From: Parvularculaceae bacterium
GTDB lineage: Bacteria > Pseudomonadota > Alphaproteobacteria > Caulobacterales > Parvularculaceae
Direction: 5' to 3'
Length of the DNA: 64,000 nt
Assembly: GCA_028280115.1 (NCBI GenBank)
Contig: JANQMJ010000014.1
Location: forward strand, 1 to 64,000
The position numbers and the translations under genes are program-made. The notes beneath the pieces were generated by a model that saw nothing but the letters and a program-made list of their open reading frames with translations, was not told where the DNA came from and did not search any database. This document shows positions 1-64,000 of this stretch, one piece after another; within the stretch, counting starts at the first letter, position 1; every line of letters begins with the position of its first letter.

Positions 1-23
1 TGCCAGGGTCCGATGGCGCCCAT
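1..23 (-). CDS. tatA: TatA twin-arginine translocase subunit, 5' end only
   Basis: Only the first codons are in the window. Read on the minus strand from 23, the sequence gives ATG followed by GAIGPW, the usual N-terminus of TatA just before its single membrane helix. TatA forms the pore-like part of the Tat pathway that exports folded proteins. The position directly after scpB matches the common alphaproteobacterial order scpA–scpB–tatA–tatB–tatC. The 81 bases between scpB and this start hold no other gene. The call rests on seven residues plus synteny. Confidence 0.72.
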
Positions 24-104
24 GATGCGTCTTTCAATCAGCTGCTGTCGCCGCCTATAGGTAAACCGCCGGAGCGGCCGACGCAAACGCCTTCGCGTAA
101 CGCC

Positions 105-923
105 TTAAGCATCGGCGGTTTCGCCATTGTCTTCCTTAAGGAAATCCTGCGCAAATTCGATCTCTTCTTCACCCTCTTCGAGATCGCCGTCCTCGGCGTC
201 CTCGGGATTCGGCACGGTAAATCCGGGCGGCAGGCGGGCGTCGAGAAGACCGGCGGCCTTAAGGTCCGCAAGGCCCGGCAGATCGCCGATGGACTCAAGG
301 CCGAACTGCTCGAGAAAGCTTTCCGTGGTGCCGTAGAGGATCGGCCGACCCGGCGCCGCGCGGCGCTTGCCGCGCATCCGCACCCAGCCGATTTCGAGAA
401 GCTGGTCGAGCGAGCCCTTGGCCACCTGCACGCCGCGCACGTCTTCGATGTCGGCCCGGCTGCAGGGCTGGTGATAGGCGATAATCGCCAGGGTTTCGAG
501 CGCCGCGCGCGACAGCCGCCGCGGGGTGACTTTCTCTTTTTCCAGGACATGGGCGACATCGGACGCGGTCACGAAGCGCCATTTCCTGTCGATCTTTTTG
601 AGGGTGACGCCGCGGCCTTCATAATCGCCCGACAGGCGTTCGATGATGGCGGCGATGTCGGCGCCGGCGGGCAGCCGCCCGGCGATGCTTGCTTCGTCGA
701 GCGGTTCGGCGGCAGCGAACAGCAGCGCTTCGGCCATGCGGGCGTGTTCGGCGATTTCCTCTTCGCTCCATTCCGCCACAGGCGGAGCGTCTTTGTCGTT
801 GTTATCGTCGTCCACGTCCTTCGCTTTCCCCTCGCCTGCAAGTTCTTCCGCCAAGGCTTCGCGCGCCTCGCGCGGATTGAGGCCTTTGAAATCCCGGCCG
901 CCGTCGGCGTCAAGACTGGTCAT
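105..923 (-). CDS. scpB: Segregation and condensation protein ScpB
   Basis: ScpB (272 aa) is the winged-helix subunit (KITE protein) of the SMC–ScpA–ScpB condensin that compacts and segregates the chromosome. The two winged-helix modules are visible: the first from about residue 60 (EALLFAAAEPLDE), the second around 130-200 with the family signatures LETLAIIAYHQPCSRADIE, GRPILYGTT and FLEQFGL. The first 55 residues are a charged acidic extension and the last 35 an acidic tail, both variable in the family. Its ATG overlaps the scpA stop by 4 bases, so the two are translationally coupled. Confidence 0.95.
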   Translation of the reverse strand: MTSLDADGGRDFKGLNPREAREALAEELAGEGKAKDVDDDNNDKDAPPVAEWSEEEIAEHARMAEALLFAAAEPLDEASIAGRLPAGADIAAIIERLSGDYEGRGVTLKKIDRKWRFVTASDVAHVLEKEKVTPRRLSRAALETLAIIAYHQPCSRADIEDVRGVQVAKGSLDQLLEIGWVRMRGKRRAAPGRPILYGTTESFLEQFGLESIGDLPGLADLKAAGLLDARLPPGFTVPNPEDAEDGDLEEGEEEIEFAQDFLKEDNGETADA

Positions 924-1768
924 GACTGATCCGCTTCCTCCGTATTCTGACGGGCTTTCACGTAAATCGTTTCGAACGGGCCGAGTTGACGAATGTCGAG
1001 GCGGCCGTCCTTGGCGAAATCCAGCGCGGCGCTGAACGCGCTCGCCAGAACCGACGCGGCCGGCGCGTCGACTTCTTTAAAGCGCGTCAGGCCGCCAAGC
1101 TCGATCCATTCGGGAATCGATCCGAGGATGCGTTCAATACGCAGCCGCGCCTGCTCGATCGAATAGACTTGGGGCGGATCGTAATGATAGTCGCGATCGA
1201 CCGTCGCAATACGCTGGGTCGTATAGGCGCGCAGAAGATCGTAAAGGCCGTCCTGCCAATCGGGCGTGCGGGCGATGCGCACCCCTTCCGGCGCACCGCG
1301 GCCGAGAAAATCGATCCCGAATTGCGGGCGCGCCTGCAGCGCCTCCACCGCATTGCGCATGGCTTCGAGCCGCCGGAGCTGAAAGGCGAGCCGGGCCGCC
1401 ATTTCATCGCCGGTCAGTTCCTCGTCGTCTTCCCCGCTGGGCAGCAGCAGCCGCGTCTTGAGATAGGCGAGCCAGGCCGCCATGACGAGATAGTCAGCGG
1501 CAAGTTCGAGATCGCGCATTTTCGCCGCGCGGATGAAGGCAAGATACTGATCGACCAGCGCGACCATGGAGATCTTGCGAATGTCGACGCGCTGATGGCG
1601 GGCAAGATCGAGAAGAACGTCAAGCGGGCCTTCATAGCCGTCGAGATTGACCACCAGGGCGTCGATGTCGGGCCCATCCTCGCCGGCGAAGCCGCGCACC
1701 GGCGCATCGAACGGTTCCCCGTCGCGCTCGCCTCTATCCGCCGTCATGATCTGTCCGTCGTCGGTCAT
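920..1768 (-). CDS. scpA: Segregation and condensation protein ScpA (kleisin)
   Basis: ScpA (282 aa) is the kleisin that bridges the SMC heads and binds ScpB. The N-terminal kleisin signature is clear around residues 44-75 (YEGPLDVLLDLARHQRVDI, then KISMVALVDQYL), followed by LAADYLVMAAWLAYLKTRLL and a C-terminal winged helix (RFKEVDAPAASVLASAFSA, FETIYV). ATG at 1768 is the first start; a second in-frame ATG lies seven codons in. The gene sits downstream of nagZ and DUF3800 in a minus-strand block and is coupled to scpB. Confidence 0.95.
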   Translation of the reverse strand: MTDDGQIMTADRGERDGEPFDAPVRGFAGEDGPDIDALVVNLDGYEGPLDVLLDLARHQRVDIRKISMVALVDQYLAFIRAAKMRDLELAADYLVMAAWLAYLKTRLLLPSGEDDEELTGDEMAARLAFQLRRLEAMRNAVEALQARPQFGIDFLGRGAPEGVRIARTPDWQDGLYDLLRAYTTQRIATVDRDYHYDPPQVYSIEQARLRIERILGSIPEWIELGGLTRFKEVDAPAASVLASAFSAALDFAKDGRLDIRQLGPFETIYVKARQNTEEADQS

Positions 1769-1886
1769 GGGGTCACTTTACGGGCGATTCTGGCCCGCCG
1801 CCATTGCGCCGCCCGTTTTGTCGAAAATTCACGCCAGCGCCGGTTTTATGAGCGCCTCAAGGCGGCGCCAGGCAGGCGGTGATTCA

Positions 1887-1995
1887 TTGACTTTTAGGAC
1901 CAGCCTGCGCATATATCATGTAAAGGTCCCTCCCCGGCGACAAGGGCTCAAGGAGCCCTTTCCGAAAGGAATAGCCGGGGAGGTCGCTTTTATCG
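1887..1995 (+). ncRNA. Candidate small structured RNA with its own promoter
   Basis: Between scpA and the DUF3800 gene, bases 1929-1938 and 1974-1983 form a perfect 10-bp stem. It encloses an 8-bp hairpin (AAGGGCTC/GAGCCCTT, 1942-1960) and a short UUCC/GGAA hairpin capped by a GAAA tetraloop (1960-1971), i.e. a three-way junction. On the plus strand TTGACT (1887-1892) lies 17 bases before CATATA (1910-1915), which would start an RNA near 1922, and the stem is followed by TCGCTTTTA. No plus-strand gene follows, so it would be free-standing. The GNRA loop appears only when read on this strand. I do not recognise a known family. It could also be a repeat-derived palindrome. Confidence 0.4.
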
Positions 1996-2014
1996 GGCAT
2001 GTCTTTGCCTCCAG

Positions 2015-2686
2015 TCAATAATACAAGACTCCGCCAGAACGAAAAATTTCAAACTCGCTGGCCAGTCTCGGTTTAATCAAGTCATAGAATGCGGTTTCGC
2101 CACGCTCCCATTTGCGCAGAATCGCCCAGTTTGCGTAGTCGGCAATCTGTAAACCTGCATGTGCGCGAGAGGCATGATGATAAAGCCTGTATCGAAGGCC
2201 GTCCGGCAGCATTCTCGACAAAGTGGTTCGCACGGCCTTTTCAATGGCCCGGCGTTTTCGCTTTAATGGTAATTCGTCTGTGACAATGATGAATTCGCCA
2301 GCCGTCCCCGCCACAGATTTGAGCACATGGCACAAGAGATAACCCAGCATTTCAGGGTAGAATCGCTCTTGAGCCTGAACTGACGGATGCGTCTTTCGCT
2401 TCTCCACGATCAAACTGTCATACCTGAACGCCGACTGATGCGAAGCGATGATCTCAAATACGCGCTTGCGCACATATCTATTATCGTCAGCGCAGTGGAA
2501 ATACTCCGTATCGAGGTTGTGAGACGATGCGAGGCATGCGTACCGGTATCTATTTAGCGCTTCGTATCCAGCAATTGGATTAAACGTTGCAAGACTTGTG
2601 AGCGTGAAAAAGCGGGAGCCGTCCGGCGTGAATCCTAAATCACCGCCCTCGTCGAGAAATACAAAAAGCGGTCTCTGCGCTCCCAT
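2015..2686 (-). CDS. DUF3800 domain protein (RNase H-like fold)
   Basis: This 223-aa protein carries DUF3800 hallmarks: an N-terminal FVFLDEGGDLGF (the DESGD-type acidic motif), a central strand FIIVTDELPLKRKR and a C-terminal HAGLQIADYANWAILRKWE helix. The family is predicted to adopt an RNase H-like fold with acidic catalytic residues; substrates are unknown, and members often occur in phage, mobile or defence loci. Base composition is visibly more AT-rich than its neighbours. It starts 8 bases after the nagZ stop and separates nagZ from scpA, which are usually adjacent, suggesting insertion by horizontal transfer. Confidence 0.8.
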   Translation of the reverse strand: MGAQRPLFVFLDEGGDLGFTPDGSRFFTLTSLATFNPIAGYEALNRYRYACLASSHNLDTEYFHCADDNRYVRKRVFEIIASHQSAFRYDSLIVEKRKTHPSVQAQERFYPEMLGYLLCHVLKSVAGTAGEFIIVTDELPLKRKRRAIEKAVRTTLSRMLPDGLRYRLYHHASRAHAGLQIADYANWAILRKWERGETAFYDLIKPRLASEFEIFRSGGVLYY

Positions 2687-2694
2687 TGGCTCGC

Positions 2695-3747
2695 TTACGC
2701 CAAGGCTGGCTTTATCAGCATTTTAAGCCGCTCATACGCCGCAGATGTATCCGAGCGCTCGGGCGCGCGCAATTGGCCGAGCGCCGCCGCCGCACGGGCG
2801 GCGGCCTTGCCTTCAAGATCGCGCAGGCCTTTCAGGGCGCGCTTTTTCTCCTCAAGGGTGAAATTGCAGCACAGGACGATGTCGCAGCCGGCGTCGAGAC
2901 TGTCGCGGGCGAGCGCGTCGAACGGCGCATCTAGCGCCTTCATCTTGAGATCGTCAGACATCAACAGGCCGTCAAAGCCGATCTCGCCGCGAATGACATC
3001 TTCGATGACGACGGGCGACAGGGTGGCGCAGCGCTCCCTGTCATAAGCCTCGTAAACGATATGCGCGGTCATGCCGAGCGTGACATTGTTGAGCGCCTTG
3101 AAGGGCGCAAAATCCGCCGCGCGCAAATCCTCCTTGCGGGCCGAAACAAGCGGCAGCGCGTCATGGCTGTCGCATAACGACCGGCCATGACCGGGCAGAT
3201 GCTTGATCACCGGCAGCGCGCCGCCTTCAAGCGTTCCTTCCGCAACCTCCAGGCCGAGCGCGGCGATAATGTCGGGATGTTTGGCGATCGCCCGGTCGCC
3301 GATGACGACCGCGTCGGCGTCGGGCTGGGGAACGTCGAGCATGGGAACGCAGTTCACCGTCACGCCGCAATCGGACGTCATGCGCGCCAACAGATACGCG
3401 TTCAGCCGCGCGGCCTGTTTCGCCTTGGCCGGATCGAGCCGCCACAAATCGCCGAACACGGCGGGCGGGGGATGGACCGGAAACGCCGGCGGCTTCATGC
3501 GGATGACGCGTCCGCCCTCCTGATCGATCAGGATCGGCGCGTCGTCGCGGCCGACGCATGCGCGCAATTCCTCACAATGAGCGCGCAGGGCGTCGGCCGT
3601 TTCGCAATGGCGATGAAAGACAATGAACCCCCAGGGGTCGGCGTCCTTGAAGAACGCTTTTTCCTCCGCGCTCATGCGCGGGCCTTCGCAGTCAAAAACA
3701 CCAGCTAGGGGCAAGGACTCAGCTTCCGGTAAGACAACGCTCATCAC
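2695..3747 (-). CDS. nagZ: Beta-N-acetylhexosaminidase NagZ (GH3)
   Basis: NagZ (350 aa) is a cytoplasmic glycoside hydrolase family 3 enzyme that removes N-acetylglucosamine from anhydro-muropeptides during peptidoglycan recycling. Visible signatures are ILIDQEGGRVIRMK, the substrate-binding loop KHLPGHG followed by the mobile catalytic loop RSLCDSHDALP, and the nucleophile region LLMSDDLKMKAL. Length matches the single-domain NagZ type. No signal peptide is seen. It lies downstream of the SPOR-domain gene, which itself binds denuded peptidoglycan, so the block is wall-related. Confidence 0.95.
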   Translation of the reverse strand: MMSVVLPEAESLPLAGVFDCEGPRMSAEEKAFFKDADPWGFIVFHRHCETADALRAHCEELRACVGRDDAPILIDQEGGRVIRMKPPAFPVHPPPAVFGDLWRLDPAKAKQAARLNAYLLARMTSDCGVTVNCVPMLDVPQPDADAVVIGDRAIAKHPDIIAALGLEVAEGTLEGGALPVIKHLPGHGRSLCDSHDALPLVSARKEDLRAADFAPFKALNNVTLGMTAHIVYEAYDRERCATLSPVVIEDVIRGEIGFDGLLMSDDLKMKALDAPFDALARDSLDAGCDIVLCCNFTLEEKKRALKGLRDLEGKAAARAAAALGQLRAPERSDTSAAYERLKMLIKPALA

Positions 3748-3822
3748 CGGACCTGTTCCCGACTGTCCGGTTTGGCGAAATCAATAGTTGACGATTAATC
3801 ACGGTTGTCATGTTGAAAGCCC

Positions 3823-3940
3823 ACCCCCTCCGTCCGCTTCGCGGCTGCCTCCCCCGCAAGCGGGGGAGGAGCGGCGATTGCCGCAAGGCTTTCTTCCCCC
3901 GTTTACGGGGGAAGTGCCGGCGAAGCCGGCGAAGGGGGTA
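3823..3940. repeat. Palindromic intergenic repeat
   Basis: The 346-base gap between nagZ and the SPOR gene holds no gene but contains a string of GC hairpins: CTCCCCCGCAAGCGGGGGAG (3849-3868), TTCCCCCGTTTACGGGGGAA (3894-3913) and GCCGGCGAAGCCGGC (3916-3930). The outer ends CCCCCTCCGTC and GAAGGGGG also pair. This looks like a dispersed REP/MITE-like element of the kind common in alphaproteobacterial intergenic DNA. No transposase is encoded. Confidence 0.75.
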
Positions 3941-4093
3941 TTGGGCCGATCGGCAAATACAAGCGCAGTCGGTTTTCATGTCACAAAGGGCGAAAATCTA
4001 CGCAAGTCCGATAAAAAGCGGGTCATCCTTTGAAGCCGGAAATATAAACCGGACGCCAGCGGAACAAGTCCGGCCATGACACTTTTGCGTTTC

Positions 4094-4918
4094 TCAGATC
4101 GACTTGGAAAGGCAGTCCTGACCGCGTTCCTTCAAGCCCGCGCAATATTCCTTGGCCGCGTCCGAGGAATCGAACGGTCCCATGCGCAGACGGTGATAGA
4201 CCCCGCGGTCGCCGAGATCGGCGCGTTCGATGTCGTAGGTTTTGCCGGTAAGATAATCGCCGAGCCGCGACTGCAGGCGCGCCCATTGAGCCTGCGCCTC
4301 CTCGTCGGAACGAAACGCGCCGACCTGCACCACATGGGTGCCGGAAATCGCGCTGACCGAGACCGAAGCGCTCGGCTCGCTCTCCTCCGCCGGCGTGACG
4401 CTGGCCGCTGTGGGCGTTGTGGCGGCGACCGGTTCGGGCTCTTGGTCGACCGGCGCATCGCCTAACAGTTGCGCGTCTTCTTCCGCCAGACTGGCAAGCC
4501 GCGCGTCGGTTTCTTCATCGACATTTTCATCCGCGCCGGCGGCGATCGCAGCGATCGGGTCTTCAGCGTCGCGATCGACCGGCTCTTCGGGGCCTTCGGC
4601 GAGCACTGTCGCCGGTTCGGCCTCCTCGCCGTCGAACACGTCATAAACCTCGCGGTCCTCGACCGGCGCCGAACTGTCGGCGGTTTCGATTTTGATCGGC
4701 TCGGGCTCGGCGGCGACATAGGGCGTTTCCGCCGCCAGGCCGTTGGCGTTGCGTTTAAGACCTTGCTGATAGGCGATCCAGACGACGGAAATAAACGCGC
4801 CGATCATGACCAGACCGATGACGAGGACGGAAAGACCCGACAGGCCGCGCTCGTCGTCATCGTCGAATTCGTCATATTCATTATAGTCGTCTTCGTAGGC
4901 GTCGTCTGCGTTGGTCAT
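4094..4918 (-). CDS. SPOR domain membrane protein
   Basis: This is a 274-aa single-pass inner-membrane protein: an acidic cytoplasmic N-terminus of about 28 residues, one transmembrane helix (LSVLVIGLVMIGAFISVVWI, about 30-50), a long acidic and proline/alanine-rich periplasmic linker, and a C-terminal SPOR domain from about residue 193 (HVVQVGAFRSDEEAQAQWARL, ending YHRLRMGPFDSSDAAKEYC). SPOR domains bind peptidoglycan strands lacking stem peptides, typically at the division site. Position between dgt and nagZ is conserved in the class. Confidence 0.9.
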   Translation of the reverse strand: MTNADDAYEDDYNEYDEFDDDDERGLSGLSVLVIGLVMIGAFISVVWIAYQQGLKRNANGLAAETPYVAAEPEPIKIETADSSAPVEDREVYDVFDGEEAEPATVLAEGPEEPVDRDAEDPIAAIAAGADENVDEETDARLASLAEEDAQLLGDAPVDQEPEPVAATTPTAASVTPAEESEPSASVSVSAISGTHVVQVGAFRSDEEAQAQWARLQSRLGDYLTGKTYDIERADLGDRGVYHRLRMGPFDSSDAAKEYCAGLKERGQDCLSKSI

Positions 4919-5039
4919 CCTTCGCGTTGCTCCCTGTCAGCGCCCCCGTCTTCTCGCTCGCGCTCATCCTGGCCGCGCTGAAATAATCGAATCGATTCCG
5001 CTCGCTATTTTAGCACCGGAGCCCATCCGCCGAGAATGT

Positions 5040-6236
5040 TCAGTCGTCAATTTCAACGCCGAACAGGCGGCGGTATTGGCGCATGGCGTATCGGTCCGTC
5101 ATCCCGGCAATGTAATCGCACACGGCGCGGGCGCGGCGGGCCTGATCGGCACCCTCATACTGGCGCCGCCACTCTTGTGGCAAGGTCTCGGGTTCGGAAA
5201 AGAACAATTCGAACAAAGATTTAACGATTCTCTTGGCACGGCTGCGGGCGCGATTGACGCGGTAATGGCGGTACATGTTCTGGTGCAAAAACGCCCTGAG
5301 GCCGGCAAGATCGGCCTCGATCGCCGGGGAAAATCCCGCCAGCGCGCGCCCTGCCCGGCGCACGTCATCCGCATCCTGGGGAGAAATAATCTCAAGCCGG
5401 GCCCGGGTTTCGGCGATGACGTCGGTCACCATGGCGCCGATCAGATCGGACACCGCCTCGGCGATCAGGATGGCGTCCGGCGCACCCGGAAAGCGCGCTT
5501 CGACCGACGCGATGGCGCGACCCACCAGCGGCAGATCGCGCGCGGTTTCAAAGCTGAACAGCCCGGCGCGCAGACCGTCGTCCACATCGTGATTGTTATA
5601 GGCGATATCATCGGCGATGGCGGCGATCTGGGCCTCGAGCGACGGGAACGTATCGAGCCAGAGATCGTGCGTCCTGGCGTATTCGACAATGGCCGCCGGG
5701 AGCGGGTCTTTTTTCGCCGCCCATTCGCCGGTCAGCGGGCCGTTGTGTTTGACGACGCCTTCCAGCGTTTCCCAGGTAAGATTGAGCCCGTTGAAGGCAG
5801 CGTGGCGGCGTTCGAGCTTGGTCAGAATGCGCAGCGTCTGCGCGTTATGATCGAAGCCGTCATAGGGCGCCATGCATTCCTTGAGGACGTCCTCGCCGGT
5901 ATGGCCGAAGGGCGGATGGCCGAGATCGTGCGCCAGGGCGAGACATTCGGCGAGGTCTTCGTCGAGCTTAAGCGCCCGGGCGAGCGTGCGCGCAATTTGC
6001 GCAACTTCCAGGGAGTGGGTCAGGCGCGTGCGGTAATGATCGCCCTCATGGGAGATAAAGACCTGGGTCTTGTGCTTGAGCCGGCGAAAGGCGACGGCAT
6101 GGATGACCCGGTCCCGGTCGCGCTGGAACGGCGTGCGGGTTTGCGATTCCGGTTCCGGATGAAGCCGGCCGCGGGTCCGATCGGCGCGCGCCGCATAGGC
6201 CGCCAAGGGCGCGGGAAAGGCAAGTGGCTGGGTCAT
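5040..6236 (-). CDS. dgt: dGTP triphosphohydrolase-like HD protein
   Basis: Deoxyguanosinetriphosphate triphosphohydrolase-like protein (398 aa) of the HD superfamily. Metal ligands are in place: H74 in RLTHSLEVAQ, H103-D104 in LAHDLGHPPFGHTGE, and a later Asp in the IADDIAYNNHDVDD region. These enzymes hydrolyse dNTPs to nucleoside and triphosphate and help keep dNTP pools balanced. It is the first gene of the minus-strand block, divergent from erpA. In many relatives argS follows directly; here the next gene is the SPOR protein 121 bases on. Confidence 0.93.
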   Translation of the reverse strand: MTQPLAFPAPLAAYAARADRTRGRLHPEPESQTRTPFQRDRDRVIHAVAFRRLKHKTQVFISHEGDHYRTRLTHSLEVAQIARTLARALKLDEDLAECLALAHDLGHPPFGHTGEDVLKECMAPYDGFDHNAQTLRILTKLERRHAAFNGLNLTWETLEGVVKHNGPLTGEWAAKKDPLPAAIVEYARTHDLWLDTFPSLEAQIAAIADDIAYNNHDVDDGLRAGLFSFETARDLPLVGRAIASVEARFPGAPDAILIAEAVSDLIGAMVTDVIAETRARLEIISPQDADDVRRAGRALAGFSPAIEADLAGLRAFLHQNMYRHYRVNRARSRAKRIVKSLFELFFSEPETLPQEWRRQYEGADQARRARAVCDYIAGMTDRYAMRQYRRLFGVEIDD

Positions 6237-6357
6237 GGCCCATATTTAAGGGTTCGAAGGCGGATTTGTCGCGCGATTCTTCCTTAAAGCGGGGCTTATT
6301 CCTCCCCTGCCCGGTGTGGCGGGCCCGTTATAGAACAGCGGCGCGTTCAATTGCGCC

Positions 6358-6485
6358 AACCTCTCCCCAACGGGGAGAGGTCGGAATTCGCAAGCGAATT
6401 CCGGGTGAGGGGGAAGAGAAATTGAGAGTCTTGCCGGCTTTGCCCCCTCACCCCAAACCCCTCTCCCCCAAGGGGGAGAGGGGCT
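6358..6485. repeat. Palindromic intergenic repeat, part terminator-like
   Basis: The 378-base gap between divergent dgt and erpA holds a compound palindromic element: CCTCTCCCCAACGGGGAGAGG (6360-6380), GGAATTCGCAAGCGAATTCC (6383-6402) and CCCCTCTCCCCCAAGGGGGAGAGGGG (6458-6483). The last hairpin is followed by CTTTTTA and resembles an intrinsic terminator on the plus strand, but no plus-strand gene lies immediately upstream. I regard it as a dispersed repeat. The rest of the gap has no recognisable gene, and I could not assign a strong erpA promoter. Confidence 0.75.
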
Positions 6486-6614
6486 TTTTACTTGCGCCAA
6501 GCCTGGGCGTCATCGGCGATTAACCCTCTATCGTTAGGCGGAAAAACGGCGCGCGCCCCCTCGAAATTCGCGGGAAATTCACTAAATTGACCCAAAGTCC
6601 AGCCGAGAGCGATT

Positions 6615-6956
6615 ATGAGCGTCGTTGAGCAAACCCCTGTCACCGTCTCTGAACGGGCCGCCAAGAAAATCGCCGCGATTCTGGCGAAAGAGTCCGAAGG
6701 CGCCATGCTGCGCGTTTCAGTCGAAGGCGGCGGCTGTTCCGGTTTTCAGTACCAGTTCGACATTGTCGCCGAGCGCGAGGACGACGACCTCGTGCTCGAC
6801 GCCGACGGTTACGCCGTTCTCATCGACGAGGTCTCGGTGGACTATATGAAAGGCTCGGAAATCGACTTTTCCGACGAACTCATCGGCGCGGCCTTCAAGA
6901 TCAACAATCCCAACGCGACCGCCTCCTGCGGCTGCGGCACGAGCTTTTCGCTTTAG
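6615..6956 (+). CDS. erpA: Iron–sulfur cluster insertion protein ErpA
   Basis: ErpA (113 aa) is an A-type carrier that passes Fe–S clusters to apoproteins. The three conserved cluster-binding cysteines are present: C41 in GGGCSGFQYQFD and C105 and C107 in the C-terminal SCGCGTSFSL. Length is standard for the family. It is transcribed alone, divergent from dgt and convergent with the ClpP-fold gene four bases beyond its stop. Confidence 0.95.
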   Translation: MSVVEQTPVTVSERAAKKIAAILAKESEGAMLRVSVEGGGCSGFQYQFDIVAEREDDDLVLDADGYAVLIDEVSVDYMKGSEIDFSDELIGAAFKINNPNATASCGCGTSFSL

Positions 6957-6960
6957 TCGC

Positions 6961-7644
6961 CTAGTCCAATATCGTCACGATGTTCGAACGCTCGTCTTTG
7001 AGTTCTTGCCCGGTTTTCCATACGTCCCCGATGCTCATTTGCGCCCGGAGATCATCGCGCCATTTCGGATTAATGTCGGACTGTTCAATATACCGATTGA
7101 AAAATTCCAAATTCGCCAGCGCGCGCTCATGACTGTACATCACGATCTCTGCGCCAGAATAAATATCCACGGCTGTCGCATCGTGAAATAACCATCTAGA
7201 TGTCGGCGCGGCGACTCGCATGCGGCCTTGCAAATAAATAGGCACGCACATGGAAAGGCAATCGCTGTCGGGACCTACATAAGTCCACACAGCATGTGTA
7301 TTTCTCATCCTTTGTATGACTTTGATGACCCGCCCGCCTTCATCAAGCAAGCCGCCCGGCGAATCGAGTTCGATAATGATCCGGTCCGTCTTGTCTTTCC
7401 AGAGATCAAACGCCTCGGACATTTCTTTGGCCATTGGAGGATAGACGGCGCCCGCCCACGCGAATATTACAACATTTTCCTCAAGAGGATCAGGCTGCAC
7501 CCGCAAATGCGGTTGGCTCCGGGATTCCGGCGCGCCGCTGAAGACGTAATAAACCGCCGCGGCAAACATCAACGCTAATAATCCGGCTGATATTCGTATT
7601 ATTGTCATATCAATATATTGGCGCATACTCGGATCTTGAAACAA
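6961..7644 (-). CDS. Membrane-anchored ClpP/crotonase-fold protein
   Basis: This 227-aa protein has an N-terminal membrane helix (about residues 15-33, IRISAGLLALMFAAAVYYVF) and a ClpP/crotonase-like domain facing the periplasm. The fold is suggested by IIIELDSPGGLLDEGGRVIKVI followed by SDCLSMCVPIYLQG, where the Ser in SMCVPIY sits at the usual ClpP nucleophile position, and SRWLFHDATAV, offering the His. Such orphan proteins resemble the COG3904 group, whose function is not established. Local GC is lower than in the neighbours. Protease activity is inference. Confidence 0.6.
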   Translation of the reverse strand: MFQDPSMRQYIDMTIIRISAGLLALMFAAAVYYVFSGAPESRSQPHLRVQPDPLEENVVIFAWAGAVYPPMAKEMSEAFDLWKDKTDRIIIELDSPGGLLDEGGRVIKVIQRMRNTHAVWTYVGPDSDCLSMCVPIYLQGRMRVAAPTSRWLFHDATAVDIYSGAEIVMYSHERALANLEFFNRYIEQSDINPKWRDDLRAQMSIGDVWKTGQELKDERSNIVTILD

Positions 7645-7670
7645 GCCCGATAAAGATCAACTAACGCTGC

Positions 7671-8354
7671 ATGCTCAACGCCATGAACGTCGCCGACGCT
7701 ATCAAAACCCGCATCTCCACCCGCGCCTTTCTCGACAAACCCGTCAGCGAGGAACAGGTCCGCGCGATTCTCGATATCGCGCGCTGGGCGCCCTCGGGCG
7801 GCAATGTCCAGCCATGGCGCACCCATGTGGTGATGGGCGCGGCGCGCCGGCGCCTGATTGAAACGGTGAAAAAGGCGGTTGCGGACAATCCCTTCGCAAA
7901 CGAGGGGGAGCTTGAGATTTATCCCCCTAAGCTCGCCGAACCGTGGCGCACGCGGCGATACGACGTGGGCGAGGCGATGTACGCCCTTGTCGGCATTCCG
8001 CGCGAGGACAAGCCGGCGCGGCTGCAATGGCTGCTCGGCAATTACGACTTTTTCGGCGCGCCGGTGGGGCTTTTCTTCTCCCTCGACCGGCGCTTCGACA
8101 AGCCGCAATGGGCTCATCTCGGCATGTTCATGCAGTCGATTGCGCTTACCGCCATCGAGCGGGGCCTTGCCACATGTATGCAGGAGGCCTGGGCCGCGCG
8201 CGCGGCGACGGTTTCCGCGTTTTTGGGCCTTTCCGACGGCGAACAGCTTTATTGCGGCATGGCGCTGGGCTACGCCGATCCGAGCGCAAAAGTGAACGAA
8301 TTGCGGTCGTCGCGCGTAGAAGTCGATGAGTTTGCGACTTTCATCGCTGAGTAA
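7671..8354 (+). CDS. Nitroreductase family protein
   Basis: Nitroreductase-like FMN enzyme of 227 aa. The N-terminal FMN-phosphate binding stretch TRISTRAFLDKPV, the WAPSGGNVQPWR motif and the C-terminal ERGLATCMQEAWA/YCGMALGYADP segments are typical of the family, which transfers hydride from NAD(P)H to nitro, quinone or flavin substrates. The physiological substrate cannot be told. ATG at 7671 is used; an alternative ATG four codons later is equally possible because neither has a strong ribosome site. It is followed after five bases by the SRPBCC gene. Confidence 0.85.
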   Translation: MLNAMNVADAIKTRISTRAFLDKPVSEEQVRAILDIARWAPSGGNVQPWRTHVVMGAARRRLIETVKKAVADNPFANEGELEIYPPKLAEPWRTRRYDVGEAMYALVGIPREDKPARLQWLLGNYDFFGAPVGLFFSLDRRFDKPQWAHLGMFMQSIALTAIERGLATCMQEAWAARAATVSAFLGLSDGEQLYCGMALGYADPSAKVNELRSSRVEVDEFATFIAE

Positions 8355-8359
8355 TCTCC

Positions 8360-8839
8360 ATGCCCGTCCAGACATCCGTCGCCATTGTCGTCAACGCGCC
8401 GCCGCCGCGCGTCTTCAGCGCAGCGATCTCGATCGACCCTGCCAACCTCATTCGGCCTCACGGCCCCCTGCCCGGCGTTGCGCAAACCAAGGGCGCGGTT
8501 CCCTGGGCCGCGCGCGGCGAGACCAGGCGGCATGCGCTCACCGACGGTTCGTCCGTAAACGAAGAATTGACGTCCTTCGCGCCCGATTCCACTTTCGCCT
8601 ATAAGCTGTCGAATTTCACCGGAACGTTTTCCGCGCTGGTGTCCGGCGGCCGGGCGGAATGGCATTTCACGCGGCTCGGCGCGGAAAAGACCCAGATCGA
8701 CTGGACCTATGCGTTCGATGCGAAAGGCCCGATCGAGGAAGCGGTCGTGTGGTTCATTGTCAAACTTTTTTGGCCCGGCTATCTCAGGGCCGCGCTCGCC
8801 CGCGTGAAAGCCGACGCAGAGACTAAAGACCGCATATGA
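8360..8839 (+). CDS. SRPBCC family protein
   Basis: A 159-aa protein with the START/SRPBCC helix-grip pattern: N-terminal VAIVVNAPPPRVFSAAI, a central beta-rich stretch and the long C-terminal helix ending in YLRAALARVKADAETKD. The fold binds hydrophobic ligands in a deep pocket, but the ligand is unknown. It lies five bases after the nitroreductase and overlaps the next gene by four bases, so the three are probably one transcript. Confidence 0.7.
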   Translation: MPVQTSVAIVVNAPPPRVFSAAISIDPANLIRPHGPLPGVAQTKGAVPWAARGETRRHALTDGSSVNEELTSFAPDSTFAYKLSNFTGTFSALVSGGRAEWHFTRLGAEKTQIDWTYAFDAKGPIEEAVVWFIVKLFWPGYLRAALARVKADAETKDRI

Positions 8840-9168
8840 GAAGATTTGTTTCTTTTTCTGCGCCATGGTTTTCGCTTTTGACGCTGCTTTTATTCGTAAT
8901 TTTGTTCTTGGTTGGGGAGTCTCAGCCTTTAACCGGCGATGAATGGTGGCTCGACTATGTTAGCTATGGTTGGGTGGCAATGATGTTCATTTCAATTGGG
9001 TTATTGTATGCGTATTTCCTTTTCAGACTGCCCCAGAATATAAAAAGTAATAAGCTTGGCTTCGTTTCATACGGTTTGCTGAAATACCTAATCTTGCCGA
9101 TTTTAGCGCCAATTGCCTTTATGTTTCCCATTGCCGTATTTGTCGTCTTATACGAAGTCCTGATTTGA
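8836..9168 (+). CDS. Small membrane protein, unknown
   Basis: This 110-aa protein has three hydrophobic segments (about residues 8-27, 40-65 and 82-108) and no motif I recognise. It overlaps the SRPBCC gene by four bases (ATGA), which supports it being translated. The coding sequence is distinctly AT-rich compared with flanking genes, with many TTT/TTA/AAT codons, suggesting recent acquisition or weak codon selection. Confidence 0.6.
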   Translation: MRRFVSFSAPWFSLLTLLLFVILFLVGESQPLTGDEWWLDYVSYGWVAMMFISIGLLYAYFLFRLPQNIKSNKLGFVSYGLLKYLILPILAPIAFMFPIAVFVVLYEVLI

Positions 9169-9222
9169 TGTAGGGACTTATTTTCTCACAAAGCTCTTGC
9201 ACTCCTCCATTCGAGACGTCTC

Positions 9223-10005
9223 ATGAAAATCGCGACCTTTAACGTCAACTCCATCAATGTCCGCCTGCCGCGCATTCTTGAATGGTTCGACAAGGCCAAA
9301 CCGGACGTCGTCGTCCTGCAGGAAATCAAATGCGTCGATGAAAAGTTCCCAGCGCTGGAGTTCGAAGACTGCGGCTATAATGTCGAGGTCCACGGACAGA
9401 AGACCTATAACGGCGTCGCGTTGCTCTCGAAGTTTCCCCTCGACGGCGTTGCGCGCGGCCTGCCCGGCGACAAGGACGACGATCAGGCGCGTTATATCGA
9501 GGCCCTTGTCTGTCCCGACGACGCCGAACCGGTGCGGGTATGCGGGCTTTATCTGCCCAACGGCAATCCCGCGCCGGGACCGAAATACGATTACAAGCTC
9601 AAATGGATGACGCGGCTCAAAAAACGCGCGCAAGCCCTGCTCGCGGACGAAGAAGCGTTCGTGATGGCCGGCGACTTTAACGTCATTCCCCAGGCCGAAG
9701 ACGTCTACGATCCAGCGGGCTGGGCCGAGGACGCCCTCTTCCGCCCGGAAAGCCGGGCGGCGTTTCGCGAAATCCTCTATCTCGGGTTTACCGACGCGAT
9801 CAGACAGCAAAACCCCAATGGGGTGCTTTATACCTTCTGGGATTATCAGCGCGGCGCCTGGGAAAAGGACCACGGCATCAGGATCGATCACATTCTGCTA
9901 AGCCCCCAGGCCGCCGACCGCTTCAAAGCCGCCGGCGTCGACCGCAAGGAGCGCGGCAAGGAAAAACCGTCCGATCATGTGCCGGTGTGGGTGGAGATCG
10001 CCTAG
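9223..10005 (+). CDS. xth: Exodeoxyribonuclease III
   Basis: Exonuclease III/AP endonuclease (260 aa) of the endonuclease–exonuclease–phosphatase family, acting in base-excision repair. All core motifs are visible: FNVNSINVR at the start, VVLQEIKC with the metal-binding Glu, GDFNVIP, RIDHILLSP and the catalytic His in SDHVPVWVEIA at the C-terminus. Length is standard. The stop codon is followed within three bases by the RecD-like helicase start, so the two repair-related genes are likely co-transcribed. Confidence 0.94.
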   Translation: MKIATFNVNSINVRLPRILEWFDKAKPDVVVLQEIKCVDEKFPALEFEDCGYNVEVHGQKTYNGVALLSKFPLDGVARGLPGDKDDDQARYIEALVCPDDAEPVRVCGLYLPNGNPAPGPKYDYKLKWMTRLKKRAQALLADEEAFVMAGDFNVIPQAEDVYDPAGWAEDALFRPESRAAFREILYLGFTDAIRQQNPNGVLYTFWDYQRGAWEKDHGIRIDHILLSPQAADRFKAAGVDRKERGKEKPSDHVPVWVEIA

Positions 10006-10007
10006 GG

Positions 10008-11093
10008 ATGAAATGGTCCCCTGAGCAGGATGACGCCCTTGTCGCCGTCGACCGCTGGCTGAAGGCCGGCGACAGCCAGGTGTTTCGCCTGTTCGGCTAT
10101 GCCGGCGCGGGCAAGACGACCCTGGCGCGGCATATCGCGGAAAACGCCGGCGGCGACGTCGCCTTCGCCGCCTTCACCGGCAAGGCGGCCCATGTCATGC
10201 GCCAGAAGGGCTGCGCCGGCGCGTCGACCATTCACGCCCTTATCTATCGGCCCGCGGGCGCGGAGGAAGAAGGCGAGCCCATGTTCACCCTGCGCCATGA
10301 CGCGCCGGCGTCGAAGGCCGATCTCATCATCATCGACGAATGCTCCATGGTCGACGAGGAGCTCGGCCGCGATCTTTTGTCCTTCGGCAAGCCAGTGCTG
10401 GTGATCGGCGATCCGGCGCAGCTGCCCCCGGTCAAGGGCGGCGGCTTTTTCACCGAAGGCGAGCCGGATTTCATGCTGACCGAAATCCACCGCCAGGCCG
10501 CGGGCAATCCCATCATCCGGCTGTCCATGGCGATCCGCGAAGGAACCTCGTTCGATGAACAAAACGAGGAATGCCGTCTCATCTCCAGACGCGACATTGC
10601 CGCCGAGGAAATCATGGCCGCCGATCAGATCCTCGTCGGCGCCAACCGCACGCGCAAGCGCTATAATGACCGTCTGCGCGAACTGCACGGCTTTACCGAC
10701 CCGACGCCGGAAGCGGAGGAAAAACTCGTCTGTCTGCGGAATAACAAGAAAAAAGGCCTGCTCAACGGCGGCATCTGGACGGTGCAGCGGCGCCTTTCGC
10801 CGCGCGGCGCGCGGGTGCGTTTCGCCATACAGCCCGAGGAAGGCGGCCGGGCGCTCAACGCCTCGGTCCCGCGCGGGTTTTTTCTCGACGGTCCCGAAAC
10901 CGTGCCCTGGACCCAGCGCAAGGGCGCGGATGAGTTCGACTACGGCTACGCGCTGACCGTGCACAAGGCGCAAGGCTCCCAATGGGGCCATGTGGTCCTG
11001 TTCGACGAAAGCTTCATGTTCCGCGAACACCGCACCCGTTGGCTCTATACGGGCGTGACACGCGCGGCGGAACGTTTGACGCTGGCGCGCTAG
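10008..11093 (+). CDS. RecD-like ATP-dependent DNA helicase
   Basis: Superfamily 1B helicase of about 361 aa related to RecD2/Pif1 cores but short. Motifs in order: Walker A GYAGAGKTTLARH, motif II IIIDECSMVDEE, motif III GDPAQLPPV, and motif VI region with LTVHKAQGSQW and YTGVTRAAERL. The family unwinds DNA 5'-3'. I take ATG 10008, two bases after the xth stop; the frame is open slightly further upstream from a GTG inside xth. The short length suggests a helicase without extra N-terminal domains. Confidence 0.88.
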   Translation: MKWSPEQDDALVAVDRWLKAGDSQVFRLFGYAGAGKTTLARHIAENAGGDVAFAAFTGKAAHVMRQKGCAGASTIHALIYRPAGAEEEGEPMFTLRHDAPASKADLIIIDECSMVDEELGRDLLSFGKPVLVIGDPAQLPPVKGGGFFTEGEPDFMLTEIHRQAAGNPIIRLSMAIREGTSFDEQNEECRLISRRDIAAEEIMAADQILVGANRTRKRYNDRLRELHGFTDPTPEAEEKLVCLRNNKKKGLLNGGIWTVQRRLSPRGARVRFAIQPEEGGRALNASVPRGFFLDGPETVPWTQRKGADEFDYGYALTVHKAQGSQWGHVVLFDESFMFREHRTRWLYTGVTRAAERLTLAR

Positions 11094-11233
11094 GCTTCGA
11101 GCGATGAAGGCGCATCGCGTCGATAGGACTTTATTAACCCTTTGTTTCGGCGGGCCGGGGCGTGACCGAGCGTAACGGCGGATTAACCACGATTTCCTAG
11201 ATTCTTCGGGCAATTTCACAAGTGGACGACGCG

Positions 11234-14200
11234 ATGCCCAAGCCTGGTTTCTCGTGGCGAAAAATCGTCCAAGCCACGGCTGACGAGACGCCGGACATCG
11301 TCGTCGACCGGCAGATGCGCGAATTGCGTCTGCAGCTGCCGCGCATTCTCCTCGGCATCGCCGTTTGCACTGCGTTCGTCGGCTATCATTTTTTCCAGAC
11401 GGCGCCGATTATCGTTGCGGCCGGCATGGGCGCGTATTTGATCTATGCCGCCGTGCGTATTTTCGGCTTGCGCCGACTGAATGTCGACGCCATGACGGCG
11501 CAGGAAAAACGCCGCCACGTCAACACCGTCATGACGACGGCGATCGGTCTGGGCGCGACCTGTTCTGTGTCTGCGATTTACTTTTCCGCTTACGCCGATT
11601 TCGGCGACTATGTTCTATTAACGCTTTGGACGGCGTTTTGCGGGATCGGCGCCGCCAACGCCTTTGCCTGCGTTCCGCGCGTTGCGATGATGATGCTCGG
11701 TCTTTGCATCGTTCCATTCTGCGCCGTGCTGGCGTCGACCGGTCAGGAGCCGTTGATCATGATCGGCGGCATCATGCTCTGCGCGGCGACCGTCAGCGCG
11801 GTTCAGCTCTCCCATCAGGGCAGACTCGTCGCCGAGCTTTGCCTGAACCAGCATCAGATGGAGACAGTGGCGCGCGACGCGCGCGACAATCTTCGCAACT
11901 TTATAGAAGCCGCGTCCGACTGGGCCTGGGAGCGCGACCCCCAAGGCCGGCTGACATATCTTTCAAAAAACTTTGAACACATCACCGGCGTGGACCCAAA
12001 GTCCATGCTCGGCATGATAGCGCTTCCTTTCGCCGAGCCTTTCCACAAGGGCCAGGAGCTTGACGAGGACATCGTCACGGCGATCGAACGCCGCGAACCG
12101 TTTCGCGATATAAGATACTGGCTGGAACTGGCGGGCGGCGCTCGCCGCGTCATGTCGACCAGCGGCCAGCCCAAATATAACGATCGCGGCGACTATATCG
12201 GCTTCGTCGGCTGGACAAGCGACATCACAAAAGAGGTCCAAGCCGAGCAGCGTCTTGTGGAAAGCAAGGAAAGGCATCGCGACTTCGCACAAGCCGGCGG
12301 CGATTGGAACTGGGAGATCGACGCGGATCTGCGCTATACTTATATCGCCGAGCATTCGCGCCACATCGCCGGCGTTGAGCTTCACCGACTGATCGGCGAG
12401 GAGATCGTTTTTTCCGGCGACGGCGTAAGCGAAGAACAATGGCGCAGGTTTCGCGAAACCGTCGAAGCGCGAAAGCCTTTTACCGATTTCGTTTCCACTT
12501 TCGAACAGCCCGACGGAAAGACGATTTGGATTTCACGCAGCGCTGTTCCGTTTTTCGACGCGGACGGCGCCTTCAAGGGGTATCGCGGCGTCGTCAAGGA
12601 TGTTACCGCGCGCATCGCGGCGCAGAACGAAGCCGCCGAGGCGCGGCGCGCGCTTACGGAAAGCGAACAGCGCTACCGCGACTTCGCCGAGAGCGCCGGC
12701 GACTGGGTGTGGGAAGTCGACAGCAATCTGATATACGTTCATATTTCAGAACGCGCCGACAAAGTGACCGGCTACGACCATGCGAAGATCATCGGCAAAC
12801 GCATGTCGTTCAGCGGCGAGGGGCCGATCGAGAATGAATGGCGCGCGCTCAGGCGGACCGTGGATGCGCGCAAGCCCTTTGCCCGGTTTATCGACCGGGT
12901 TCGCCGGGACGACGGATCAGCCATCTGGATCGAACGCAGCGGCAAGCCGGTTTTCGGGAAAAACGGCGCGTTCCAGGGCTATCGCGGCGTCGCGCGCGAC
13001 GTCACGGCGCGCATCGAGGCGCGGCGCGAGGCGGACGAGGCGTGGCGCGCCCTTGCCGACCAGAACGCGCATCTTGAAAAAATCGTCCGCCAGCGGACCA
13101 GGGACATTGAAAGCCAGACAAACCTTCTGAGTGAAGTCCTCGAGTCCATGGCGCAGGGAGTCGTGGTTCTCGACGACGACCGCAAAATCGTCGAGTGCAA
13201 TGAAAAAGCCTGGCGGATGTCCGGCCTGCCGGGCAAATACTGGGCGTTGGGCGCCGATATCACAGATGTTCTCGAAGTCGGCATGCAGCACAATGTCTAT
13301 GAATTCGCTTCCGTAGAGGAATATTTCGACGCTTGCGAAGAAACGCTGGAGAACGGGCGCGTGTTTCGGGCGGTCCGGCGGCAGAAGGACGGCCGCATCG
13401 TCGAAGAAAACATCCAGCCGCGGCCGAGCGGCGGCGTTGTCGTCACCTACAGCGATATCACCGAAACCCAGCAACGCGAGGACGAGCTGCGCGCGCTGAC
13501 CGAAGAACTCGTCGACTCGCGCGATGCGGCCCAAGCCGCCAATCGTGCGAAATCGGAGTTTCTGGCCAATATGAGCCACGAAATCCGAACCCCCATGAAC
13601 GGCGTCATCGGCATGGCTTCGCTGCTGCTCGACACCAGACTGACGCGAAAACAAAAGGACATGGCGCAGATTATCGTCCGCTCCGGCGATGCGCTGCTGA
13701 CCATTATCAACGACATTTTAGATCTGTCCCGGCTTGAAGCCGGCAAGCTGCGGCTCGCCTGCGAACCCTTCAACCTGCGCTCGGCGATTGAAGACGTGGC
13801 GAGCCTGTTGACGCTGCGCGTCGAAGAAAAGGGCCTGGAGCTGATGGTGCGTTATCAGCCCGATCTCGGCGAGCATTTCGTCGGCGATCCGGGCCGCCTG
13901 CGCCAGATCGTCACCAACCTGCTTGGCAACGCCGTCAAATTCACCGAAGCCGGCCATGTTCTGATCAATGTCAGCGGCCGACATCGCGGTGAAATCGCCC
14001 ATATCGAAATATCGGTGACCGATACGGGCTGCGGCGTTTCCGAAAACGATCTGCAGAGAATTTTCGAGAACTTCGAACAGGCGGACGCATCCGCCAATCG
14101 CCGCCATGACGGCGCCGGCCTGGGACTGGCGATTTCCAGCCGCATGGTTGAGGCGATGGGCGGGCTCATGTCGGTCAAAAGCACGCTGGGCGAAGGGTCG

Positions 14201-15124
14201 ACATTCGCGTTTCGCCTGCCGCTCACCATCGACGAGACGGCGCACGAGACCGCGCTGCCGGAGCCGGGCCTCTTCGCGAACCTGCGCGCGCTGATCGTCG
14301 ACGACAACGCCGTCAACCGAACGATCCTGAGCGAACAGCTTGCCTCCTGGGGACTGCAATCGGACGCCGCAGCCGACGCCCAATCAGCGCTCGCCGCGCT
14401 GAAAGCGCGGGATTACGCGGTTGCTATTTTAGATTTTCAGATGCCGCAAGCCGACGGCGTCACGCTCGCGCGCCGCATCAAGGAAGATCCCGCGCTCGCC
14501 GCAACGCCGCTCATCCTGCTCACATCGGCCGGGCGCAAGGGCGACCCCGCTGGCCTGGCGGGCGATCTCTTCTCCGCCTATCTCGTCAAGCCGGCGCGCG
14601 GTTCCCTGTTGCTCGACTCGATCATGTCCGCATTCAAGGACGGCGCCGTCAACGCCTTGCGCAGCGTCGCCGCACGCGCCGAGCCGATGGGTCAAATCGA
14701 GCATCGCACGCCGGCCGCGGACGGGTTTGCGCTTGACGTGCTGGTCGCGGAAGACAATGTGGTCAATCAGATGGTGGTGCGGGCGATGCTGGAAAAGCTG
14801 GGTTGCCGCGTAACCATCGCCGCCAACGGCGCAGAGGCGATCAAGGCGCATGACGCCCGCGACTTCGACGTTATCCTGATGGATATTTCCATGCCGGAAA
14901 TAGACGGCGCCGAGGCAACGCAGCGCATCCGCGCGATGGAGGAAAAGGCCGGCGCGCATACCCCCATCATCGGCGTCACCGCGCACGCCATGCACGAAGA
15001 CCGTCAGCGCTGCCTTGACCTCGGCATGGACGACTACCTGCCCAAACCCGTCAAGCAGGATGCGCTCGCCGCCACGCTTGCAAAATGGACGGTCGGCGCC
15101 GGCAAGACAGTCGCGGCGCAATAG
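11234..15124 (+). CDS. Hybrid histidine kinase with tandem PAS and two receiver domains
   Basis: A very large membrane-bound hybrid kinase (about 1296 aa from this ATG; an in-frame GTG lies at 11222). The N-terminus has several membrane helices (about 40-210). Three closely similar PAS units follow, each opening with a variant of RDFAESAGDWVWEVD, then a fourth, divergent PAS unit (LLSEVLESMAQGVVVLDD). The HisKA phosphoacceptor is H782 in MSHEIRTPMN. HATPase boxes (NLLGNAVKFTEAG, DTGCGVS, GAGLGLAI) precede two receiver domains with phospho-Asp about 1067 (LDFQMP) and 1217 (MDISMP). No output domain; it probably feeds an Hpt protein elsewhere. Convergent with the ABC exporter. Confidence 0.92.
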   Translation: MPKPGFSWRKIVQATADETPDIVVDRQMRELRLQLPRILLGIAVCTAFVGYHFFQTAPIIVAAGMGAYLIYAAVRIFGLRRLNVDAMTAQEKRRHVNTVMTTAIGLGATCSVSAIYFSAYADFGDYVLLTLWTAFCGIGAANAFACVPRVAMMMLGLCIVPFCAVLASTGQEPLIMIGGIMLCAATVSAVQLSHQGRLVAELCLNQHQMETVARDARDNLRNFIEAASDWAWERDPQGRLTYLSKNFEHITGVDPKSMLGMIALPFAEPFHKGQELDEDIVTAIERREPFRDIRYWLELAGGARRVMSTSGQPKYNDRGDYIGFVGWTSDITKEVQAEQRLVESKERHRDFAQAGGDWNWEIDADLRYTYIAEHSRHIAGVELHRLIGEEIVFSGDGVSEEQWRRFRETVEARKPFTDFVSTFEQPDGKTIWISRSAVPFFDADGAFKGYRGVVKDVTARIAAQNEAAEARRALTESEQRYRDFAESAGDWVWEVDSNLIYVHISERADKVTGYDHAKIIGKRMSFSGEGPIENEWRALRRTVDARKPFARFIDRVRRDDGSAIWIERSGKPVFGKNGAFQGYRGVARDVTARIEARREADEAWRALADQNAHLEKIVRQRTRDIESQTNLLSEVLESMAQGVVVLDDDRKIVECNEKAWRMSGLPGKYWALGADITDVLEVGMQHNVYEFASVEEYFDACEETLENGRVFRAVRRQKDGRIVEENIQPRPSGGVVVTYSDITETQQREDELRALTEELVDSRDAAQAANRAKSEFLANMSHEIRTPMNGVIGMASLLLDTRLTRKQKDMAQIIVRSGDALLTIINDILDLSRLEAGKLRLACEPFNLRSAIEDVASLLTLRVEEKGLELMVRYQPDLGEHFVGDPGRLRQIVTNLLGNAVKFTEAGHVLINVSGRHRGEIAHIEISVTDTGCGVSENDLQRIFENFEQADASANRRHDGAGLGLAISSRMVEAMGGLMSVKSTLGEGSTFAFRLPLTIDETAHETALPEPGLFANLRALIVDDNAVNRTILSEQLASWGLQSDAAADAQSALAALKARDYAVAILDFQMPQADGVTLARRIKEDPALAATPLILLTSAGRKGDPAGLAGDLFSAYLVKPARGSLLLDSIMSAFKDGAVNALRSVAARAEPMGQIEHRTPAADGFALDVLVAEDNVVNQMVVRAMLEKLGCRVTIAANGAEAIKAHDARDFDVILMDISMPEIDGAEATQRIRAMEEKAGAHTPIIGVTAHAMHEDRQRCLDLGMDDYLPKPVKQDALAATLAKWTVGAGKTVAAQ

Positions 15125-15126
15125 GC

Positions 15127-16992
15127 TTATTCCGCGACTTGTTGCGCGACCGGCGCCTCGGCGGTCGATTTGTCCGTATCGCCGCCCGCCTGGCGTCGCC
15201 ATAAGGACGCATAAAGCCCGCCCTTCGCGATCAGCTCTTCATGGGTTCCGCGCTCGCGGATGACGCCGTCGTCAAGCACCAAAATGACGTCGGCGCCGGC
15301 GATAGTCGACAGCCGGTGGGCCACGGCGATCGTGGTGCGCCCCCGGGCGGCTTCTTTGAGCGCGGACTGAACTTCTTCTTCCGTCGTCGAATCGAGCGAG
15401 GACGTCGCCTCGTCCAAGATCAGGATCGGCGGATTGCGCAATATGGCGCGGGCGACGCCCACGCGCTGTTTCTCGCCGCCGGAAAGCTTCAGTCCGCGTT
15501 CGCCGACTTTCGTATCAAGACCCTTCGGCAGGCTTTCGATGAACGCGCCAAGCTGCGCGCTGCGGGCGGCGGTCATGATGTCTTCATCGCTGGCGTCGGG
15601 CTGCGCATAGGCGAGGTTGAAACGCAGCGTGTCGTTGAACAACACGACTTCCTGGGGCACCAAGCCGAGGGCGCAGCGCAGGCTGTTTTGCGTCACTTGC
15701 CGGACATCCTGACCGTCGATGAGAATGCGTCCCTTGGGCGGGTCGTAAAACCGAAACAAGAGCTTCAGGATTGTCGACTTGCCGGCGCCCGACGGACCGA
15801 CGACGCCGATGAACGATCCGCCGGGCGCGGAAAACGTCACGTCGTTAAGGCCGCTGTCCCGGCCCTCATGGGCGAAGCTGACCTCTTCGAAGCGGATCTC
15901 GCCGGTTTTCGGCTCGAACGGCCGGGCGTCGGACGCGTCCCGCACGCCCGACCGCATGTCCATCAGGCCGAACAGCTTTTCGATGTCGACCGTACCCTGT
16001 TTGATCTCGCGCCAGGCCCAGCCGAGAATGTTAAGCGGGCGATAGATATTCGCCAGCATCAAAATGATGGCAGTGACGTCGCCGACTTGCATCGTACCGT
16101 TAAGCGCGCCGTAGCCAGCCAGGACGGCCACGGCGAACAGCCCGCCGGTCATGATCAGTTCCTGACCGCCGTTCAGCGCCGCCAGGGACTGCATGATCTT
16201 GACGTAGTGCCGGTTATATTCGCGCGTGGCGTCGTCATAGCGCGCCGATTCGCGATCTTCCGCCGCAAACGATTTGACGGTTTCGAAATTCGCCAGGGTG
16301 TCGAGCGCGATGCCGCGCAGCCGCGTGTCGACCTCGTTAAAGGCGCGGCGCTGCTTGTTGCGCCATTCGGTGACAAGGATCGTGAATACCGCATAGACCG
16401 CGACAGTGACGATCGCCGCCGCGGAAAACTGAAGACCGTAAAGCGCGGCGAGAACAATCGATGCAAGTATCAGTTCGACAATCGTCGGCCCGATATTAAA
16501 GGCGAGAAACCGCAACAGATATTCAACCGCTATGGCGCCGCGTTCGATGATGCGGTTGAGCGCGCCCGACCGCCGCGTCAGATGAAACTGCAAATCCAAA
16601 TGCTGGGCGTGGCGAAAGGCGTCGACGGCGATGATCCGCTGGGCGTCCTGGGTGACCACGGTGAAGAATGAATCCCGGATCGCCGGCAAAGCGCTGGCGG
16701 AAAACCGCGCCGTTGCAAAAAGCACGATAAAGGCGACGAAAGACGGCCCCGCCGCGGCCGCGCCCTCGCCCGCCGTCAGCCGGTTTATGCCCTCGCCCAG
16801 AAACACCGGGGCTGTGACCGCAAGGCCCTTGGCGCCGACGGTCAGGAGAAAAGCCAGCGCAATGCGAAAGCGCCATCGCTTCATTTCCGGTCGGAACAGC
16901 ACCGCAAACATGCGCCCGACCGACTGGCCGAACGGCGCGGCCTGGCCTTTGTTTTCAAGCTCATCGGGACTGTGCTGCGCCATGCGGCCCAA
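15127..16992 (-). CDS. ABC exporter of the Atm1/HMT1 type
   Basis: Half-transporter (621 aa) with fused membrane and ATPase domains. The transmembrane part carries Atm1-like signatures (FHLTRRSGALNRIIERG, EYLLRFLAFNIGPTIVELI). The nucleotide-binding domain shows Walker A GPSGAGKSTILK, signature LSGGEKQRVGVARA, Walker B ILILDEATSSLD and the H-loop VAHRLSTI. Atm1 relatives export glutathione-linked compounds in Fe–S biogenesis or heavy-metal tolerance; which applies here is inference. It acts as a homodimer in the inner membrane. The stop is two bases from the stop of the convergent hybrid kinase. Confidence 0.9.
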   Translation of the reverse strand: MGRMAQHSPDELENKGQAAPFGQSVGRMFAVLFRPEMKRWRFRIALAFLLTVGAKGLAVTAPVFLGEGINRLTAGEGAAAAGPSFVAFIVLFATARFSASALPAIRDSFFTVVTQDAQRIIAVDAFRHAQHLDLQFHLTRRSGALNRIIERGAIAVEYLLRFLAFNIGPTIVELILASIVLAALYGLQFSAAAIVTVAVYAVFTILVTEWRNKQRRAFNEVDTRLRGIALDTLANFETVKSFAAEDRESARYDDATREYNRHYVKIMQSLAALNGGQELIMTGGLFAVAVLAGYGALNGTMQVGDVTAIILMLANIYRPLNILGWAWREIKQGTVDIEKLFGLMDMRSGVRDASDARPFEPKTGEIRFEEVSFAHEGRDSGLNDVTFSAPGGSFIGVVGPSGAGKSTILKLLFRFYDPPKGRILIDGQDVRQVTQNSLRCALGLVPQEVVLFNDTLRFNLAYAQPDASDEDIMTAARSAQLGAFIESLPKGLDTKVGERGLKLSGGEKQRVGVARAILRNPPILILDEATSSLDSTTEEEVQSALKEAARGRTTIAVAHRLSTIAGADVILVLDDGVIRERGTHEELIAKGGLYASLWRRQAGGDTDKSTAEAPVAQQVAE

Positions 16993-17091
16993 GATGGGCG
17001 CTGACGGGGCAAATTGCCAGCCCGAAACTGTCAGGAATAACGGGCCCTTGAGCCGTTAACGCTAATCGGATTTTAAGGATATTGCTGTCCG

Positions 17092-17538
17092 ATGGGCTCC
17101 ATGGCAGTGCATCCGCTGAAGATATTTTCCCGCACCGAGCGGCAAAAAACGCAGGCCGAGATCGACGAGGATCGAGCCCTGGTCGAGCGCCGCCTTGAAG
17201 GCATCTCGAAGTCGGTCGCCGCAGTGATGCCGGCAGCGACGGAGGGGCGCATCCAACAGCGCAGGAACCCGCGCAAATCGGTCTTTCTCCAGGCGCGGCT
17301 CATTACCGAAAGCTTAACCCGGATCCGCTGTCAGGTGATCGATCTGAGCGCGGACGGCGCGCGCGTCGTCCTCGATAGGGACCATGACGTCACGCCGTTC
17401 GTCACGCTGCGCTTCGATCGCAGCGGCGTCGCCAGAAAGGCGCGCGTCGCCTGGCGCTATCAAAACGAGCTGGGTCTTGCGTTCCGCGCCAGGAAAACGC
17501 CCGCGGAATCCGACGAAGAGCAATCCTCGGCCGCTTAA
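17092..17538 (+). CDS. PilZ domain protein
   Basis: A 148-aa cytoplasmic protein with a PilZ fold from about residue 60. The c-di-GMP binding pattern is recognisable as RRNPRKSVFL (RxxxR-type) followed by VIDLSADGARVV (the D/N-x-S-x-x-G motif). An N-terminal charged region of 55 residues precedes it. PilZ proteins transduce c-di-GMP signals to motility or surface functions; the partner here is unknown. An alternative ATG lies three codons in. Its stop overlaps that of the convergent mmsB gene. Confidence 0.82.
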   Translation: MGSMAVHPLKIFSRTERQKTQAEIDEDRALVERRLEGISKSVAAVMPAATEGRIQQRRNPRKSVFLQARLITESLTRIRCQVIDLSADGARVVLDRDHDVTPFVTLRFDRSGVARKARVAWRYQNELGLAFRARKTPAESDEEQSSAA

Positions 17539-18425
17539 AGATCCCCTCGGATCAGCTTCATCACGCCGGAAAAGTCGAGATCGTCCTTGCCGGCGGCTTC
17601 CATCAGCGCATAGACCGCCTCGGCCTGCGCGCCGAGCGGGGTTGCGACTTTCGCCGCATTGGCCGCGCCCTGGGCGAGACGCAAATCCTTGAGCATCATC
17701 GCCGCGGCGAAACCGGGCTGGTAGTCATTGTTTGACGGCGCGGCGGGTACCGGCCCCGGCGCGGGGCAATAGCTCGTCATCGACCAGCACTGGCCAGAAG
17801 CGGTCGAGGAGATGTCGAAAAAGGTCTGGGCGTCGAGGCCGAGCTTTTCCGCAAGATTGAACGCCTCGCACGTACCGATCATGGAAATCGCCAGCAGCAT
17901 GTTGTTGGCGATTTTCGCAACCTGGCCGTTGCCGGCGGCGCCGGCGTGAAAAACGTTCTTGCCCATGACGTCGAGGATCGGCCTGGCGCGTTCGAAGGCC
18001 GTGCTTTCGCCGCCGACCATGAAGGTGAGCGCGCCCGCCGCCGCCGCCGCAACGCCGCCCGAAACCGGCGCGTCGACCATGGCGAAGTCTTTGTCCGCCG
18101 CCGCAGCGATCACCGCGCGGGCGCTGTCGACGTCGATGGTGGACGAGTCGATAAAGAGCGCGCCGTCCTTTGCATGCGCAAGGACGCCGTAGTCTTCCAT
18201 ATAGACCGAACGCACATGCGCCCCCGCCGGCAGCATGGAGACGACGATATCGGCGTCCGCGACCGCCGCCGCGACGCTCTGCCCGCGCTTGCAGCCGGCT
18301 TCGACCGCGCGGTCGATGGCGCCGATGGAAAGGTCCGTCGCCGTCACGTCGTGGCCGGCCTTGGCGAGATTGGCCGCCATGGGCCCGCCCATATTGCCAA
18401 GGCCGATAAATGCGATGTTGGTCAT
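17535..18425 (-). CDS. mmsB: 3-hydroxyisobutyrate dehydrogenase
   Basis: MmsB (296 aa) oxidises 3-hydroxyisobutyrate to methylmalonate semialdehyde with NAD, the penultimate step of valine degradation. The Rossmann motif FIGLGNMGGPMAANLAKAGH opens the protein; the substrate loop VDAPVSGGVAAA and the catalytic Lys in GNGQVAKIANNMLLA are in place. It lies at the downstream end of a minus-strand valine locus with mmsA, an acyl-CoA dehydrogenase and a hydroxyisobutyryl-CoA hydrolase, which makes this assignment firm within the beta-hydroxyacid dehydrogenase family. Confidence 0.93.
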   Translation of the reverse strand: MTNIAFIGLGNMGGPMAANLAKAGHDVTATDLSIGAIDRAVEAGCKRGQSVAAAVADADIVVSMLPAGAHVRSVYMEDYGVLAHAKDGALFIDSSTIDVDSARAVIAAAADKDFAMVDAPVSGGVAAAAAGALTFMVGGESTAFERARPILDVMGKNVFHAGAAGNGQVAKIANNMLLAISMIGTCEAFNLAEKLGLDAQTFFDISSTASGQCWSMTSYCPAPGPVPAAPSNNDYQPGFAAAMMLKDLRLAQGAANAAKVATPLGAQAEAVYALMEAAGKDDLDFSGVMKLIRGDL

Positions 18426-18448
18426 TAGTCGCTCCGCTTAGGTCAAGA

Positions 18449-18552
18449 GTGAAATGGTGAATGGTGAATAGAGGAAGTCATAAGCCGTTCCGGCGCTCAA
18501 GCGCTTCCACAAGCGCAAGCGACATATTCCCATTCACCATTTCACCATTCAC
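18449..18552. repeat. Inverted GGTGAA/TTCACC micro-repeats
   Basis: The gap between mmsB and the SDR gene has tandem GTGAAATGGTGAATGGTGAA (18449-18468) and, about 60 bases on, its approximate inverse ATTCACCATTTCACCATTCA (18532-18551). The two arms can fold onto each other around a loop that contains another small palindrome (GCGCTTCCACAAGCGC). There is no coding sequence. It may be a dispersed repeat or a terminator-like structure for the SDR transcript. Confidence 0.55.
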
Positions 18553-18562
18553 GCCCTCACCG

Positions 18563-19237
18563 TTACCATGGAATCTCCCGGCCGTCATAGGCGAGGAATT
18601 TCGGCGACGATGTCGGACGCATTTCCTCAAACCGTTGACGCAAACCGCTCACGCTTTGCTCGGCCGTGATGCGCGCATGGGGTCCGCCCATGTCGGTCTT
18701 GACCCAGCCGGGATGGAACGTCGCGATGGCGACATCCTTGGGCGCAAGCTCCGGCGCGATAACCTGGACCGCCATGTTGAGCGCGGCTTTGGACGTGCGA
18801 TAGGGGATCGCCCCGCTCGAGGCGTCGGCGATGGAGCCCATTTCCGACGTCATGGCTGCGATACGGCCTTTGGCCTTGATCGCATGGGGCGCGAACGCTT
18901 CGCAGGTCGCGACCGCGCCATAAAGATTGACGTCCATGACCCGCTTCCAGGCGTCGTAATCCATGTCGCCGAAGCCGGGAATGTTCCAGCTGCCGACCCC
19001 GGCATTGGCGATCACGACATTGAGCGGCGCATCGATCTTCTCCGCCAGCGCGTATATCGCCGCGAGATCGCTCACGTCGAGCGCGTGAACGGTAATGTCG
19101 CCTTCAAGCGCGTTCAGGTCCGATGCGGCCTGGGGATTGCGGCAACAGGCGTACACTTTCCAGCCGTCGGCGGCGTATTGTTTTACGAACTCAAGGCCAA
19201 TGCCGCGATTGGCGCCGGTGATGAGGATTGAGGGCAT
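18563..19237 (-). CDS. SDR oxidoreductase, C-factor-like
   Basis: Short-chain dehydrogenase/reductase of 224 aa. Cofactor motif TGANRGIGLEFVKQYA, NAG motif VIANAGVGSW and catalytic PYRTSKAALNM (YxxxK) are present, with the upstream catalytic Ser in TSEMGSI. Overall pattern resembles the C-factor/sniffer-type SDRs. The substrate cannot be inferred from sequence. It lies within the valine-degradation block but has no established step there; the following 137 bases to mmsB hold only micro-repeats. Confidence 0.82.
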   Translation of the reverse strand: MPSILITGANRGIGLEFVKQYAADGWKVYACCRNPQAASDLNALEGDITVHALDVSDLAAIYALAEKIDAPLNVVIANAGVGSWNIPGFGDMDYDAWKRVMDVNLYGAVATCEAFAPHAIKAKGRIAAMTSEMGSIADASSGAIPYRTSKAALNMAVQVIAPELAPKDVAIATFHPGWVKTDMGGPHARITAEQSVSGLRQRFEEMRPTSSPKFLAYDGREIPW

Positions 19238-19271
19238 AACGTTCCTTCATTCAAACGAATAATGCCGCAAA

Positions 19272-20330
19272 CTACGGCAACACCAGTTCCGCCTCGCCGA
19301 GATGGTCGAAATAATGGGCGATGTCGGCGTCGTCGACCTCGCCGAGCGTCGCCGGCTTCCATTGCGGCTTGCGGTCCTTGTCGATGATCTGGGCGCGCAC
19401 GCCCTCGAAAAAGTCATGGCCTTCCATGACCCGGCGCACGATGCGAAACTCCATTTTCATATTGTCGTCGAAATCGAGTTCATGACCGCGCTTCATCTGT
19501 TCGAAGGTGATGCGCATGGAGGTCGGCGACATGCGCGACAAAGTTTTGAAGACGTCCGCGGCGAAATCGCTGGGATCGTCTTCCAGCGCGGCCATCAGGG
19601 CGTCGAGGGTTTCGAAGCCCTGAAAATGCCGCGCGATCCTGGGGCGCAAATCGTTGACGCCCGCATGGCCGGGATCGCCGGCGAAAACGTCGAGCACGGC
19701 CTCGATATCCGCATGAGCGTGCTCGCCCAGGGGGGTGCGCAACAGCGCGGCTTCAAGATCGGCTTGTTTTTCCGACGGCGTATAATGGGTGGCGATGCCC
19801 GCCGCCATGCAGTCCGCGGCCCTGGCCCGCGCGCCGGTAAGCGCATAGTAAAGCCCCAGCCCATCATGCAGCCGCGGCATGAAATGCCCGCCCCCGACAT
19901 CGGGAAACAGACCGATCCCGGTTTCCGGCATGGCGAACAGCGTTGCGTCGCCGGCGACGCGGAAATCGCCATGCACCGAAATGCCCACGCCGCCGCCCAT
20001 GACGACGCCGTCGATCAGCGTCACATAGGGTTTCGGGTAATGATAGATCAGCGCGTTGTTGACATATTCGTCGCGAAAAAATTCCGACGCGCCGGCCGGA
20101 TCGGTCCTGGCGTTGTCGGCAAGCCAGCGAATGTCGCCCCCGGCGCAAAAGGCGCGGTCGCCAGCGCCCTTGACCAGCACGGCCTTGACCGCGTTGAGCG
20201 CGGCCCATTCGAACAGCTGAGCGTGCATCGCATTGACCATGTCCCGGGTCAGCGCGTTGAGCGCCTTTGGGCGGTTCAAGGTGACGACGCCCCAGTCGCC
20301 GGTTCGGTCGAATAAAATGTCGTCGGTCAT
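19272..20330 (-). CDS. 3-hydroxyisobutyryl-CoA hydrolase
   Basis: Crotonase-family protein of 352 aa, longer than simple enoyl-CoA hydratases and matching 3-hydroxyisobutyryl-CoA hydrolase (HIBCH). Signatures are VTLNRPKALNALTRDMV, the oxyanion region FCAGGDIRWL, VTLIDGVVMGGGVGISVHG and MPETGIGLFPDVGG. It releases 3-hydroxyisobutyrate from its CoA ester, the reaction that feeds MmsB. The frame stays open well upstream, but ATG 20330 fits the family start and overlaps the stop of the preceding small membrane gene by the ATGA arrangement. Confidence 0.9.
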   Translation of the reverse strand: MTDDILFDRTGDWGVVTLNRPKALNALTRDMVNAMHAQLFEWAALNAVKAVLVKGAGDRAFCAGGDIRWLADNARTDPAGASEFFRDEYVNNALIYHYPKPYVTLIDGVVMGGGVGISVHGDFRVAGDATLFAMPETGIGLFPDVGGGHFMPRLHDGLGLYYALTGARARAADCMAAGIATHYTPSEKQADLEAALLRTPLGEHAHADIEAVLDVFAGDPGHAGVNDLRPRIARHFQGFETLDALMAALEDDPSDFAADVFKTLSRMSPTSMRITFEQMKRGHELDFDDNMKMEFRIVRRVMEGHDFFEGVRAQIIDKDRKPQWKPATLGEVDDADIAHYFDHLGEAELVLP

Positions 20331-20587
20331 GTGTCGGATTTGCCTCTTATGAAAATCATGACGGACAAAGATATGATGAACACGCCGCTGTAAAACGCGT
20401 AGGAAATACCCGGACTCTTGAACGCCAGAAGATGGAGCAGGAAATATCCAAGATAAGAAATTTCTCCACTCGCAATCATTTCGCGTTCTACACTGCCCGC
20501 CAAAGTAAAAGCAGCGGCATATGCCGCATAGGCGATAAATGCGAGGCCGGTTATCCCGAACAAGAATGTGATGATAAACTTGGCCAT
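20327..20587 (-). CDS. Small membrane protein in the valine block
   Basis: An 86-aa protein with hydrophobic segments at about 4-28 (FIITFLFGITGLAFIAYAAY) and 48-80 (YFLLHLLAFKSPGISYAFYSGVF, then IISLSVMIFI), so two or three membrane helices. No family recognised. It starts 12 bases after the acyl-CoA dehydrogenase stop and its stop overlaps the next start (ATGA), so it is translated within the valine operon. Its DNA is AT-richer than the flanking catabolic genes, suggesting later insertion. Confidence 0.6.
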   Translation of the reverse strand: MAKFIITFLFGITGLAFIAYAAYAAAFTLAGSVEREMIASGEISYLGYFLLHLLAFKSPGISYAFYSGVFIISLSVMIFIRGKSDT

Positions 20588-20599
20588 TCGGTCGGATCG

Positions 20600-21748
20600 C
20601 TACGCCTGATATTCCTTCAGCATGTCGCGCGCGACGATGACGCGCATGATTTCGTTGGCGCCTTCGAGAATCTGGTGCACCCGCACGTCGCGCAGCATGC
20701 GCTCCAGCGGGTAGTCGCGTAAGTAGCCATAGCCGCCATGAAGCTGCAGCGCGTCGTTGACGATGGTAAAGCCCGCATCGGTGACAAAACGTTTGGCCAT
20801 GGCGCAAAAGCGGGTTGCGTCCGGGGTCTTGTTGTCGAGCTTCCACGCCGCCTGGTAGAGAAATACCCGCGCCGCCTCGAGTTCGGTCGCCATGTCCGCC
20901 AGCTTGAACTGCAGCGCCTGCAGTTCGTTAAGACGCTTGCCGAAGGCGCGCCGTTCATTGGCGTAATCGAGCGCGGCTTTGAGCGCCGCATTCGCCGTGC
21001 CCAGGGAACAGGCGGCAATGTTGAGCCGGCCGCCGTCAAGGCCCATCATGGCAAAGCGGAAGCCCTCGCCCTCCTCGCCCACGCGGTTGGCGACGGGGAT
21101 GCGGCAGTCCTCGAAATTGACGATCGCCGTGGGCTGCGACTTCCAGCCCATCTTGGCCTCCAGCGCGCCGAAGGAAAGACCGGGCGTATCCTTTTCCACC
21201 AGCACGGTGGAAATCCCGCGCGGGCCGTCTTCGCCGGTACGGACCATGACGATGTAAAGATCGGATACGCCGGCGCCGGAGATAAACGCTTTCGATCCGT
21301 TTAGGACGTACTCGTCGCCGTCGCGCACGGCTTTGGTCTTAAGCGCAGCCGCATCCGAGCCCGAACCGGGCTCGGTCAGGCAATAGCTCGACACCATCTC
21401 CATCGACGTCAGTTTCGGACAGTATTTTTGCCGCAATTCTTCCGATGCGAAGCGGTCGATCATCCAGCAGCACATATTGTGGATGGAGATATAGGCCGCC
21501 GTCGACGTGCATCCTTCCGACAGCGCTTCGAAGATCAGCGCCGCCTCGACCCGACCGAGGCCGGACCCGCCCACATCGTCGTGCGTATAAATGCCCGCAA
21601 GGCCGAGTTCCGCCGATTTTTTGATGACGTCTACGGGAAAATGACTTTTTTCGTCCCACTGCGCAGCATGGGGCGCGAGTTCGTCCGCCGCAAAACGCCG
21701 CGCCATATCCTGAATGGCTTGTTGTTCGTCCGTCAGTGCGAAATCCAT
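20600..21748 (-). CDS. Acyl-CoA dehydrogenase, probable isobutyryl-CoA dehydrogenase
   Basis: FAD-dependent acyl-CoA dehydrogenase of 382 aa. Seen are CLTEPGSGSDAAALKTKA (flavin/substrate loop), KAFISGAGVSDLYIV, RRAFGKRLNELQALQFKLADM and, near the C-terminus, the catalytic Glu in HQILEGANEIMRVI. Context with HIBCH, mmsB and mmsA points to isobutyryl-CoA to methacrylyl-CoA, the first dehydrogenation in valine catabolism. The family alone does not fix chain specificity, and other short branched acyl-CoAs remain possible. Homotetramer, passing electrons to ETF. Confidence 0.88.
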   Translation of the reverse strand: MDFALTDEQQAIQDMARRFAADELAPHAAQWDEKSHFPVDVIKKSAELGLAGIYTHDDVGGSGLGRVEAALIFEALSEGCTSTAAYISIHNMCCWMIDRFASEELRQKYCPKLTSMEMVSSYCLTEPGSGSDAAALKTKAVRDGDEYVLNGSKAFISGAGVSDLYIVMVRTGEDGPRGISTVLVEKDTPGLSFGALEAKMGWKSQPTAIVNFEDCRIPVANRVGEEGEGFRFAMMGLDGGRLNIAACSLGTANAALKAALDYANERRAFGKRLNELQALQFKLADMATELEAARVFLYQAAWKLDNKTPDATRFCAMAKRFVTDAGFTIVNDALQLHGGYGYLRDYPLERMLRDVRVHQILEGANEIMRVIVARDMLKEYQA

Positions 21749-21786
21749 CGCCGCCTCGTCGTTTGTCCAGGCGCGGCCGGCATAGC

Positions 21787-22977
21787 CTATCCGCGCGCTG
21801 CTTCTTCCAACGCCTGGAACAGCCGGTCAATATCGGCCGCATTATTATAGTAATGCGGCGAAACCCGCAGGGCCCAGCCGGCCTCGGCCAGCCCTCGATC
21901 CATTGGCGCCCATTCGGCCGGCAAGAGGCTCACATTGACGCCCGCTGCGGCCATCGCCCGCTGCGTCGCCGGCCCGTCCAGCCCTTCGGCGCAGATCGGG
22001 ATGATCGGGGCGACCGGGTCGCCGCGGTCGATCGCGCGCCATCGGTTCTGGCCGGCGATGCGGGCCCGGATGGCATTATTGAGGTCGCGCAGCCGGGCCT
22101 CGATCCGGTCAAGACCGATCTCAAGGGCGTATTTCGCCGCGGCGCCGAAACCGAGCAGCGCCGCATAGGAAAATTCCCAGTCCTCGAACCGCTTTGCCGT
22201 CGGCGCCGGCGCGTATTCGCGCTCGTTCATCAGCATGGCGCCGCGCAGATCGATGAACAGCGGCTCAAGGCCCGCGTCCAGCGCACGATCGGAGACATAA
22301 AGCATCCCCGCGCCGCGCGGCCCCCGGACAAATTTGCGCGACGTGGCGCTCAAAAAGTCGCAACCAATCGCTTCGACATCGATGGGCATTTGCCCCGCCG
22401 ACTGACAGGCGTCGACAAGATAATGAACGTCATGGCGCCGGCAAACCGCGCCGATCCCGGCGACATCTTCGATGAAGCCGCTGCTCGTGTTGATATGCAC
22501 CGAGGCGACCAGCTTCGGGCGGCGTTTCGCGATCAGCGCCTCAAGCGCTTGCAGGTCCGCGCCGGCGCCGTCTTCGCGTTTGGGCGCCTGAACGATCTCC
22601 ACGCCAAAGCGCCTGGCCAGCGAGACAAGCTGGATCTGGTTCGAGGCATATTCGCTCCAGGACGCGATAATCACGTCGCCGCGCTCGAACGCAATGGCGG
22701 ATAAGGCCCGCGCGTAAGAATCGGTCGCATTGGCGGTCAGCGCGATGTTTTCCGGCCTGGCGCCGATCAGCGCGGCCCCGTGGCGATAAACCTCGGCGAT
22801 GGCGTCGGCGCGCAAATGCGCCGCTTCATAACCGCCGCAGCGCGCCTCCAGATCGATATGGGCCTTGACCGCGTCGATGACCGGCCGGGGCATGAGCGCC
22901 GCGCCGGCATTGTTGAAATGCGCGACGCTTTCAGCGCCGGGCGTTTCCCGCCGATAGCCCAGCCAGGGATCATCCAT
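21787..22977 (-). CDS. Class V aminotransferase-fold PLP enzyme
   Basis: A 396-aa PLP enzyme of the class V aminotransferase/cysteine desulfurase superfamily. The cofactor region is LVDACQSAGQMPIDVEAIGC (PLP-binding Asp and Gln), with the Schiff-base Lys in SATSRKFVRGPRG. NNAGAALMP at the start and NTSSGFIEDV are also typical. Close relatives are annotated as isopenicillin-epimerase-like or kynureninase-like, so the reaction is open. It sits between the acyl-CoA dehydrogenase and the DedA gene; a role in valine breakdown is not evident. Confidence 0.82.
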   Translation of the reverse strand: MDDPWLGYRRETPGAESVAHFNNAGAALMPRPVIDAVKAHIDLEARCGGYEAAHLRADAIAEVYRHGAALIGARPENIALTANATDSYARALSAIAFERGDVIIASWSEYASNQIQLVSLARRFGVEIVQAPKREDGAGADLQALEALIAKRRPKLVASVHINTSSGFIEDVAGIGAVCRRHDVHYLVDACQSAGQMPIDVEAIGCDFLSATSRKFVRGPRGAGMLYVSDRALDAGLEPLFIDLRGAMLMNEREYAPAPTAKRFEDWEFSYAALLGFGAAAKYALEIGLDRIEARLRDLNNAIRARIAGQNRWRAIDRGDPVAPIIPICAEGLDGPATQRAMAAAGVNVSLLPAEWAPMDRGLAEAGWALRVSPHYYNNAADIDRLFQALEEAARG

Positions 22978-23039
22978 TCAACGCTCCGGAAATCCGCACC
23001 GCCGCGCAAAACCTTTTACGCATCCAATCAAGAGAGCAA

Positions 23040-23711
23040 TCATTCGTGTTTCGTCTTGGCGGCGTCTTTTTCGTGTTCGTCTTCCTCGATGCAATCGGCC
23101 ACGTCCGGGATCGGATGATCGAATTCCTTGGACAGCGGCGTCATCGGGCCTTCGTGCTTGTTGACGTGGTTCAGCCATCGCACGCCGACATAGATCGTCA
23201 ACGCTGCGATGGCGATCAGCGGCAGCCAGATGACCGCTTCCTCGCCGGCGACGGCGCCGACCGAATGAAACAGGCCGAACATGATGGCCACATAAAGCGA
23301 CGCCGTCAGGACCAGCGTCAGGACGTATTTGCCGTAATGGGCCTTGAAGAATCCCGCGGCGACGTAGGTCGGAATGCGCGTGCCGGGCACAAACCGCGCG
23401 GTCAGCATGATCTGAACGAATTCCTTGCTGATAAGATCGCCGGCGACGGAAACGCCCGGCTTCTCGGCGAATTTGTGCGCCCATTGATGACGGCGCGCGA
23501 GATGGCCCATCCAGTATTTCCAAGCGTCGCTGCCCACCAGCCCCGCCAGGATGGCGATCACGATAAAGAGCGTCGAGCCGGCGCCGACCAGCGAGGCTGT
23601 GGCGGCGCCGATGACCGCCACGTCTTCCTGGATGAACGGCGTGAAAAAAATCGCGGCGTAAAGCACCCAGCCGCTAAACATCGCCAACTCCGCCGCTTCA
23701 AGTCCGAACAC
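23040..23711 (-). CDS. DedA/SNARE-associated family membrane protein
   Basis: DedA-family inner-membrane protein. The conserved core is VAVIGAATASLVGAG, the LVGSDAWKYWMGHLARR segment (D-x-x-x-Y-x-x-G type) and MLTARFVPGTRIPTYVAAGF, the re-entrant motif. Such proteins act in lipid or undecaprenyl-phosphate traffic and envelope homeostasis. The start is uncertain: GTG 23711 with an AGGA site gives 223 aa, but an ATG at 23827 behind a strong GGGGGA site begins MTDRLAERILSLIKG in another frame, which stops two bases before this GTG. A frameshift or translational coupling is possible. Confidence 0.75.
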   Translation of the reverse strand: MFGLEAAELAMFSGWVLYAAIFFTPFIQEDVAVIGAATASLVGAGSTLFIVIAILAGLVGSDAWKYWMGHLARRHQWAHKFAEKPGVSVAGDLISKEFVQIMLTARFVPGTRIPTYVAAGFFKAHYGKYVLTLVLTASLYVAIMFGLFHSVGAVAGEEAVIWLPLIAIAALTIYVGVRWLNHVNKHEGPMTPLSKEFDHPIPDVADCIEEDEHEKDAAKTKHE

Positions 23712-23845
23712 GTTTAATTCCTGATACTTCTCTTTCTGCGGCGAATGGTCGGCGATGATATTGTCGGCGGCGTCGTAATAAATCCCTTTATCAGCGACAA
23801 AATGCGTTCGGCAAGCCTGTCCGTCATCGGCCGGTCCCCCACCGT

Positions 23846-24226
23846 TCAGCGCCGATATTGTCTTTTGAGAATGATTGCAGCCAGGAGCGCAAGCCAGGCG
23901 GGCGCCTGAATGCCCGCCATGTTCACAAGCGCAACCGTATCGAAGGCGAAACCGCGCGCCGCCCACATTTGCAGATGATAAACCGCATGCAGCGCCGGCC
24001 AGGCGCTTGCAACCAGCAGCGCGCCGGCGCTGCGCCCGCGAACGCCCCAGACAAAGGCGCCGGCCGTGACCAGATAGACGATGGCGACGTCGCGGATGAA
24101 ATGCGTGTTGTAGGGCCCGAGCATGGAAACGCCGGGAACGGCGTCGTACCAGCCGCGCGGATCGAACAGCATGAAAAACCCGTGCAATGCGTAGCCCACG
24201 GCGATAACCAACAGCAAAATGCGCAT
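23846..24226 (-). CDS. Small polytopic membrane protein, unknown
   Basis: A 126-aa protein with four predicted membrane helices (about 2-20, 43-62, 67-84 and 98-120) and motifs FDPRGWYDAVPGV and THFIRDVAIVYLV. These recall small uncharacterised alphaproteobacterial membrane proteins; I do not recognise a defined function. It lies 81 bases after mmsA and 18 bases before the ATG at 23827 that may be the true DedA start, so it probably belongs to the same transcript. Confidence 0.6.
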   Translation of the reverse strand: MRILLLVIAVGYALHGFFMLFDPRGWYDAVPGVSMLGPYNTHFIRDVAIVYLVTAGAFVWGVRGRSAGALLVASAWPALHAVYHLQMWAARGFAFDTVALVNMAGIQAPAWLALLAAIILKRQYRR

Positions 24227-24307
24227 GGGACCGTTCTCTATTGTTTTTCAGCCGGCGGAATAAATCCCATCCTGCCGATGACTGCCGATTACAAACGGCG
24301 CGCGGCC

Positions 24308-25804
24308 CTACCCCATCGTGGGAATAACAAACTCCGGGCCCTGGACGTCTTCGGGCCAGCGCTGGGTGACGGTTTTGACCTTGGTCCAGAAACGCACGCC
24401 TTCCGGCCCGTGCTGGTTGATGTCGCCGTAGCCGGAGCGCTTCCAGCCGCCGAAGGTGTGATACGCTACCGGCACCGGGATCGGCACGTTAACGCCGACC
24501 ATGCCGACATTGACTTTCTGCGCGAATTCCCGCGCCGCCGCGCCATTGCGGGTAAAGATCGCGACCCCGTTGCCATATTGGTGATTGGAGGGCAGCGCGA
24601 CCGCTTCCTCGAAATTTTTCGCCCGCGCCACCTGCAACACCGGTCCGAAGATTTCTTCATCATAGGACTTGTGGCCGGGCCTTGCCCGGTCGAGCAGCGT
24701 GCCGCCCATGAAGAAGCCGTTCTCATAACCTTGGAGCGAAAAATCCCGGCCGTCGACAACGAGTTCCTGGCCCTCTTCGACCGCCAGGTCGATATAGGCC
24801 CGCACTTGCTCGCGGTGCGCGGCGGTGACCAGCGGACCGAGATCGGAGTCTTCCGACAGCGACGGGCCGATGCGCAGGGCCTCCACTTTCGGCTTGAGCA
24901 TGGCGACCAGCGTGTCCGCCGTCTCCTCGCCCACGGGCACGGCCACCGGGGTCGCCATGCAGCGCTCGCCCGCCGAGCCGAAGGCCGAACCGATCAGATT
25001 GTTGACCGCGTTTTCCATATCCGCGTCGGGCAGCACGATCATGTGGTTCTTGGCCCCGCCGAAAGCCTGCACCCGTTTGCCGTTGGCGGTTCCGGTGGCA
25101 TAGATGTAATGGGCGATTTTCGACGAGCCGACGAAGGATATCGCCTTGACGCGGGGATCGGCGAGAATCGCGTCCACCGCTTCCTTGTCGCCGTTGACGA
25201 CGTTCAATACGCCTTCGGGCGCGCCCGCCTCCATCATCAATTCCGCAAGGCGCAAGGGAACGGACGGGTCCTTTTCCGACGGCTTGTTGATGAAGGTGTT
25301 GCCGCAGGCGATAGCGACGGAAAACATCCACATCGGGATCATCGCCGGAAAGTTGAACGGCGTAATACCCGCAACGACGCCGAGGGGCTGGCGCATGGAA
25401 TAAACGTCGATGCCCGGCCCCGCCGCGTCGGTATATTCGCCCTTTTGAAGATGGGGTATGCCGCAGGCGAATTCGACCACTTCAAGCCCGCGCTGCACGT
25501 CGCCGCGCGCGTCGGGAAGCACCTTGCCGTGCTCCTCCGAAAGCATCCGGGCAAGATTGTCCATGTCCTTTTCGACGAGTTCCTTGAACTTGAAGATCAC
25601 CCGCGCCCGGCGCTGGGGGTTGATTGCGGCCCAGGCGGGAAACGCTTTTTGCGCGGCATCGACGGCTTTTTCGACTTCCGCCGCGCTGGCCAGCGTGACT
25701 TGCCGCTGCACCTCGCCGGTGGACGGGTTGAAGATGTCAAACAATCGGCCCGACGTTCCGCCGACTCGTTCGCCATTGATGAAATGTCCAAGTTCCGCCG
25801 CCAT
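24308..25804 (-). CDS. mmsA: Methylmalonate-semialdehyde dehydrogenase (CoA-acylating)
   Basis: MmsA (498 aa) converts methylmalonate semialdehyde, NAD and CoA to propionyl-CoA, CO2 and NADH, the last valine-specific step. Aldehyde dehydrogenase hallmarks are ITPFNFPAMIPMWM, VGSSKIAHYIYATG and the catalytic Cys in GSAGERCMATPVAV; the protein lacks the general-base Glu motif of ordinary ALDHs, as expected for the CoA-acylating group. It is the first gene of the minus-strand catabolic block. The 133 bases upstream contain no gene and no regulator is adjacent. Confidence 0.94.
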   Translation of the reverse strand: MAAELGHFINGERVGGTSGRLFDIFNPSTGEVQRQVTLASAAEVEKAVDAAQKAFPAWAAINPQRRARVIFKFKELVEKDMDNLARMLSEEHGKVLPDARGDVQRGLEVVEFACGIPHLQKGEYTDAAGPGIDVYSMRQPLGVVAGITPFNFPAMIPMWMFSVAIACGNTFINKPSEKDPSVPLRLAELMMEAGAPEGVLNVVNGDKEAVDAILADPRVKAISFVGSSKIAHYIYATGTANGKRVQAFGGAKNHMIVLPDADMENAVNNLIGSAFGSAGERCMATPVAVPVGEETADTLVAMLKPKVEALRIGPSLSEDSDLGPLVTAAHREQVRAYIDLAVEEGQELVVDGRDFSLQGYENGFFMGGTLLDRARPGHKSYDEEIFGPVLQVARAKNFEEAVALPSNHQYGNGVAIFTRNGAAAREFAQKVNVGMVGVNVPIPVPVAYHTFGGWKRSGYGDINQHGPEGVRFWTKVKTVTQRWPEDVQGPEFVIPTMG

Positions 25805-25937
25805 GGGATGGTCCTCGCCTCAAAAGGGGGTGAAATTTCGCCGGACACTAGGCGCGGCGGCGCAAGGCCGCAAGGCGCGCGGCGCGGGACTTGCCGCCGC
25901 CGCCGTTCAGTTTCGCGAGAGCGATGTCCTTGGACGA

Positions 25938-26435
25938 TTATTCGACCGGATGCAGCAGCGACGCGCTGTCGGCCGCAAATCGGCCGCTGACGGCGCCGAC
26001 CACATGGCTGACGGTCTTGCCGTCGTCGGCGAGCGGCGCGGTGACGGCGCGCATCAGCACGCGCCTGCCGTCGCACAGGGTCAGCATGTCTTCGCTGAAG
26101 TTGGGCGCTTCCTCGGCGACGGCGGCGCCGATGCCGCCTGTCGCTTTTTCGAGCAGCGACAACGTCCACTCGGTCGCGCCGGAAAGATAAACATCCGAGA
26201 GCCGTCCGAGATTGTCGCCGAGATAGATGAAATAGGGAAAGCCGACGCTCTTTTTAAGATCGACGACGAAGATCCAGTCCCAGTCCGCGCCGAGGTCCAT
26301 TTCCTGAAGCGCCGCCCAGCTTGGGAACTGGCCGCGCGCGGCGCGCGCCCAGGCGTCGATCAGACGGCGCGTAATGCGCCGGTCCGCGGCCGGCGCGGCC
26401 GTGACGTCAAACAGCGTGGCGATATCGCTTAACAT
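25938..26435 (-). CDS. PAS domain protein, first of a tandem pair
   Basis: A 165-aa protein that is almost entirely a PAS-like domain: DWDWIFVVDLKKSVGFPYFIYLGDNL followed by SVYLSG-type and GRRVLMRAVTAPLADDGKTV strands. No kinase, cyclase or DNA-binding output is present, so it may be a stand-alone sensor or adaptor. It is clearly homologous to the gene just upstream (26545-26997), sharing DLG-DW, FPYFIYLGDNL and GAV-G segments, so the two arose by duplication. Ligand and partner are unknown. Confidence 0.7.
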   Translation of the reverse strand: MLSDIATLFDVTAAPAADRRITRRLIDAWARAARGQFPSWAALQEMDLGADWDWIFVVDLKKSVGFPYFIYLGDNLGRLSDVYLSGATEWTLSLLEKATGGIGAAVAEEAPNFSEDMLTLCDGRRVLMRAVTAPLADDGKTVSHVVGAVSGRFAADSASLLHPVE

Positions 26436-26544
26436 TCCCGCCCCATGTCCAATTTCTTAAATGCTAGAACACAGTGATGACGGACGGGTTTGAGCCGAAC
26501 GCGTAATTTTCCTAAAATTGGCGGGAGCTGGCGGCGCGTGCGAA

Positions 26545-26997
26545 TCAGACGCCTTTGCCGTTCACGGCGCCAAACACATGGCTTATGTCTTTGCTGTTTT
26601 CGCTCAGGGGCAAGAGGACGCTGCGGAACACGACGCGCCGTCCGTTCGGCAGCCGCAGCGTATCGCTGGTGGACACCGGCTCACGGGAGAGCGCGGCTTC
26701 ATCCATCTTCGAAGCGGCAAGATCGATCAGCGAGGTTTCCCACGGGCCCCGCCCCGTCAGATAGATATTCGCCAATCGGCAAAGATTGTCGCCCAGATAG
26801 ATGAAATAGGGAAACCCGTCGGACAGCGAAAGATCGACGGCGAAACAAGACTTCCAGTCCTCGCCGAGATCAAGCGACAACATGTCGGCCCAGGACGGCA
26901 GGCGGTCATCGGTGCAGGCGCGCCAGGTTTTCAGGATGCGGCCGGTCAGGCGCCGTTCGGTCAGGCCCGCCTGGCGTTCCTTAATGACAGTCCGCAT
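26545..26997 (-). CDS. PAS domain protein, second of a tandem pair
   Basis: A 150-aa paralogue of the neighbouring PAS protein. Shared positions include RLTGRILKTWRA, PSWADMLSLDLGEDW, DGFPYFIYLGDNLCRLANIY and GRRVVFRSVLLPL, ending in SHVFGAVNGK. Like its sister it has no output domain. The two genes point the same way with about 110 bases between them and may be co-transcribed. The family occurs as small PAS proteins in alphaproteobacteria; function is not established. Confidence 0.7.
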   Translation of the reverse strand: MRTVIKERQAGLTERRLTGRILKTWRACTDDRLPSWADMLSLDLGEDWKSCFAVDLSLSDGFPYFIYLGDNLCRLANIYLTGRGPWETSLIDLAASKMDEAALSREPVSTSDTLRLPNGRRVVFRSVLLPLSENSKDISHVFGAVNGKGV

Positions 26998-27204
26998 CGC
27001 CGCCCCCTTGGTCTAAACCGCAGCATCTCTCGGCTTTACGCTATCGCGAGGCGGATAAAGGGCGGTTTGCGCAAAGCCGACAGTTTTCCGAAAATTTGAA
27101 GGAATTGGGCCATTTTGTCGCCGCCGGGCCCGTCTCGGCGCAGGGGTGACGCGCCCCGCGAGGCCCCCTATAAGGGGTCGTTCATATGCAAAGGAGGGGT
27201 TCCC

Positions 27205-27297
27205 ATGGGTCCAGGCTGGACGAGCGTTGCGATCATCGGCGTATTTATCGCGCTCTTTGCGCTGCTCAACCTGATTGAAAAAGGCCGGCTGGATTAA
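27205..27297 (+). CDS. 30-residue membrane microprotein
   Basis: A short frame preceded by a near-perfect ribosome site (AAAGGAGG, seven bases before ATG) encodes MGPGWTSV followed by a single hydrophobic helix (AIIGVFIALFALLNLIE) and a basic end, KGRLD. The strong Shine–Dalgarno sequence and the clean membrane-helix pattern support a real gene despite the length. The reading frame extends further upstream, but that part is not protein-like. Function unknown. Confidence 0.6.
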   Translation: MGPGWTSVAIIGVFIALFALLNLIEKGRLD

Positions 27298-27404
27298 CCG
27301 CGCGCCTTCCGGCGTGTCTTTCATGACTCGCGGGAACAGTTTTCATTCCTCGCAGCGCAGCCCATATAGGCTGTCGCCGGTTTTATCCTTTCTAAAGGCG
27401 TTTC

Positions 27405-28367
27405 ATGGCCAATGAGATTATTCTGGTTGCCCTTGGACTGATCGTCCTGCTGGTCGCCGGCGATCTCTTGGTGCGCGGGGCCGTGGGTTTGGCCGCCGCC
27501 CTGAACATTCCCGCCCTTGTCATCAGTCTGACGATCGTCGCCTTCGGCACGTCGGCGCCAGAACTGGTGGTTTCGGTGCAGGCGGTTCTGTCGGGCAGCG
27601 ACGGCATCGCCCTGGGCAACATCATCGGCTCGAACATCGCCAATATCTTTCTCGTGCTCGGCCTGCCCGCGATCATCTATCCCATATCGACCCATGTCCC
27701 GGGCCTGCGCCGCCACGGCGTTCTCATGCTCGCGGCGACGGCGGTGTTCGTGCTTGTCGCTTATGTCTCGGAGGAGATTAACACCGCGATCGGCGCGGCG
27801 TTTTTCATCGGCATCATTGCCTATATCGTCTATATGTGGGTGGGCGCCAGCCGTGGCCGTGTGGAGCCCGTTCTTGACGAAGTCGAAGAATATCTTCCGC
27901 CAAACGGGATCACGCTGAAGACCATTGGGTTTCTTGCAGCGGGGCTGATCGGCCTGCCCCTCGGCGCGCACCTATTGGTGACAAGCGGCGCCGAACTCGC
28001 CACCCAGCTTGGGGTGCGCGACGAAGTCATCGGCCTCACCATCGTCGCCTTCGGCACCTCGCTGCCGGAGCTGGCGACCGTTGTCGCCGCCGCGCTGCAT
28101 AAAAAATCCGATGTCGCCATCGGCGGCGTCATCGGGTCGAACATCTTCAACTTTTTCGCGGTGGGCGGCGCGGCGGGACTGGCCGGCACGGCCTATTTCG
28201 ATCCGGCGTCCTTGCGCATGGACATTCCGGTGATGGTGCTCGCGGCCGTCGTCCTTGCCGCTTTCGTCTTTGCAAAGCGCGATATCGGACGGTTGACCGG
28301 ATTTTTGATGGTCGCGGCCTATGGCGGTTTCATCTTCGCCCTCGCAAAGTTCGCCGGAGGCGCTTAG
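27405..28367 (+). CDS. Calcium/sodium antiporter family protein
   Basis: A 320-aa inner-membrane cation exchanger of the CaCA family (YrbG-like), with about ten helices in two inverted halves. Each half carries the ion-binding alpha repeat: GTSAPELVVSVQAVLSG with GNIIGSNIANIFLVLG in the first, GTSLPELATVVAAAL with GGVIGSNIFNFFAVGG in the second. The paired Glu residues coordinate the cation. Ca2+/Na+ specificity is presumed from the family. Its stop directly abuts the start of the following SDR gene. Confidence 0.9.
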   Translation: MANEIILVALGLIVLLVAGDLLVRGAVGLAAALNIPALVISLTIVAFGTSAPELVVSVQAVLSGSDGIALGNIIGSNIANIFLVLGLPAIIYPISTHVPGLRRHGVLMLAATAVFVLVAYVSEEINTAIGAAFFIGIIAYIVYMWVGASRGRVEPVLDEVEEYLPPNGITLKTIGFLAAGLIGLPLGAHLLVTSGAELATQLGVRDEVIGLTIVAFGTSLPELATVVAAALHKKSDVAIGGVIGSNIFNFFAVGGAAGLAGTAYFDPASLRMDIPVMVLAAVVLAAFVFAKRDIGRLTGFLMVAAYGGFIFALAKFAGGA

Positions 28368-29132
28368 ATGACCGCCGAGCGACGCGGCGCGGCGCTGATC
28401 ACCGGCGCCGGCAAGCGCCTCGGCCGCGCGATGGCGCTGGCGCTCGCCGAAGCCGGTTATGACGTCGCGGTGCATTATCGCTCATCGCAAAAGGACGCCG
28501 ATGACGTCGCCGGTCTTATCAAGGCGCAGGGACGCAGCGCCGCCGCCATCAAAGCCGATCTGTCGAGCGAAACCGATGTCAGCGGCCTGATCGCCGCCGC
28601 GCGCGAGGCGCTCGGCCCATTGAGCCTGCTCGTGAACTCCGCCTCGGTCTTTGAAAACGACGATATCGCCTCCATGACCCGCGACAGCTGGGACCGCCAT
28701 ATGGAGACCAATCTGCGCGCGCCCTTGAAGCTCGCCCAGGACTTCGCCGCCCAGGCGGAAGGCGCGGACGACCTTATCGTCAACATCGTCGATCAGCGGG
28801 TGTTGAAACTGACCCCGCAGTTTTTGTCCTACACCGTATCCAAAGCGGCGCTGTGGACCCTGACCCAGACCCTCGCCCAGGCGCTTGGACCCAGGGGGAT
28901 CAGGGTCAACGCCATTGCGCCGGGACCGGTCCTGAAAAACCCGCGCCAGTCCGACGCCGATTGGCAACGCCAGAACGAATCAACGGTGCTCGGCCATGGG
29001 GCGAGCCCCGAGGATGTCTGCGCGGCGCTTTTATATCTCGCCTCGGCGCGCTCGGTGACCGGCGAAATGATCGCCGTTGACGGCGGCCAGCATCTGGTCT
29101 GGCGAACGCCCGACGTTCTGGTAAAGGAATGA
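28368..29132 (+). CDS. SDR protein, probable pteridine reductase (FolM-like)
   Basis: Short-chain dehydrogenase of 254 aa. TGAGKRLGRAMALALAE and HYRSSQKDAD form the NADPH-binding segment (Arg-rich, NADP preference), LVNSASVFENDDI replaces the usual NNAG, and catalytic SYTVSKAALWT carries YxxxK. This pattern resembles FolM/PTR1-type dihydrofolate or dihydromonapterin reductases. The four-base overlap with folB, a folate-synthesis gene, supports a pterin role. The substrate remains an inference. Confidence 0.78.
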   Translation: MTAERRGAALITGAGKRLGRAMALALAEAGYDVAVHYRSSQKDADDVAGLIKAQGRSAAAIKADLSSETDVSGLIAAAREALGPLSLLVNSASVFENDDIASMTRDSWDRHMETNLRAPLKLAQDFAAQAEGADDLIVNIVDQRVLKLTPQFLSYTVSKAALWTLTQTLAQALGPRGIRVNAIAPGPVLKNPRQSDADWQRQNESTVLGHGASPEDVCAALLYLASARSVTGEMIAVDGGQHLVWRTPDVLVKE

Positions 29133-29548
29133 CCATGGCCAAGAACCGCCCCACGTCGGAAATCGCCGCCCTGCCCCGGACCGCCACTGCGCCGCGGCGG
29201 CGCGTCTTCGTGCGCGGCCTTATGGTCGACGCGTTTATCGGCGCTTATGAGAAGGAACAGGGCGCCGCCCAGAAAGTGAAGATCGATCTGGAAATCGAAG
29301 TGATCGAACCGTCCAATCCGGTCAGCGACCGGCTTGAAGACGTGGTCTGCTACAACAAGCTGACCCAGGGCATTAAGGCGATCATCGACGAAGGCCATAT
29401 CAGGCTCGTGGAAACCCTGGCCGAGCGCGTCGCCGGTCTCGCGCTTTCCCACGCCATGGTCTATTCCGTCCTGGTGCGGATTGAAAAGCCCAACGCGATC
29501 GCCGAGGCCGCCGGCGCCGGCGTCGAGATCATGCGGACCAAACTGTAA
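29129..29548 (+). CDS. folB: Dihydroneopterin aldolase
   Basis: FolB (139 aa) converts 7,8-dihydroneopterin to 6-hydroxymethyl-dihydropterin in folate synthesis. The family signature VDAFIGAYEKEQGAAQKVKIDLEIE contains the active-site Glu, DRLEDVVCYNKL and HIRLVETLAERVA form the pterin pocket, and the catalytic Lys lies in VLVRIEKPNAI. A 28-residue extension precedes the domain. ATG 29129 overlaps the upstream SDR stop; a second ATG follows two codons later. Confidence 0.9.
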   Translation: MTMAKNRPTSEIAALPRTATAPRRRVFVRGLMVDAFIGAYEKEQGAAQKVKIDLEIEVIEPSNPVSDRLEDVVCYNKLTQGIKAIIDEGHIRLVETLAERVAGLALSHAMVYSVLVRIEKPNAIAEAAGAGVEIMRTKL

Positions 29549-29580
29549 GGCCAGTTGCAGATCGGATAGATCACCCGCTC

Positions 29581-29600
29581 ATCCCCGCATAGGCGGGGAT
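29581..29600. repeat. Short GC palindrome
   Basis: ATCCCCGCATAGGCGGGGAT forms an 8-bp hairpin 33 bases after folB. It could act as part of a folB terminator, although no T-run follows; it resembles the cores of dispersed intergenic repeats (TCATCCCCGC-GCGGGGATCC) seen in many alphaproteobacteria. Confidence 0.55.
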
Positions 29601-29630
29601 CCAGCAAACAAAAAAAGTCGAGCTAGAGCT

Positions 29631-29763
29631 TCGGGCGAAAAACAGGAACCGCTTCATCCTGAGGAAAAATTTTTCCTTCGTCCTTCGCGACGTCGGCTTC
29701 GCCGACCCTCAGGATGAAGGAAAAATTTCGTCACGAAGGATGAAGCGATGCACATTAATCGCC
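29631..29763 (+). repeat. Dispersed ~130-bp repeat, copy 1
   Basis: Almost the same sequence occurs inverted at 38253-38381: both contain GCTTCATCCTGAGG, GGATGAAGGAAAAATTTCGTC and GAAGCGATGCACATTAATCGC. Within the copy, arms around CTTCATCCTGAGG/CCTCAGGATGAAG pair into a long hairpin, and AAAAATTTTTCCTTCGTCCTTCG is also self-complementary with the distal half. No protein is encoded. The match spans over 110 bases with few mismatches, so this is a real repeat family rather than chance. It occupies most of the 312-base gap between folB and the DUF3592 gene. Confidence 0.85.
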
Positions 29764-29778
29764 CGGCGATCTAAGCCC

Positions 29779-29824
29779 GGCTTTATTCATAAGACTGGAT
29801 TCCCGCTTTCGCGGGAATGAGCGG
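29779..29824 (+). repeat. Dispersed palindromic repeat, short form
   Basis: GGCTTTATTCATAAGACTGG followed by ATTCCCGCTTTCGCGGGAAT and GAGCGG. The same flanks recur at 39976-40088, where about 60 extra bases split the palindrome. This copy is the simple form, a 7-bp hairpin. No gene. Confidence 0.7.
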
Positions 29825-29860
29825 CGTTGTGATTCATGCTGCGCACAACACCTTATAGCG

Positions 29861-30343
29861 TCAAGCGGCGTCGTTCGCCGCGGCGAGTTCTTCGGCCGCG
29901 CCTTCCGACAGCGTCCAGACCACGCCGCCGACGCCGAAAAACACGCAAAGCCCGCTGAGAATCGAAAAGACGATAAAGGCCGCACCGGCGCCGCCGGGCT
30001 GCAGCACCGAAAAGCTGTGGTCCCGCGGGTTGACATAAACCTGCACAGTTTCACCCGGCGCATAGTCGCACGCCGGCGATTTCAGGAAGCGGGCGGAAAA
30101 CACCCGCTCGCGGCTCGACACATGGGACCTGCCGTCAATCAGATAGACATAGCGCAGGCGCGCGCTGTCGCCCGCGAGATCGCTCAGGACCACGCCGTCG
30201 ACGATCGGCCAGGCCGCGCTGGCGCGCGCGCGCGCATAATCGCGCACAAAAAATCCCCCCGCGATCACGCCCAGGATCGCCAGACAGAAGAAAAAGACAA
30301 GAACAACCGTGACTTCCGAGCGGTTCTTGAGGATCTCTTGCAT
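29861..30343 (-). CDS. DUF3592 membrane protein
   Basis: A 160-aa protein with two membrane helices (about 10-32 and 120-143) bracketing an extracytoplasmic DUF3592 domain. Recognisable parts are the first helix (VVLVFFFCLAILGVIAGGFF), ASAAWPIVDGVVLSD, RLRYVYLIDGRSHVSSR and GETVQVYVNPRDHSFSVLQPGG, all standard in this family. Function is unknown. The start is 53 bases from the divergent uvrC start, so promoters of both must lie in that short gap. Confidence 0.78.
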   Translation of the reverse strand: MQEILKNRSEVTVVLVFFFCLAILGVIAGGFFVRDYARARASAAWPIVDGVVLSDLAGDSARLRYVYLIDGRSHVSSRERVFSARFLKSPACDYAPGETVQVYVNPRDHSFSVLQPGGAGAAFIVFSILSGLCVFFGVGGVVWTLSEGAAEELAAANDAA

Positions 30344-30396
30344 TTGACCTCGACCCCGCGGCGCACTAGCTCAAGAACATACCTATCGCGCGGATT

Positions 30397-32352
30397 GTGA
30401 ACGAGCGGTTAACCAAACCACCGATGGACCAGCCCGGTCAAACCCCTGCGCCGAAGAACGCGCCGCAAATCCCAAAAATCCGCGGCGCGGCGCTGATCGC
30501 TGACGAAGTCGCGCGCCTGCCGGCCAAGCCCGGCGTCTATCGCATGATCGGCGCGAAGGGCGAGGCGCTCTATGTGGGCAAGGCGCGCAATTTAAAGGCG
30601 CGGGTTTCCAGCTACGCCAAGTCCGGCGGCCATTCCAACCGCATCATGCGCATGATCGCCGAAACCCGCGCCATGGAATTCGTCGTCACGGCGACGGAAA
30701 CCGAGGCGCTGCTGCTCGAAGCCAATCTCATCAAGCAGCTTCGCCCACGCTATAATGTGCTTTTGCGGGACGACAAATCGTTTCCGTTTATTCTGGTGGC
30801 GGAAGATCACGAGGCGCCGCAGATTTTAAAACATCGCGGCGCGCACAAAAGAACGGGCGAGTATTACGGTCCGTTCGCTTCGGCGGGCGCGGTCAACCGC
30901 ACGCTGAACACCCTGCAAAAAGCGTTTTTGCTGCGCTCCTGTTCGGACAGCGTTTACGAAGGCCGCACGCGCCCCTGCCTGCTTTATCAGATCAAGCGTT
31001 GTTCTGCGCCGTGCGTCGGCCTGATCGGTCTTGAGGATTACGCCGGGCTCGTCGGCGAGGCGAAGCGATTTTTGTCCGGCGAAAACGCCGCCGTGCAGCG
31101 CGCTCTTTCCGCACAGATGGAAGACGCTGCCGAGGCGCTCGATTATGAACGCGCCGCGCGCATCCGCGACCGCATCCGCGCGCTCAGCCATGTGCAGGGC
31201 GCGCAGGTGGTCAATCCCGGCGCGATTGTCGAGGCGGATATTTTCGCTATCCATCTTGAAGGCGGCCAGGCCTGCGTGCAGGTGTTTTTCTTTCGCGCGG
31301 GACAAAACTGGGGCAACCACGCCTATTTTCCGCGCCATGACAAAGAGGACGCGCCCGAGGCCATTCTCGAGGCGTTCATCGCGCAATTTTATGACGGCCG
31401 CGAACCGCCGGCGTTGATCCTGACCTCGCACGACCCGCCCCAGGCGGGCCTCCTGATGGAGGCGCTGTCCTTGCGCGCCGGCCGCAAGGTGCAAATCCAC
31501 GCGCCCCAGCGCGGGGAAAAGCGCGATATCGTCAACGCCGCGCGGATGAACGCCCGCGAGGCGCTGGCGCGCCGGCTCGCCGAATCCGCCAGTCAGCGGC
31601 GCAGCCTTGAACAACTCGCCCAGGCCCTCGGCCTCGACGCCGCGCCCGAGCGCATCGAGGTCTACGACAATTCGCACATTCAGGGCGCAAACGCCGTCGG
31701 CGCCATGATCGTCGCCGGGCCGGAAGGCTTTGCAAAAAACCAGTATCGCAAATTCAACATCAAGAGCGACAGCCTGACGCCGGGCGACGACTTCGCCATG
31801 ATGCGCGAGGTGATGACCCGACGTTTTGCCCGTCTTGTCAAAGAAGAAAACGCCGAGCGCCCCGACCTTGTGGTCATCGACGGCGGCAAGGGCCAGCTCG
31901 GCGCCGCGCTTGAGGCGATGAAAGACGTCGGCGTCGATCCGGATGCGGAGGGCATCGCGGTTATCGGCGTTTCAAAAGCCCGGCGCGAAACCGAAAGCGG
32001 CGAAAAGCGCGCCGACCGCACCATGGGAACGGCGAGCGATCAGGTCGTCGCGCCGGGCCGCGCGCCTTTTGCGCTGCCGCCGCGCGATCCGGGATTGTTC
32101 TTTCTCCAGCGCCTGCGCGACGAGGCCCACCGCTTCGCCATCGGCGCGCACCGCGCCAAGCGCAAGAAGGCGCTGTCCGCCAATCCCCTTGACGACGTGC
32201 CCGGCGTCGGTGCCAAGCGCAAGCGCGCGCTCCTCAACCATTTCGGCTCGGCAAGAGAAGTCGCCCGCGCCGGACCCGCCGACCTCGCCGCCGTCGACGG
32301 CGTCTCGCAAGCCCTGGCGCAGAAGATTTACGACTTTTTTCATGGGGGCTAA
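30397..32352 (+). CDS. uvrC: Excinuclease ABC subunit C
   Basis: UvrC (651 aa) makes both incisions in nucleotide-excision repair with UvrAB. Domains in order: GIY-YIG nuclease from about residue 40 ([22 protein letters not shown]), a UVR motif near 250 ([15 protein letters not shown]), the RNase H-like C-terminal nuclease ([33 protein letters not shown]) and helix-hairpin-helix repeats at the end ([16 protein letters not shown]). GTG 30397 is used; ATG 30424 nine codons later is an alternative. In many relatives uvrC is followed by pgsA; here three genes intervene. Confidence 0.95.
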
Positions 32353-32402
32353 CCAGTCATGTTATCTATGCAAACATATCGGTTAGACAGAAAGAGGCTC
32401 GG

Positions 32403-33200
32403 TTGACCGTCGCCCTTCTCGGTTTTCCCTGGGACGGAAGTTCCTCATATGCGCGCGGGCCGGCGCTGGCGCCGGCGGTTATCCGTTCGGTGTTGTTCAG
32501 CGAGGCGTCGAGCCCCTATTCCCTTTCCGGCGCCGATGCGCGCCAGGCGATTGCAGCTTACGATTTCGCCGACCTGCCGGAAGATCCCGAGGCCTGTCGC
32601 ACGGCGATTGAAGAACGGGTGGCAGCGGCGCTCGCCGCCAAGCAAAGACCATTAAGTCTCGGCGGCGATCACTCCGTGACGTTTCCGATCCTGCGGGCCA
32701 TGCGGGACGCCCATGGCCCCGTCAATGTGTTGCATGTGGATGCGCATCCCGACCTTTACGACGAACTGAACGGGGATCGGTATTCTCACGCCTGTCCGTT
32801 TGCGCGCGCCGTCGAAGAGGGCTGCATCGGTCATCTCGTGCAGGTCGGCATTCGCAGCGCGACGCCCGAGCAACGCGCCTTCGCGGAAAAACACGATATT
32901 GTCATGCTCGGCGCCGACCAGACCGACGCGATTGACTATCACCGGCTTGTAGCGCCGCTTTATATTTCGATCGATCTTGACGGGCTCGACCCCGCCTTTG
33001 CGCCGGGCGTTTCGCACCCCGAGCCGGGCGGGCTCTCAACGCGCGAAGTCCTGGCGATTCTCAAAAAGCTTGGCGCCGCCCCGGTTGGCGCGGATGTCGT
33101 CGAGCTCAACCCGGAAAAAGACGTCGGCCTTGCAACCGCCCATGTGGCGGCGCGACTGGTCAAGGAGCTCGCCGCCATGATGGCGGATGCGCAGCCCTGA
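32403..33200 (+). CDS. Agmatinase/arginase family ureohydrolase
   Basis: A 265-aa binuclear manganese hydrolase. Metal ligands are visible in LGGDHSVTFP, HVDAHPDLYD and ISIDLDGLDPAFAPGVSHPEPGG. These enzymes release urea from agmatine, arginine or related guanidino compounds; specificity cannot be read from sequence, though agmatinase is most common in this subgroup. The start is TTG at 32403 with AAAGAGG upstream, 50 bases after uvrC. No other polyamine gene is adjacent. Confidence 0.88.
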   Translation: MTVALLGFPWDGSSSYARGPALAPAVIRSVLFSEASSPYSLSGADARQAIAAYDFADLPEDPEACRTAIEERVAAALAAKQRPLSLGGDHSVTFPILRAMRDAHGPVNVLHVDAHPDLYDELNGDRYSHACPFARAVEEGCIGHLVQVGIRSATPEQRAFAEKHDIVMLGADQTDAIDYHRLVAPLYISIDLDGLDPAFAPGVSHPEPGGLSTREVLAILKKLGAAPVGADVVELNPEKDVGLATAHVAARLVKELAAMMADAQP

Positions 33201-33288
33201 AACTTCCCCGCACGCGCCGCGTTTCCGCCTTAGTCGTGCGTTTGTCTTCCGCCCGCGTTAAGCTGGCGGGCGACAGAAGGCGCATTTC

Positions 33289-34146
33289 ATGGCTTCGGGA
33301 TTCCTGAAGGACCCACGCATTTACCAAATCATGACCCTTTCAGGGGTTTTAGCGTTCGGCTGGTTCGCGCGCGCCTTTGAGATCGAGCCGGTTCAGTTCG
33401 CCGCCGTGGTGATCGCCTGTTGCGCCGTGCAATGGCTCGGCTCGTTCCTGATCGCCGTCCGGCCTGATTTTAGAAGCGCGCTGATTACGTCTTTGTCCCT
33501 GACCTTGTTGCTGCGCGCCGATACGGTCTGGCCGCTGATCGCCGCTTCTGCAATTGCGATTGGCTCCAAATTCGCCCTGCGACTTGGGGACAAGCACATT
33601 TTCAACCCCGCCAATATCGGCATTGTCGCCATGATCCTCATGACCGACGCGGCCTGGACGACGCCTGGCCAGTGGGGAACCGCGGTGTGGTTCGCCGCCC
33701 TGCTCGCCGGTGCGGGGATGTTCGTGACCTACCGCGCCGCGCGCTTCGACACGCCGCTGATTTTTCTCGGAACATTTGCGGCCTTGATGATCGCCCGCGC
33801 CCTGTGGCTCGGCGATCCCCTGGCGATCCCGCTTTTGCGGCTGCAAAACGGCGCGCTGATCCTGTTTGCGTTTTTCATGATTTCCGATCCCAAAACGACG
33901 CCCGACGGCGCGCTTGCCCGCGCCGTTTTCGCTGTAGGGACCGCGGCGATCGCCTTTGTGTTCAATTTCAATTTCTTCAATACGGACGGGATTTTTTACG
34001 CCCTGGCAATCATGTGCGTCCTGCGGCCGCTGCTTGAATTCCTCGATCCCGCCCCGGCTTACCGGTGGAGCGATCCGGTTCCGCCGCTCCGATTGTTCAA
34101 ACGCAAACGCCGCGCCACGGCGCCTCATACCATGCCCGCAGAATGA
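33289..34146 (+). CDS. RnfD/NqrB-like membrane protein (orphan)
   Basis: A 285-aa polytopic membrane protein with about eight helices, resembling the RnfD/NqrB subunits of ion-pumping NADH or ferredoxin oxidoreductases: GSKFALRLGDKHIFNPANIGIVAM, then RLQNGALILFAFFMISDPKTTP, then LALRPLLEF-type C-terminus. None of the other Rnf or Nqr subunits is nearby, and the flavin-accepting Ser/Thr-Gly-Ala-Thr motif of RnfD/NqrB is not obvious. Its stop lies just before the DUF2330 gene, suggesting the two act together. Not a normal Rnf complex, by context. Confidence 0.7.
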   Translation: MASGFLKDPRIYQIMTLSGVLAFGWFARAFEIEPVQFAAVVIACCAVQWLGSFLIAVRPDFRSALITSLSLTLLLRADTVWPLIAASAIAIGSKFALRLGDKHIFNPANIGIVAMILMTDAAWTTPGQWGTAVWFAALLAGAGMFVTYRAARFDTPLIFLGTFAALMIARALWLGDPLAIPLLRLQNGALILFAFFMISDPKTTPDGALARAVFAVGTAAIAFVFNFNFFNTDGIFYALAIMCVLRPLLEFLDPAPAYRWSDPVPPLRLFKRKRRATAPHTMPAE

Positions 34147-34163
34147 AAAAAGGGAGAGACAAG

Positions 34164-35564
34164 ATGAAACGTTCACTGAAGAAATCGCTGCTCGCCGCCG
34201 CAGCAGGCGTCGCCGCCCTCACCGCGACCGGCGGGGCGGTCGCCTTTTGCGGCTTTTTCGTCGCCAAGGCCGACACCAAGCTGTTCAACAAGGCGTCCAA
34301 GGTCGCGATCATGCGCGACGGCGAGCGCACGGTCATCACCATGGCCAACGACTACCAGGGCGCGCTTGAAGAATTCGCCGTGGTGATCCCGGTGCCGGTG
34401 GTGCTGGAAGAAGGCCAGATCCACGTCACGGAAAACGCCATCATCGATCATCTCGACGCCTACACCTCGCCGCGTCTTGTGGAATATTTCGACGAAGACC
34501 CCTGCCGCGTCTATGCCCGCCGTGAGATGGCGATGGCGGCGGCTCCCCTAGAAGATGAAATCGTCGTCACCGCCAACCGCATTGACGGTTACGGCGTCAC
34601 GATCGAGGCGGAATACACAGTCGGCGAATACGACATCCTGATCCTTTCCGCAGAACAGTCCGACGGCCTTGCCGCCTGGCTCAAAGACAATGACTATAAG
34701 CTGCCCGAAGGCGCGGAAAGCGTGCTCGGCAGCTATATCAAACAGGGAACCAAATTCTTCGTCGCCAAGGTCAATCTCGAAGAACAGGCGGCGACGGGTC
34801 TAAAATATCTCCGTCCCCTGCAGGTCGCATTCGAATCGCCGCGCTTCATGCTGCCGATCCGGCTCGGCATGGTGAACGCCGACGGCAAGCAAGAGCTGTT
34901 CGTCTTCGCGCTCACCCGCACGGGCCGCATTGAGACCACGAATTACCGCACCGTAAAACTGCCCACCGGCATGGACATCCCGCTCTTCGTCAAGGACGAG
35001 TTCGGCGATTTCTATAAATCCATGTTCGAAGAGCAGGTCGATAAGGAAGACGAGCGCGCCGTCTTTCTCGAATATGCCTGGGACATGAACTGGTGCGATC
35101 CCTGCGCGGCCGATCCCCTGTCGCCGGACGAACTGCGCGAGCTCGGGGTCTATTGGCTTGGCGCCGACGGCGGCTTGGAAGAACCTCGGGCACAGCCGAT
35201 CCGGCCGATCCGCCCGGCGCCCCAAGCCCAGAATGTGTTCGTCACGCGGCTGCACGTTTCCTATGACGCAGAGCATTTCCCCGAAGATCTAATGTTCAAG
35301 GAAACCGGCGACCGCTCCAACTTCCAAGGCCGCTACGTGTTGCGCCATCCCTATAAGGGCGACGCCGAATGCGAGGCGGCGGACGAGTACCGCACCGAAT
35401 TGCCCAAGCGGTTCGAGAAGGAAGCCCAGACGCTCGCCAATCTCACCGGTTGGGACATCGATGAAATCCGCGACAAGATGAACGACAAGGGCCAGTCCTT
35501 CGAAGAGCCCAAGAAAGAACCCTGGTGGAAGCGCCTCTGGGGCGGCGACAAGGACAAGGGCTGA
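34164..35564 (+). CDS. DUF2330 secreted protein
   Basis: A 466-aa exported protein. It begins MKRSLKKSLLAAAAGVAALT (basic end, hydrophobic stretch, AVAFC cleavage region), so a signal peptide is likely. The DUF2330 domain shows FCGFFVAKADTKLFNKAS, FAVVIPVPVV and the recurrent Cys pair EDPCRVYAR and WCDPCAADPL. Family function is unknown. ATG 34164 is chosen because AGGGAGAGACAAG precedes it; an in-frame ATG at 34143 overlaps the stop of the RnfD-like gene. The C-terminal 60 residues are charged and end in lysines. Confidence 0.78.
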   Translation: MKRSLKKSLLAAAAGVAALTATGGAVAFCGFFVAKADTKLFNKASKVAIMRDGERTVITMANDYQGALEEFAVVIPVPVVLEEGQIHVTENAIIDHLDAYTSPRLVEYFDEDPCRVYARREMAMAAAPLEDEIVVTANRIDGYGVTIEAEYTVGEYDILILSAEQSDGLAAWLKDNDYKLPEGAESVLGSYIKQGTKFFVAKVNLEEQAATGLKYLRPLQVAFESPRFMLPIRLGMVNADGKQELFVFALTRTGRIETTNYRTVKLPTGMDIPLFVKDEFGDFYKSMFEEQVDKEDERAVFLEYAWDMNWCDPCAADPLSPDELRELGVYWLGADGGLEEPRAQPIRPIRPAPQAQNVFVTRLHVSYDAEHFPEDLMFKETGDRSNFQGRYVLRHPYKGDAECEAADEYRTELPKRFEKEAQTLANLTGWDIDEIRDKMNDKGQSFEEPKKEPWWKRLWGGDKDKG

Positions 35565-35672
35565 GCGAATACTTTCAGCAAGCAATTCTCTGCTCCGCAT
35601 ACGGTCAGCCGCTGTTTCTTTAACAGTCGGTTCTTGGTTGGACACGCCGGCAAAAGACTCTAAGACCAGCCC

Positions 35673-36224
35673 ATGGCCAATCTGCTGACCCTGTCGCGCA
35701 TGGCGCTGATCGTTCCGTTCGTGGCGCTGTTTCTTATCGATGCGCCGTGGAACATGAAGGCGGCGTTTATCGTCTTCGCTGTCGCGGCGCTGACCGATCT
35801 TTTTGACGGCTGGGTCGCCCGCGCCAGAAGCGAAACGTCGGCGCTGGGCGCGGCGCTCGATCCCATCGCCGACAAGCTGCTGATCGCCGCCGCGCTGGTG
35901 CTTTTGGTGCGCAATGGCCTCATTCATGGCCTTGGCGTGATCGCGGTCATCATCATCATCGCGCGCGAACTGCTGGTCAGCGGCCTGCGCGAGGCCGTGG
36001 TCGCCAGGGGCGGCGCGCTGACGGTCACAATGGCGGCGAAATGGAAAACCGCCGCGCAGCTGATCGCAGCCGGGCTGTTTCTGGCCGCCGCGCCGCGGGG
36101 CTTTGCCGGCGAGGCCCTGCGCCCGTTCGCCTCGGGCGCGCTGTGGTTCGCGGCCGTCCTTACTTTTTGGACCGGCGCGGATTATGCTTTGCGCGCGGCG
36201 CGCGCGTTGCGCCGCGACGGCTGA
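35673..36224 (+). CDS. pgsA: Phosphatidylglycerophosphate synthase
   Basis: PgsA (183 aa) transfers the phosphatidyl group from CDP-diacylglycerol to glycerol-3-phosphate, the committed step to phosphatidylglycerol and cardiolipin. The CDP-alcohol phosphotransferase signature is complete: DLFDGWVARA, then GAALDPIADKLL (DGxxAR-x8-GxxxDxxxD). Hydrophobic helices span the rest. It stands 108 bases after the DUF2330 gene and 25 bases before the response regulator; the gap upstream holds nothing recognised. Confidence 0.93.
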   Translation: MANLLTLSRMALIVPFVALFLIDAPWNMKAAFIVFAVAALTDLFDGWVARARSETSALGAALDPIADKLLIAAALVLLVRNGLIHGLGVIAVIIIIARELLVSGLREAVVARGGALTVTMAAKWKTAAQLIAAGLFLAAAPRGFAGEALRPFASGALWFAAVLTFWTGADYALRAARALRRDG

Positions 36225-36249
36225 AGGCATAACGGACAAGACGACGATT

Positions 36250-36927
36250 TTGGAAGGCCCCGCGCATATTCTCGTGGTCGACGATGACAATCGCATCAGA
36301 ACGCTTTTGAAGCGTTATCTGAGCGATAACGGCTTTCGCACCTCGACCGCCGGCAACGCCGAAGAGGCGCGCAAGCTGATGGGATCGGTCGATTTCGATC
36401 TGTTGATCCTCGACGTCATGATGCCGGGGGAATCGGGCCTTGATCTTACCAAATCCGTTCGCGCCGCATCCCATGTGCCGATCCTTCTTCTCACCGCGCG
36501 CGGCTTGCCCGAAGACCGCATTGAAGGGCTCGAGCGCGGCGCAGACGATTATTTGTCGAAGCCGTTCGAGCCGCGCGAACTGCTCTTGCGGGCCAATGCG
36601 CTGTTGCGCCGGACCCAGCCGGCCGCGCTGAGCCGGCAGGAGCTGACATTCGGCCAGTGCAGCTTTTCCGTCGGCCGCGGCGAGTTGCGGCGCAATGGCG
36701 AACTCATCAAGCTCACCTCCGGCGAGGCGGCGCTGTTAAAGGCCCTGGCGCAAAAGCCCGGCGAGGCGATCTCGCGCCAGGCGCTGGCTGAACAGACCTC
36801 AACGGCGATGGAGCGTTCGATCGACGTGCAGGTCACGCGCATCCGCAAGAAGATCGAGGAAAACCCGCGCGCGCCGATCTATCTTCAGACGGTGCGCGGC
36901 GTCGGCTACGTTCTGATGGCGGATTAG
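36250..36927 (+). CDS. OmpR-family response regulator
   Basis: A 225-aa two-component regulator: receiver domain (HILVVDDDNRIRTLLKRYL, phospho-Asp in LLILDVMMPGESG, Lys in DDYLSKPFEPREL) followed by a winged-helix DNA-binding domain (RQALAEQTSTAMERSIDVQV, RIRKKIEENPRAPIYLQTVR, GVGYVLMAD). There is no ATG near the domain start; TTG 36250 directly before EGPAHILVVDDD is my choice, though an upstream start overlapping pgsA is open. It is six bases from the cognate kinase gene. Confidence 0.9.
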   Translation: MEGPAHILVVDDDNRIRTLLKRYLSDNGFRTSTAGNAEEARKLMGSVDFDLLILDVMMPGESGLDLTKSVRAASHVPILLLTARGLPEDRIEGLERGADDYLSKPFEPRELLLRANALLRRTQPAALSRQELTFGQCSFSVGRGELRRNGELIKLTSGEAALLKALAQKPGEAISRQALAEQTSTAMERSIDVQVTRIRKKIEENPRAPIYLQTVRGVGYVLMAD

Positions 36928-36933
36928 ACGCTT

Positions 36934-38244
36934 ATGTTTCGGCGCTACCTTCCCAAAAGCCTTTACGCCCGGGTTTTATGGATCGTCATCCTGCCGATCT
37001 TTCTCATGCAGGCGGTGATCACCTATGTGTTTTTCGACCGCCACTGGGATCTTGTGTCGGCGAACCTGTCGGCCAATGTGACGGGCCAGATCGCGCTGGT
37101 GACGCGGCTTTATGAACAAGGCGCCGACGAGGCGGCGCGCACGGCGATCAACGAGATGGCGCTGAACGATCTCGATCTCAGCGTCCGCTTCGATCCGGGA
37201 ACGAACATACCGGCGACCGACGAACTGTCGATTTTCAACGTCTATAACTCGACCCTTGCGCGCGAACTCGGGGAGAGTCTCGAAAGGCCTTACTGGTTCA
37301 ATACAAGGACCTGGCCGGCCTTTGTCGAAGTGCGCGTTCAACTCGACGACGGCCAGTTGATCTTCTTCGCCTATCGCGATCGCGTCTTTGCAACGACGGG
37401 GCCGATTTTTCTGTTCTGGCTGGTGGGCACGTCGATCCTGCTGGGTTGGATCGCGATTATCTTTCTGCGTAATCAGGTGCGCTCCATTCTGCAGCTGGCC
37501 AGCGCGGCAGAAGCCTTCGGCCGCGGGCGGGACGCGCCCGATTTTCGGCCGTCCGGCGCCACCGAAGTGCGCAAGGCGGGCTACGCTTTCATCGCCATGC
37601 GCGAACGGCTCAAACGACAGCTCGAACAGCGCATGGCGATGCTCGCCGGCGTCAGTCACGATCTCAGAACGCCGCTCACCCGCATCAAACTGGCGCTCGC
37701 CATGCAGCCCGACACCAGCGAAGTCGAAGCGCTGCGCGAGGACGTTCTTGAAATGGAGCGCATGGTCGAGGCCTATCTCGAATTCGCCCGCGACGAAGCG
37801 GCGGACGAAGCGGCCGAACCCTTCCGCCTCAACGAATTGATCGCGGAGATCGAAAGCGACGCCAGGCGCGCGGGCCGCGCTGTGTCAACCGAATCGCAAG
37901 CGGGCCTTGTGGTGACCGCCCGGCGCTCGGCGCTCAAACGCGCGATCGGCAATCTCGTCAATAACGGCCTGCGCCATGCGGAAAGCGTCTGGGTCAGCGC
38001 CAGACCGGCGAACAAGCATGTGGAAATCCATGTGGACGACGACGGCCCCGGCATCGATCCGGAAAAATACGAAGACGTCTTCAAACCCTTTACCCGGCTC
38101 GACGAGGCGCGCGGATTGAGCGAAGGCGGCGTCGGCCTTGGCCTGACCGTGGTGCGCGACATCGCACGCGCGCATGGCGGCGACGCGACGCTGTCGCCAT
38201 CGCCTCATGGGGGCCTGCGCGCGACGATCAGGCTGCCGGTTTAG
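36934..38244 (+). CDS. EnvZ-like sensor histidine kinase
   Basis: A 436-aa membrane kinase. Two helices (about 13-34 and 157-178) flank a periplasmic sensor region of about 120 residues. A HAMP-like linker (RNQVRSILQLASAAEAFGRG) precedes the HisKA box with phosphoacceptor H242 (AGVSHDLRTPLTR). HATPase boxes are NLVNNGLRHAE, DDGPGIDP and GGVGLGLTVV. Pairing with the OmpR-type regulator six bases upstream resembles EnvZ/OmpR or FeuPQ-type systems. The signal is unknown. Confidence 0.92.
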   Translation: MFRRYLPKSLYARVLWIVILPIFLMQAVITYVFFDRHWDLVSANLSANVTGQIALVTRLYEQGADEAARTAINEMALNDLDLSVRFDPGTNIPATDELSIFNVYNSTLARELGESLERPYWFNTRTWPAFVEVRVQLDDGQLIFFAYRDRVFATTGPIFLFWLVGTSILLGWIAIIFLRNQVRSILQLASAAEAFGRGRDAPDFRPSGATEVRKAGYAFIAMRERLKRQLEQRMAMLAGVSHDLRTPLTRIKLALAMQPDTSEVEALREDVLEMERMVEAYLEFARDEAADEAAEPFRLNELIAEIESDARRAGRAVSTESQAGLVVTARRSALKRAIGNLVNNGLRHAESVWVSARPANKHVEIHVDDDGPGIDPEKYEDVFKPFTRLDEARGLSEGGVGLGLTVVRDIARAHGGDATLSPSPHGGLRATIRLPV

Positions 38245-38252
38245 GTTGTCGC

Positions 38253-38381
38253 GCGATTAATGTGCATCGCTTCGTCCTTCGTGACGAAATTTTTCCTTCA
38301 TCCTGAGGGCCCCGAAGGGCTGTCACGAAGGACGAAGGAAAAATTTCTCCTCAGGATGAAGCGATCTCTGTTTTTTACCCG
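38253..38381 (-). repeat. Dispersed ~130-bp repeat, copy 2 (inverted)
   Basis: Inverse-complement copy of the element at 29631-29763, sharing GCGATTAATGTGCATCGCTTC, CACGAAATTTTTCCTTCATCC (with minor differences) and CCTCAGGATGAAGCGATC. The central loop differs (GGGCCCCGAAGGGCTGTC here). It fills the 157-base gap between the kinase and GNAT genes, which are convergent, and may serve as a shared terminator. No transposase or coding frame. Confidence 0.85.
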
Positions 38382-38401
38382 ACGCGTTAACCCAAACCTT
38401 C

Positions 38402-38929
38402 TCACACTGAACGAGCAAGGAAATCCGTCCCGACGATCCGATAGACATAGCTCTCCCGGCCGTCGTCATCGAGCCGCGACCCATCGCGAACCGCGCCGAG
38501 TTTTTCAACCGACCGCTGGGAACGCAGGTTGTGCGGGCCGATCCGAAAAATAACGCTGTTCACATAGCGAAATGCGTGTTCCAGCATGAGTTGTTTCATT
38601 TCGCCATTATAGTCGCCGCCCCAGCGCGATCTCGCCAGAAAGCTCCAGCCGATCTCCACTTCGCTTCGCTCCTCGTCGAGCCCGTGAAAGCGCGACGACC
38701 CGATCACCTCTTGCGTTTTGGCGTCGATGGCGATCAGCGCCCCGCCCGATTCAAGGGCGTCCTTGAAGAAGCCGATAAAAACGTCTTTTTGATATCGGTC
38801 ACTGGCAGGATGTTGTTCCCAGATCAGCGGATCGGCGGCGACGGCGTAAAGCGCGTCGAAATCATCCGGGCGAAGCGGTCTTAGTTCGACGATGTCGCCT
38901 TTAAGAACGGGTTGACGCTCGAATGACAT
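38402..38929 (-). CDS. GNAT family N-acetyltransferase
   Basis: A 175-aa acetyltransferase resembling the RimJ/RimL subgroup: ELRPLRPDDFDALYAVAADP at the start, IGSSRFHGLDEERSEVEIGWSF in the middle, and NVRSQR-type NLRSQRSVEKLGAVRDGSRL as the acetyl-CoA-binding helix. The acceptor substrate (protein N-terminus, small amine or other) is not predictable. It lies 16 bases after proC with which it may share a transcript. Confidence 0.85.
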   Translation of the reverse strand: MSFERQPVLKGDIVELRPLRPDDFDALYAVAADPLIWEQHPASDRYQKDVFIGFFKDALESGGALIAIDAKTQEVIGSSRFHGLDEERSEVEIGWSFLARSRWGGDYNGEMKQLMLEHAFRYVNSVIFRIGPHNLRSQRSVEKLGAVRDGSRLDDDGRESYVYRIVGTDFLARSV

Positions 38930-38945
38930 CCCGGCCCCCCTTTGT

Positions 38946-39761
38946 CTATCCCGTCAGTTCCCCCGCCCTTCGCGCCGCGGCGGCGACGGCGTCCTTTATC
39001 AGCTTGCGGAGCGTTTTATCGTCGCCGTCGAGAATGTCGAGCGCCGCTTCGGTGGTCCCGCCGGGCGAGGTGACGGCGCGGCGCATTTGCGCGGGGCTGC
39101 GGGTTTCGGTTTCCATCAGCGCGCCGGCGCCGGTCAGCGTCGCCAGCGCCAGCCTGGCGGCGGCGTCTTTTGAAAGGCCCAGCGCCGCGCCCGCCTCGGC
39201 CAGCGCCTCGGTCAGCAAAAAGAAATAGGCCGGCCCGGAGCCGGAAACGGCGGTGACAAAGTCGATTTCCTGTTCGCTGCCAACCCAGACGGTTTCGCCC
39301 GCCGCCGCCATCAGCGTTTCGATCAGACGGCGGCCGTCAGCATCGACGGCGCCCGGCGCATAAAGCCCGGCAACGCCCTTACCGATTGCGGCGGGAAGGT
39401 TCGCCATGACGCGGGCGACCTTTGGCGCGCCGCCGAGGGCTTTGGCGATGCTCGCGATGGTCTTGCCCGCCATCACCGAGATAACCAGGGCGTTCTTGGC
39501 GATGGGCGCATAGGCGGGCAGCGCGTCGTTCGCTTTTTGCGGCTTAACGGCCAAAACCAGCGCATCGGCGTTTGTTGTCTCAACGGCGGGATTGAGCGCG
39601 ACGCCATGTTTTTCGCACAGCGCGCGGATCGCCTCCGGCGCCGCCGGATCGAACACGACGGATTTTGCCGGATCGATTGACCCGGGGGCAAGCCAGCCCC
39701 TGAGCAGCGCGCCGCCCATGGCGCCGGCGCCGACCAACGCAACGGAAGGTTTTGTAATCAT
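38946..39761 (-). CDS. proC: Pyrroline-5-carboxylate reductase
   Basis: ProC (271 aa) reduces 1-pyrroline-5-carboxylate to proline with NAD(P)H. It has the N-terminal nucleotide fold (VALVGAGAMGGALLRGWL), VLAVKPQKANDALP, and the P5CR signature SGSGPAYFFLLTEALAEAGAALGL with TLTGAGALM following. Length matches the family. No other proline gene is adjacent. The stretch upstream (39762-40118) holds only repeats. Confidence 0.93.
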   Translation of the reverse strand: MITKPSVALVGAGAMGGALLRGWLAPGSIDPAKSVVFDPAAPEAIRALCEKHGVALNPAVETTNADALVLAVKPQKANDALPAYAPIAKNALVISVMAGKTIASIAKALGGAPKVARVMANLPAAIGKGVAGLYAPGAVDADGRRLIETLMAAAGETVWVGSEQEIDFVTAVSGSGPAYFFLLTEALAEAGAALGLSKDAAARLALATLTGAGALMETETRSPAQMRRAVTSPGGTTEAALDILDGDDKTLRKLIKDAVAAAARRAGELTG

Positions 39762-39850
39762 GGCGCTTGTCTAGGGCGCTTTCGCCAGAAAGGGAATGTG
39801 GGCGCGCATGCAAACTTTAGAGCCAATGTATGAAACATCGAGTCCAATTG

Positions 39851-39965
39851 CGTCATCCCGGATGCAATGCAGCATGAAATGCTGCTTTGCTGATCCGGGA
39901 TAACTTACAAGCGATCCCGTGTCTGCGATGCATCATTAAGATGCTGCATCGCGCACGGGATGACG
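39851..39965. repeat. Repeat element with terminal inverted repeats
   Basis: A 115-base element bounded by CGTCATCCCG (39851) and its exact inverse CGGGATGACG (39956-39965). Inside are two hairpins: ATCCCGGA...TCCGGGAT (39855-39901), enclosing GCAGCATGAAATGCTGC, and a second around GATGCATCATTAAGATGCTGCATC with outer arms GATCCCGTG/CACGGGATG. It resembles a non-coding MITE or REP doublet; no protein is encoded. Adjacent proC and rpsI both read away or toward it on the minus strand. Confidence 0.7.
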
Positions 39966-39975
39966 AGCAAAGCTA

Positions 39976-40088
39976 GGCTTTATTCCTGAAACTGGATTCC
40001 CACCCGACCGCGAATGCGGTCAAACTATAATTAGCGCGTCCGCCGGTTCCCATCCGGCGAACTCGCGCGCGGGCGCGGGAATGAGCGG
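39976..40088 (+). repeat. Dispersed palindromic repeat, expanded form
   Basis: Same family as 29779-29824: it begins GGCTTTATTCCTGAAACTGG/ATTCCC and ends GCGGGAATGAGCGG, but the palindrome is split by about 60 bases (CGCGAATGCGG...CCGGTTCCCATCCGG), which themselves contain small palindromes. The difference between the two copies suggests an insertion into, or loss from, the hairpin. It lies downstream of rpsI. Confidence 0.6.
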
Positions 40089-40118
40089 AGAAATGACCCC
40101 TCCACTGCACAACGCGCG

Positions 40119-40610
40119 TTAGCGTTTGGAGAACTGGAAGCTGCGGCGGGCCTTGCGGCGACCGTATTTCTTGCGCTCGACGACGCGGGAATCGCGGGTG
40201 AGGAACCCGCCCTTTTTGAGCACCGAACGCAGCGCCGGCTCATAATAGGTCAGCGCCCTCGCGATGCCGTGACGCACGGCGCCGGCCTGGCCGGACGGGC
40301 CGGAACCCGTCACGGTGCAGAACACATCGTACTGATCCATGCGCTCCGCCGCAGCCAGGGGCTGCTTGATGATCATCTGCAGGACGGCGCGGCCGAAATA
40401 TTCCGTATGGTCTTTTTTGTTGACCGTGATGCGGCCCGCGCCCGGCTTGATCCACACCCGCGCGATGGCGGTCTTGCGTTTGCCGGTGGCGTAGGCGCGG
40501 CCCTGATCGTCGATCTTCGGCTCGGGCAGCGGGGCTTCTTCCGGCTCGGCCGCGATCACGCCCGCTTCGGCCGCAACGTCCTTGATGTCTTCGAGAGAGG
40601 TCGTGCTCAT
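40119..40610 (-). CDS. rpsI: 30S ribosomal protein S9
   Basis: S9 (163 aa) of the small ribosomal subunit. Core motifs are [51 protein letters not shown] and the conserved C-terminal tail [13 protein letters not shown] whose last Arg contacts P-site tRNA. A 35-residue N-terminal extension is common in alphaproteobacteria. It follows rplM by five bases, the universal L13–S9 pair. Confidence 0.97.
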
Positions 40611-40615
40611 GGCGA

Positions 40616-41083
40616 TCAGACGTCCTTCTTGTTCTTGGGGTTCATGGCGGCGACGTCGAGGGGCGTTGGCTGTTGCGCCTCGTGGGGATGCTCGGGCCCG
40701 GCGTAAATGCGCAAGCCCGTCATCTGCTTGCGCGCGAGCGGCGAGTCCTTCGGCATCATGCGCTCGACGGCTTTCATCAGCACGCGCTCGGGATGGGCGC
40801 CGCCGAGGATCTTGTCCATCGCGCGCTCCTTGATCCCGCCGGGATAGCCGGTGTGCCAGTAGAACTTCTTGTCCGTCAATTTGCGGCCGGTATAGACGAC
40901 CTTATCGGCGTTCACGACGACGACGTGATCGCCGCAATCCACATGGGGTGTATAAGACGGCTTGTGTTTGCCGCGCAGGCGCGTGGCGATGATCGAGGCG
41001 AGACGGCCGACGACAAGGCCTTCCGCGTCGATCAGCGTCCAGTCCTTTTGCGCTTCCGCCGGTTTCATGGCGTAGGTCTTCAT
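40616..41083 (-). CDS. rplM: 50S ribosomal protein L13
   Basis: L13 (155 aa) is an early-assembly large-subunit protein. Seen are [57 protein letters not shown] and [20 protein letters not shown]. The frame remains open upstream, but ATG 41083 gives [10 protein letters not shown], the usual class N-terminus. It is the first gene of the rplM–rpsI operon; the AT-rich stretch around 41180-41230 probably contains its promoter. Confidence 0.97.
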
Positions 41084-41316
41084 GGATGATTTCCTGATGC
41101 TCTGACCGGACGCCGGCGCTTTGGCCGGCCCGGCCGGGAAAGCGCGGCGGATACAGGACGGCGCCCTCCCCGTCAATATGTTCCGATAAACTATTTTGAA
41201 AACAACAAGATAAATATGTGGTAGTATGTTACCGCCCCTGGCCGTCAATCCCCTCAACCTTGACGCCGGCGCCTTCGGGCGTGAGAAGCACAGCAGGAAA
41301 TCCTGGAGTGCCACCG

Positions 41317-42462
41317 ATGCGCCGTGCCGCCGCCCTCGCCTGTCTGTTGTTTTTCGCCGCCTGCGAGCAGGCCGAAGAAACGCCTGCGCCCGCACCAGTC
41401 GAGGCGGTTGACGTCGCCGTCAGTGATGAATTGCCTATCGAGCAGCCGGCGACCGGCATCGCCTTCTGGACCCATCCTAATATCGTCTTCAACGGCTTGA
41501 TGATCGTCGCCGGCGCCGACGGCCTTGTCTCCTACAATATCGAGGACGGCAATGAAGTCTCGCGCGTTCCCGATCTTAACGCGCAAGGCGTCCGCGTCAG
41601 TTATCTCGGCTTCGGCCCGCTGGCGGCGGGCGTCGTTGCGACTTTCGATGCGGATGAAAGCGTCTTTCGCTTTTACGGCGTCGATAATGCGTCGCGCGTG
41701 TTCCTGCCGCTGGAAGGCGGCGCGGCGGTGCGCGGCGAGCTGCGCGATTTTTGTCTCGGCCGGGCGCTGACAAGCGCGGACCCGACCTTGTTCGTCGTCC
41801 AGCGCGGCGCCGCGACCGTCTATAATCTCTCGCTCGAGGATATGGGCGACGCGGCGCCGGGTCTTGCCATCGCCGATCCCGCGGTGATCGACGTACCCGA
41901 TGACATCGCCCGCTGCGCCGTGGACGCGGACGGCGTTTTGTTGCTGGCGTCTGAAAACGGCGCGGTCTATCGCCTCGACGGCCAGAATGGTTTCGATACG
42001 CCCTTCGCGCAAAGCGCGGCGGCAAGCGTCGGCAGTCTGGCCGTGATCCCGGCCGGGGGCGCATCGGCGCAAACCGCGTCGGGATGGATCGCGCTGCTTG
42101 ATGCAGAGAGCGGGGCCGTTCATCTCTTCGACCGCATGGCGGGTTCGTTTATCGGCGCCGTGCGCATCGCTTCGCCCACGGACATGGCACCGACGGACGA
42201 CTCCGAAGACATCGCAACCGAAACCCCCAGCCCGGCAAGCGCCATGGGGGCGAGCGGCGCCAATCTCGGCGGGCTTTATCGCAATGGCGCGATCGCGCTG
42301 GGCCTTGTCGGCGGCGAACCCGTTGTCCGGCTGATTCCCCTGACCGGCGTCCGCAATGCGCTTGGGCTTGCTGAAAACGCGCCCGTCGATCCCCGCGGGA
42401 CGGCGCTGGCGACAGAAGACGACGACAGCCTGATCATCCCGGTGGAGCTTGTGACCGAATAG
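41317..42462 (+). CDS. Phytase-like beta-propeller lipoprotein
   Basis: A 381-aa predicted lipoprotein. The N-terminus [16 protein letters not shown] ends in a lipobox-like FAAC, so Cys16 would be lipidated. The rest is repeated beta-rich segments resembling a beta-propeller phytase: [23 protein letters not shown]-like [29 protein letters not shown] and [20 protein letters not shown]. Compared with true phytases, the acidic Ca-binding loops are not obvious, so enzymatic activity is uncertain. GGAG lies upstream of ATG 41317. It is divergent from rplM. Confidence 0.6.
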
Positions 42463-42484
42463 CCGGCGCCAGACCATGCCCCGC

Positions 42485-43852
42485 TTATTCTCTGGGCGCC
42501 TTCGTTGCTTCCAATAAGGCGCGCACGCTTTCCATAGGATCAAGGGGGTCGTGTTTGATCTCGATATCCGGAATGACGCCCCGGCGAGACCTATCGCCGC
42601 TCGCCCGTATAAAAATGTAAATCGGCGCGAGCGCCTCCAGCCCCGTATGCGGCAATCGCATCCGTTGAACCTGTCCTGATTGGTTGGCGGGACCTTCCGT
42701 TTCCTGTCCGGCGATGGTCGCAATATCATGATCTTGTAACGTCGCGGCGAAGGCGATCGCCTGCGAATATGTCAGGCCGCCGACAAGCGCATAAACTTCG
42801 CCCTTAAAGCGGAGGGGATAGACTTCCGGCGGCGTTACCGTCTGCCGAAACGGAACGGCGACGACATCGCCGAGCTTGGCGCCCGGTATGCGGCCAATGT
42901 TTTCCTCCGTGATTCTCGCCTTAATCCCCGATATCGGGGAATAAGGCTTGTCTGTCAGATACGCCATCAACAAATCGCTGACATCGTGCGCGCCGCCGCC
43001 ATTTTCCCGCAAATCGATAATCAGCCTGTCAACGCCGTCTTCCCGGATTTGCGCAAACGCGTCCGACAGGAACGCCGCAAACTGATCCTTCTTTTCGATG
43101 TTAAAGGTCTTAACGTTCATATACCCGGCCGAAGCGGGCAGCGTTTCATATATAAAGGCGGCGTCGCCTTCTTGACCGGCGCCGTCTGCGGCGGCGATTG
43201 CCGCCACGCGCGTGCGCCCATTTTCCCTTAACCGCAGGACGTAGGTTTCGTATCCGCCATACGCTATCCAGAAATATTGCGGAAAATAGCGTTCCATCAC
43301 CAAGCGCCGGAGTTGCACCGTTTCGCCGCGCATACGCGGCAATAGCGTATCAACGATGGTTTCGGTCTTGACGCCGTTGATGGAAATCACTTCTGCGCCG
43401 GGAGACAGGCCAAGGCTATCCGGAACGGCGGCGCCGATACGCATAACCCCAGCGTCGTCGAAAACCATCGGCGCGGGAAACAGCGTTCCGCCTTGCTTTT
43501 CGTAGTCGGCAATCGCCTCCACAGGGCGGCGCAAGCCGACATGGGCGTCGCCAAAGGCCGGGTTCGCCAACGCCATCGCCATCCATGCATCACGCAGCGT
43601 CATGCTTTCATCAAAGGAACCGCTGATGCTTTCCGTCAAAGCGTCAAGCGCATCCAAGTCCGCCGAATAGCTGAGGTCAGGATGTGTTGTTTTTACAAAA
43701 TGAATAAACGCGCCAAAATCTTCTTCTATCTGAGCGCTCGCAAATTGGCGCTCATCGCGTTCTACCGGCGCATAGGTTGCGCAACCAAGATATGCAGCCG
43801 ACAAGGCGGCCGCGCCCCATTGCTTCATCCAACTCATCATCTGACGCCTCAT
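42485..43852 (-). CDS. S41 family peptidase, probable lipoprotein
   Basis: Carboxy-terminal-processing-type serine peptidase of about 455 aa. A short signal ending in SAAYLGC suggests a lipoprotein. A small PDZ-like segment (VISINGVKTETIVDTLLPRMRG) precedes the catalytic region: IIDLRENGGGAHDVSDLL and VGGLTYSQAIAFAATLQ with the nucleophile Ser, followed by AGQETEGPANQSGQ. The most upstream in-frame start is TTG; I use ATG 43852. It begins ten bases after the MarR gene and is likely regulated by it. The substrate is unknown. Confidence 0.85.
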   Translation of the reverse strand: MRRQMMSWMKQWGAAALSAAYLGCATYAPVERDERQFASAQIEEDFGAFIHFVKTTHPDLSYSADLDALDALTESISGSFDESMTLRDAWMAMALANPAFGDAHVGLRRPVEAIADYEKQGGTLFPAPMVFDDAGVMRIGAAVPDSLGLSPGAEVISINGVKTETIVDTLLPRMRGETVQLRRLVMERYFPQYFWIAYGGYETYVLRLRENGRTRVAAIAAADGAGQEGDAAFIYETLPASAGYMNVKTFNIEKKDQFAAFLSDAFAQIREDGVDRLIIDLRENGGGAHDVSDLLMAYLTDKPYSPISGIKARITEENIGRIPGAKLGDVVAVPFRQTVTPPEVYPLRFKGEVYALVGGLTYSQAIAFAATLQDHDIATIAGQETEGPANQSGQVQRMRLPHTGLEALAPIYIFIRASGDRSRRGVIPDIEIKHDPLDPMESVRALLEATKAPRE

Positions 43853-43862
43853 CGCTTCCAAT

Positions 43863-44372
43863 TCACGCAGCCCTTCGCTTCCTCGTCCGCACCGCTTTCA
43901 CGCGCTCGCCGATGGATGCGTCCGCCAGCGCTTTGGTCATCGATCGCACGGCCTCATCCATTTCGACGTCGATTTCATCAAAGAGGCGCTCAAAGGCGCG
44001 TATTGCGTCCTTCATAGCGTCTCGTAACAGCGCTGCTTCTTTTTTGCCCTTGCGCGTCAGTCTGAGAATTTTTCTGCGCTTGTCATTGGGATCGTCCAGT
44101 CGCTCAACGACGCCGAGTTCCATCAACAGATCGACACGCTGGGCGACAAGCTGATGCGGCTGATGCAGTTCGCGCATAATGTCAGCCGTCGATGCGCCGT
44201 TATGTTCTGAAATGTATAAAACAGTCGAATTCGCGCGGGAGGGAAAGCTGACGCCTTCGGCGCGCATGAAATCATCTCCCTGCTCCATAAGAAGATCAAA
44301 AAGCCGCCCAAGCCGATACCCGAAAAAGGCGTCCCTGAGCGCATGCGTTTCTATGAAGGAGGGTTCCGCCAT
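43863..44372 (-). CDS. MarR family transcriptional regulator
   Basis: A 169-aa winged-helix regulator. The DNA-binding core is VLYISEHNGASTADIMRELHQPHQLVAQRVDLLMELGVVERL, with the wing DPNDKRRKILRLTRKG. MarR proteins bind palindromes as dimers and release DNA upon ligand binding. ATG 44372 is chosen over the GTG one codon earlier. A perfect 14-bp palindrome lies 19 bases upstream. The S41 peptidase gene follows in the same direction and is the likely co-regulated target. Confidence 0.87.
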   Translation of the reverse strand: MAEPSFIETHALRDAFFGYRLGRLFDLLMEQGDDFMRAEGVSFPSRANSTVLYISEHNGASTADIMRELHQPHQLVAQRVDLLMELGVVERLDDPNDKRRKILRLTRKGKKEAALLRDAMKDAIRAFERLFDEIDVEMDEAVRSMTKALADASIGERVKAVRTRKRRAA

Positions 44373-44390
44373 CACACAGATATATACAAC

Positions 44391-44404
44391 TAATTGCGCA
44401 ATTA
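44391..44404. promoter_or_regulatory. Probable MarR operator palindrome
   Basis: TAATTGCGCAATTA is a perfect 14-bp palindrome 19-32 bases upstream of the MarR ATG, set in a strongly AT-rich stretch with TATATA (44380-44385) as possible minus-strand -10. The TTGC/GCAA half-sites are typical for MarR-type operators. Binding would overlap the promoter and give autorepression together with the peptidase gene. Confidence 0.65.
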
Positions 44405-44458
44405 ATAGTATATAACGGCATGCCGGTCAAGACTGAGACGCCAGACCGCAAATGATGG

Positions 44459-45517
44459 TTATTTTTTCAATGAAACAGCGGCCGGGTCCGGACGCACGCC
44501 ATGCGCGGCATAAAGCGCGGCCATCAAAACCAACAGCGCGCCGGCCTGATGGAGAAGACCCAGGGCGATCGGCGTCGCGGCGAGCACGGTCCAGATCCCC
44601 AAGACCATCTGTACGCCAACGGTCGCGAGAACCAGCCGCGCGCGCGCCGCCGCAGGCGTTTTGCGGGCGGCCAGCCAGAACCAGACCGCGCCGGCGGCGA
44701 GAATATAAGCGCCCAGACGATGGTTGAACTGCGCCGCGGCGACCGTCTCGAACAAATCGTTCAGCCCCGGCGCGCCAGCGAAATAGCCGTCGGGAAAGAC
44801 CTTGCCGTCCATCAGCGGCCAGGTGTTGAAGGTGCGTCCCGCGCGCAGGCCGGCGACGAAGGCGCCGAGAACGATCTGCACAAACACGACGGCGGTCAGC
44901 GCCGCCGCCCCAAGCGCAAGGCCGCGCGGCGCGGCGACCCGCTGCGCCGGCCACAGGCTGAGGCCGAGCCAGAACATGCAGGCGAACAAAACCACGGCAA
45001 GCGATAAATGCGCCGCCAATCGATACTGGCTGACGTCGACGCGCTCGGTCAGACCCGACTGCACCATCCACCAGCCCAGCGCGCCCTGCATGCCGCCGAG
45101 CAGGAAGAGACCGAACAGTTTCAGTCCCAGACCGCGGCCAACCTGGCCCGTCGCAACGAAGAAGATGAAGGGAAATAAAAACGCCGCGCCGATAATTCGG
45201 CCGAGCACGCGATGGCCCCATTCCCACCAGTAAATCGTCTTGAACTCATCAAGGCTCATGCCGAAATTGACGTCTTGATACTCCGGAATGGTCTTGTATT
45301 TTTCGAATTCGGCCAGCCACGCCGCCTCGCTCAAGGGCGGGATGACGCCGGTCACGGGCGCCCATTCGGTGATCGAAAGACCCGAATCGGTCAGCCGCGT
45401 CGCGCCGCCGACGATCACCGTCGCCGCGACAAGACCGGTCATCACAAAAAGCCAGATCGCGATGCGCCACGCCGCGGCCGGCGAAGACGTCCCGGCTGAT
45501 GAGTTGCCATCCGCCAT
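44459..45517 (-). CDS. ctaA: Heme A synthase (COX15/CtaA)
   Basis: CtaA (352 aa) oxidises the methyl of heme O to the formyl of heme A for aa3-type cytochrome oxidase. Eight membrane helices are evident, with the family segments GGATRLTDSGLSITEWAPVTG, NFGMSLDEFKTIYWWEWGHR (heme-ligand His), QGALGWWMVQSGL and AQFNHRLGAYILA (second His). The type is the alphaproteobacterial/mitochondrial COX15. It is divergent from the DUF2842 gene. Confidence 0.94.
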   Translation of the reverse strand: MADGNSSAGTSSPAAAWRIAIWLFVMTGLVAATVIVGGATRLTDSGLSITEWAPVTGVIPPLSEAAWLAEFEKYKTIPEYQDVNFGMSLDEFKTIYWWEWGHRVLGRIIGAAFLFPFIFFVATGQVGRGLGLKLFGLFLLGGMQGALGWWMVQSGLTERVDVSQYRLAAHLSLAVVLFACMFWLGLSLWPAQRVAAPRGLALGAAALTAVVFVQIVLGAFVAGLRAGRTFNTWPLMDGKVFPDGYFAGAPGLNDLFETVAAAQFNHRLGAYILAAGAVWFWLAARKTPAAARARLVLATVGVQMVLGIWTVLAATPIALGLLHQAGALLVLMAALYAAHGVRPDPAAVSLKK

Positions 45518-45585
45518 GTTCGTCCTTTAGGACAAAACGCGTTTGCGCGCCCGCGACCCCGCGTCGCGGCGAACCCTGAAAGGCC

Positions 45586-45810
45586 ATGTCTCCACGGCTC
45601 AAAAAACTCCTCGGCTTTGCCCTCCTCCTGCCGGCGCTAGCGGCGTATTTTTTGGCCGCGGCGGCGCTCGGCGTGCATGTGCCGGACAATCAACTCCTAA
45701 AGGCGGGCTATTATCTCTTTGCGGGCGTCGCCTGGGCGCTGCCGGCGAAATATCTGATCCAGTGGATGAACGCGGAACCAAAAGGCAAAGACGTATCCGA
45801 TCGGCGCTGA
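45586..45810 (+). CDS. DUF2842 small membrane protein
   Basis: A 74-aa protein with two membrane helices (about 8-28 and 41-62): LGFALLLPALAAYFLAAAAL and LLKAGYYLFAGVAWALPAKYLIQWM. This is the DUF2842 pattern, a small alphaproteobacterial family of unknown function. Location divergent from ctaA is common for the family, which hints at a link with terminal oxidase assembly, but that is inference. Confidence 0.78.
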   Translation: MSPRLKKLLGFALLLPALAAYFLAAAALGVHVPDNQLLKAGYYLFAGVAWALPAKYLIQWMNAEPKGKDVSDRR

Positions 45811-45839
45811 ACCATACCGCCCATGGCGGCAAAGGGCGG

Positions 45840-46217
45840 CTACCCCGCCCGGCAATTATATTGGTTCCATGCCGGCTGGTCCGCGCATAGCGGCAGCTTA
45901 TTGCGGCCCGACATGGCGAGCACAGCGCCCAGCGCGCCGATCAGGGCGACAATCGCGATCATAAGCGAAAGCTTTTTCACTGACGCCGGCATGCGCGGCT
46001 GCGGGCGGGGGCCGCCGCTTTGCACATCGTCTTCAAATTCCAAGGCGCGCGTATAGGATTCCTTGATCGCATCCACCCCTGGGTCGCTGCGCTCCTGCGG
46101 CGGTTCGCCGGCAAAACGCGGGACCGCCATTTCCTGCGGCCCGACAGCGGTCCCGTCGGCGCCTTTGGGTTTCTGGTTGTCCGCCGGCACGCCGGCCGGC
46201 AGCGAATTGCGAGTCAT
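45840..46217 (-). CDS. Single-pass membrane protein, unknown
   Basis: A 125-aa protein with an 80-residue hydrophilic N-terminus, one membrane helix (LSLMIAIVALIGALGAVLAM) and a short C-terminus with two Cys (LCADQ and YNCRAG). Orientation would place the cysteines in the periplasm. No family recognised. It is convergent with DUF2842 and stands apart from the tRNA by 130 bases. Confidence 0.55.
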   Translation of the reverse strand: MTRNSLPAGVPADNQKPKGADGTAVGPQEMAVPRFAGEPPQERSDPGVDAIKESYTRALEFEDDVQSGGPRPQPRMPASVKKLSLMIAIVALIGALGAVLAMSGRNKLPLCADQPAWNQYNCRAG

Positions 46218-46347
46218 CTAAGTCCCCACCTTCTGGCGGCGCATGCTTATAGCACGCCTTTGCCGCGCTGGCGTTGCGCCCACGCAACGCCCAAAAGGTC
46301 TTGTCCCCTCACCTTTCGGATATTGCCCGCTGCTTGACAGCGGAAAA

Positions 46348-46424
46348 TGGTCGGAGCGGCGGGATTCGAACCCACGACCCCTTCACCCCCAGTGAAGTGC
46401 GCTACCAGGCTGCGCTACGCTCCG
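46348..46424 (-). tRNA. tRNA-Pro (anticodon GGG)
   Basis: A complete 77-base tRNA cloverleaf with encoded CCA. Acceptor stem CGGAGCG pairs with CGCTCCG; D-arm AGCGCAGCCTGGTAGCGC, anticodon stem CTTCA/TGAAG with loop CTGGGGG (anticodon GGG), and T-arm with GGTTCGAATCC. It reads proline CCC/CCU codons. Position next to merR–ihfA–fabH–plsX is usual in the class. Confidence 0.95.
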
Positions 46425-46506
46425 ACCGTTCGCGAAAGGAAGCGCCCCGCGAAGGCGCGGACTATAGGTGCGCACGAAGGCCGCCGCAACGCCTTGCCAG
46501 GCCCCC

Positions 46507-47007
46507 TTATGCTTTCGCGGCCTCGTCGTCCGGCGCGATCGCTTCGAGCGCGAGGGTCGCTTCATCGAGCGCTTCCTGCACTTTTTCCAGCCGCGCCAGA
46601 GTTCGCGCCAGCGTCTTTTGCAAATCCGCCGCCGTGGATTCGTCAAGGCGCGATTCCGCCCCAAGTTCGAGCACCTCTTCTTCGTCGTCGCCGTCGGACA
46701 GGACGGGACGCACTTCGACCGGTTCGCCGGCGGCGGCGCGGCGGCCGAGTTCGGAAACGTATTTGACGCCTTCGTCCCGAAAGATGCGCTGGACGCCTTT
46801 CGTCGTGTAGCGCTGATCGTAAAGCAGGACGCGAACGCCGCGCAAAAGATCGATGTCGAGGGGGCGGTAATATCGCCTGCCCCCGGCCCGCCGCATCGGC
46901 CGCACCTGGCCGAACACTTCCTCCCAATGGCGCAGCACATGCTGGGGCACGTCGAGCTCTTTGGCGGCTTCGGATATCGTGCGGAATGCTTCGGCGGATT
47001 TCGCCAC
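46507..47007 (-). CDS. MerR family transcriptional regulator
   Basis: A 166-aa protein with a MerR-type helix-turn-helix at the N-terminus: [21 protein letters not shown], then [26 protein letters not shown]. The C-terminal half is acidic with a coiled-coil helix ([20 protein letters not shown]) and lacks metal-binding cysteines, so it is not a classic metal sensor. The gene follows ihfA in a conserved alphaproteobacterial arrangement. Targets unknown. Confidence 0.9.
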
Positions 47008-47030
47008 GGGTTCGCCTGTGTTGGTCGGGT

Positions 47031-47348
47031 TTATTCGGCGGCGTCTGATTTGCGGTGGCCGTCGTTGATCCGGTCCTTGAGCACATGGGAGGCGCGGAAC
47101 GTCACCACGCGCCGCGGCGCGATCGGCACTTCCTCGCCGGTTTTCGGATTGCGTCCCATGCGGAGCTTTTTATCGCGCACCGAAAACGTACCGAAGGAAG
47201 AGATCTTGACCGTATCACCCTGCTCCAGCGATGCTGCAACCTCTTCCAGCACCCGTTCGACGAACGCCGCCGATTCGTTGCGCGAAATCCCGACCGCCCG
47301 ATAGACCGCGTCGGTCAGGTCTGCGCGCGTCACCGTATTTCCCGTCAT
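47031..47348 (-). CDS. ihfA: Integration host factor subunit alpha
   Basis: IhfA (105 aa) forms a heterodimer with IhfB that bends DNA sharply at specific sites. The HU/IHF signature [28 protein letters not shown] contains the intercalating-arm Pro, and [20 protein letters not shown] starts the domain. Upstream, CTTATTTTCGCCCC/GGGGAATAAG can fold as a hairpin in the leader (about 47364-47392). It is followed by merR after 23 bases. Confidence 0.94.
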
Positions 47349-47447
47349 GGCGTCAACCCCGGCTTATTTTCGCCCCACCGGGGAATAAGGTTAATCTTAT
47401 CCGCTCGCTTTGGTCAATAACCCGTTGAAATATATTGTGTGTTTTCT

Positions 47448-48419
47448 TCACGCACGGAGCAGGGCCGCGCCCCAGGTCAGCCCGCCGCCCATCGCCTCCA
47501 AGAGCACGAGATCGCCCTGCTTGATACGTCCGTCGGCGACGCCGGCGCTATAGGCCAGCGGAATCGAGGCCGCCGACGTGTTTCCCTGACCGGCGATTGT
47601 GGAAATTACCTGATCCACCCGAAGGTCGAGTTTTTTCACCACGCCATGAATGATCCGCTCATTGGCCTGGTGGGGCACGAACCAGTCAATATCGTGGACC
47701 GAGACGCCGGCGTCGGCGGCGACCCTTTCCATCGCTTGGGAAATACGGATAACGGCTTCGCGGAACACCTTGTTGCCCTGCATGCGGACATAGCCCGCCG
47801 AGCCCGTGGCGGATACGCCGCCGTCGACATAGAGAAGATCCACCAGCCGGCCGTCGCAACGCAGATAGCTGTTGATAAAGCCGCGCTCGCCGGCGGCGTC
47901 GGCATCTTGCGCCTCGAGCACGAACGCGCCGGCCCCGTCGCCGAACAGGACGCATGTGGAGCGGTCCTCCCAGTCGAGAATCCGGGAAAAGGTTTCCGCG
48001 CCGATCACCAGGGCGCACCGGTTCTGGCCGCTGGCGAGAAACTTGTCCGCCGCCGACAGCGCATAAATAAATCCCGTGCACACCGCTTGAATGTCGAACG
48101 CGGCGCCCTGCTCCACGCCGAGTTTGGCCTGAACGATCGCCGCTGTCGCCGGAAAGGTCAGATCCGGCGTCGTCGTGGCGACAACGATCAGATCGACGTC
48201 CGCGGGCGTAAGATCGGCGGCGCGAAGGGCCTCGCTCGCCGCTTTCACCGCCAGATCGGACGTATTCTCGCCTTCAGCGGCGACGCGGCGTTCGCGAATG
48301 CCGGTGCGTTCGCGAATCCATTCATCGCTGGTGTCCACCATGCGGGCCAGATCGTCATTGGTAAGGATCTTGTCCGGCAAATACGCGCCGCATCCGCGCA
48401 AAACTGATTTCAGACTCAT
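47448..48419 (-). CDS. fabH: Beta-ketoacyl-ACP synthase III
   Basis: FabH (323 aa) condenses acetyl-CoA with malonyl-ACP to start fatty-acid synthesis. The Cys–His–Asn triad is visible: C114 in QAVCTGFIYALS, the His in FVPHQANERI and the Asn in AGQGNTSAASIPLA. It overlaps plsX by four bases (ATGA), the conserved plsX–fabH pair linking fatty-acid and phospholipid synthesis. Confidence 0.96.
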   Translation of the reverse strand: MSLKSVLRGCGAYLPDKILTNDDLARMVDTSDEWIRERTGIRERRVAAEGENTSDLAVKAASEALRAADLTPADVDLIVVATTTPDLTFPATAAIVQAKLGVEQGAAFDIQAVCTGFIYALSAADKFLASGQNRCALVIGAETFSRILDWEDRSTCVLFGDGAGAFVLEAQDADAAGERGFINSYLRCDGRLVDLLYVDGGVSATGSAGYVRMQGNKVFREAVIRISQAMERVAADAGVSVHDIDWFVPHQANERIIHGVVKKLDLRVDQVISTIAGQGNTSAASIPLAYSAGVADGRIKQGDLVLLEAMGGGLTWGAALLRA

Positions 48420-49507
48420 TGGGCCGCCGCTGTCATGTCCGCATGATGAAGCTCGGCTTGCGCGAGCGTTCGGCGGCGGTTCATCACCGAATTGACGGTC
48501 TGGGCAACTTCGTCGCGGAACGGCCGGCGCGCCAGGTTGGCCGCCATATTGACGGCGCTGGCCACGCCGCGGGCGTCCGAGCCGCCGTGGCTTTTCACCA
48601 CGACCCCGTTAACCCCCAGAAAAACCCCGCCATTGACCGATGACGGGTCGATGCGATCTTTGAGCTTGCGCAGTCCCGGGGCCATGAACAACGAGCCGAA
48701 TTTCGCGTTGAGCGTGCCCTTGAGCGCTTCCTTGACCCAGCCGCCCACCAGGCGCGCCGTGCCTTCGGCCGATTTGAGCGCGATGTTGCCGGTAAATCCG
48801 TCGGTTACGACGACATCGACGGTCCCGTCGGAAATATCGTCGCCTTCGATAAAGCCCTTGAAGGCCATCTCAGGATCGGCCTGGCGAATGGTGCGCGCCG
48901 CGGTGCGGATCAACTCATGGCCTTTGAGATCTTCCGCGCCGACATTCAAAAGGCCGACGCTGGGTTTTTCAACGCCGGTCAGCGCACGGTAAAACGCCTC
49001 GCCCATGATGGCGAACTGAACCAGTTGCTTTTCATCGGCTTCGACATTCGCGCCGACATCGAGCACGATGGAACGTCCGCGGCGGGTCGGCCACAGCGCC
49101 GTGATCGCCGGCCGATCGACGCCTTCGATCATGCGCAGTTGCAGCCGCGCCAGCGCCATCAGCGCGCCGGTGTTGCCGCAGGAAACGACCGCCTGCGCCT
49201 CGCCTTCCTTGACCGCATTCATCGCCGCCCACATGGACGTGTCACGGCCGCGCCTTATGACATGGCTGGGTTTGTCGGTCATGGAGACGACATTGCTAGT
49301 ATGCCGGATTTCAAACGCGGCGCGCCGCAACGCCTTGCCGGCGACGCTTTCAAGCTTTTCGCCGTCGCCGAACAGAAGAACCTTCGCCTGAAGGCCGCGC
49401 GCAACGGCGTGGGCGACGCCCTCGACAACCGCTTGCGGACCAGCGTCGCCGCCCATGGCGTCAATGGCGAGCGTTATCGCTCCCCCGTTATGATTAGCAT
49501 TTTTCAC
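48416..49507 (-). CDS. plsX: Phosphate acyltransferase PlsX
   Basis: PlsX (363 aa from this start) makes acyl-phosphate from acyl-ACP for PlsY. Hallmarks are ITLAIDAMGGDAGPQAVVEG, VSCGNTGALMALA, DVGANVEADEKQLVQFAIMG, VVTDGFTGNIALKSAEG and NGVVVKSHGGSDARG. GTG 49507 behind GGAACC fits the family length; an ATG at 49573 is in frame but yields a non-conserved extension. No rpmF lies between it and yceD, unlike in gammaproteobacteria. Confidence 0.94.
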   Translation of the reverse strand: MKNANHNGGAITLAIDAMGGDAGPQAVVEGVAHAVARGLQAKVLLFGDGEKLESVAGKALRRAAFEIRHTSNVVSMTDKPSHVIRRGRDTSMWAAMNAVKEGEAQAVVSCGNTGALMALARLQLRMIEGVDRPAITALWPTRRGRSIVLDVGANVEADEKQLVQFAIMGEAFYRALTGVEKPSVGLLNVGAEDLKGHELIRTAARTIRQADPEMAFKGFIEGDDISDGTVDVVVTDGFTGNIALKSAEGTARLVGGWVKEALKGTLNAKFGSLFMAPGLRKLKDRIDPSSVNGGVFLGVNGVVVKSHGGSDARGVASAVNMAANLARRPFRDEVAQTVNSVMNRRRTLAQAELHHADMTAAAQ

Positions 49508-49606
49508 TTCGGTTCCGTTTTCAACGGTGGCGCAGAATACAGCGCCCGCACCGCCATGCAACGCAGTTTCCAATCACTTTCTTAACATTGGCAGGGTTTT
49601 ATTATG

Positions 49607-50137
49607 TTATTGATTTTCATTAGATTTTTCGATTTTTCCCGCAAGCGCCGCAAAGGGTGAGCGGGCTTTCGCGCGGCCGTATTTTTCAGCCAGGCTGGCT
49701 GCATCCGGCTTGCGTGGGAACTGCGCCATGGCCAGCGCGAGCTGTTGAACAAGCAACTCTCCAAGATCGAGCGTGTCGCCTTCATGCACTTCCGGCTGCT
49801 CCCAGGCCTCGTTTGCATCGGCGTCTGTCCTTGCCGGCGCGGTGCGGAAAAATTCGATCTCAAAGCTTTCGTCGACGGTTTCAGACATTTCTTCAAGGCT
49901 GGCGACGCAGATCCGCGTCAGCGCCGCGTCAAGATGTCCGCGGGCCGTAATCGCCTTCCGCGTGGCGACAAGACGGACGTCCCCCGCCAACTTGTCGACG
50001 GCGGGAATCCCCAAACGTTCGGCAATGGCGATGCGCTCGTCGGGGCTTGCGCAGAGCGCAAAACGTTTGCCGTCGCGCGGCAAGGCGTCGAGACGGATTT
50101 CGACGCTGAATTCCGGAACCGGAAGCGCCGAACTCAT
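49607..50137 (-). CDS. YceD family protein (DUF177)
   Basis: YceD (176 aa), a conserved bacterial protein linked to 23S rRNA processing or ribosomal protein L32 accumulation. The family block is CVASLEEMSETVDESFEIEF with the conserved Cys, followed by an acidic stretch and EVHEGDTLDLGELLVQQLALAM. The start overlaps the stop of the bc1-chaperone gene. A 99-base gap separates it from the chosen plsX start. Confidence 0.87.
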   Translation of the reverse strand: MSSALPVPEFSVEIRLDALPRDGKRFALCASPDERIAIAERLGIPAVDKLAGDVRLVATRKAITARGHLDAALTRICVASLEEMSETVDESFEIEFFRTAPARTDADANEAWEQPEVHEGDTLDLGELLVQQLALAMAQFPRKPDAASLAEKYGRAKARSPFAALAGKIEKSNENQ

Positions 50138-50673
50138 GATGCGCGCCCGGCCGTGGGAAACGCCGCCCGCCCTTTCGTCAGATCGTCTAAGTTCTGATCA
50201 GAGAAAGACGCAACCGCCTGCCGAACGTAATCCGCAAACGCGGCCGCATGCTCGGCGTCTTCGTCCTCATAGACATTGCGGGCCAGCGCCGAGGCAAGCG
50301 CGTCCGGCGGCGCGCCGTCTTTCAACGCGTCTTCATAGGCCCCTACGCGTCCGTAGAAATTCTCCGCCAGGGCGCGAATCTTCCGGGCGATGGACAGATC
50401 GCCGACGCCAAGTTCGCGAAGGCAATCGTCCAAGTCCTGGAACATGGCGTCAAACAGCCGTTGGCCGACTTTCCCGGCGGGCGGCGGCGCGTCCTTGAGC
50501 CGGCGCAGGATCAGGTAGACGTGAAGCGCCACCATCTCAAACCTGCCCTCAACCGTGTCAGGAACGCCGAATTCCGCATAAAGCGGGGCCGCGCGGGCCT
50601 GCTTCACCGCGGCCGCATAAAGCGCCTCGCCGGCCTCGCGGCTTGGATCTTTTCTAAATAGCCCCATTTTCAT
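50134..50673 (-). CDS. Ubiquinol–cytochrome c chaperone family protein
   Basis: A 179-aa relative of mitochondrial Cbp3/UQCC1, which helps assemble cytochrome b of the bc1 complex. The domain is recognisable through YAEFGVPDTVEGRFEMVALHVYLILRRL, LFDAMFQDLDDCLRELGVGDLSIARKIR and ENFYGRVGAYEDAL. ATG 50673 (MKMGLFRKDPS) is used; the frame is open further but without conservation. Coupled to yceD and divergent from bamE, a conserved alphaproteobacterial arrangement. Confidence 0.9.
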   Translation of the reverse strand: MKMGLFRKDPSREAGEALYAAAVKQARAAPLYAEFGVPDTVEGRFEMVALHVYLILRRLKDAPPPAGKVGQRLFDAMFQDLDDCLRELGVGDLSIARKIRALAENFYGRVGAYEDALKDGAPPDALASALARNVYEDEDAEHAAAFADYVRQAVASFSDQNLDDLTKGRAAFPTAGRAS

Positions 50674-50777
50674 AAAGTCAGGCCCGTTTCCGGGGTTGGC
50701 GAAGCGAAGGGATCGCTGGTATCGATGCCCGGACCTATGCCGCCCGATCTCCCGGATCAAGTCCAGCTAGGAGCACC

Positions 50778-51233
50778 ATGATACGAGCGCTGTTTTTGGT
50801 ATTCGCCGTTTTCTCGCTTCAGGCCTGCGTTTCCGTACGCTCCAGCCACGGCTACGTGCTTGAGCGGGATCAGACCGAGCTGACCGCGGAGATCGGCCTC
50901 GACTCCAAGGAGAGCATTCTCGCCAAATATGGCGAGCCCTCCATGATCGGCACGTTCGATGATAACGCCTGGTACTACCTCAACAGCCTGGACACGACCC
51001 GCGCGTTCTTCAATGCAAAGACCAAACGCCGGTTTATTGTCGGGTTTCGGTTCGACGAAGAGGGCGTTGTCACCGAAAAGCTCACTTTCGATCTGTCGGA
51101 CAGCAACAATATGAAAATGGTCTCCCGCGAGACACCGACAAGAGGCAAGGAGCTTAATTTCTGGGAGCAACTCCTGGGTAATGTCGGCCAGCTTCCCGCC
51201 GGCATCGGTCAGGAACAAACGCCCGGCCAGTAG
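50778..51233 (+). CDS. bamE: BamE/SmpA-OmlA lipoprotein
   Basis: A 151-aa outer-membrane lipoprotein of the BAM complex that inserts beta-barrel proteins. Signal MIRALFLVFAVFSLQAC ends in a lipobox-like LQAC. The SmpA/OmlA domain shows SKESILAKYGEPSMIGTFDDNAWYYL and FRFDEEGVVTEKL. The gene has an AGGAGCACC site before the ATG. It is divergent from the bc1-chaperone gene. Confidence 0.9.
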   Translation: MIRALFLVFAVFSLQACVSVRSSHGYVLERDQTELTAEIGLDSKESILAKYGEPSMIGTFDDNAWYYLNSLDTTRAFFNAKTKRRFIVGFRFDEEGVVTEKLTFDLSDSNNMKMVSRETPTRGKELNFWEQLLGNVGQLPAGIGQEQTPGQ

Positions 51234-51255
51234 ATCGCCTCGTCCGCCCGAAACC

Positions 51256-52242
51256 CTAACGCCGCACAAAGTGATTAAAACCCGCATCGGCGACGGGAAT
51301 CGGCGCGCCGTCCGCGCCTAAGAGCGTCACGCCCGACCCGCGCTTTAAGGCGCCGATCCGCGTAACGCTGGTGCGCGAGGCTTTCGCCGCCATGGATACC
51401 GACCGGCGCAGCGACGACGGCGCGGCGAATAGAATCTCGTAGTCGTCGCCGAAACCCGCCAGCGCCGCCAACGCCTTGTCCCCATCGTCCTCGCCTTCAA
51501 GCCAGCCTCGCGCCGCGTTCGACAGTGGCAGCGCAGCGGCTTCCAACTCCGCCTTAAGACCCGACGCCGCCGCGAGATGACCGGCGTCCGCGATCAGCCC
51601 GTCCGATACGTCAATGGCGGCGTTGGCGACGCCCGCAATGGCCGCGCCGAGGCTGAGCCGCGGCTCGGGCAGATGATACCGCCCGGCGAGCGAGGCCTTG
51701 TCGACGGTCGTGAGCTTGATTTCCTTTTTCAGCGCCATCAGGCCAAGCCCGGCGTCGCCGATCGCGCCGGACACATAAAGATCGTCGCGCGCCGCGCCGC
51801 CGCCGCGGCGCGTTGCGCCCTGTTTCGGCGGCGCGCCGAACATAGTGACAGACAACGTCAACGGCGCGCCTTTCGCGCCATGAACCACCGTGTCGCCGCC
51901 GAAAAGCGAAATCCTGAACGCCGCCTGATCTTCTTTTAATCCGGATGCGAATAATTCGATTGCTTCGCGCTTGACATTGGCAGGCCAAACGCATCCGAGC
52001 AAATAACCGACCGGTTTGGCGCCTTTCGCGGCCAGGTCGGAAAGATTGACCCGCAACAATTTGCGCGCGACGAGATCGAGCGGGTCGCGCGGCAGGAAAT
52101 GGACGCCGGCGACCATCAGATCTTTGGTGACCACATACGCGCTTTCTTCAAGCAGCGCCGCGTCGTCTTTAAGGTCGAATGCACCTGGGGCCTGCGCGCT
52201 TAGCGGCGCGAAAATGTCATGGATAATCTCGAATTCGTTCAT
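51256..52242 (-). CDS. thiL: Thiamine-monophosphate kinase
   Basis: ThiL (328 aa) phosphorylates thiamine monophosphate to the active cofactor. Family blocks: LKDDAALLEESAYVVTKDLM, GVHFLPRDPLDLVARKLLRVNLSDLAAKGAKP, DVSDGLIADAGHLAAAS and GFGDDYEILFAA. It lies 15 bases after nusB, the usual nusB–thiL pair. Confidence 0.94.
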   Translation of the reverse strand: MNEFEIIHDIFAPLSAQAPGAFDLKDDAALLEESAYVVTKDLMVAGVHFLPRDPLDLVARKLLRVNLSDLAAKGAKPVGYLLGCVWPANVKREAIELFASGLKEDQAAFRISLFGGDTVVHGAKGAPLTLSVTMFGAPPKQGATRRGGGAARDDLYVSGAIGDAGLGLMALKKEIKLTTVDKASLAGRYHLPEPRLSLGAAIAGVANAAIDVSDGLIADAGHLAAASGLKAELEAAALPLSNAARGWLEGEDDGDKALAALAGFGDDYEILFAAPSSLRRSVSMAAKASRTSVTRIGALKRGSGVTLLGADGAPIPVADAGFNHFVRR

Positions 52243-52257
52243 CGGGGCGCGCCGGCG

Positions 52258-52725
52258 TTACACCGCAAAATCGTCGGCGCGCGCATCGCGCGCGGCCGCG
52301 TCGAGAACGGCGTTGATGAATTTTGTTTCTTCGCCGCCGAAAAACGCACGCGCCACGTTAAGATATTCGTTGATGACGACCTTGGCCGGAACGTCGGACC
52401 GGCGCATGAGCTCGTAAAGGCCTGCGCGCAGGATGGCGCGCGCGGTGGCGTCGATACGCGCAAGCTTCCATCCCGCCGACAAATGGCGCGCAAGATAAGG
52501 ATCAAGCCTTGCCTGGGTTTCGACCGTTCCGCGCAGGATGTCGGCGAAAAACGCGCGGTCGGCGCCATGCAGCCGTTCACCTTCGATTTTTCCGTCCAGG
52601 CGATAAGATTCAAATTCGCGGATCGTCGCTTCAACGCCCTGGCCCGAAACTTCCATCTGATAAAGCGCCTGAACCGCCGCGAGCCGCGCGGCGGACCGAG
52701 CCGGCGCCCTTTGTGTTTCACTCAC
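52258..52725 (-). CDS. nusB: Transcription antitermination protein NusB
   Basis: NusB (155 aa) binds boxA RNA with S10 in rRNA antitermination. The all-helical fold is visible through [49 protein letters not shown] and [30 protein letters not shown] 52725 is chosen; it overlaps the nrdR stop by eight bases. Riboflavin genes that often separate nrdR and nusB in the class are absent. Confidence 0.94.
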
Positions 52726-53179
52726 GGTCCGGGCCGTCCATCTTGCCGAGGAACTTTTCGAAATCCTTGATTTCGCGGAAGTCCTTGTAGACCGACGCGT
52801 AGCGCACATAGGCGACGGCGTCGAGATGAGCGAGACCTTCCATCACCAACTCGCCGATCTTCTCCGTCGGGATATCGCCCTCGCCCATCGATTCAAGCCG
52901 GCGAACGATGCCGGAGATCATCTGATCGACCTGTTCCGATTCGACATTGCGCTTGCGCGTGGCGATGTTGACGGACCGCACCAGCTTGTCGCGATCGAAC
53001 GGTGCTTTCTTGCCGGAACTTTTGATGACCGTCAGTTCACGGAGTTGAACGCGCTCGAATGTGGTGAAGCGGCCGCCGCAGGCGCTGCATTCCCGCCGAC
53101 GGCGCACGGAAGCGCCGTCTTCCGCAGAACGGGAGTCTTTGACTTGCGTCTCTTCGCTGCCGCAGAAAGGACATCGCAT
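52718..53179 (-). CDS. nrdR: Transcriptional repressor NrdR
   Basis: NrdR (153 aa) represses ribonucleotide reductase genes. A zinc ribbon opens the protein ([15 protein letters not shown], then [19 protein letters not shown]), followed by the ATP-cone domain ([20 protein letters not shown]). The order glyA–nrdR–nusB is conserved. Length and motifs are typical. Confidence 0.96.
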
Positions 53180-53206
53180 AGGGGGCCGGCCTTTGCTATC
53201 GCCGCG

Positions 53207-54502
53207 TTATGTATAGATCGGAAAGCGCGCCGTCAGCGCACGCGCCTTTTCGAAAACGGCTTTTTCGACGGCTTCGTTCGACTCTTCCCCCGCCGCCAGG
53301 CCGTCCAGGACCTCGACCATCAATCCGCCGATCTCGCGGAACTCGGCGACGCCGAAGCCGCGGGTCGTGCCCGCCGGCGATCCGACCCGCAAGCCGGACG
53401 TGATGGTGAATTTTTCCGGATCGAACGGCACGCCGTTCTTGTTGCAGGTGATCCCGGCGCGCTCAAGGCTCTTCTCGCCGGCGTTTCCCTTAACGCCCTT
53501 GGGCCGCAGATCGATCAGCGCCAGATGCGTGTCCGTGCCGCCGGAGACCACGGCGTAGCCGCCCTCGACAAGCGCTGCGGCGAGCGCCTGCGCATTGTCG
53601 ATCACGGCGCGGCCATACGCCTTGAACGACGGCTCCAGCGCCTCGCCGAGCGCAACCGCTTTCGCCGCGATAACATGCATGAGCGGACCGCCCTGAATAC
53701 CGGGAAACAGCGCCGAGCGTATTTTCTTGGCGAGGTCGGTATCGTTGGTGAGGACGAGCCCGCCGCGCGGTCCGCGCAGCGTCTTATGGGTCGTTGTGGT
53801 TACGACATGGGCATGATCGAGGGGATTGGGATAGTGTCCCGACGCCACCAGCCCGGCGAAATGCGCCATGTCGACCATCAGGACGGCGCCGACGCTGTCC
53901 GCAATGGCGCGGAACCATCTGAAATCGATGATGCGGGAATAGGCGCTGCCGCCGGCGATAATGATCTTGGGCTGGCATTCTTCGGCGATGCTGCCGACCG
54001 CTTCATAATCGATCAGCTGGTCTTCTTTGCGCACGCCATAGTGAACCGCATTGAACCATTTGCCCGATTGATTAGCGACGCCGCCATGGGTGAGATGGCC
54101 GCCCGCGGCAAGGTCCATGCCCAAAAACGTATCGCCCGGCTTCATGACCGCCATGAACACCGCTTGATTCGCCTGGCTGCCGGAATGGGGCTGCACGATC
54201 GCTTGATCGCAATCGAACAGCGCTTTCGCCCGGGCGACGGCCAATTCCTCAACCTCGTCGACAAACTCGCAACCGCCGTAATATCGCCGGCCGGGATAGC
54301 CTTCCGCGTATTTGTTGGTCAGCACGGAACCTTGCGCTTCCAGCACCGCCCGGGAGACGATGTTCTCCGACGCAATCAGTTCGATCTGGCCCTGCTGGCG
54401 AGCGAGCTCCCGGCCGATGCTGGCGAACACGTCGGGGTCCCTGGCCTCGAGACTTTCAGAGAAAAAGCCTTTCGGCGCCGACTCTTGCTCGCTCGCGGAC
54501 AT
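53207..54502 (-). CDS. glyA: Serine hydroxymethyltransferase
   Basis: GlyA (431 aa) interconverts serine and glycine while charging tetrahydrofolate with one-carbon units. Signatures: [47 protein letters not shown]-type [13 protein letters not shown] and the PLP Lys in [16 protein letters not shown]. The upstream region up to mucR (54503-54877) must carry its promoter. I see no riboswitch. Confidence 0.97.
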
Positions 54503-54877
54503 GAATATGCTCCAATTGCGGCGGAACCGGACGCCCGCCTAGGTTGAAACGCGTTGTTGATATACTTGCGTCGAGGGGTAGCCGCAATCCAGCCTTGCGT
54601 GACGGTCCTGCAAGACGCGCACGAGAAAAACGCAAGAATTGATGCAACTTCCCACGATTTGAGCGGAATTGTTGGCGGTTGGACTTTTCCACTGTTTGCG
54701 TCTTTTAACAGCGATTCGCCGTTTCACTGCTTGATTTCAGTGCGCACGCCCGTTAGGCGCATATAGGGGAGAGAGCGCAGACTCTCCGTGACCGCGCCAA
54801 TTCACTATTGCGGATATCGGCTGCGTTGTAAGTAACCCAAAGGCGACAAGAACTGTCGGCCAAGGAGGAAGAAGTCA
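54503..54877. other. Intergenic region between glyA and mucR
   Basis: A 375-base gap between divergent glyA and mucR. It contains AT-rich patches (TTGTTGATATACTTGCG near 54549-54565 and TTTTAACAGCGATTCG) that may hold promoters, and a good ribosome site AAGGAGGAAG before mucR. No coding frame with protein-like composition, tRNA, terminator or clear repeat was found. MucR-type regulators often bind AT-rich upstream DNA, including their own; whether that applies here is unknown. Confidence 0.5.
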
Positions 54878-55363
54878 ATGACTGGCAATTCCGATAACAT
54901 AGAACATGCTGACGCGATCCATCTAGCAAGCGATATCGTCGCCGCCTATGTAAGCAACAACAAAGTCAATGCAGACCAATTGCCGAGTTTGCTGCAGGAC
55001 GTCTTCGGCGCCGTATCGGGCCTGGCGGAGGATGCGCACGCTTTCGTCGGCAAGCGCGAGCCCGCCGTGCCGATCGCGAAATCGGTGACGCCTGATTTCG
55101 TGATCTGTCTTGAAGACGGTAAAAAGCTGAAAATGCTCAAGCGCTACCTGCGCACGCATTATGATCTCACCCCGGAGGAATATCGCCGCAAATGGGGCCT
55201 GCCGGCGGATTATCCGATGGTCGCGCCGAATTACGCAAAGCGTCGTTCGCAATTCGCCAAGGATATCGGTCTGGGAACCGCAGCGACGACCAAACGCAAA
55301 ACGGCGACAAAGAAGCGCAAAACGGCGAAGAAACGAAGCGCCCGGTCGCGCTCGGCGGCCTGA
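54878..55363 (+). CDS. MucR/Ros family transcriptional regulator
   Basis: A 161-aa MucR-type global regulator. The N-terminal oligomerisation part (DAIHLASDIVAAYVSNN, QLPSLLQDVFGAVSGL) precedes the DNA-binding core FVICLEDGKKLKMLKRYL, THYDLTPEEYRRKWGLPADYPMVAPNYAKRRS. Relative to the Ros zinc finger, the second Cys is Asp and the first His is Tyr, so zinc is probably not bound. A lysine-rich H1-like tail (TKRKTATKKRKTAKKRS) follows. Such proteins act like H-NS, silencing AT-rich DNA and virulence, exopolysaccharide or cell-cycle genes. Confidence 0.92.
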   Translation: MTGNSDNIEHADAIHLASDIVAAYVSNNKVNADQLPSLLQDVFGAVSGLAEDAHAFVGKREPAVPIAKSVTPDFVICLEDGKKLKMLKRYLRTHYDLTPEEYRRKWGLPADYPMVAPNYAKRRSQFAKDIGLGTAATTKRKTATKKRKTAKKRSARSRSAA

Positions 55364-55390
55364 ACCGCCAAACCGTCGCGTCCATCTCTT

Positions 55391-56611
55391 CTAAGCAGCG
55401 CGTTTTATCTTGAGCGTCGTCCAGGCGTCGTCGAGCGCGTCCAGCAACGCCGACATCAGATCGTCCGTATGCAGCGGCGTGGGCGTCAGCCTCAGTCGCT
55501 CCGTGCCTTTTGGCACGGTCGGATAATTGATCGGCTGCACATAAATGTTGTGGCGTTCGAGCAGGTAATCCGACACTTTCTTGCAAAGCACCGGATCGCC
55601 GACCTTGACGGGCACGATATGGCTGACCGACGGCATCACCGGCAATTCCCCTTCGGTCAAAATCTGCTTCAGCCGCGCCGCGCGTTCCTGATGGCGTTCG
55701 CGCAGATGGTTTGACGCTTTGAGGATCTCGACGCTCTTGAGCGCGCCCGCCACGAGCACGGGCGACAGGGCGGTCGTGAAAATGAAGCCGGAAGCATAGG
55801 ACCGGATGGCGTCGATAATCGACGCGCGCGCCGCGATATAGCCGCCCATGACGCCGAACGCCTTGCCCAACGTGCCTTCGATAATGTCGATGCGATCCAA
55901 GACGCCGTCGCGTTCGGCGACGCCGCCGCCGCGTTCGCCGTAAAGCCCAACAGCGTGCACTTCATCAAGATAGGTGAACGCATTGTACTTTTTCGCCAGA
56001 TCGCACACCGCCTCAAGCGGCGCGATGTCGCCGTCCATGGAATAGACGGACTCGAATGCGATGACTTTCGGCCGGTCGATCGGCAGATCCTGAAGCATGC
56101 TTTCAAGATGGGCGAGGTCATTATGGCGCCAGATGCGTTTGACGGAACGTCCGCCCCTGATGCCTTCGATCATCGAGGCGTGATTCATTTCGTCGGACAG
56201 GATAACGCAGTCCGGCAGGATGCGGGCGATCGTCGCGAGCGTTGCTTCGTTCGCCACATAGCCCGACGTGAACAGCAGCGCCGCCTCTTTCCGGTGAAGA
56301 TCGGCCAGCGCGCGTTCCAGCAGCACATGAAAATGCGTCGTACCGGCGATGTTGCGGGTGCCGCCTGCGCCGGCGCCGACTTTGCCGGCCGCCGCCTGCA
56401 TGGCCTCGACCACCGCCGGGTTCTGGCCCATGCCGAGATAGTCGTTCGAGCACCAAACGGTGATCTCGCGCGCGTCATCGCTGTTGTTGGGATGATAAAG
56501 CGCCGCCGGGAATCGACCGCGAATGCGTTCGATATCGGCAAAGACGCGATAACGCCCCTCGGTGCGCACCGCGTCGACAGCTGTTTCGAAAGCTTTGTTG
56601 TAATCGACCAT
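55391..56611 (-). CDS. hemA: 5-aminolevulinate synthase
   Basis: ALA synthase (406 aa) condenses glycine and succinyl-CoA, the first step of tetrapyrrole synthesis by the alphaproteobacterial C4 route. Markers: [44 protein letters not shown] and the PLP Lys in [17 protein letters not shown] 56611 gives the family N-terminus (MVDYNKAFE); the frame is open 22 codons more. Convergent with mucR. Confidence 0.95.
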
Positions 56612-56798
56612 TTGAACTTCAGAACGCCCCCGCGCCGCCTGTAACGCTGGTTCTAGATAAGCAAGACCTGACGGCATTGGCTAGCGCAAAGGCAAAGAAT
56701 GCGCCGGACCGATGGCCGCATCCTGTTAACCGTTGCAAAGAACGCGCCCGAGAAGGGCGCGTTTTACAATTACCTGAGAACCGTTCGCAAAAAATCGG

Positions 56799-57329
56799 CT
56801 AGAGTCGAAACCGAACCTGATCGGCCCAGAAACGCTCAAGACGCTGCAGGGTCTTGTTGGTGTCGTCCATCAGCCGCTGATTGACGCCGCCGACCTGTTC
56901 GACGGAGCCAAGCTGGCGCGAAAAAAGCGCCGACAGGCTGTCGCGCACCTGCAGGCCGGCTTCGGTCAGCGATACGCGTTTCGAGCGCCGGTCGGTCGAG
57001 GATCGCTCATCCTGGATATAACCTTTTTCGACCAGCTGCTTGAGATTATAGGACACGTTCGAGCCGAGATAATGGCCGCGCGAGCGCAGTTCGCCGGGCG
57101 TCAGCTCCGCATCGCCGATATTATAGAGCAAGAGGGCCTGGACCGAATTGATATCGGTCTGGCCAAGCCGCTCAAGCTCGTCCTTAATGACATCCAGAAG
57201 CTGGCGATGAAGCCGCTCGACCAGATGCAGAAGCTGAAGATAGCTCGATTCCAGCGCCTCAGGGTCCGAACCGGAAAAGCTGTCTCCTTGACCGATGACC
57301 TCTGATTGCGTCGCCCCGTGTACCGCCAT
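56799..57329 (-). CDS. LdtR-like MarR family regulator
   Basis: A 176-aa winged-helix protein resembling the LdtR group of alphaproteobacteria: LLHLVERLHRQLLDVIKDEL, QALLLYNIGDAELTPGELR, GSNVSYNLKQLVEKGYI and the wing RSSTDRRSKRVSLTE. In Liberibacter and rhizobia LdtR controls an L,D-transpeptidase and stress genes; that target is not in this window, so the role here is inference. A perfect 7+2+7 inverted repeat lies 72 bases upstream of its start. Confidence 0.82.
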   Translation of the reverse strand: MAVHGATQSEVIGQGDSFSGSDPEALESSYLQLLHLVERLHRQLLDVIKDELERLGQTDINSVQALLLYNIGDAELTPGELRSRGHYLGSNVSYNLKQLVEKGYIQDERSSTDRRSKRVSLTEAGLQVRDSLSALFSRQLGSVEQVGGVNQRLMDDTNKTLQRLERFWADQVRFRL

Positions 57330-57400
57330 GAGTTTACTCGCTCTGATAACGGGGGGAGCCTAACCGCGAGGTCTAAAAGCGCCGTTAAGCCCGACAATTC

Positions 57401-57416
57401 AATTTGAAATCAAATT
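57401..57416. promoter_or_regulatory. Inverted-repeat operator between ldtR-like gene and hemB
   Basis: AATTTGA-AA-TCAAATT is a perfect 7-base inverted repeat in an AT-rich stretch of the divergent intergenic region. Size and shape suit a MarR-family dimer. It is 72 bases from the regulator start and 53 from the hemB start, so it could control either or both. Confidence 0.6.
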
Positions 57417-57468
57417 CTAAGAAGTGCAGTAATTGGTCTGAACCCAGCGCGTAAAATGATAAGGAATT

Positions 57469-58470
57469 ATGAACAAAGACCCCCTGGCCCGATTTCCCGC
57501 TTTGAGAATGCGCCGGCCGCGCATGGCCGGCTGGTCGCGTCGATTATTCGCCGAAACGGCGCTTTCGCCCAGCGATTTCCTTTGGGCCATTATCCTTAAG
57601 GAGGGCGAGAAACTGCGCGAGCCGGTGGCGGCGATGCCGGGCGTGTTCCGCCTTTCGCCGGACGAAGCGGTGGGCGCCGCCAGGCAGGCCCGCGACCTCG
57701 GCATCCCGGCGCTTGCGCTTTTTCCGTACACTGACGCGAAGGCGCGCACGCCTCGCGGCGAGGAGGCGCTGAACCCCGACAATCTGATGTGCCGCACCGC
57801 CCGCGCCATCAAGGACGCCGTGCCGGAGATCGGCCTGATGGCCGATGTCGCGCTCGATCCCTACACCGATCACGGTCATGACGGGTTGATGAAGGACGGC
57901 GAAATCCTGAATGACGCGACGGTCGACATTCTCGCCAGACAGGCCGTCGTCGAGGCCCAGGCCGGCTTCGACATTATTGCGCCGTCGGACATGATGGACG
58001 GCCGCGTGGCGGCGATCCGCACAGCGCTTGATGCGGACGGTTTTGAAAACGTTCAGATCATGGCTTACGCCGCAAAATACGCCTCAGCCTTTTACGGGCC
58101 CTATCGCGAGGCGATCGGTTCAGCCGGCGTACTTCAGGGCGACAAGCGAACCTATCAGATGGACCCGGCCAACGCCGAGGAGGCGCTGCGCGAGGTCGCC
58201 CTCGACCTCGCCGAGGGCGCCGACGCCGTCATGGTCAAGCCTGGCCTTCCCTATCTCGATATCGTTCGGCGGATCAAAGACGCATTCGGCGCACCGACTT
58301 TCGCCTTCCAGGTGTCCGGCGAATACGCCATGATCAAGGCGTCCGCGCAAAATGGCTGGCTCGACGGCGAACGGGCGATGCTTGAATCGCTCATCGCCTT
58401 CAAGCGCGCCGGGGCCAATGGGATCATCACCTATTTTGCTGCCGACGCGGCCCGCTATTTGACGTCCTGA
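57469..58470 (+). CDS. hemB: Porphobilinogen synthase
   Basis: HemB (333 aa) joins two ALA molecules to porphobilinogen. Active-site lysines are in IMAYAAKYASAFYGPYREA and VMVKPGLPYLDIV. DVALDPYTDHGHDG, in the metal-binding loop, lacks the Cys cluster of zinc enzymes, so this is the magnesium-type HemB usual in alphaproteobacteria. The upstream gap carries the inverted repeat described separately. Confidence 0.95.
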   Translation: MNKDPLARFPALRMRRPRMAGWSRRLFAETALSPSDFLWAIILKEGEKLREPVAAMPGVFRLSPDEAVGAARQARDLGIPALALFPYTDAKARTPRGEEALNPDNLMCRTARAIKDAVPEIGLMADVALDPYTDHGHDGLMKDGEILNDATVDILARQAVVEAQAGFDIIAPSDMMDGRVAAIRTALDADGFENVQIMAYAAKYASAFYGPYREAIGSAGVLQGDKRTYQMDPANAEEALREVALDLAEGADAVMVKPGLPYLDIVRRIKDAFGAPTFAFQVSGEYAMIKASAQNGWLDGERAMLESLIAFKRAGANGIITYFAADAARYLTS

Positions 58471-58570
58471 CGCCGAATGCAAGCCGCCATTCCCCGACAA
58501 TAGGCGCGACTGTCGCCATAAGGACGATACCGGGCTCGTCGCCGAAGCGCGCGCGTCGGGATCGGACCTT

Positions 58571-59275
58571 CTATCGTCCGCCGTAACCGCCCTTCGGCCG
58601 CAAAGGCCTGCGCAGTAGGGCGTAAACCGGCAGGAAACCGGCCGTTATCACACCCATCACGGCAATATCGGCGATCATCCAGTTGAGCCAGGGCGCGCCC
58701 GCCCCGAAAAAGACGCCTGGAAAATAGATCAGCGCATGGACGACATAGCCGCCCAACGCAGCAAGCAGCGGGGCGCGCCACCAGCGGCCGCCGCCGCGGG
58801 AAATATCATAGATGTTGACGGCGACATATTGCGACGCCATGGCGCTGGCCACGAACACCACGGAGAACCGCGCCGGCGGCATGTCGCCGGCTTCCAGCGC
58901 CGGGGCAAGATAGGAAAGCTCCGCGAACACAGCGAGCGCGGCGATCCCCCATGCGGCGGTCACGGCGCGCGAGGCTTCTTCGCCGCCATATTTGCGGGCG
59001 AAGAGGATTACGATCAGCGGGGCGAGCGCCATGACGAAACCGCCGCGCGAAAGCCAGTTCGACGGCCTTAATTCCACGGCGCCGCCGGCAAAGCCGTCAA
59101 AGGCGCGCAGCGGCAGATCGACGGTCAAGAAGGAAATCAGCAACACCGGCGTCAGGATCGCCGCCAACACAGCCATCCGGCCAAGCGCCGCGGCAAGATC
59201 GCCGGCATGCCGCCCCAGGCGCTGAAGGGCGGATTCCCGCGGTCGGTGTCTTTCAATGACCGTCGAAGCTTCCAT
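58571..59275 (-). CDS. VUT family (queuosine-precursor-type) transporter
   Basis: A 234-aa membrane protein with about six helices. The second half (SAMASQYVAVNIYDI, LLAALGGYVVHALIYF, NWMIADIAVMGVITAGFLPVYALL) resembles VUT/YhhQ proteins that import queuosine precursors, though conservation is moderate. ATG 59275 is preceded by GAGGAG. It lies in a minus-strand run with rpmB upstream by 122 bases. The substrate is an inference. Confidence 0.6.
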   Translation of the reverse strand: MEASTVIERHRPRESALQRLGRHAGDLAAALGRMAVLAAILTPVLLISFLTVDLPLRAFDGFAGGAVELRPSNWLSRGGFVMALAPLIVILFARKYGGEEASRAVTAAWGIAALAVFAELSYLAPALEAGDMPPARFSVVFVASAMASQYVAVNIYDISRGGGRWWRAPLLAALGGYVVHALIYFPGVFFGAGAPWLNWMIADIAVMGVITAGFLPVYALLRRPLRPKGGYGGR

Positions 59276-59397
59276 GGCGCTCCTCAATCCCTTCCCGCAT
59301 GGATAGCGCGAGTCGGCGTCGGACCGTTTTTACGGCCCGCAAGCATGGGTGCGCAAATGAAGATTTGGCCGCCCGCGCGGCCGGGCTGACACCCGCC

Positions 59398-59676
59398 TTA
59401 GGACACCTTGACGAGCTTGCGCTTCACTTTCAGCGCGTTCGGCGACAGCTTGGCGTCGTCGGCCTTGGCGAGGAAGACATCAAGCCCGCCCATATGGTCG
59501 ACCGTGCGCAGGGTCGAGGCCGCGACCTTGAACTTAAAGCCCTGGCCGAGCTTGTCCGAATGCATCGTGACATTGCACAGATTGGGCAGAAAACGCCGTT
59601 TCGTCTTGTTATTGGCGTGGGAAACATTGTGCCCGCTCTGGGGGCCCACTCCCGTCAGTTCGCAGCGGCGCGCCAT
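59398..59676 (-). CDS. rpmB: 50S ribosomal protein L28
   Basis: L28 (92 aa). The N-terminus [20 protein letters not shown] and the core [19 protein letters not shown] are diagnostic; a basic C-terminus [10 protein letters not shown] follows. The zinc-binding CxxC variant is absent. It appears to be transcribed alone. Confidence 0.95.
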
Positions 59677-59812
59677 CGGTACGACCTTGCATTCTCAGCG
59701 GCGGCGCGGATCGCCCGCGCGGCCCTTGTGAAACCGTTGAAATGAGGCCGCGTCCCTTAAACGAGGGGCGCTGCGCCGTCAAGCGTCCATAATACGCGGC
59801 TTTGACGGCCTA

Positions 59813-59848
59813 TACGTCGTTGACATATGTACGTCATTGACGTATATA
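59813..59848 (+). promoter_or_regulatory. Toxin–antitoxin promoter with two tandem dyads
   Basis: TTGACA (59820-59825) and TATATA (59843-59848) are separated by exactly 17 bases, a near-ideal sigma-70 promoter. Two copies of a 15-base dyad overlap it: TACGTCGTTGACATA (59813-59827) and TACGTCATTGACGTA (59830-59844), with starts 17 bases apart. The second is a near-perfect palindrome. They are the natural binding sites of the HTH antitoxin or toxin–antitoxin complex. Transcription would begin about at 59854, which is the toxin ATG. Confidence 0.78.
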
Positions 59849-59853
59849 ACGCC

Positions 59854-60207
59854 ATGGCCCGGCATCATACGGTCGTTGAAACGGAAGAATTCACCGCCGA
59901 CGCCAGGCATCTGAAAGTTCCGGAATCGGAGGTGACGCGCATTATCACGGAAATATCGCTGAACCCTGCTGGCGGCAATGTGATCAAGCAATCAGGCGGG
60001 TTGCGCAAGGTGCGCATAGCCGGACGGGGCGGCGGCAAAAGCGGCGGGTATCGCGTGCTGACGCTTTATTTGAATGAGGATTGTCCGACTTATCTTTTCG
60101 CGATGTTAAGCAAGGGCGAACGAGCGAACTTCTCAAAGGCCGAACTTTCCGAGCTCAGAAAGATCGCGACAGAGATTAAACGGCGCTGGAAGGAGCGTAA
60201 GAAATGA
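59854..60207 (+). CDS. RelE/HigB-type toxin
   Basis: A 117-aa toxin of the RelE superfamily, probably a ribosome-dependent mRNA interferase. ETEEFTADARHLKV, GGLRKVRIAGRGGGKSGGYRVLTLYL and FAMLSKGERANFSKAELSELRKIA match the HigB/RelE subgroup found with NadS/HigA antitoxins. ATG 59854 (MARHHTVVE) is chosen because an in-frame ATG at 59827 lies inside the promoter. Stop and antitoxin start overlap by four bases. Toxin first, as in higBA. Confidence 0.85.
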   Translation: MARHHTVVETEEFTADARHLKVPESEVTRIITEISLNPAGGNVIKQSGGLRKVRIAGRGGGKSGGYRVLTLYLNEDCPTYLFAMLSKGERANFSKAELSELRKIATEIKRRWKERKK

Positions 60208-60515
60208 GCCGTAAACCTTTAGGCGAGCGCGTCATGAACGCTGCGCGTCAGGCGCGCGATCATGCGCGCGGGAAAAAAGCATTGAAGGAACACCTGCCGG
60301 TAATACCCGATGAAATCGACGTCGCAGCGATCCGAGCGAAAGCACAATTGTCTCAAGCCAAATTCGCGCAGCGTATCGGCGTGTCTGCGGCGACGCTGAA
60401 AAACTGGGAGCAGGGCCATCGCAAACCGAGCGGTCCTTCCCTGGTCCTGCTCGCCTTGCTCAGGGAAAATCCGCGCATTGTCGAAGAGACGCTAACGCCT
60501 GAAACGGCGGGGTAA
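60204..60515 (+). CDS. HTH antitoxin (HigA/NadS-like)
   Basis: A 103-aa DNA-binding antitoxin. The helix-turn-helix is AAIRAKAQLSQAKFAQRIG, VSAATLKNWEQGHRKPSGPS, the Xre/HigA pattern; the basic N-terminal arm (RVMNAARQARDHARGKKALKEH) probably wraps the toxin. Overlap with the toxin gene by four bases couples their translation. It is the expected ligand of the tandem dyads upstream. Confidence 0.87.
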   Translation: MSRKPLGERVMNAARQARDHARGKKALKEHLPVIPDEIDVAAIRAKAQLSQAKFAQRIGVSAATLKNWEQGHRKPSGPSLVLLALLRENPRIVEETLTPETAG

Positions 60516-60545
60516 GCGCTAAGCGAACGAAGTCTGGCGATCGCC

Positions 60546-62087
60546 TTAAAGATCCCGCGCGACGCGCAGACCGGTATCGAAATCGCGCTCTGTTTGGCCG
60601 GCGGATTTGCGATGGCTCGACCGAATGCGCCAGGCGCCCGCATTCCAGGCCCCGCCCTTCAGGACGCGATCCGAACAGGCCCCGCCCACCGCAGAGCCGT
60701 CGGTCGGCGCGCCGGCATGGTCCGGCCGCCAGCAATCCTGGGTCCATTCCCAGACATTGCCGTGCACGTCATGAAGGCCAAATCCGTTGGCGGCGAAACT
60801 GCCGACGTCGACGGTCCTGGAGCGAAACCGTTCGGCCGGAAGGTTTTTATAGGGATACTGAGCATTGAAATTCGCCTGGGCGACGCGAATTTCATCGCCG
60901 ACGCTGAACGGCGTCTGCGTGCCGGCGCGCGCCGCATATTCCCATTCCGCTTCGCTCGGCAGACGATATTGAACGCTGGTTTTTTCAGACAGCCAGGCCA
61001 CATAAGCCCGGGCGTCATTGTAGGAGATATTGACGACCGGCCGGCGGCCCTTGCCCCAGCCCATGTCGGGCGGTTCATAGTCGGCGCATCCGCCGTCGGC
61101 GAGACAGGCCGCCCATTCGTCATAGGTCACTTCGTAAACGCCGATCGCAAATGGTCTTGCGATCGTCACATCGACTTGCGGCGTTTCTGACTCGTCTCGG
61201 CTGAATTCGTCATCCGGCGCGCCCATGGAAAATGTCTGGCCGCCCGGGGCGACCACCATTTCCGGACACGCCTCGCAATCGCGGAAGACTTCTCCCGCCT
61301 GTCGGACCGCGGGCGCTTCTACGATTTCATCGGCAGGTTCGACTGCATCCGCCGCGGCGCTATCAGGATCGGCAGCATCCTCTTGCGGCGCGCTCGGCTC
61401 CAGGGCTGCGAGCGATTCTATTTCATCTTCCAACGCCGCCTCGTCATCGCCGGACTTTGCGGCGTCATCTTGAGCGGCGATGAGCGGCTTGTCGCCGGCG
61501 CCCGGGCCCATGAAAAACCAATAGCCCGCCCCGGCGCCGGCCAGCAGCAAGACGGCGATAACGACCAACACCGCCGGGAAGCCGCCGCCGGATTTTTCCG
61601 CCGCCGGGCTCGCCCCAGCCGCACCGGCCGCGGATCGGCGCGGTGATGGTTTTTCGCGCGATTCCGCCTGGCGTTCGGCGGCGGCCGCGGCAGCACGCGA
61701 GGCCACAAGCTTGCGCACTTGCGTACTGATCATCTGCCAGTTCGGATCGCGCGTATCACCCTGCCAGCCGCGCAGGTCGGCGGTCTGCAGGCGTTTAAAG
61801 CCCCGCGGCAGATCGACCTCGTCGATCACCATCGGGATCAGCGCATTGCGCTGCATGCCGTCATCGGCCTCCTCCTGCACCCAGTTCGAATGAACAGAGG
61901 ACTGCGACCAAACGGCGATAATGCACTTGGCGGTCTTGAGCTGCTTGTCGATGACCTGGGAAAACGATTCGCCCGGGGGAATGTCCGGGTCCCACCAGAC
62001 GTCCAGGCCCTCGCGCTGGAGCGCCTCGGCGATAAGACGGACGCGGTCGCGATCATCGCGCGAATAGCTGATGAATATATCGGTCAT
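60546..62087 (-). CDS. TIR–transmembrane–SUMF1 protein
   Basis: A 513-aa three-part protein. Residues 1-130 are a TIR domain (MTDIFISYSRDDRD, VWWDPDIPPGESF, SNWVQEEAD); E73 occupies the catalytic Glu position of TIR NADases. After a basic linker, one membrane helix spans about 170-193 (PAVLVVIAVLLLAGAGAGYW). An acidic linker leads to a formylglycine-enzyme-like (SUMF1) domain from about 275 (MVVAPGGQTFSMGAPDDEF, YEVTYDEWAACLADGGC, RLPSEAEWEYAARAG, NVWEWTQDCW). The catalytic Cys pair is replaced by GGAWNAGAWRIRSSHR, so it is likely a binding domain in the periplasm. TIR would be cytoplasmic. Convergent with the toxin–antitoxin pair. Confidence 0.88.
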   Translation of the reverse strand: MTDIFISYSRDDRDRVRLIAEALQREGLDVWWDPDIPPGESFSQVIDKQLKTAKCIIAVWSQSSVHSNWVQEEADDGMQRNALIPMVIDEVDLPRGFKRLQTADLRGWQGDTRDPNWQMISTQVRKLVASRAAAAAAERQAESREKPSPRRSAAGAAGASPAAEKSGGGFPAVLVVIAVLLLAGAGAGYWFFMGPGAGDKPLIAAQDDAAKSGDDEAALEDEIESLAALEPSAPQEDAADPDSAAADAVEPADEIVEAPAVRQAGEVFRDCEACPEMVVAPGGQTFSMGAPDDEFSRDESETPQVDVTIARPFAIGVYEVTYDEWAACLADGGCADYEPPDMGWGKGRRPVVNISYNDARAYVAWLSEKTSVQYRLPSEAEWEYAARAGTQTPFSVGDEIRVAQANFNAQYPYKNLPAERFRSRTVDVGSFAANGFGLHDVHGNVWEWTQDCWRPDHAGAPTDGSAVGGACSDRVLKGGAWNAGAWRIRSSHRKSAGQTERDFDTGLRVARDL

Positions 62088-62251
62088 GACCCCTTGCCCC
62101 TGTTTTCGGGCGGTTTTTTAGACCGGATTTGCTTAAAACGCCAACGCTGCCGCGCCGCCGAAGCCGCCCCCAGGGGCTGTGCGCCGTTGAGCCGGCCCGG
62201 CCGACTCCTATATGAAGAAGCATTCCCGCCCGCTGCAATGATCGATTTCGC

Positions 62252-64000
62252 GTGACTTCTTTCCGCCCGCTTGATGATTTCGCCCCCGCCGGCGGGCGCT
62301 GCGTGACCGCCGTTCTGGGTCCGACCAACACCGGCAAGACCCATTACGCCCTGGAGCGCATGCTCGCGCATAAAAGCGGCATGATCGGCCTGCCGCTGCG
62401 ACTTCTGGCGCGGGAGGTTTATGACCGCGTCGTCGCCCTCCGGGGCGAGCGCGCCGTCGCCCTCATTACCGGCGAAGAAAAGATCGTCCCGCCCAATCCG
62501 AGCTATTGGGTGGCGACCGTCGAGGCGATGCCGCTGGAGCGGGAAGTTGAGTTTCTCGCCCTCGACGAGATTCAGATCGCCGCCGATCCGGAGCGCGGAC
62601 GGGTGTTCACCTCGCGGCTGTTGCACGCCCGCGGCATGTCCGAAACCTTGCTGCTCGGCTCGGACGCCATGCGTCCGGTGCTGCAGCGCCTGTTCCGCAA
62701 CGTTCAATTCTTATCGCGCGAACGGTTCTCGCGGCTTTCCTACGCCGGGCCCAAGAAAGTCACCCGCCTGCCCCGGCGTGCGGCGATCGTCGCTTTTTCC
62801 GCCGACACTGTTTACGCCATCGCCGAACTCGTCCGTAGACAGAGGGGCGGAGCGGCGGTCGTTCTCGGCGCGCTTTCCCCGCGCACGCGAAACGCCCAGG
62901 CCGAGCTTTATCAATCCGGCGAAGTCGATTTCCTGATCGCCACCGACGCCATCGGCATGGGGCTCAACATGGATATCGATCATGTCGCCTTCGCCGCCCA
63001 GCGCAAGTTCGACGGCGTCAGACCGCGCCCCCTGACCGCGGCGGAGATGGCGCAGGTCGCCGGGCGCGCCGGGCGCTATATCCGCGACGGAACGTTCGGC
63101 GTCACCGCCGATTGCCCGCCGCTTGACGAAGAGGTCGTAGAGGCGATCGAGAACCACGAATTCCCGCCGGTCACGGCGCTGCAATGGCGCTCGGAACAGA
63201 TCGATCTTTCCTCCGTGCCGGCGCTGTTGCGTTCACTCGACCGGCCGCCGCCGCGCCCGGAATTTGTTCGGTCGCGCCGCGAGGACGATGAGGACGCACT
63301 GGGCCGCCTGATCCTGCGCGACGATATCCGCGCCGCAGCGACCGGCGGCGCGGCGCTGTCGACTTTGTGGGAAATCTGCCAAATTCCGGACTTCCGCAAG
63401 ATATCCATGGATCAGCATGCGCGTCTGCTCGGCGATCTTTATTTGTCGCTGATGCGAGACGGCCGCATCGCGGACGCCTATCTCGAACCGCTCGTTAACC
63501 GTCTAGACCGTACTGACGGCGACATAGATTCCATTTCCGCGCGCATCGCCCATATCAGAACCTGGACGTATCTGTCGCATCGACCCGCCTGGCTCGAAAG
63601 CGGGCCTTATTGGCAAGAGCGCACCCGCGCGATAGAAGACAAGCTGTCAGACGCGCTGCATGAAAGATTGACGCAGCGATTTGTCGACCGGCGGACGTCG
63701 GCGCTGATCAAGCGGCTCAAAGACGACGCGCCGCTGCTCGCTGGGGTCACCGAAGACGGAGAGGTGATTGTGGAAGGCCAGTTCATCGGCCGGCTCTTGG
63801 GGTTTGAATTCATCGTCGATCCCCGCGCCAGCGGCGCCGAGGCGAAGCATTTGCGCGCGGCGGGCGAACGCGCGTTGCGTCCCGTTCTCGCCGCCCGCGC
63901 CGCGGCGCTGGCCAATGCGACGGAAGCCGAACTCAAACTTTCCGATGACGGCGCGGTCTGGTGGCGCGGCGCGCAGGTCGCGCGTCTTCGCAAAGGCCCG
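62252..64000 (+). CDS. SUV3-like ATP-dependent helicase, 3' end outside window
   Basis: A reading frame open for 583 codons to the window edge, starting at GTG 62252. It is a superfamily 2 helicase like mitochondrial SUV3: Walker A LGPTNTGKTHYALERM, RLLAREVYDR, DEIQ box FLALDEIQIAADPERG, and motifs V/VI ATDAIGMGLNMDIDHVAF and AAEMAQVAGRAGR. SUV3 relatives act in RNA turnover. The bacterial forms usually run to 900 residues or more with a C-terminal extension, not visible here. An ATG at 62238 is followed by a stop after five codons in another frame. The 164-base gap to the TIR gene is divergent promoter space. Confidence 0.92.
   Translation, partial: MTSFRPLDDFAPAGGRCVTAVLGPTNTGKTHYALERMLAHKSGMIGLPLRLLAREVYDRVVALRGERAVALITGEEKIVPPNPSYWVATVEAMPLEREVEFLALDEIQIAADPERGRVFTSRLLHARGMSETLLLGSDAMRPVLQRLFRNVQFLSRERFSRLSYAGPKKVTRLPRRAAIVAFSADTVYAIAELVRRQRGGAAVVLGALSPRTRNAQAELYQSGEVDFLIATDAIGMGLNMDIDHVAFAAQRKFDGVRPRPLTAAEMAQVAGRAGRYIRDGTFGVTADCPPLDEEVVEAIENHEFPPVTALQWRSEQIDLSSVPALLRSLDRPPPRPEFVRSRREDDEDALGRLILRDDIRAAATGGAALSTLWEICQIPDFRKISMDQHARLLGDLYLSLMRDGRIADAYLEPLVNRLDRTDGDIDSISARIAHIRTWTYLSHRPAWLESGPYWQERTRAIEDKLSDALHERLTQRFVDRRTSALIKRLKDDAPLLAGVTEDGEVIVEGQFIGRLLGFEFIVDPRASGAEAKHLRAAGERALRPVLAARAAALANATEAELKLSDDGAVWWRGAQVARLRKGP

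Follow-up and report, generated by a model that had tools for sequence, protein, structure and literature searches.

The window (the whole 64,000-nucleotide stretch analysed here) encodes a 513-residue protein that begins with a TIR_2 domain, continues with a single membrane helix and ends with a domain of the formylglycine-generating enzyme (FGE) fold, an order referred to below as TIR-TM-FGE. We propose, with confidence that stands about evenly between acceptance and doubt, that this protein is a receptor in the membrane, serving as an outside-in alarm, in which a lectin-fold domain on the outside clusters or gates a TIR NADase. The parts are known; the novelty lies in how they are combined with a PvdO-like domain on the outside, and in the existence of both live and dead versions of the TIR domain. 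Text searches, mainly of the freely accessible literature, found no paper on a receptor composed of a TIR domain, a helix and an outer FGE domain. Coordinates are collected in Table 1.

Table 1. Features of the TIR-TM-FGE gene, its surroundings and the related operon. Positions refer to the window unless another locus is named.
Feature	Position	Strand	Basis
TIR-TM-FGE receptor-like gene, 513 aa	60546..62087	-	ORF; Pfam; full-length orthologues 59-65% identical
Ribosome-binding-like AAGGGG	62090..62095	-	sequence
TIR_2 domain, residues 1-125, predicted cytoplasmic NADase	61713..62087	-	Pfam; AbTIR/PdTIR matches; pLDDT
D33 codon (AbTIR D167)	61989..61991	-	18/18 canonical, 0/21 pseudo
E73 codon, predicted catalytic Glu (AbTIR E208)	61869..61871	-	alignment; canonical/pseudo contrast
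Basic linker, predicted cytoplasmic, residues 126-169	61581..61712	-	8 K/R, 4 D/E; partly low pLDDT
Transmembrane helix, residues 170-193	61509..61580	-	hydropathy peak 2.39; model helix 172-193
Acidic disordered linker, predicted extracytoplasmic, residues 194-262	61302..61508	-	20 D/E, 3 K/R; mostly low pLDDT
PvdO-like FGE/C-type-lectin-fold domain, residues 263-513, six conserved Cys	60549..61301	-	Pfam; PvdO 5hha match
RelE-family toxin with HTH antitoxin, convergent to the TIR-FGE gene	59827-60515	+	
rpmB-Suv3 gap, flexible cargo slot	between 59676 and 62252		
Two-gene operon: SLOG-DUF4231 (SLATT-like) membrane protein, then pseudo-TIR-TM-FGE	L137 7458-11240 (same genome, contig C24)		

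The open reading frame begins with ATG behind a ribosome-binding-like sequence, and alignments with the orthologues begin at the same methionine. Pfam places TIR_2 at residues 4-110 (E 1.6e-26) and FGE-sulfatase at residues 274-511 (E 7.2e-52); both pass the cut-off by a wide margin. The AlphaFold2 model, built from a 74-sequence alignment, contains two confident domains at residues 1-145 (pLDDT mostly >90) and 261-513 (94-99 per block), with a helix at 172-193 and linkers that are disordered or of low confidence. The sequence-only reading had joined a TIR domain, a membrane helix and an FGE-like domain in a single polypeptide, and Pfam, structure prediction and hydropathy confirm this.

Residues 170-193 are the sole hydrophobic segment of the protein and include no charged residue. 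The 44 residues N-terminal to the helix contain eight K/R and four D/E, and the 69 residues C-terminal to it three K/R and 20 D/E, such that the charge bias on which a topology had earlier been based is borne out, with a basic inner and a strongly acidic outer flank. The cysteines are also unevenly distributed. C55 is the only one before the helix and six follow it (271, 274, 328, 334, 452 and 471), all of them invariant across nine canonical and 13 pseudo relatives (the latter with an altered TIR site, see below) and recurring in nearly all relatives. This is the pattern expected of extracytoplasmic disulphides, in which the six residues would presumably pair. The placement of the cysteines (six in the outer domain, a single one in the TIR domain), the charge distribution and the single helix together support the predicted topology with the TIR domain inside and the FGE-like domain outside. 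Conservation is concentrated at the two ends: pairwise identity reaches 71% in the TIR domain and 63% in the outer one, compared with 23-40% across the linkers and helix, which argues that both ends are under constraint. The acidic linker (residues 194-262) has mostly low pLDDT and 23% identity among orthologues, and linker length, 81 residues in the 513-residue protein, ranges from 33 to 210 in relatives with little conservation.

In phmmer searches the TIR domain matches AbTIR and the PdTIR structure 3h16, and E73 occupies the alignment position of the catalytic glutamate in both. The glutamate is thus kept, as had been noted from the letters, and the wider AbTIR site is also present: S140, R151, D167, W204, E208 and R215, whose mutation lowers NADase activity (PMC11374754), align with S7, R17, D33, W69, E73 and R80. 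All 18 canonical TIR-FGE proteins, which come from different genera, have D33 and E73; S7 and W69 are almost always kept, and R17 and R80 are variable. Pseudo-TIR paralogues share the same outer domain and retain the fold residues W60 and A74, but D33, W69 and E73 are all lost in 21 of 21. As evidence for catalysis in the canonical branch, this contrast between the canonical and pseudo branches outweighs E73 taken alone. That paralogues with the same outer domain are kept in the genus without an NADase site fits an alternative in which the TIR domain is a scaffold or adaptor, not an enzyme, and passes a signal to another TIR or membrane protein; we consider this improbable, as only the pseudo branch has lost the active-site residues, which do not vary among the canonical proteins. 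That pattern suggests instead that an enzymatic role has probably been selected in the canonical proteins, and the intact site predicts that the TIR domain of the 513-residue protein is an NADase. It shares the TIR_2 fold and NADase-site residues with AbTIR and PdTIR, but differs from them in its N-terminal position ahead of a helix and an FGE domain on the outside.

The C-terminal domain had been described as a SUMF1-like domain whose catalytic cysteines are missing. The second part stands, as no cysteine occupies the positions aligned with the active-site pair of FGE/SUMF1; the first does not, because by sequence and structure the closest relative is PvdO rather than SUMF1. The fold is that of the formylglycine-generating enzymes by both Pfam and Foldseek, but the nearest solved structure is PvdO, ahead of those enzymes themselves (phmmer E 4.1e-50; Foldseek to 5hha, E 1.2e-27, TMt 0.84, 41% identity), and a DCxxCPEMVV motif is common to the two in the alignment. 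PvdO also ranks first in NCBIfam, at a score of 207.6 that lies far below the cut-off of 500, such that the domain is PvdO-like and not established as PvdO. The Pseudomonas protein, which acts in dihydropyoverdine oxidation, is likewise periplasmic but is free, with neither TIR domain nor helix. It is required for the last pyoverdine oxidation in the periplasm, although the purified protein is inactive and contains no detectable cofactor (PMC6206403). PvdO too lacks the FGE cysteine pair in the alignment, and with PvdO as the closest relative the missing pair is no proof that the outer domain is a dead enzyme or only a sensor.

Because PvdO is needed for an oxidation, the outer domain could itself be an enzyme, which counts against the receptor reading. 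It would then be an active periplasmic oxidase of the PvdO type with a metabolic job, and the TIR domain would regulate or report on its substrate. The kinship with PvdO, the highly conserved C-terminal motif GGAW..G.WR and the vertical inheritance of the gene (below) are all consistent with this, but we regard it as unlikely: the family score is under cut-off, the glutamate of the PvdO DWGEPP motif aligns with a non-glutamate residue, and no pyoverdine gene is present among the annotated neighbours. Moreover, this type of FGE domain is joined to quite different partners; among 53 proteins with a long N-terminal part these are caspase (11), TIR_2 (five), protein kinase (four) and nucleotide cyclase (three) domains. 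That the domain is swappable among such partners favours sensing, as the receptor reading has it.

Of 299 genomes of the order, 246 contain matches to the TIR-FGE protein, for the most part through the FGE half. Seven genomes of the genus and two of a sister genus encode a full-length canonical TIR-TM-FGE protein, and other TIR-FGE fusions occur in Nitrosomonas, in Filomicrobium and in further families of the order; the suggestion that the architecture may occur elsewhere has therefore proved correct. In a quick tree of FGE domains the canonical and pseudo proteins constitute one clade (99) within which the nine canonical ones are nested as a clade (99), and the remaining TIR-FGE fusions are placed elsewhere, among caspase fusions and other proteins. 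From this tree the fusion is likely to have arisen repeatedly, although the starred branches force only two changes. Within the Parvularculaceae the TIR-TM-FGE family is vertically inherited. On phages and plasmids the matches listed involve the FGE half only, with no full-length copy among them, and we therefore reject the idea of a mobile defence gene. The genome also encodes two further TIR_2 proteins (L138, contig C19 53263-53577; L139, contig C11 38116-38445), in which one helix and then TPR repeats follow, the same layout with a different outer part.

The window genome and three relatives carry the gene between rpmB and a Suv3-like helicase gene, and its other neighbours are hemB and the RelE-HTH pair. 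The same pair (toxin identity 81-83%) stands alone in the rpmB-Suv3 gap of two relatives; elsewhere in the genus the gap is empty in six genomes and contains a hybrid histidine kinase in most others. Different regulatory and addiction genes occupy this gap, which is a flexible slot. A typical defence island is rejected: the content of the slot varies, and the neighbours are rpmB, hemB and the helicase. The location outside any defence island, the PADLOC results, which consist only of partial matches to the TIR parts of its models, and the failure to find a full-length phage or plasmid copy all speak against the receptor reading. We note that the window also encodes a hybrid histidine kinase of 1300 residues with several PAS and two receiver domains (11222-15124, + strand). 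TrkA_N-RyR proteins are encoded at L125 5451-7979 and L126 4792-7257, one with a weak SLOG match; as a partner of TIR-FGE this RyR-TrkA-SLOG type was rejected, being a convergent neighbour in two species of one (sister) genus only and not general.

A further possible relationship involves the SLOG-DUF4231 operon, which lies on a different contig of the same genome. In each of the 16 genomes of the genus where a SLOG-DUF4231 gene is present, that gene adjoins a pseudo-TIR-FGE gene. The SLOG-DUF4231 product, of 626 residues, has an N-terminal fold matching YpsA, ShosA and DprA and a DUF4231 membrane region, with DUF4231 matches that are borderline and a model that is weak outside the SLOG part. 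In Thoeris, SLOG domains read cADPR made by TIR proteins; SLATT, for its part, has been predicted to act as a membrane effector regulated by ADPr (PMC9503650). The constant adjacency, the SLOG-type fold and these precedents lend themselves to an alternative in which the TIR domain is one arm of a Thoeris-like network, making an ADP-ribose-type signal that the SLOG-DUF4231 protein reads. We find this doubtful, as the window gene and the operon are on separate contigs, the assignment of the putative effector is borderline beyond its SLOG part, and a link between canonical TIR-FGE and the presence of SLOG-DUF4231 was rejected (6 of 7 versus 10 of 21, Fisher p 0.18, not significant and confounded by descent). 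The idea of a TIR signal enzyme is shared with Thoeris (ThsB TIR, ThsA SLOG), but the SLOG protein is here elsewhere in the genome beside a paralogue, the sensing domain differs, ThsB models match TIR-FGE weakly, and no ThsA (SIR2- or Macro-SLOG) gene is present beside the TIR-FGE gene among rpmB, the toxin-antitoxin pair and the helicase. The operon is a lead on receptor signalling and not proof for the window gene. A speculative extension, to which we give little credence, is a periplasm-sensing TIR branch, in which TIR-TM-FGE would detect an outside threat through its PvdO-like lectin-fold domain and make an ADP-ribose signal, to be read by the SLOG-DUF4231 effector with the dead TIR-FGE protein as co-receptor.

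The receptor that we propose would be a single-pass membrane protein with its N terminus inside and its outer PvdO-like domain on a long, flexible, acidic periplasmic linker. Binding of a ligand, or crowding, would bring cytoplasmic TIR domains together; the assembled domains would cleave or cyclise NAD+; and the product, or the loss of NAD+, would alter or halt the cell, perhaps in protection or a stress response. Since the linkers vary so greatly in length and are little conserved, a rigid push through the helix is unlikely, and clustering is favoured over a conformational switch. Plant TIR domains become active through induced proximity alone (PMC7414095). FGS/FGE domains that are coupled to TIR and caspase effectors have been proposed to sense invaders (PMC8195603), and a similar role in conflict systems has been proposed for FGE-fold domains (PMC10907252). 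According to a title cited in PMC9612521, FGE-like proteins have been reported as T6SS immunity proteins, and an effector injected into the periplasm may thus be one candidate ligand.

Two known groups of systems invite comparison. STAND-FGS conflict systems (PMC8195603) also combine an FGE-fold sensor with a TIR or caspase effector, but are regarded as intracellular and are built around a central NTPase, whereas TIR-TM-FGE has one helix and an outer FGE domain, and no Pfam match to a central NTPase domain was found in it. The variable proteins of diversity-generating retroelements (DGRs; TvpA 2y3c; PMC10907252) have the same FGE/C-type-lectin fold by Foldseek, and some DGR loci with such proteins include TIR (PMC10907252). 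However, the genome has no PF00078 match to a reverse transcriptase, and the C-terminal region at residues 480-513 is conserved (61-78% identity) and not hypervariable; a DGR target is rejected on both counts.

To our knowledge, the known bacterial TIR systems are treated as intracellular sensors. If the receptor reading is true, a TIR enzyme coupled across the membrane to a lectin-fold domain outside would match the Toll-like receptors in layout, as their counterpart in bacteria, and could act ahead of entry by an invader or an injected effector. The presence of live and dead TIR versions within one genus would then provide a context in which the role of catalysis is open to direct testing.
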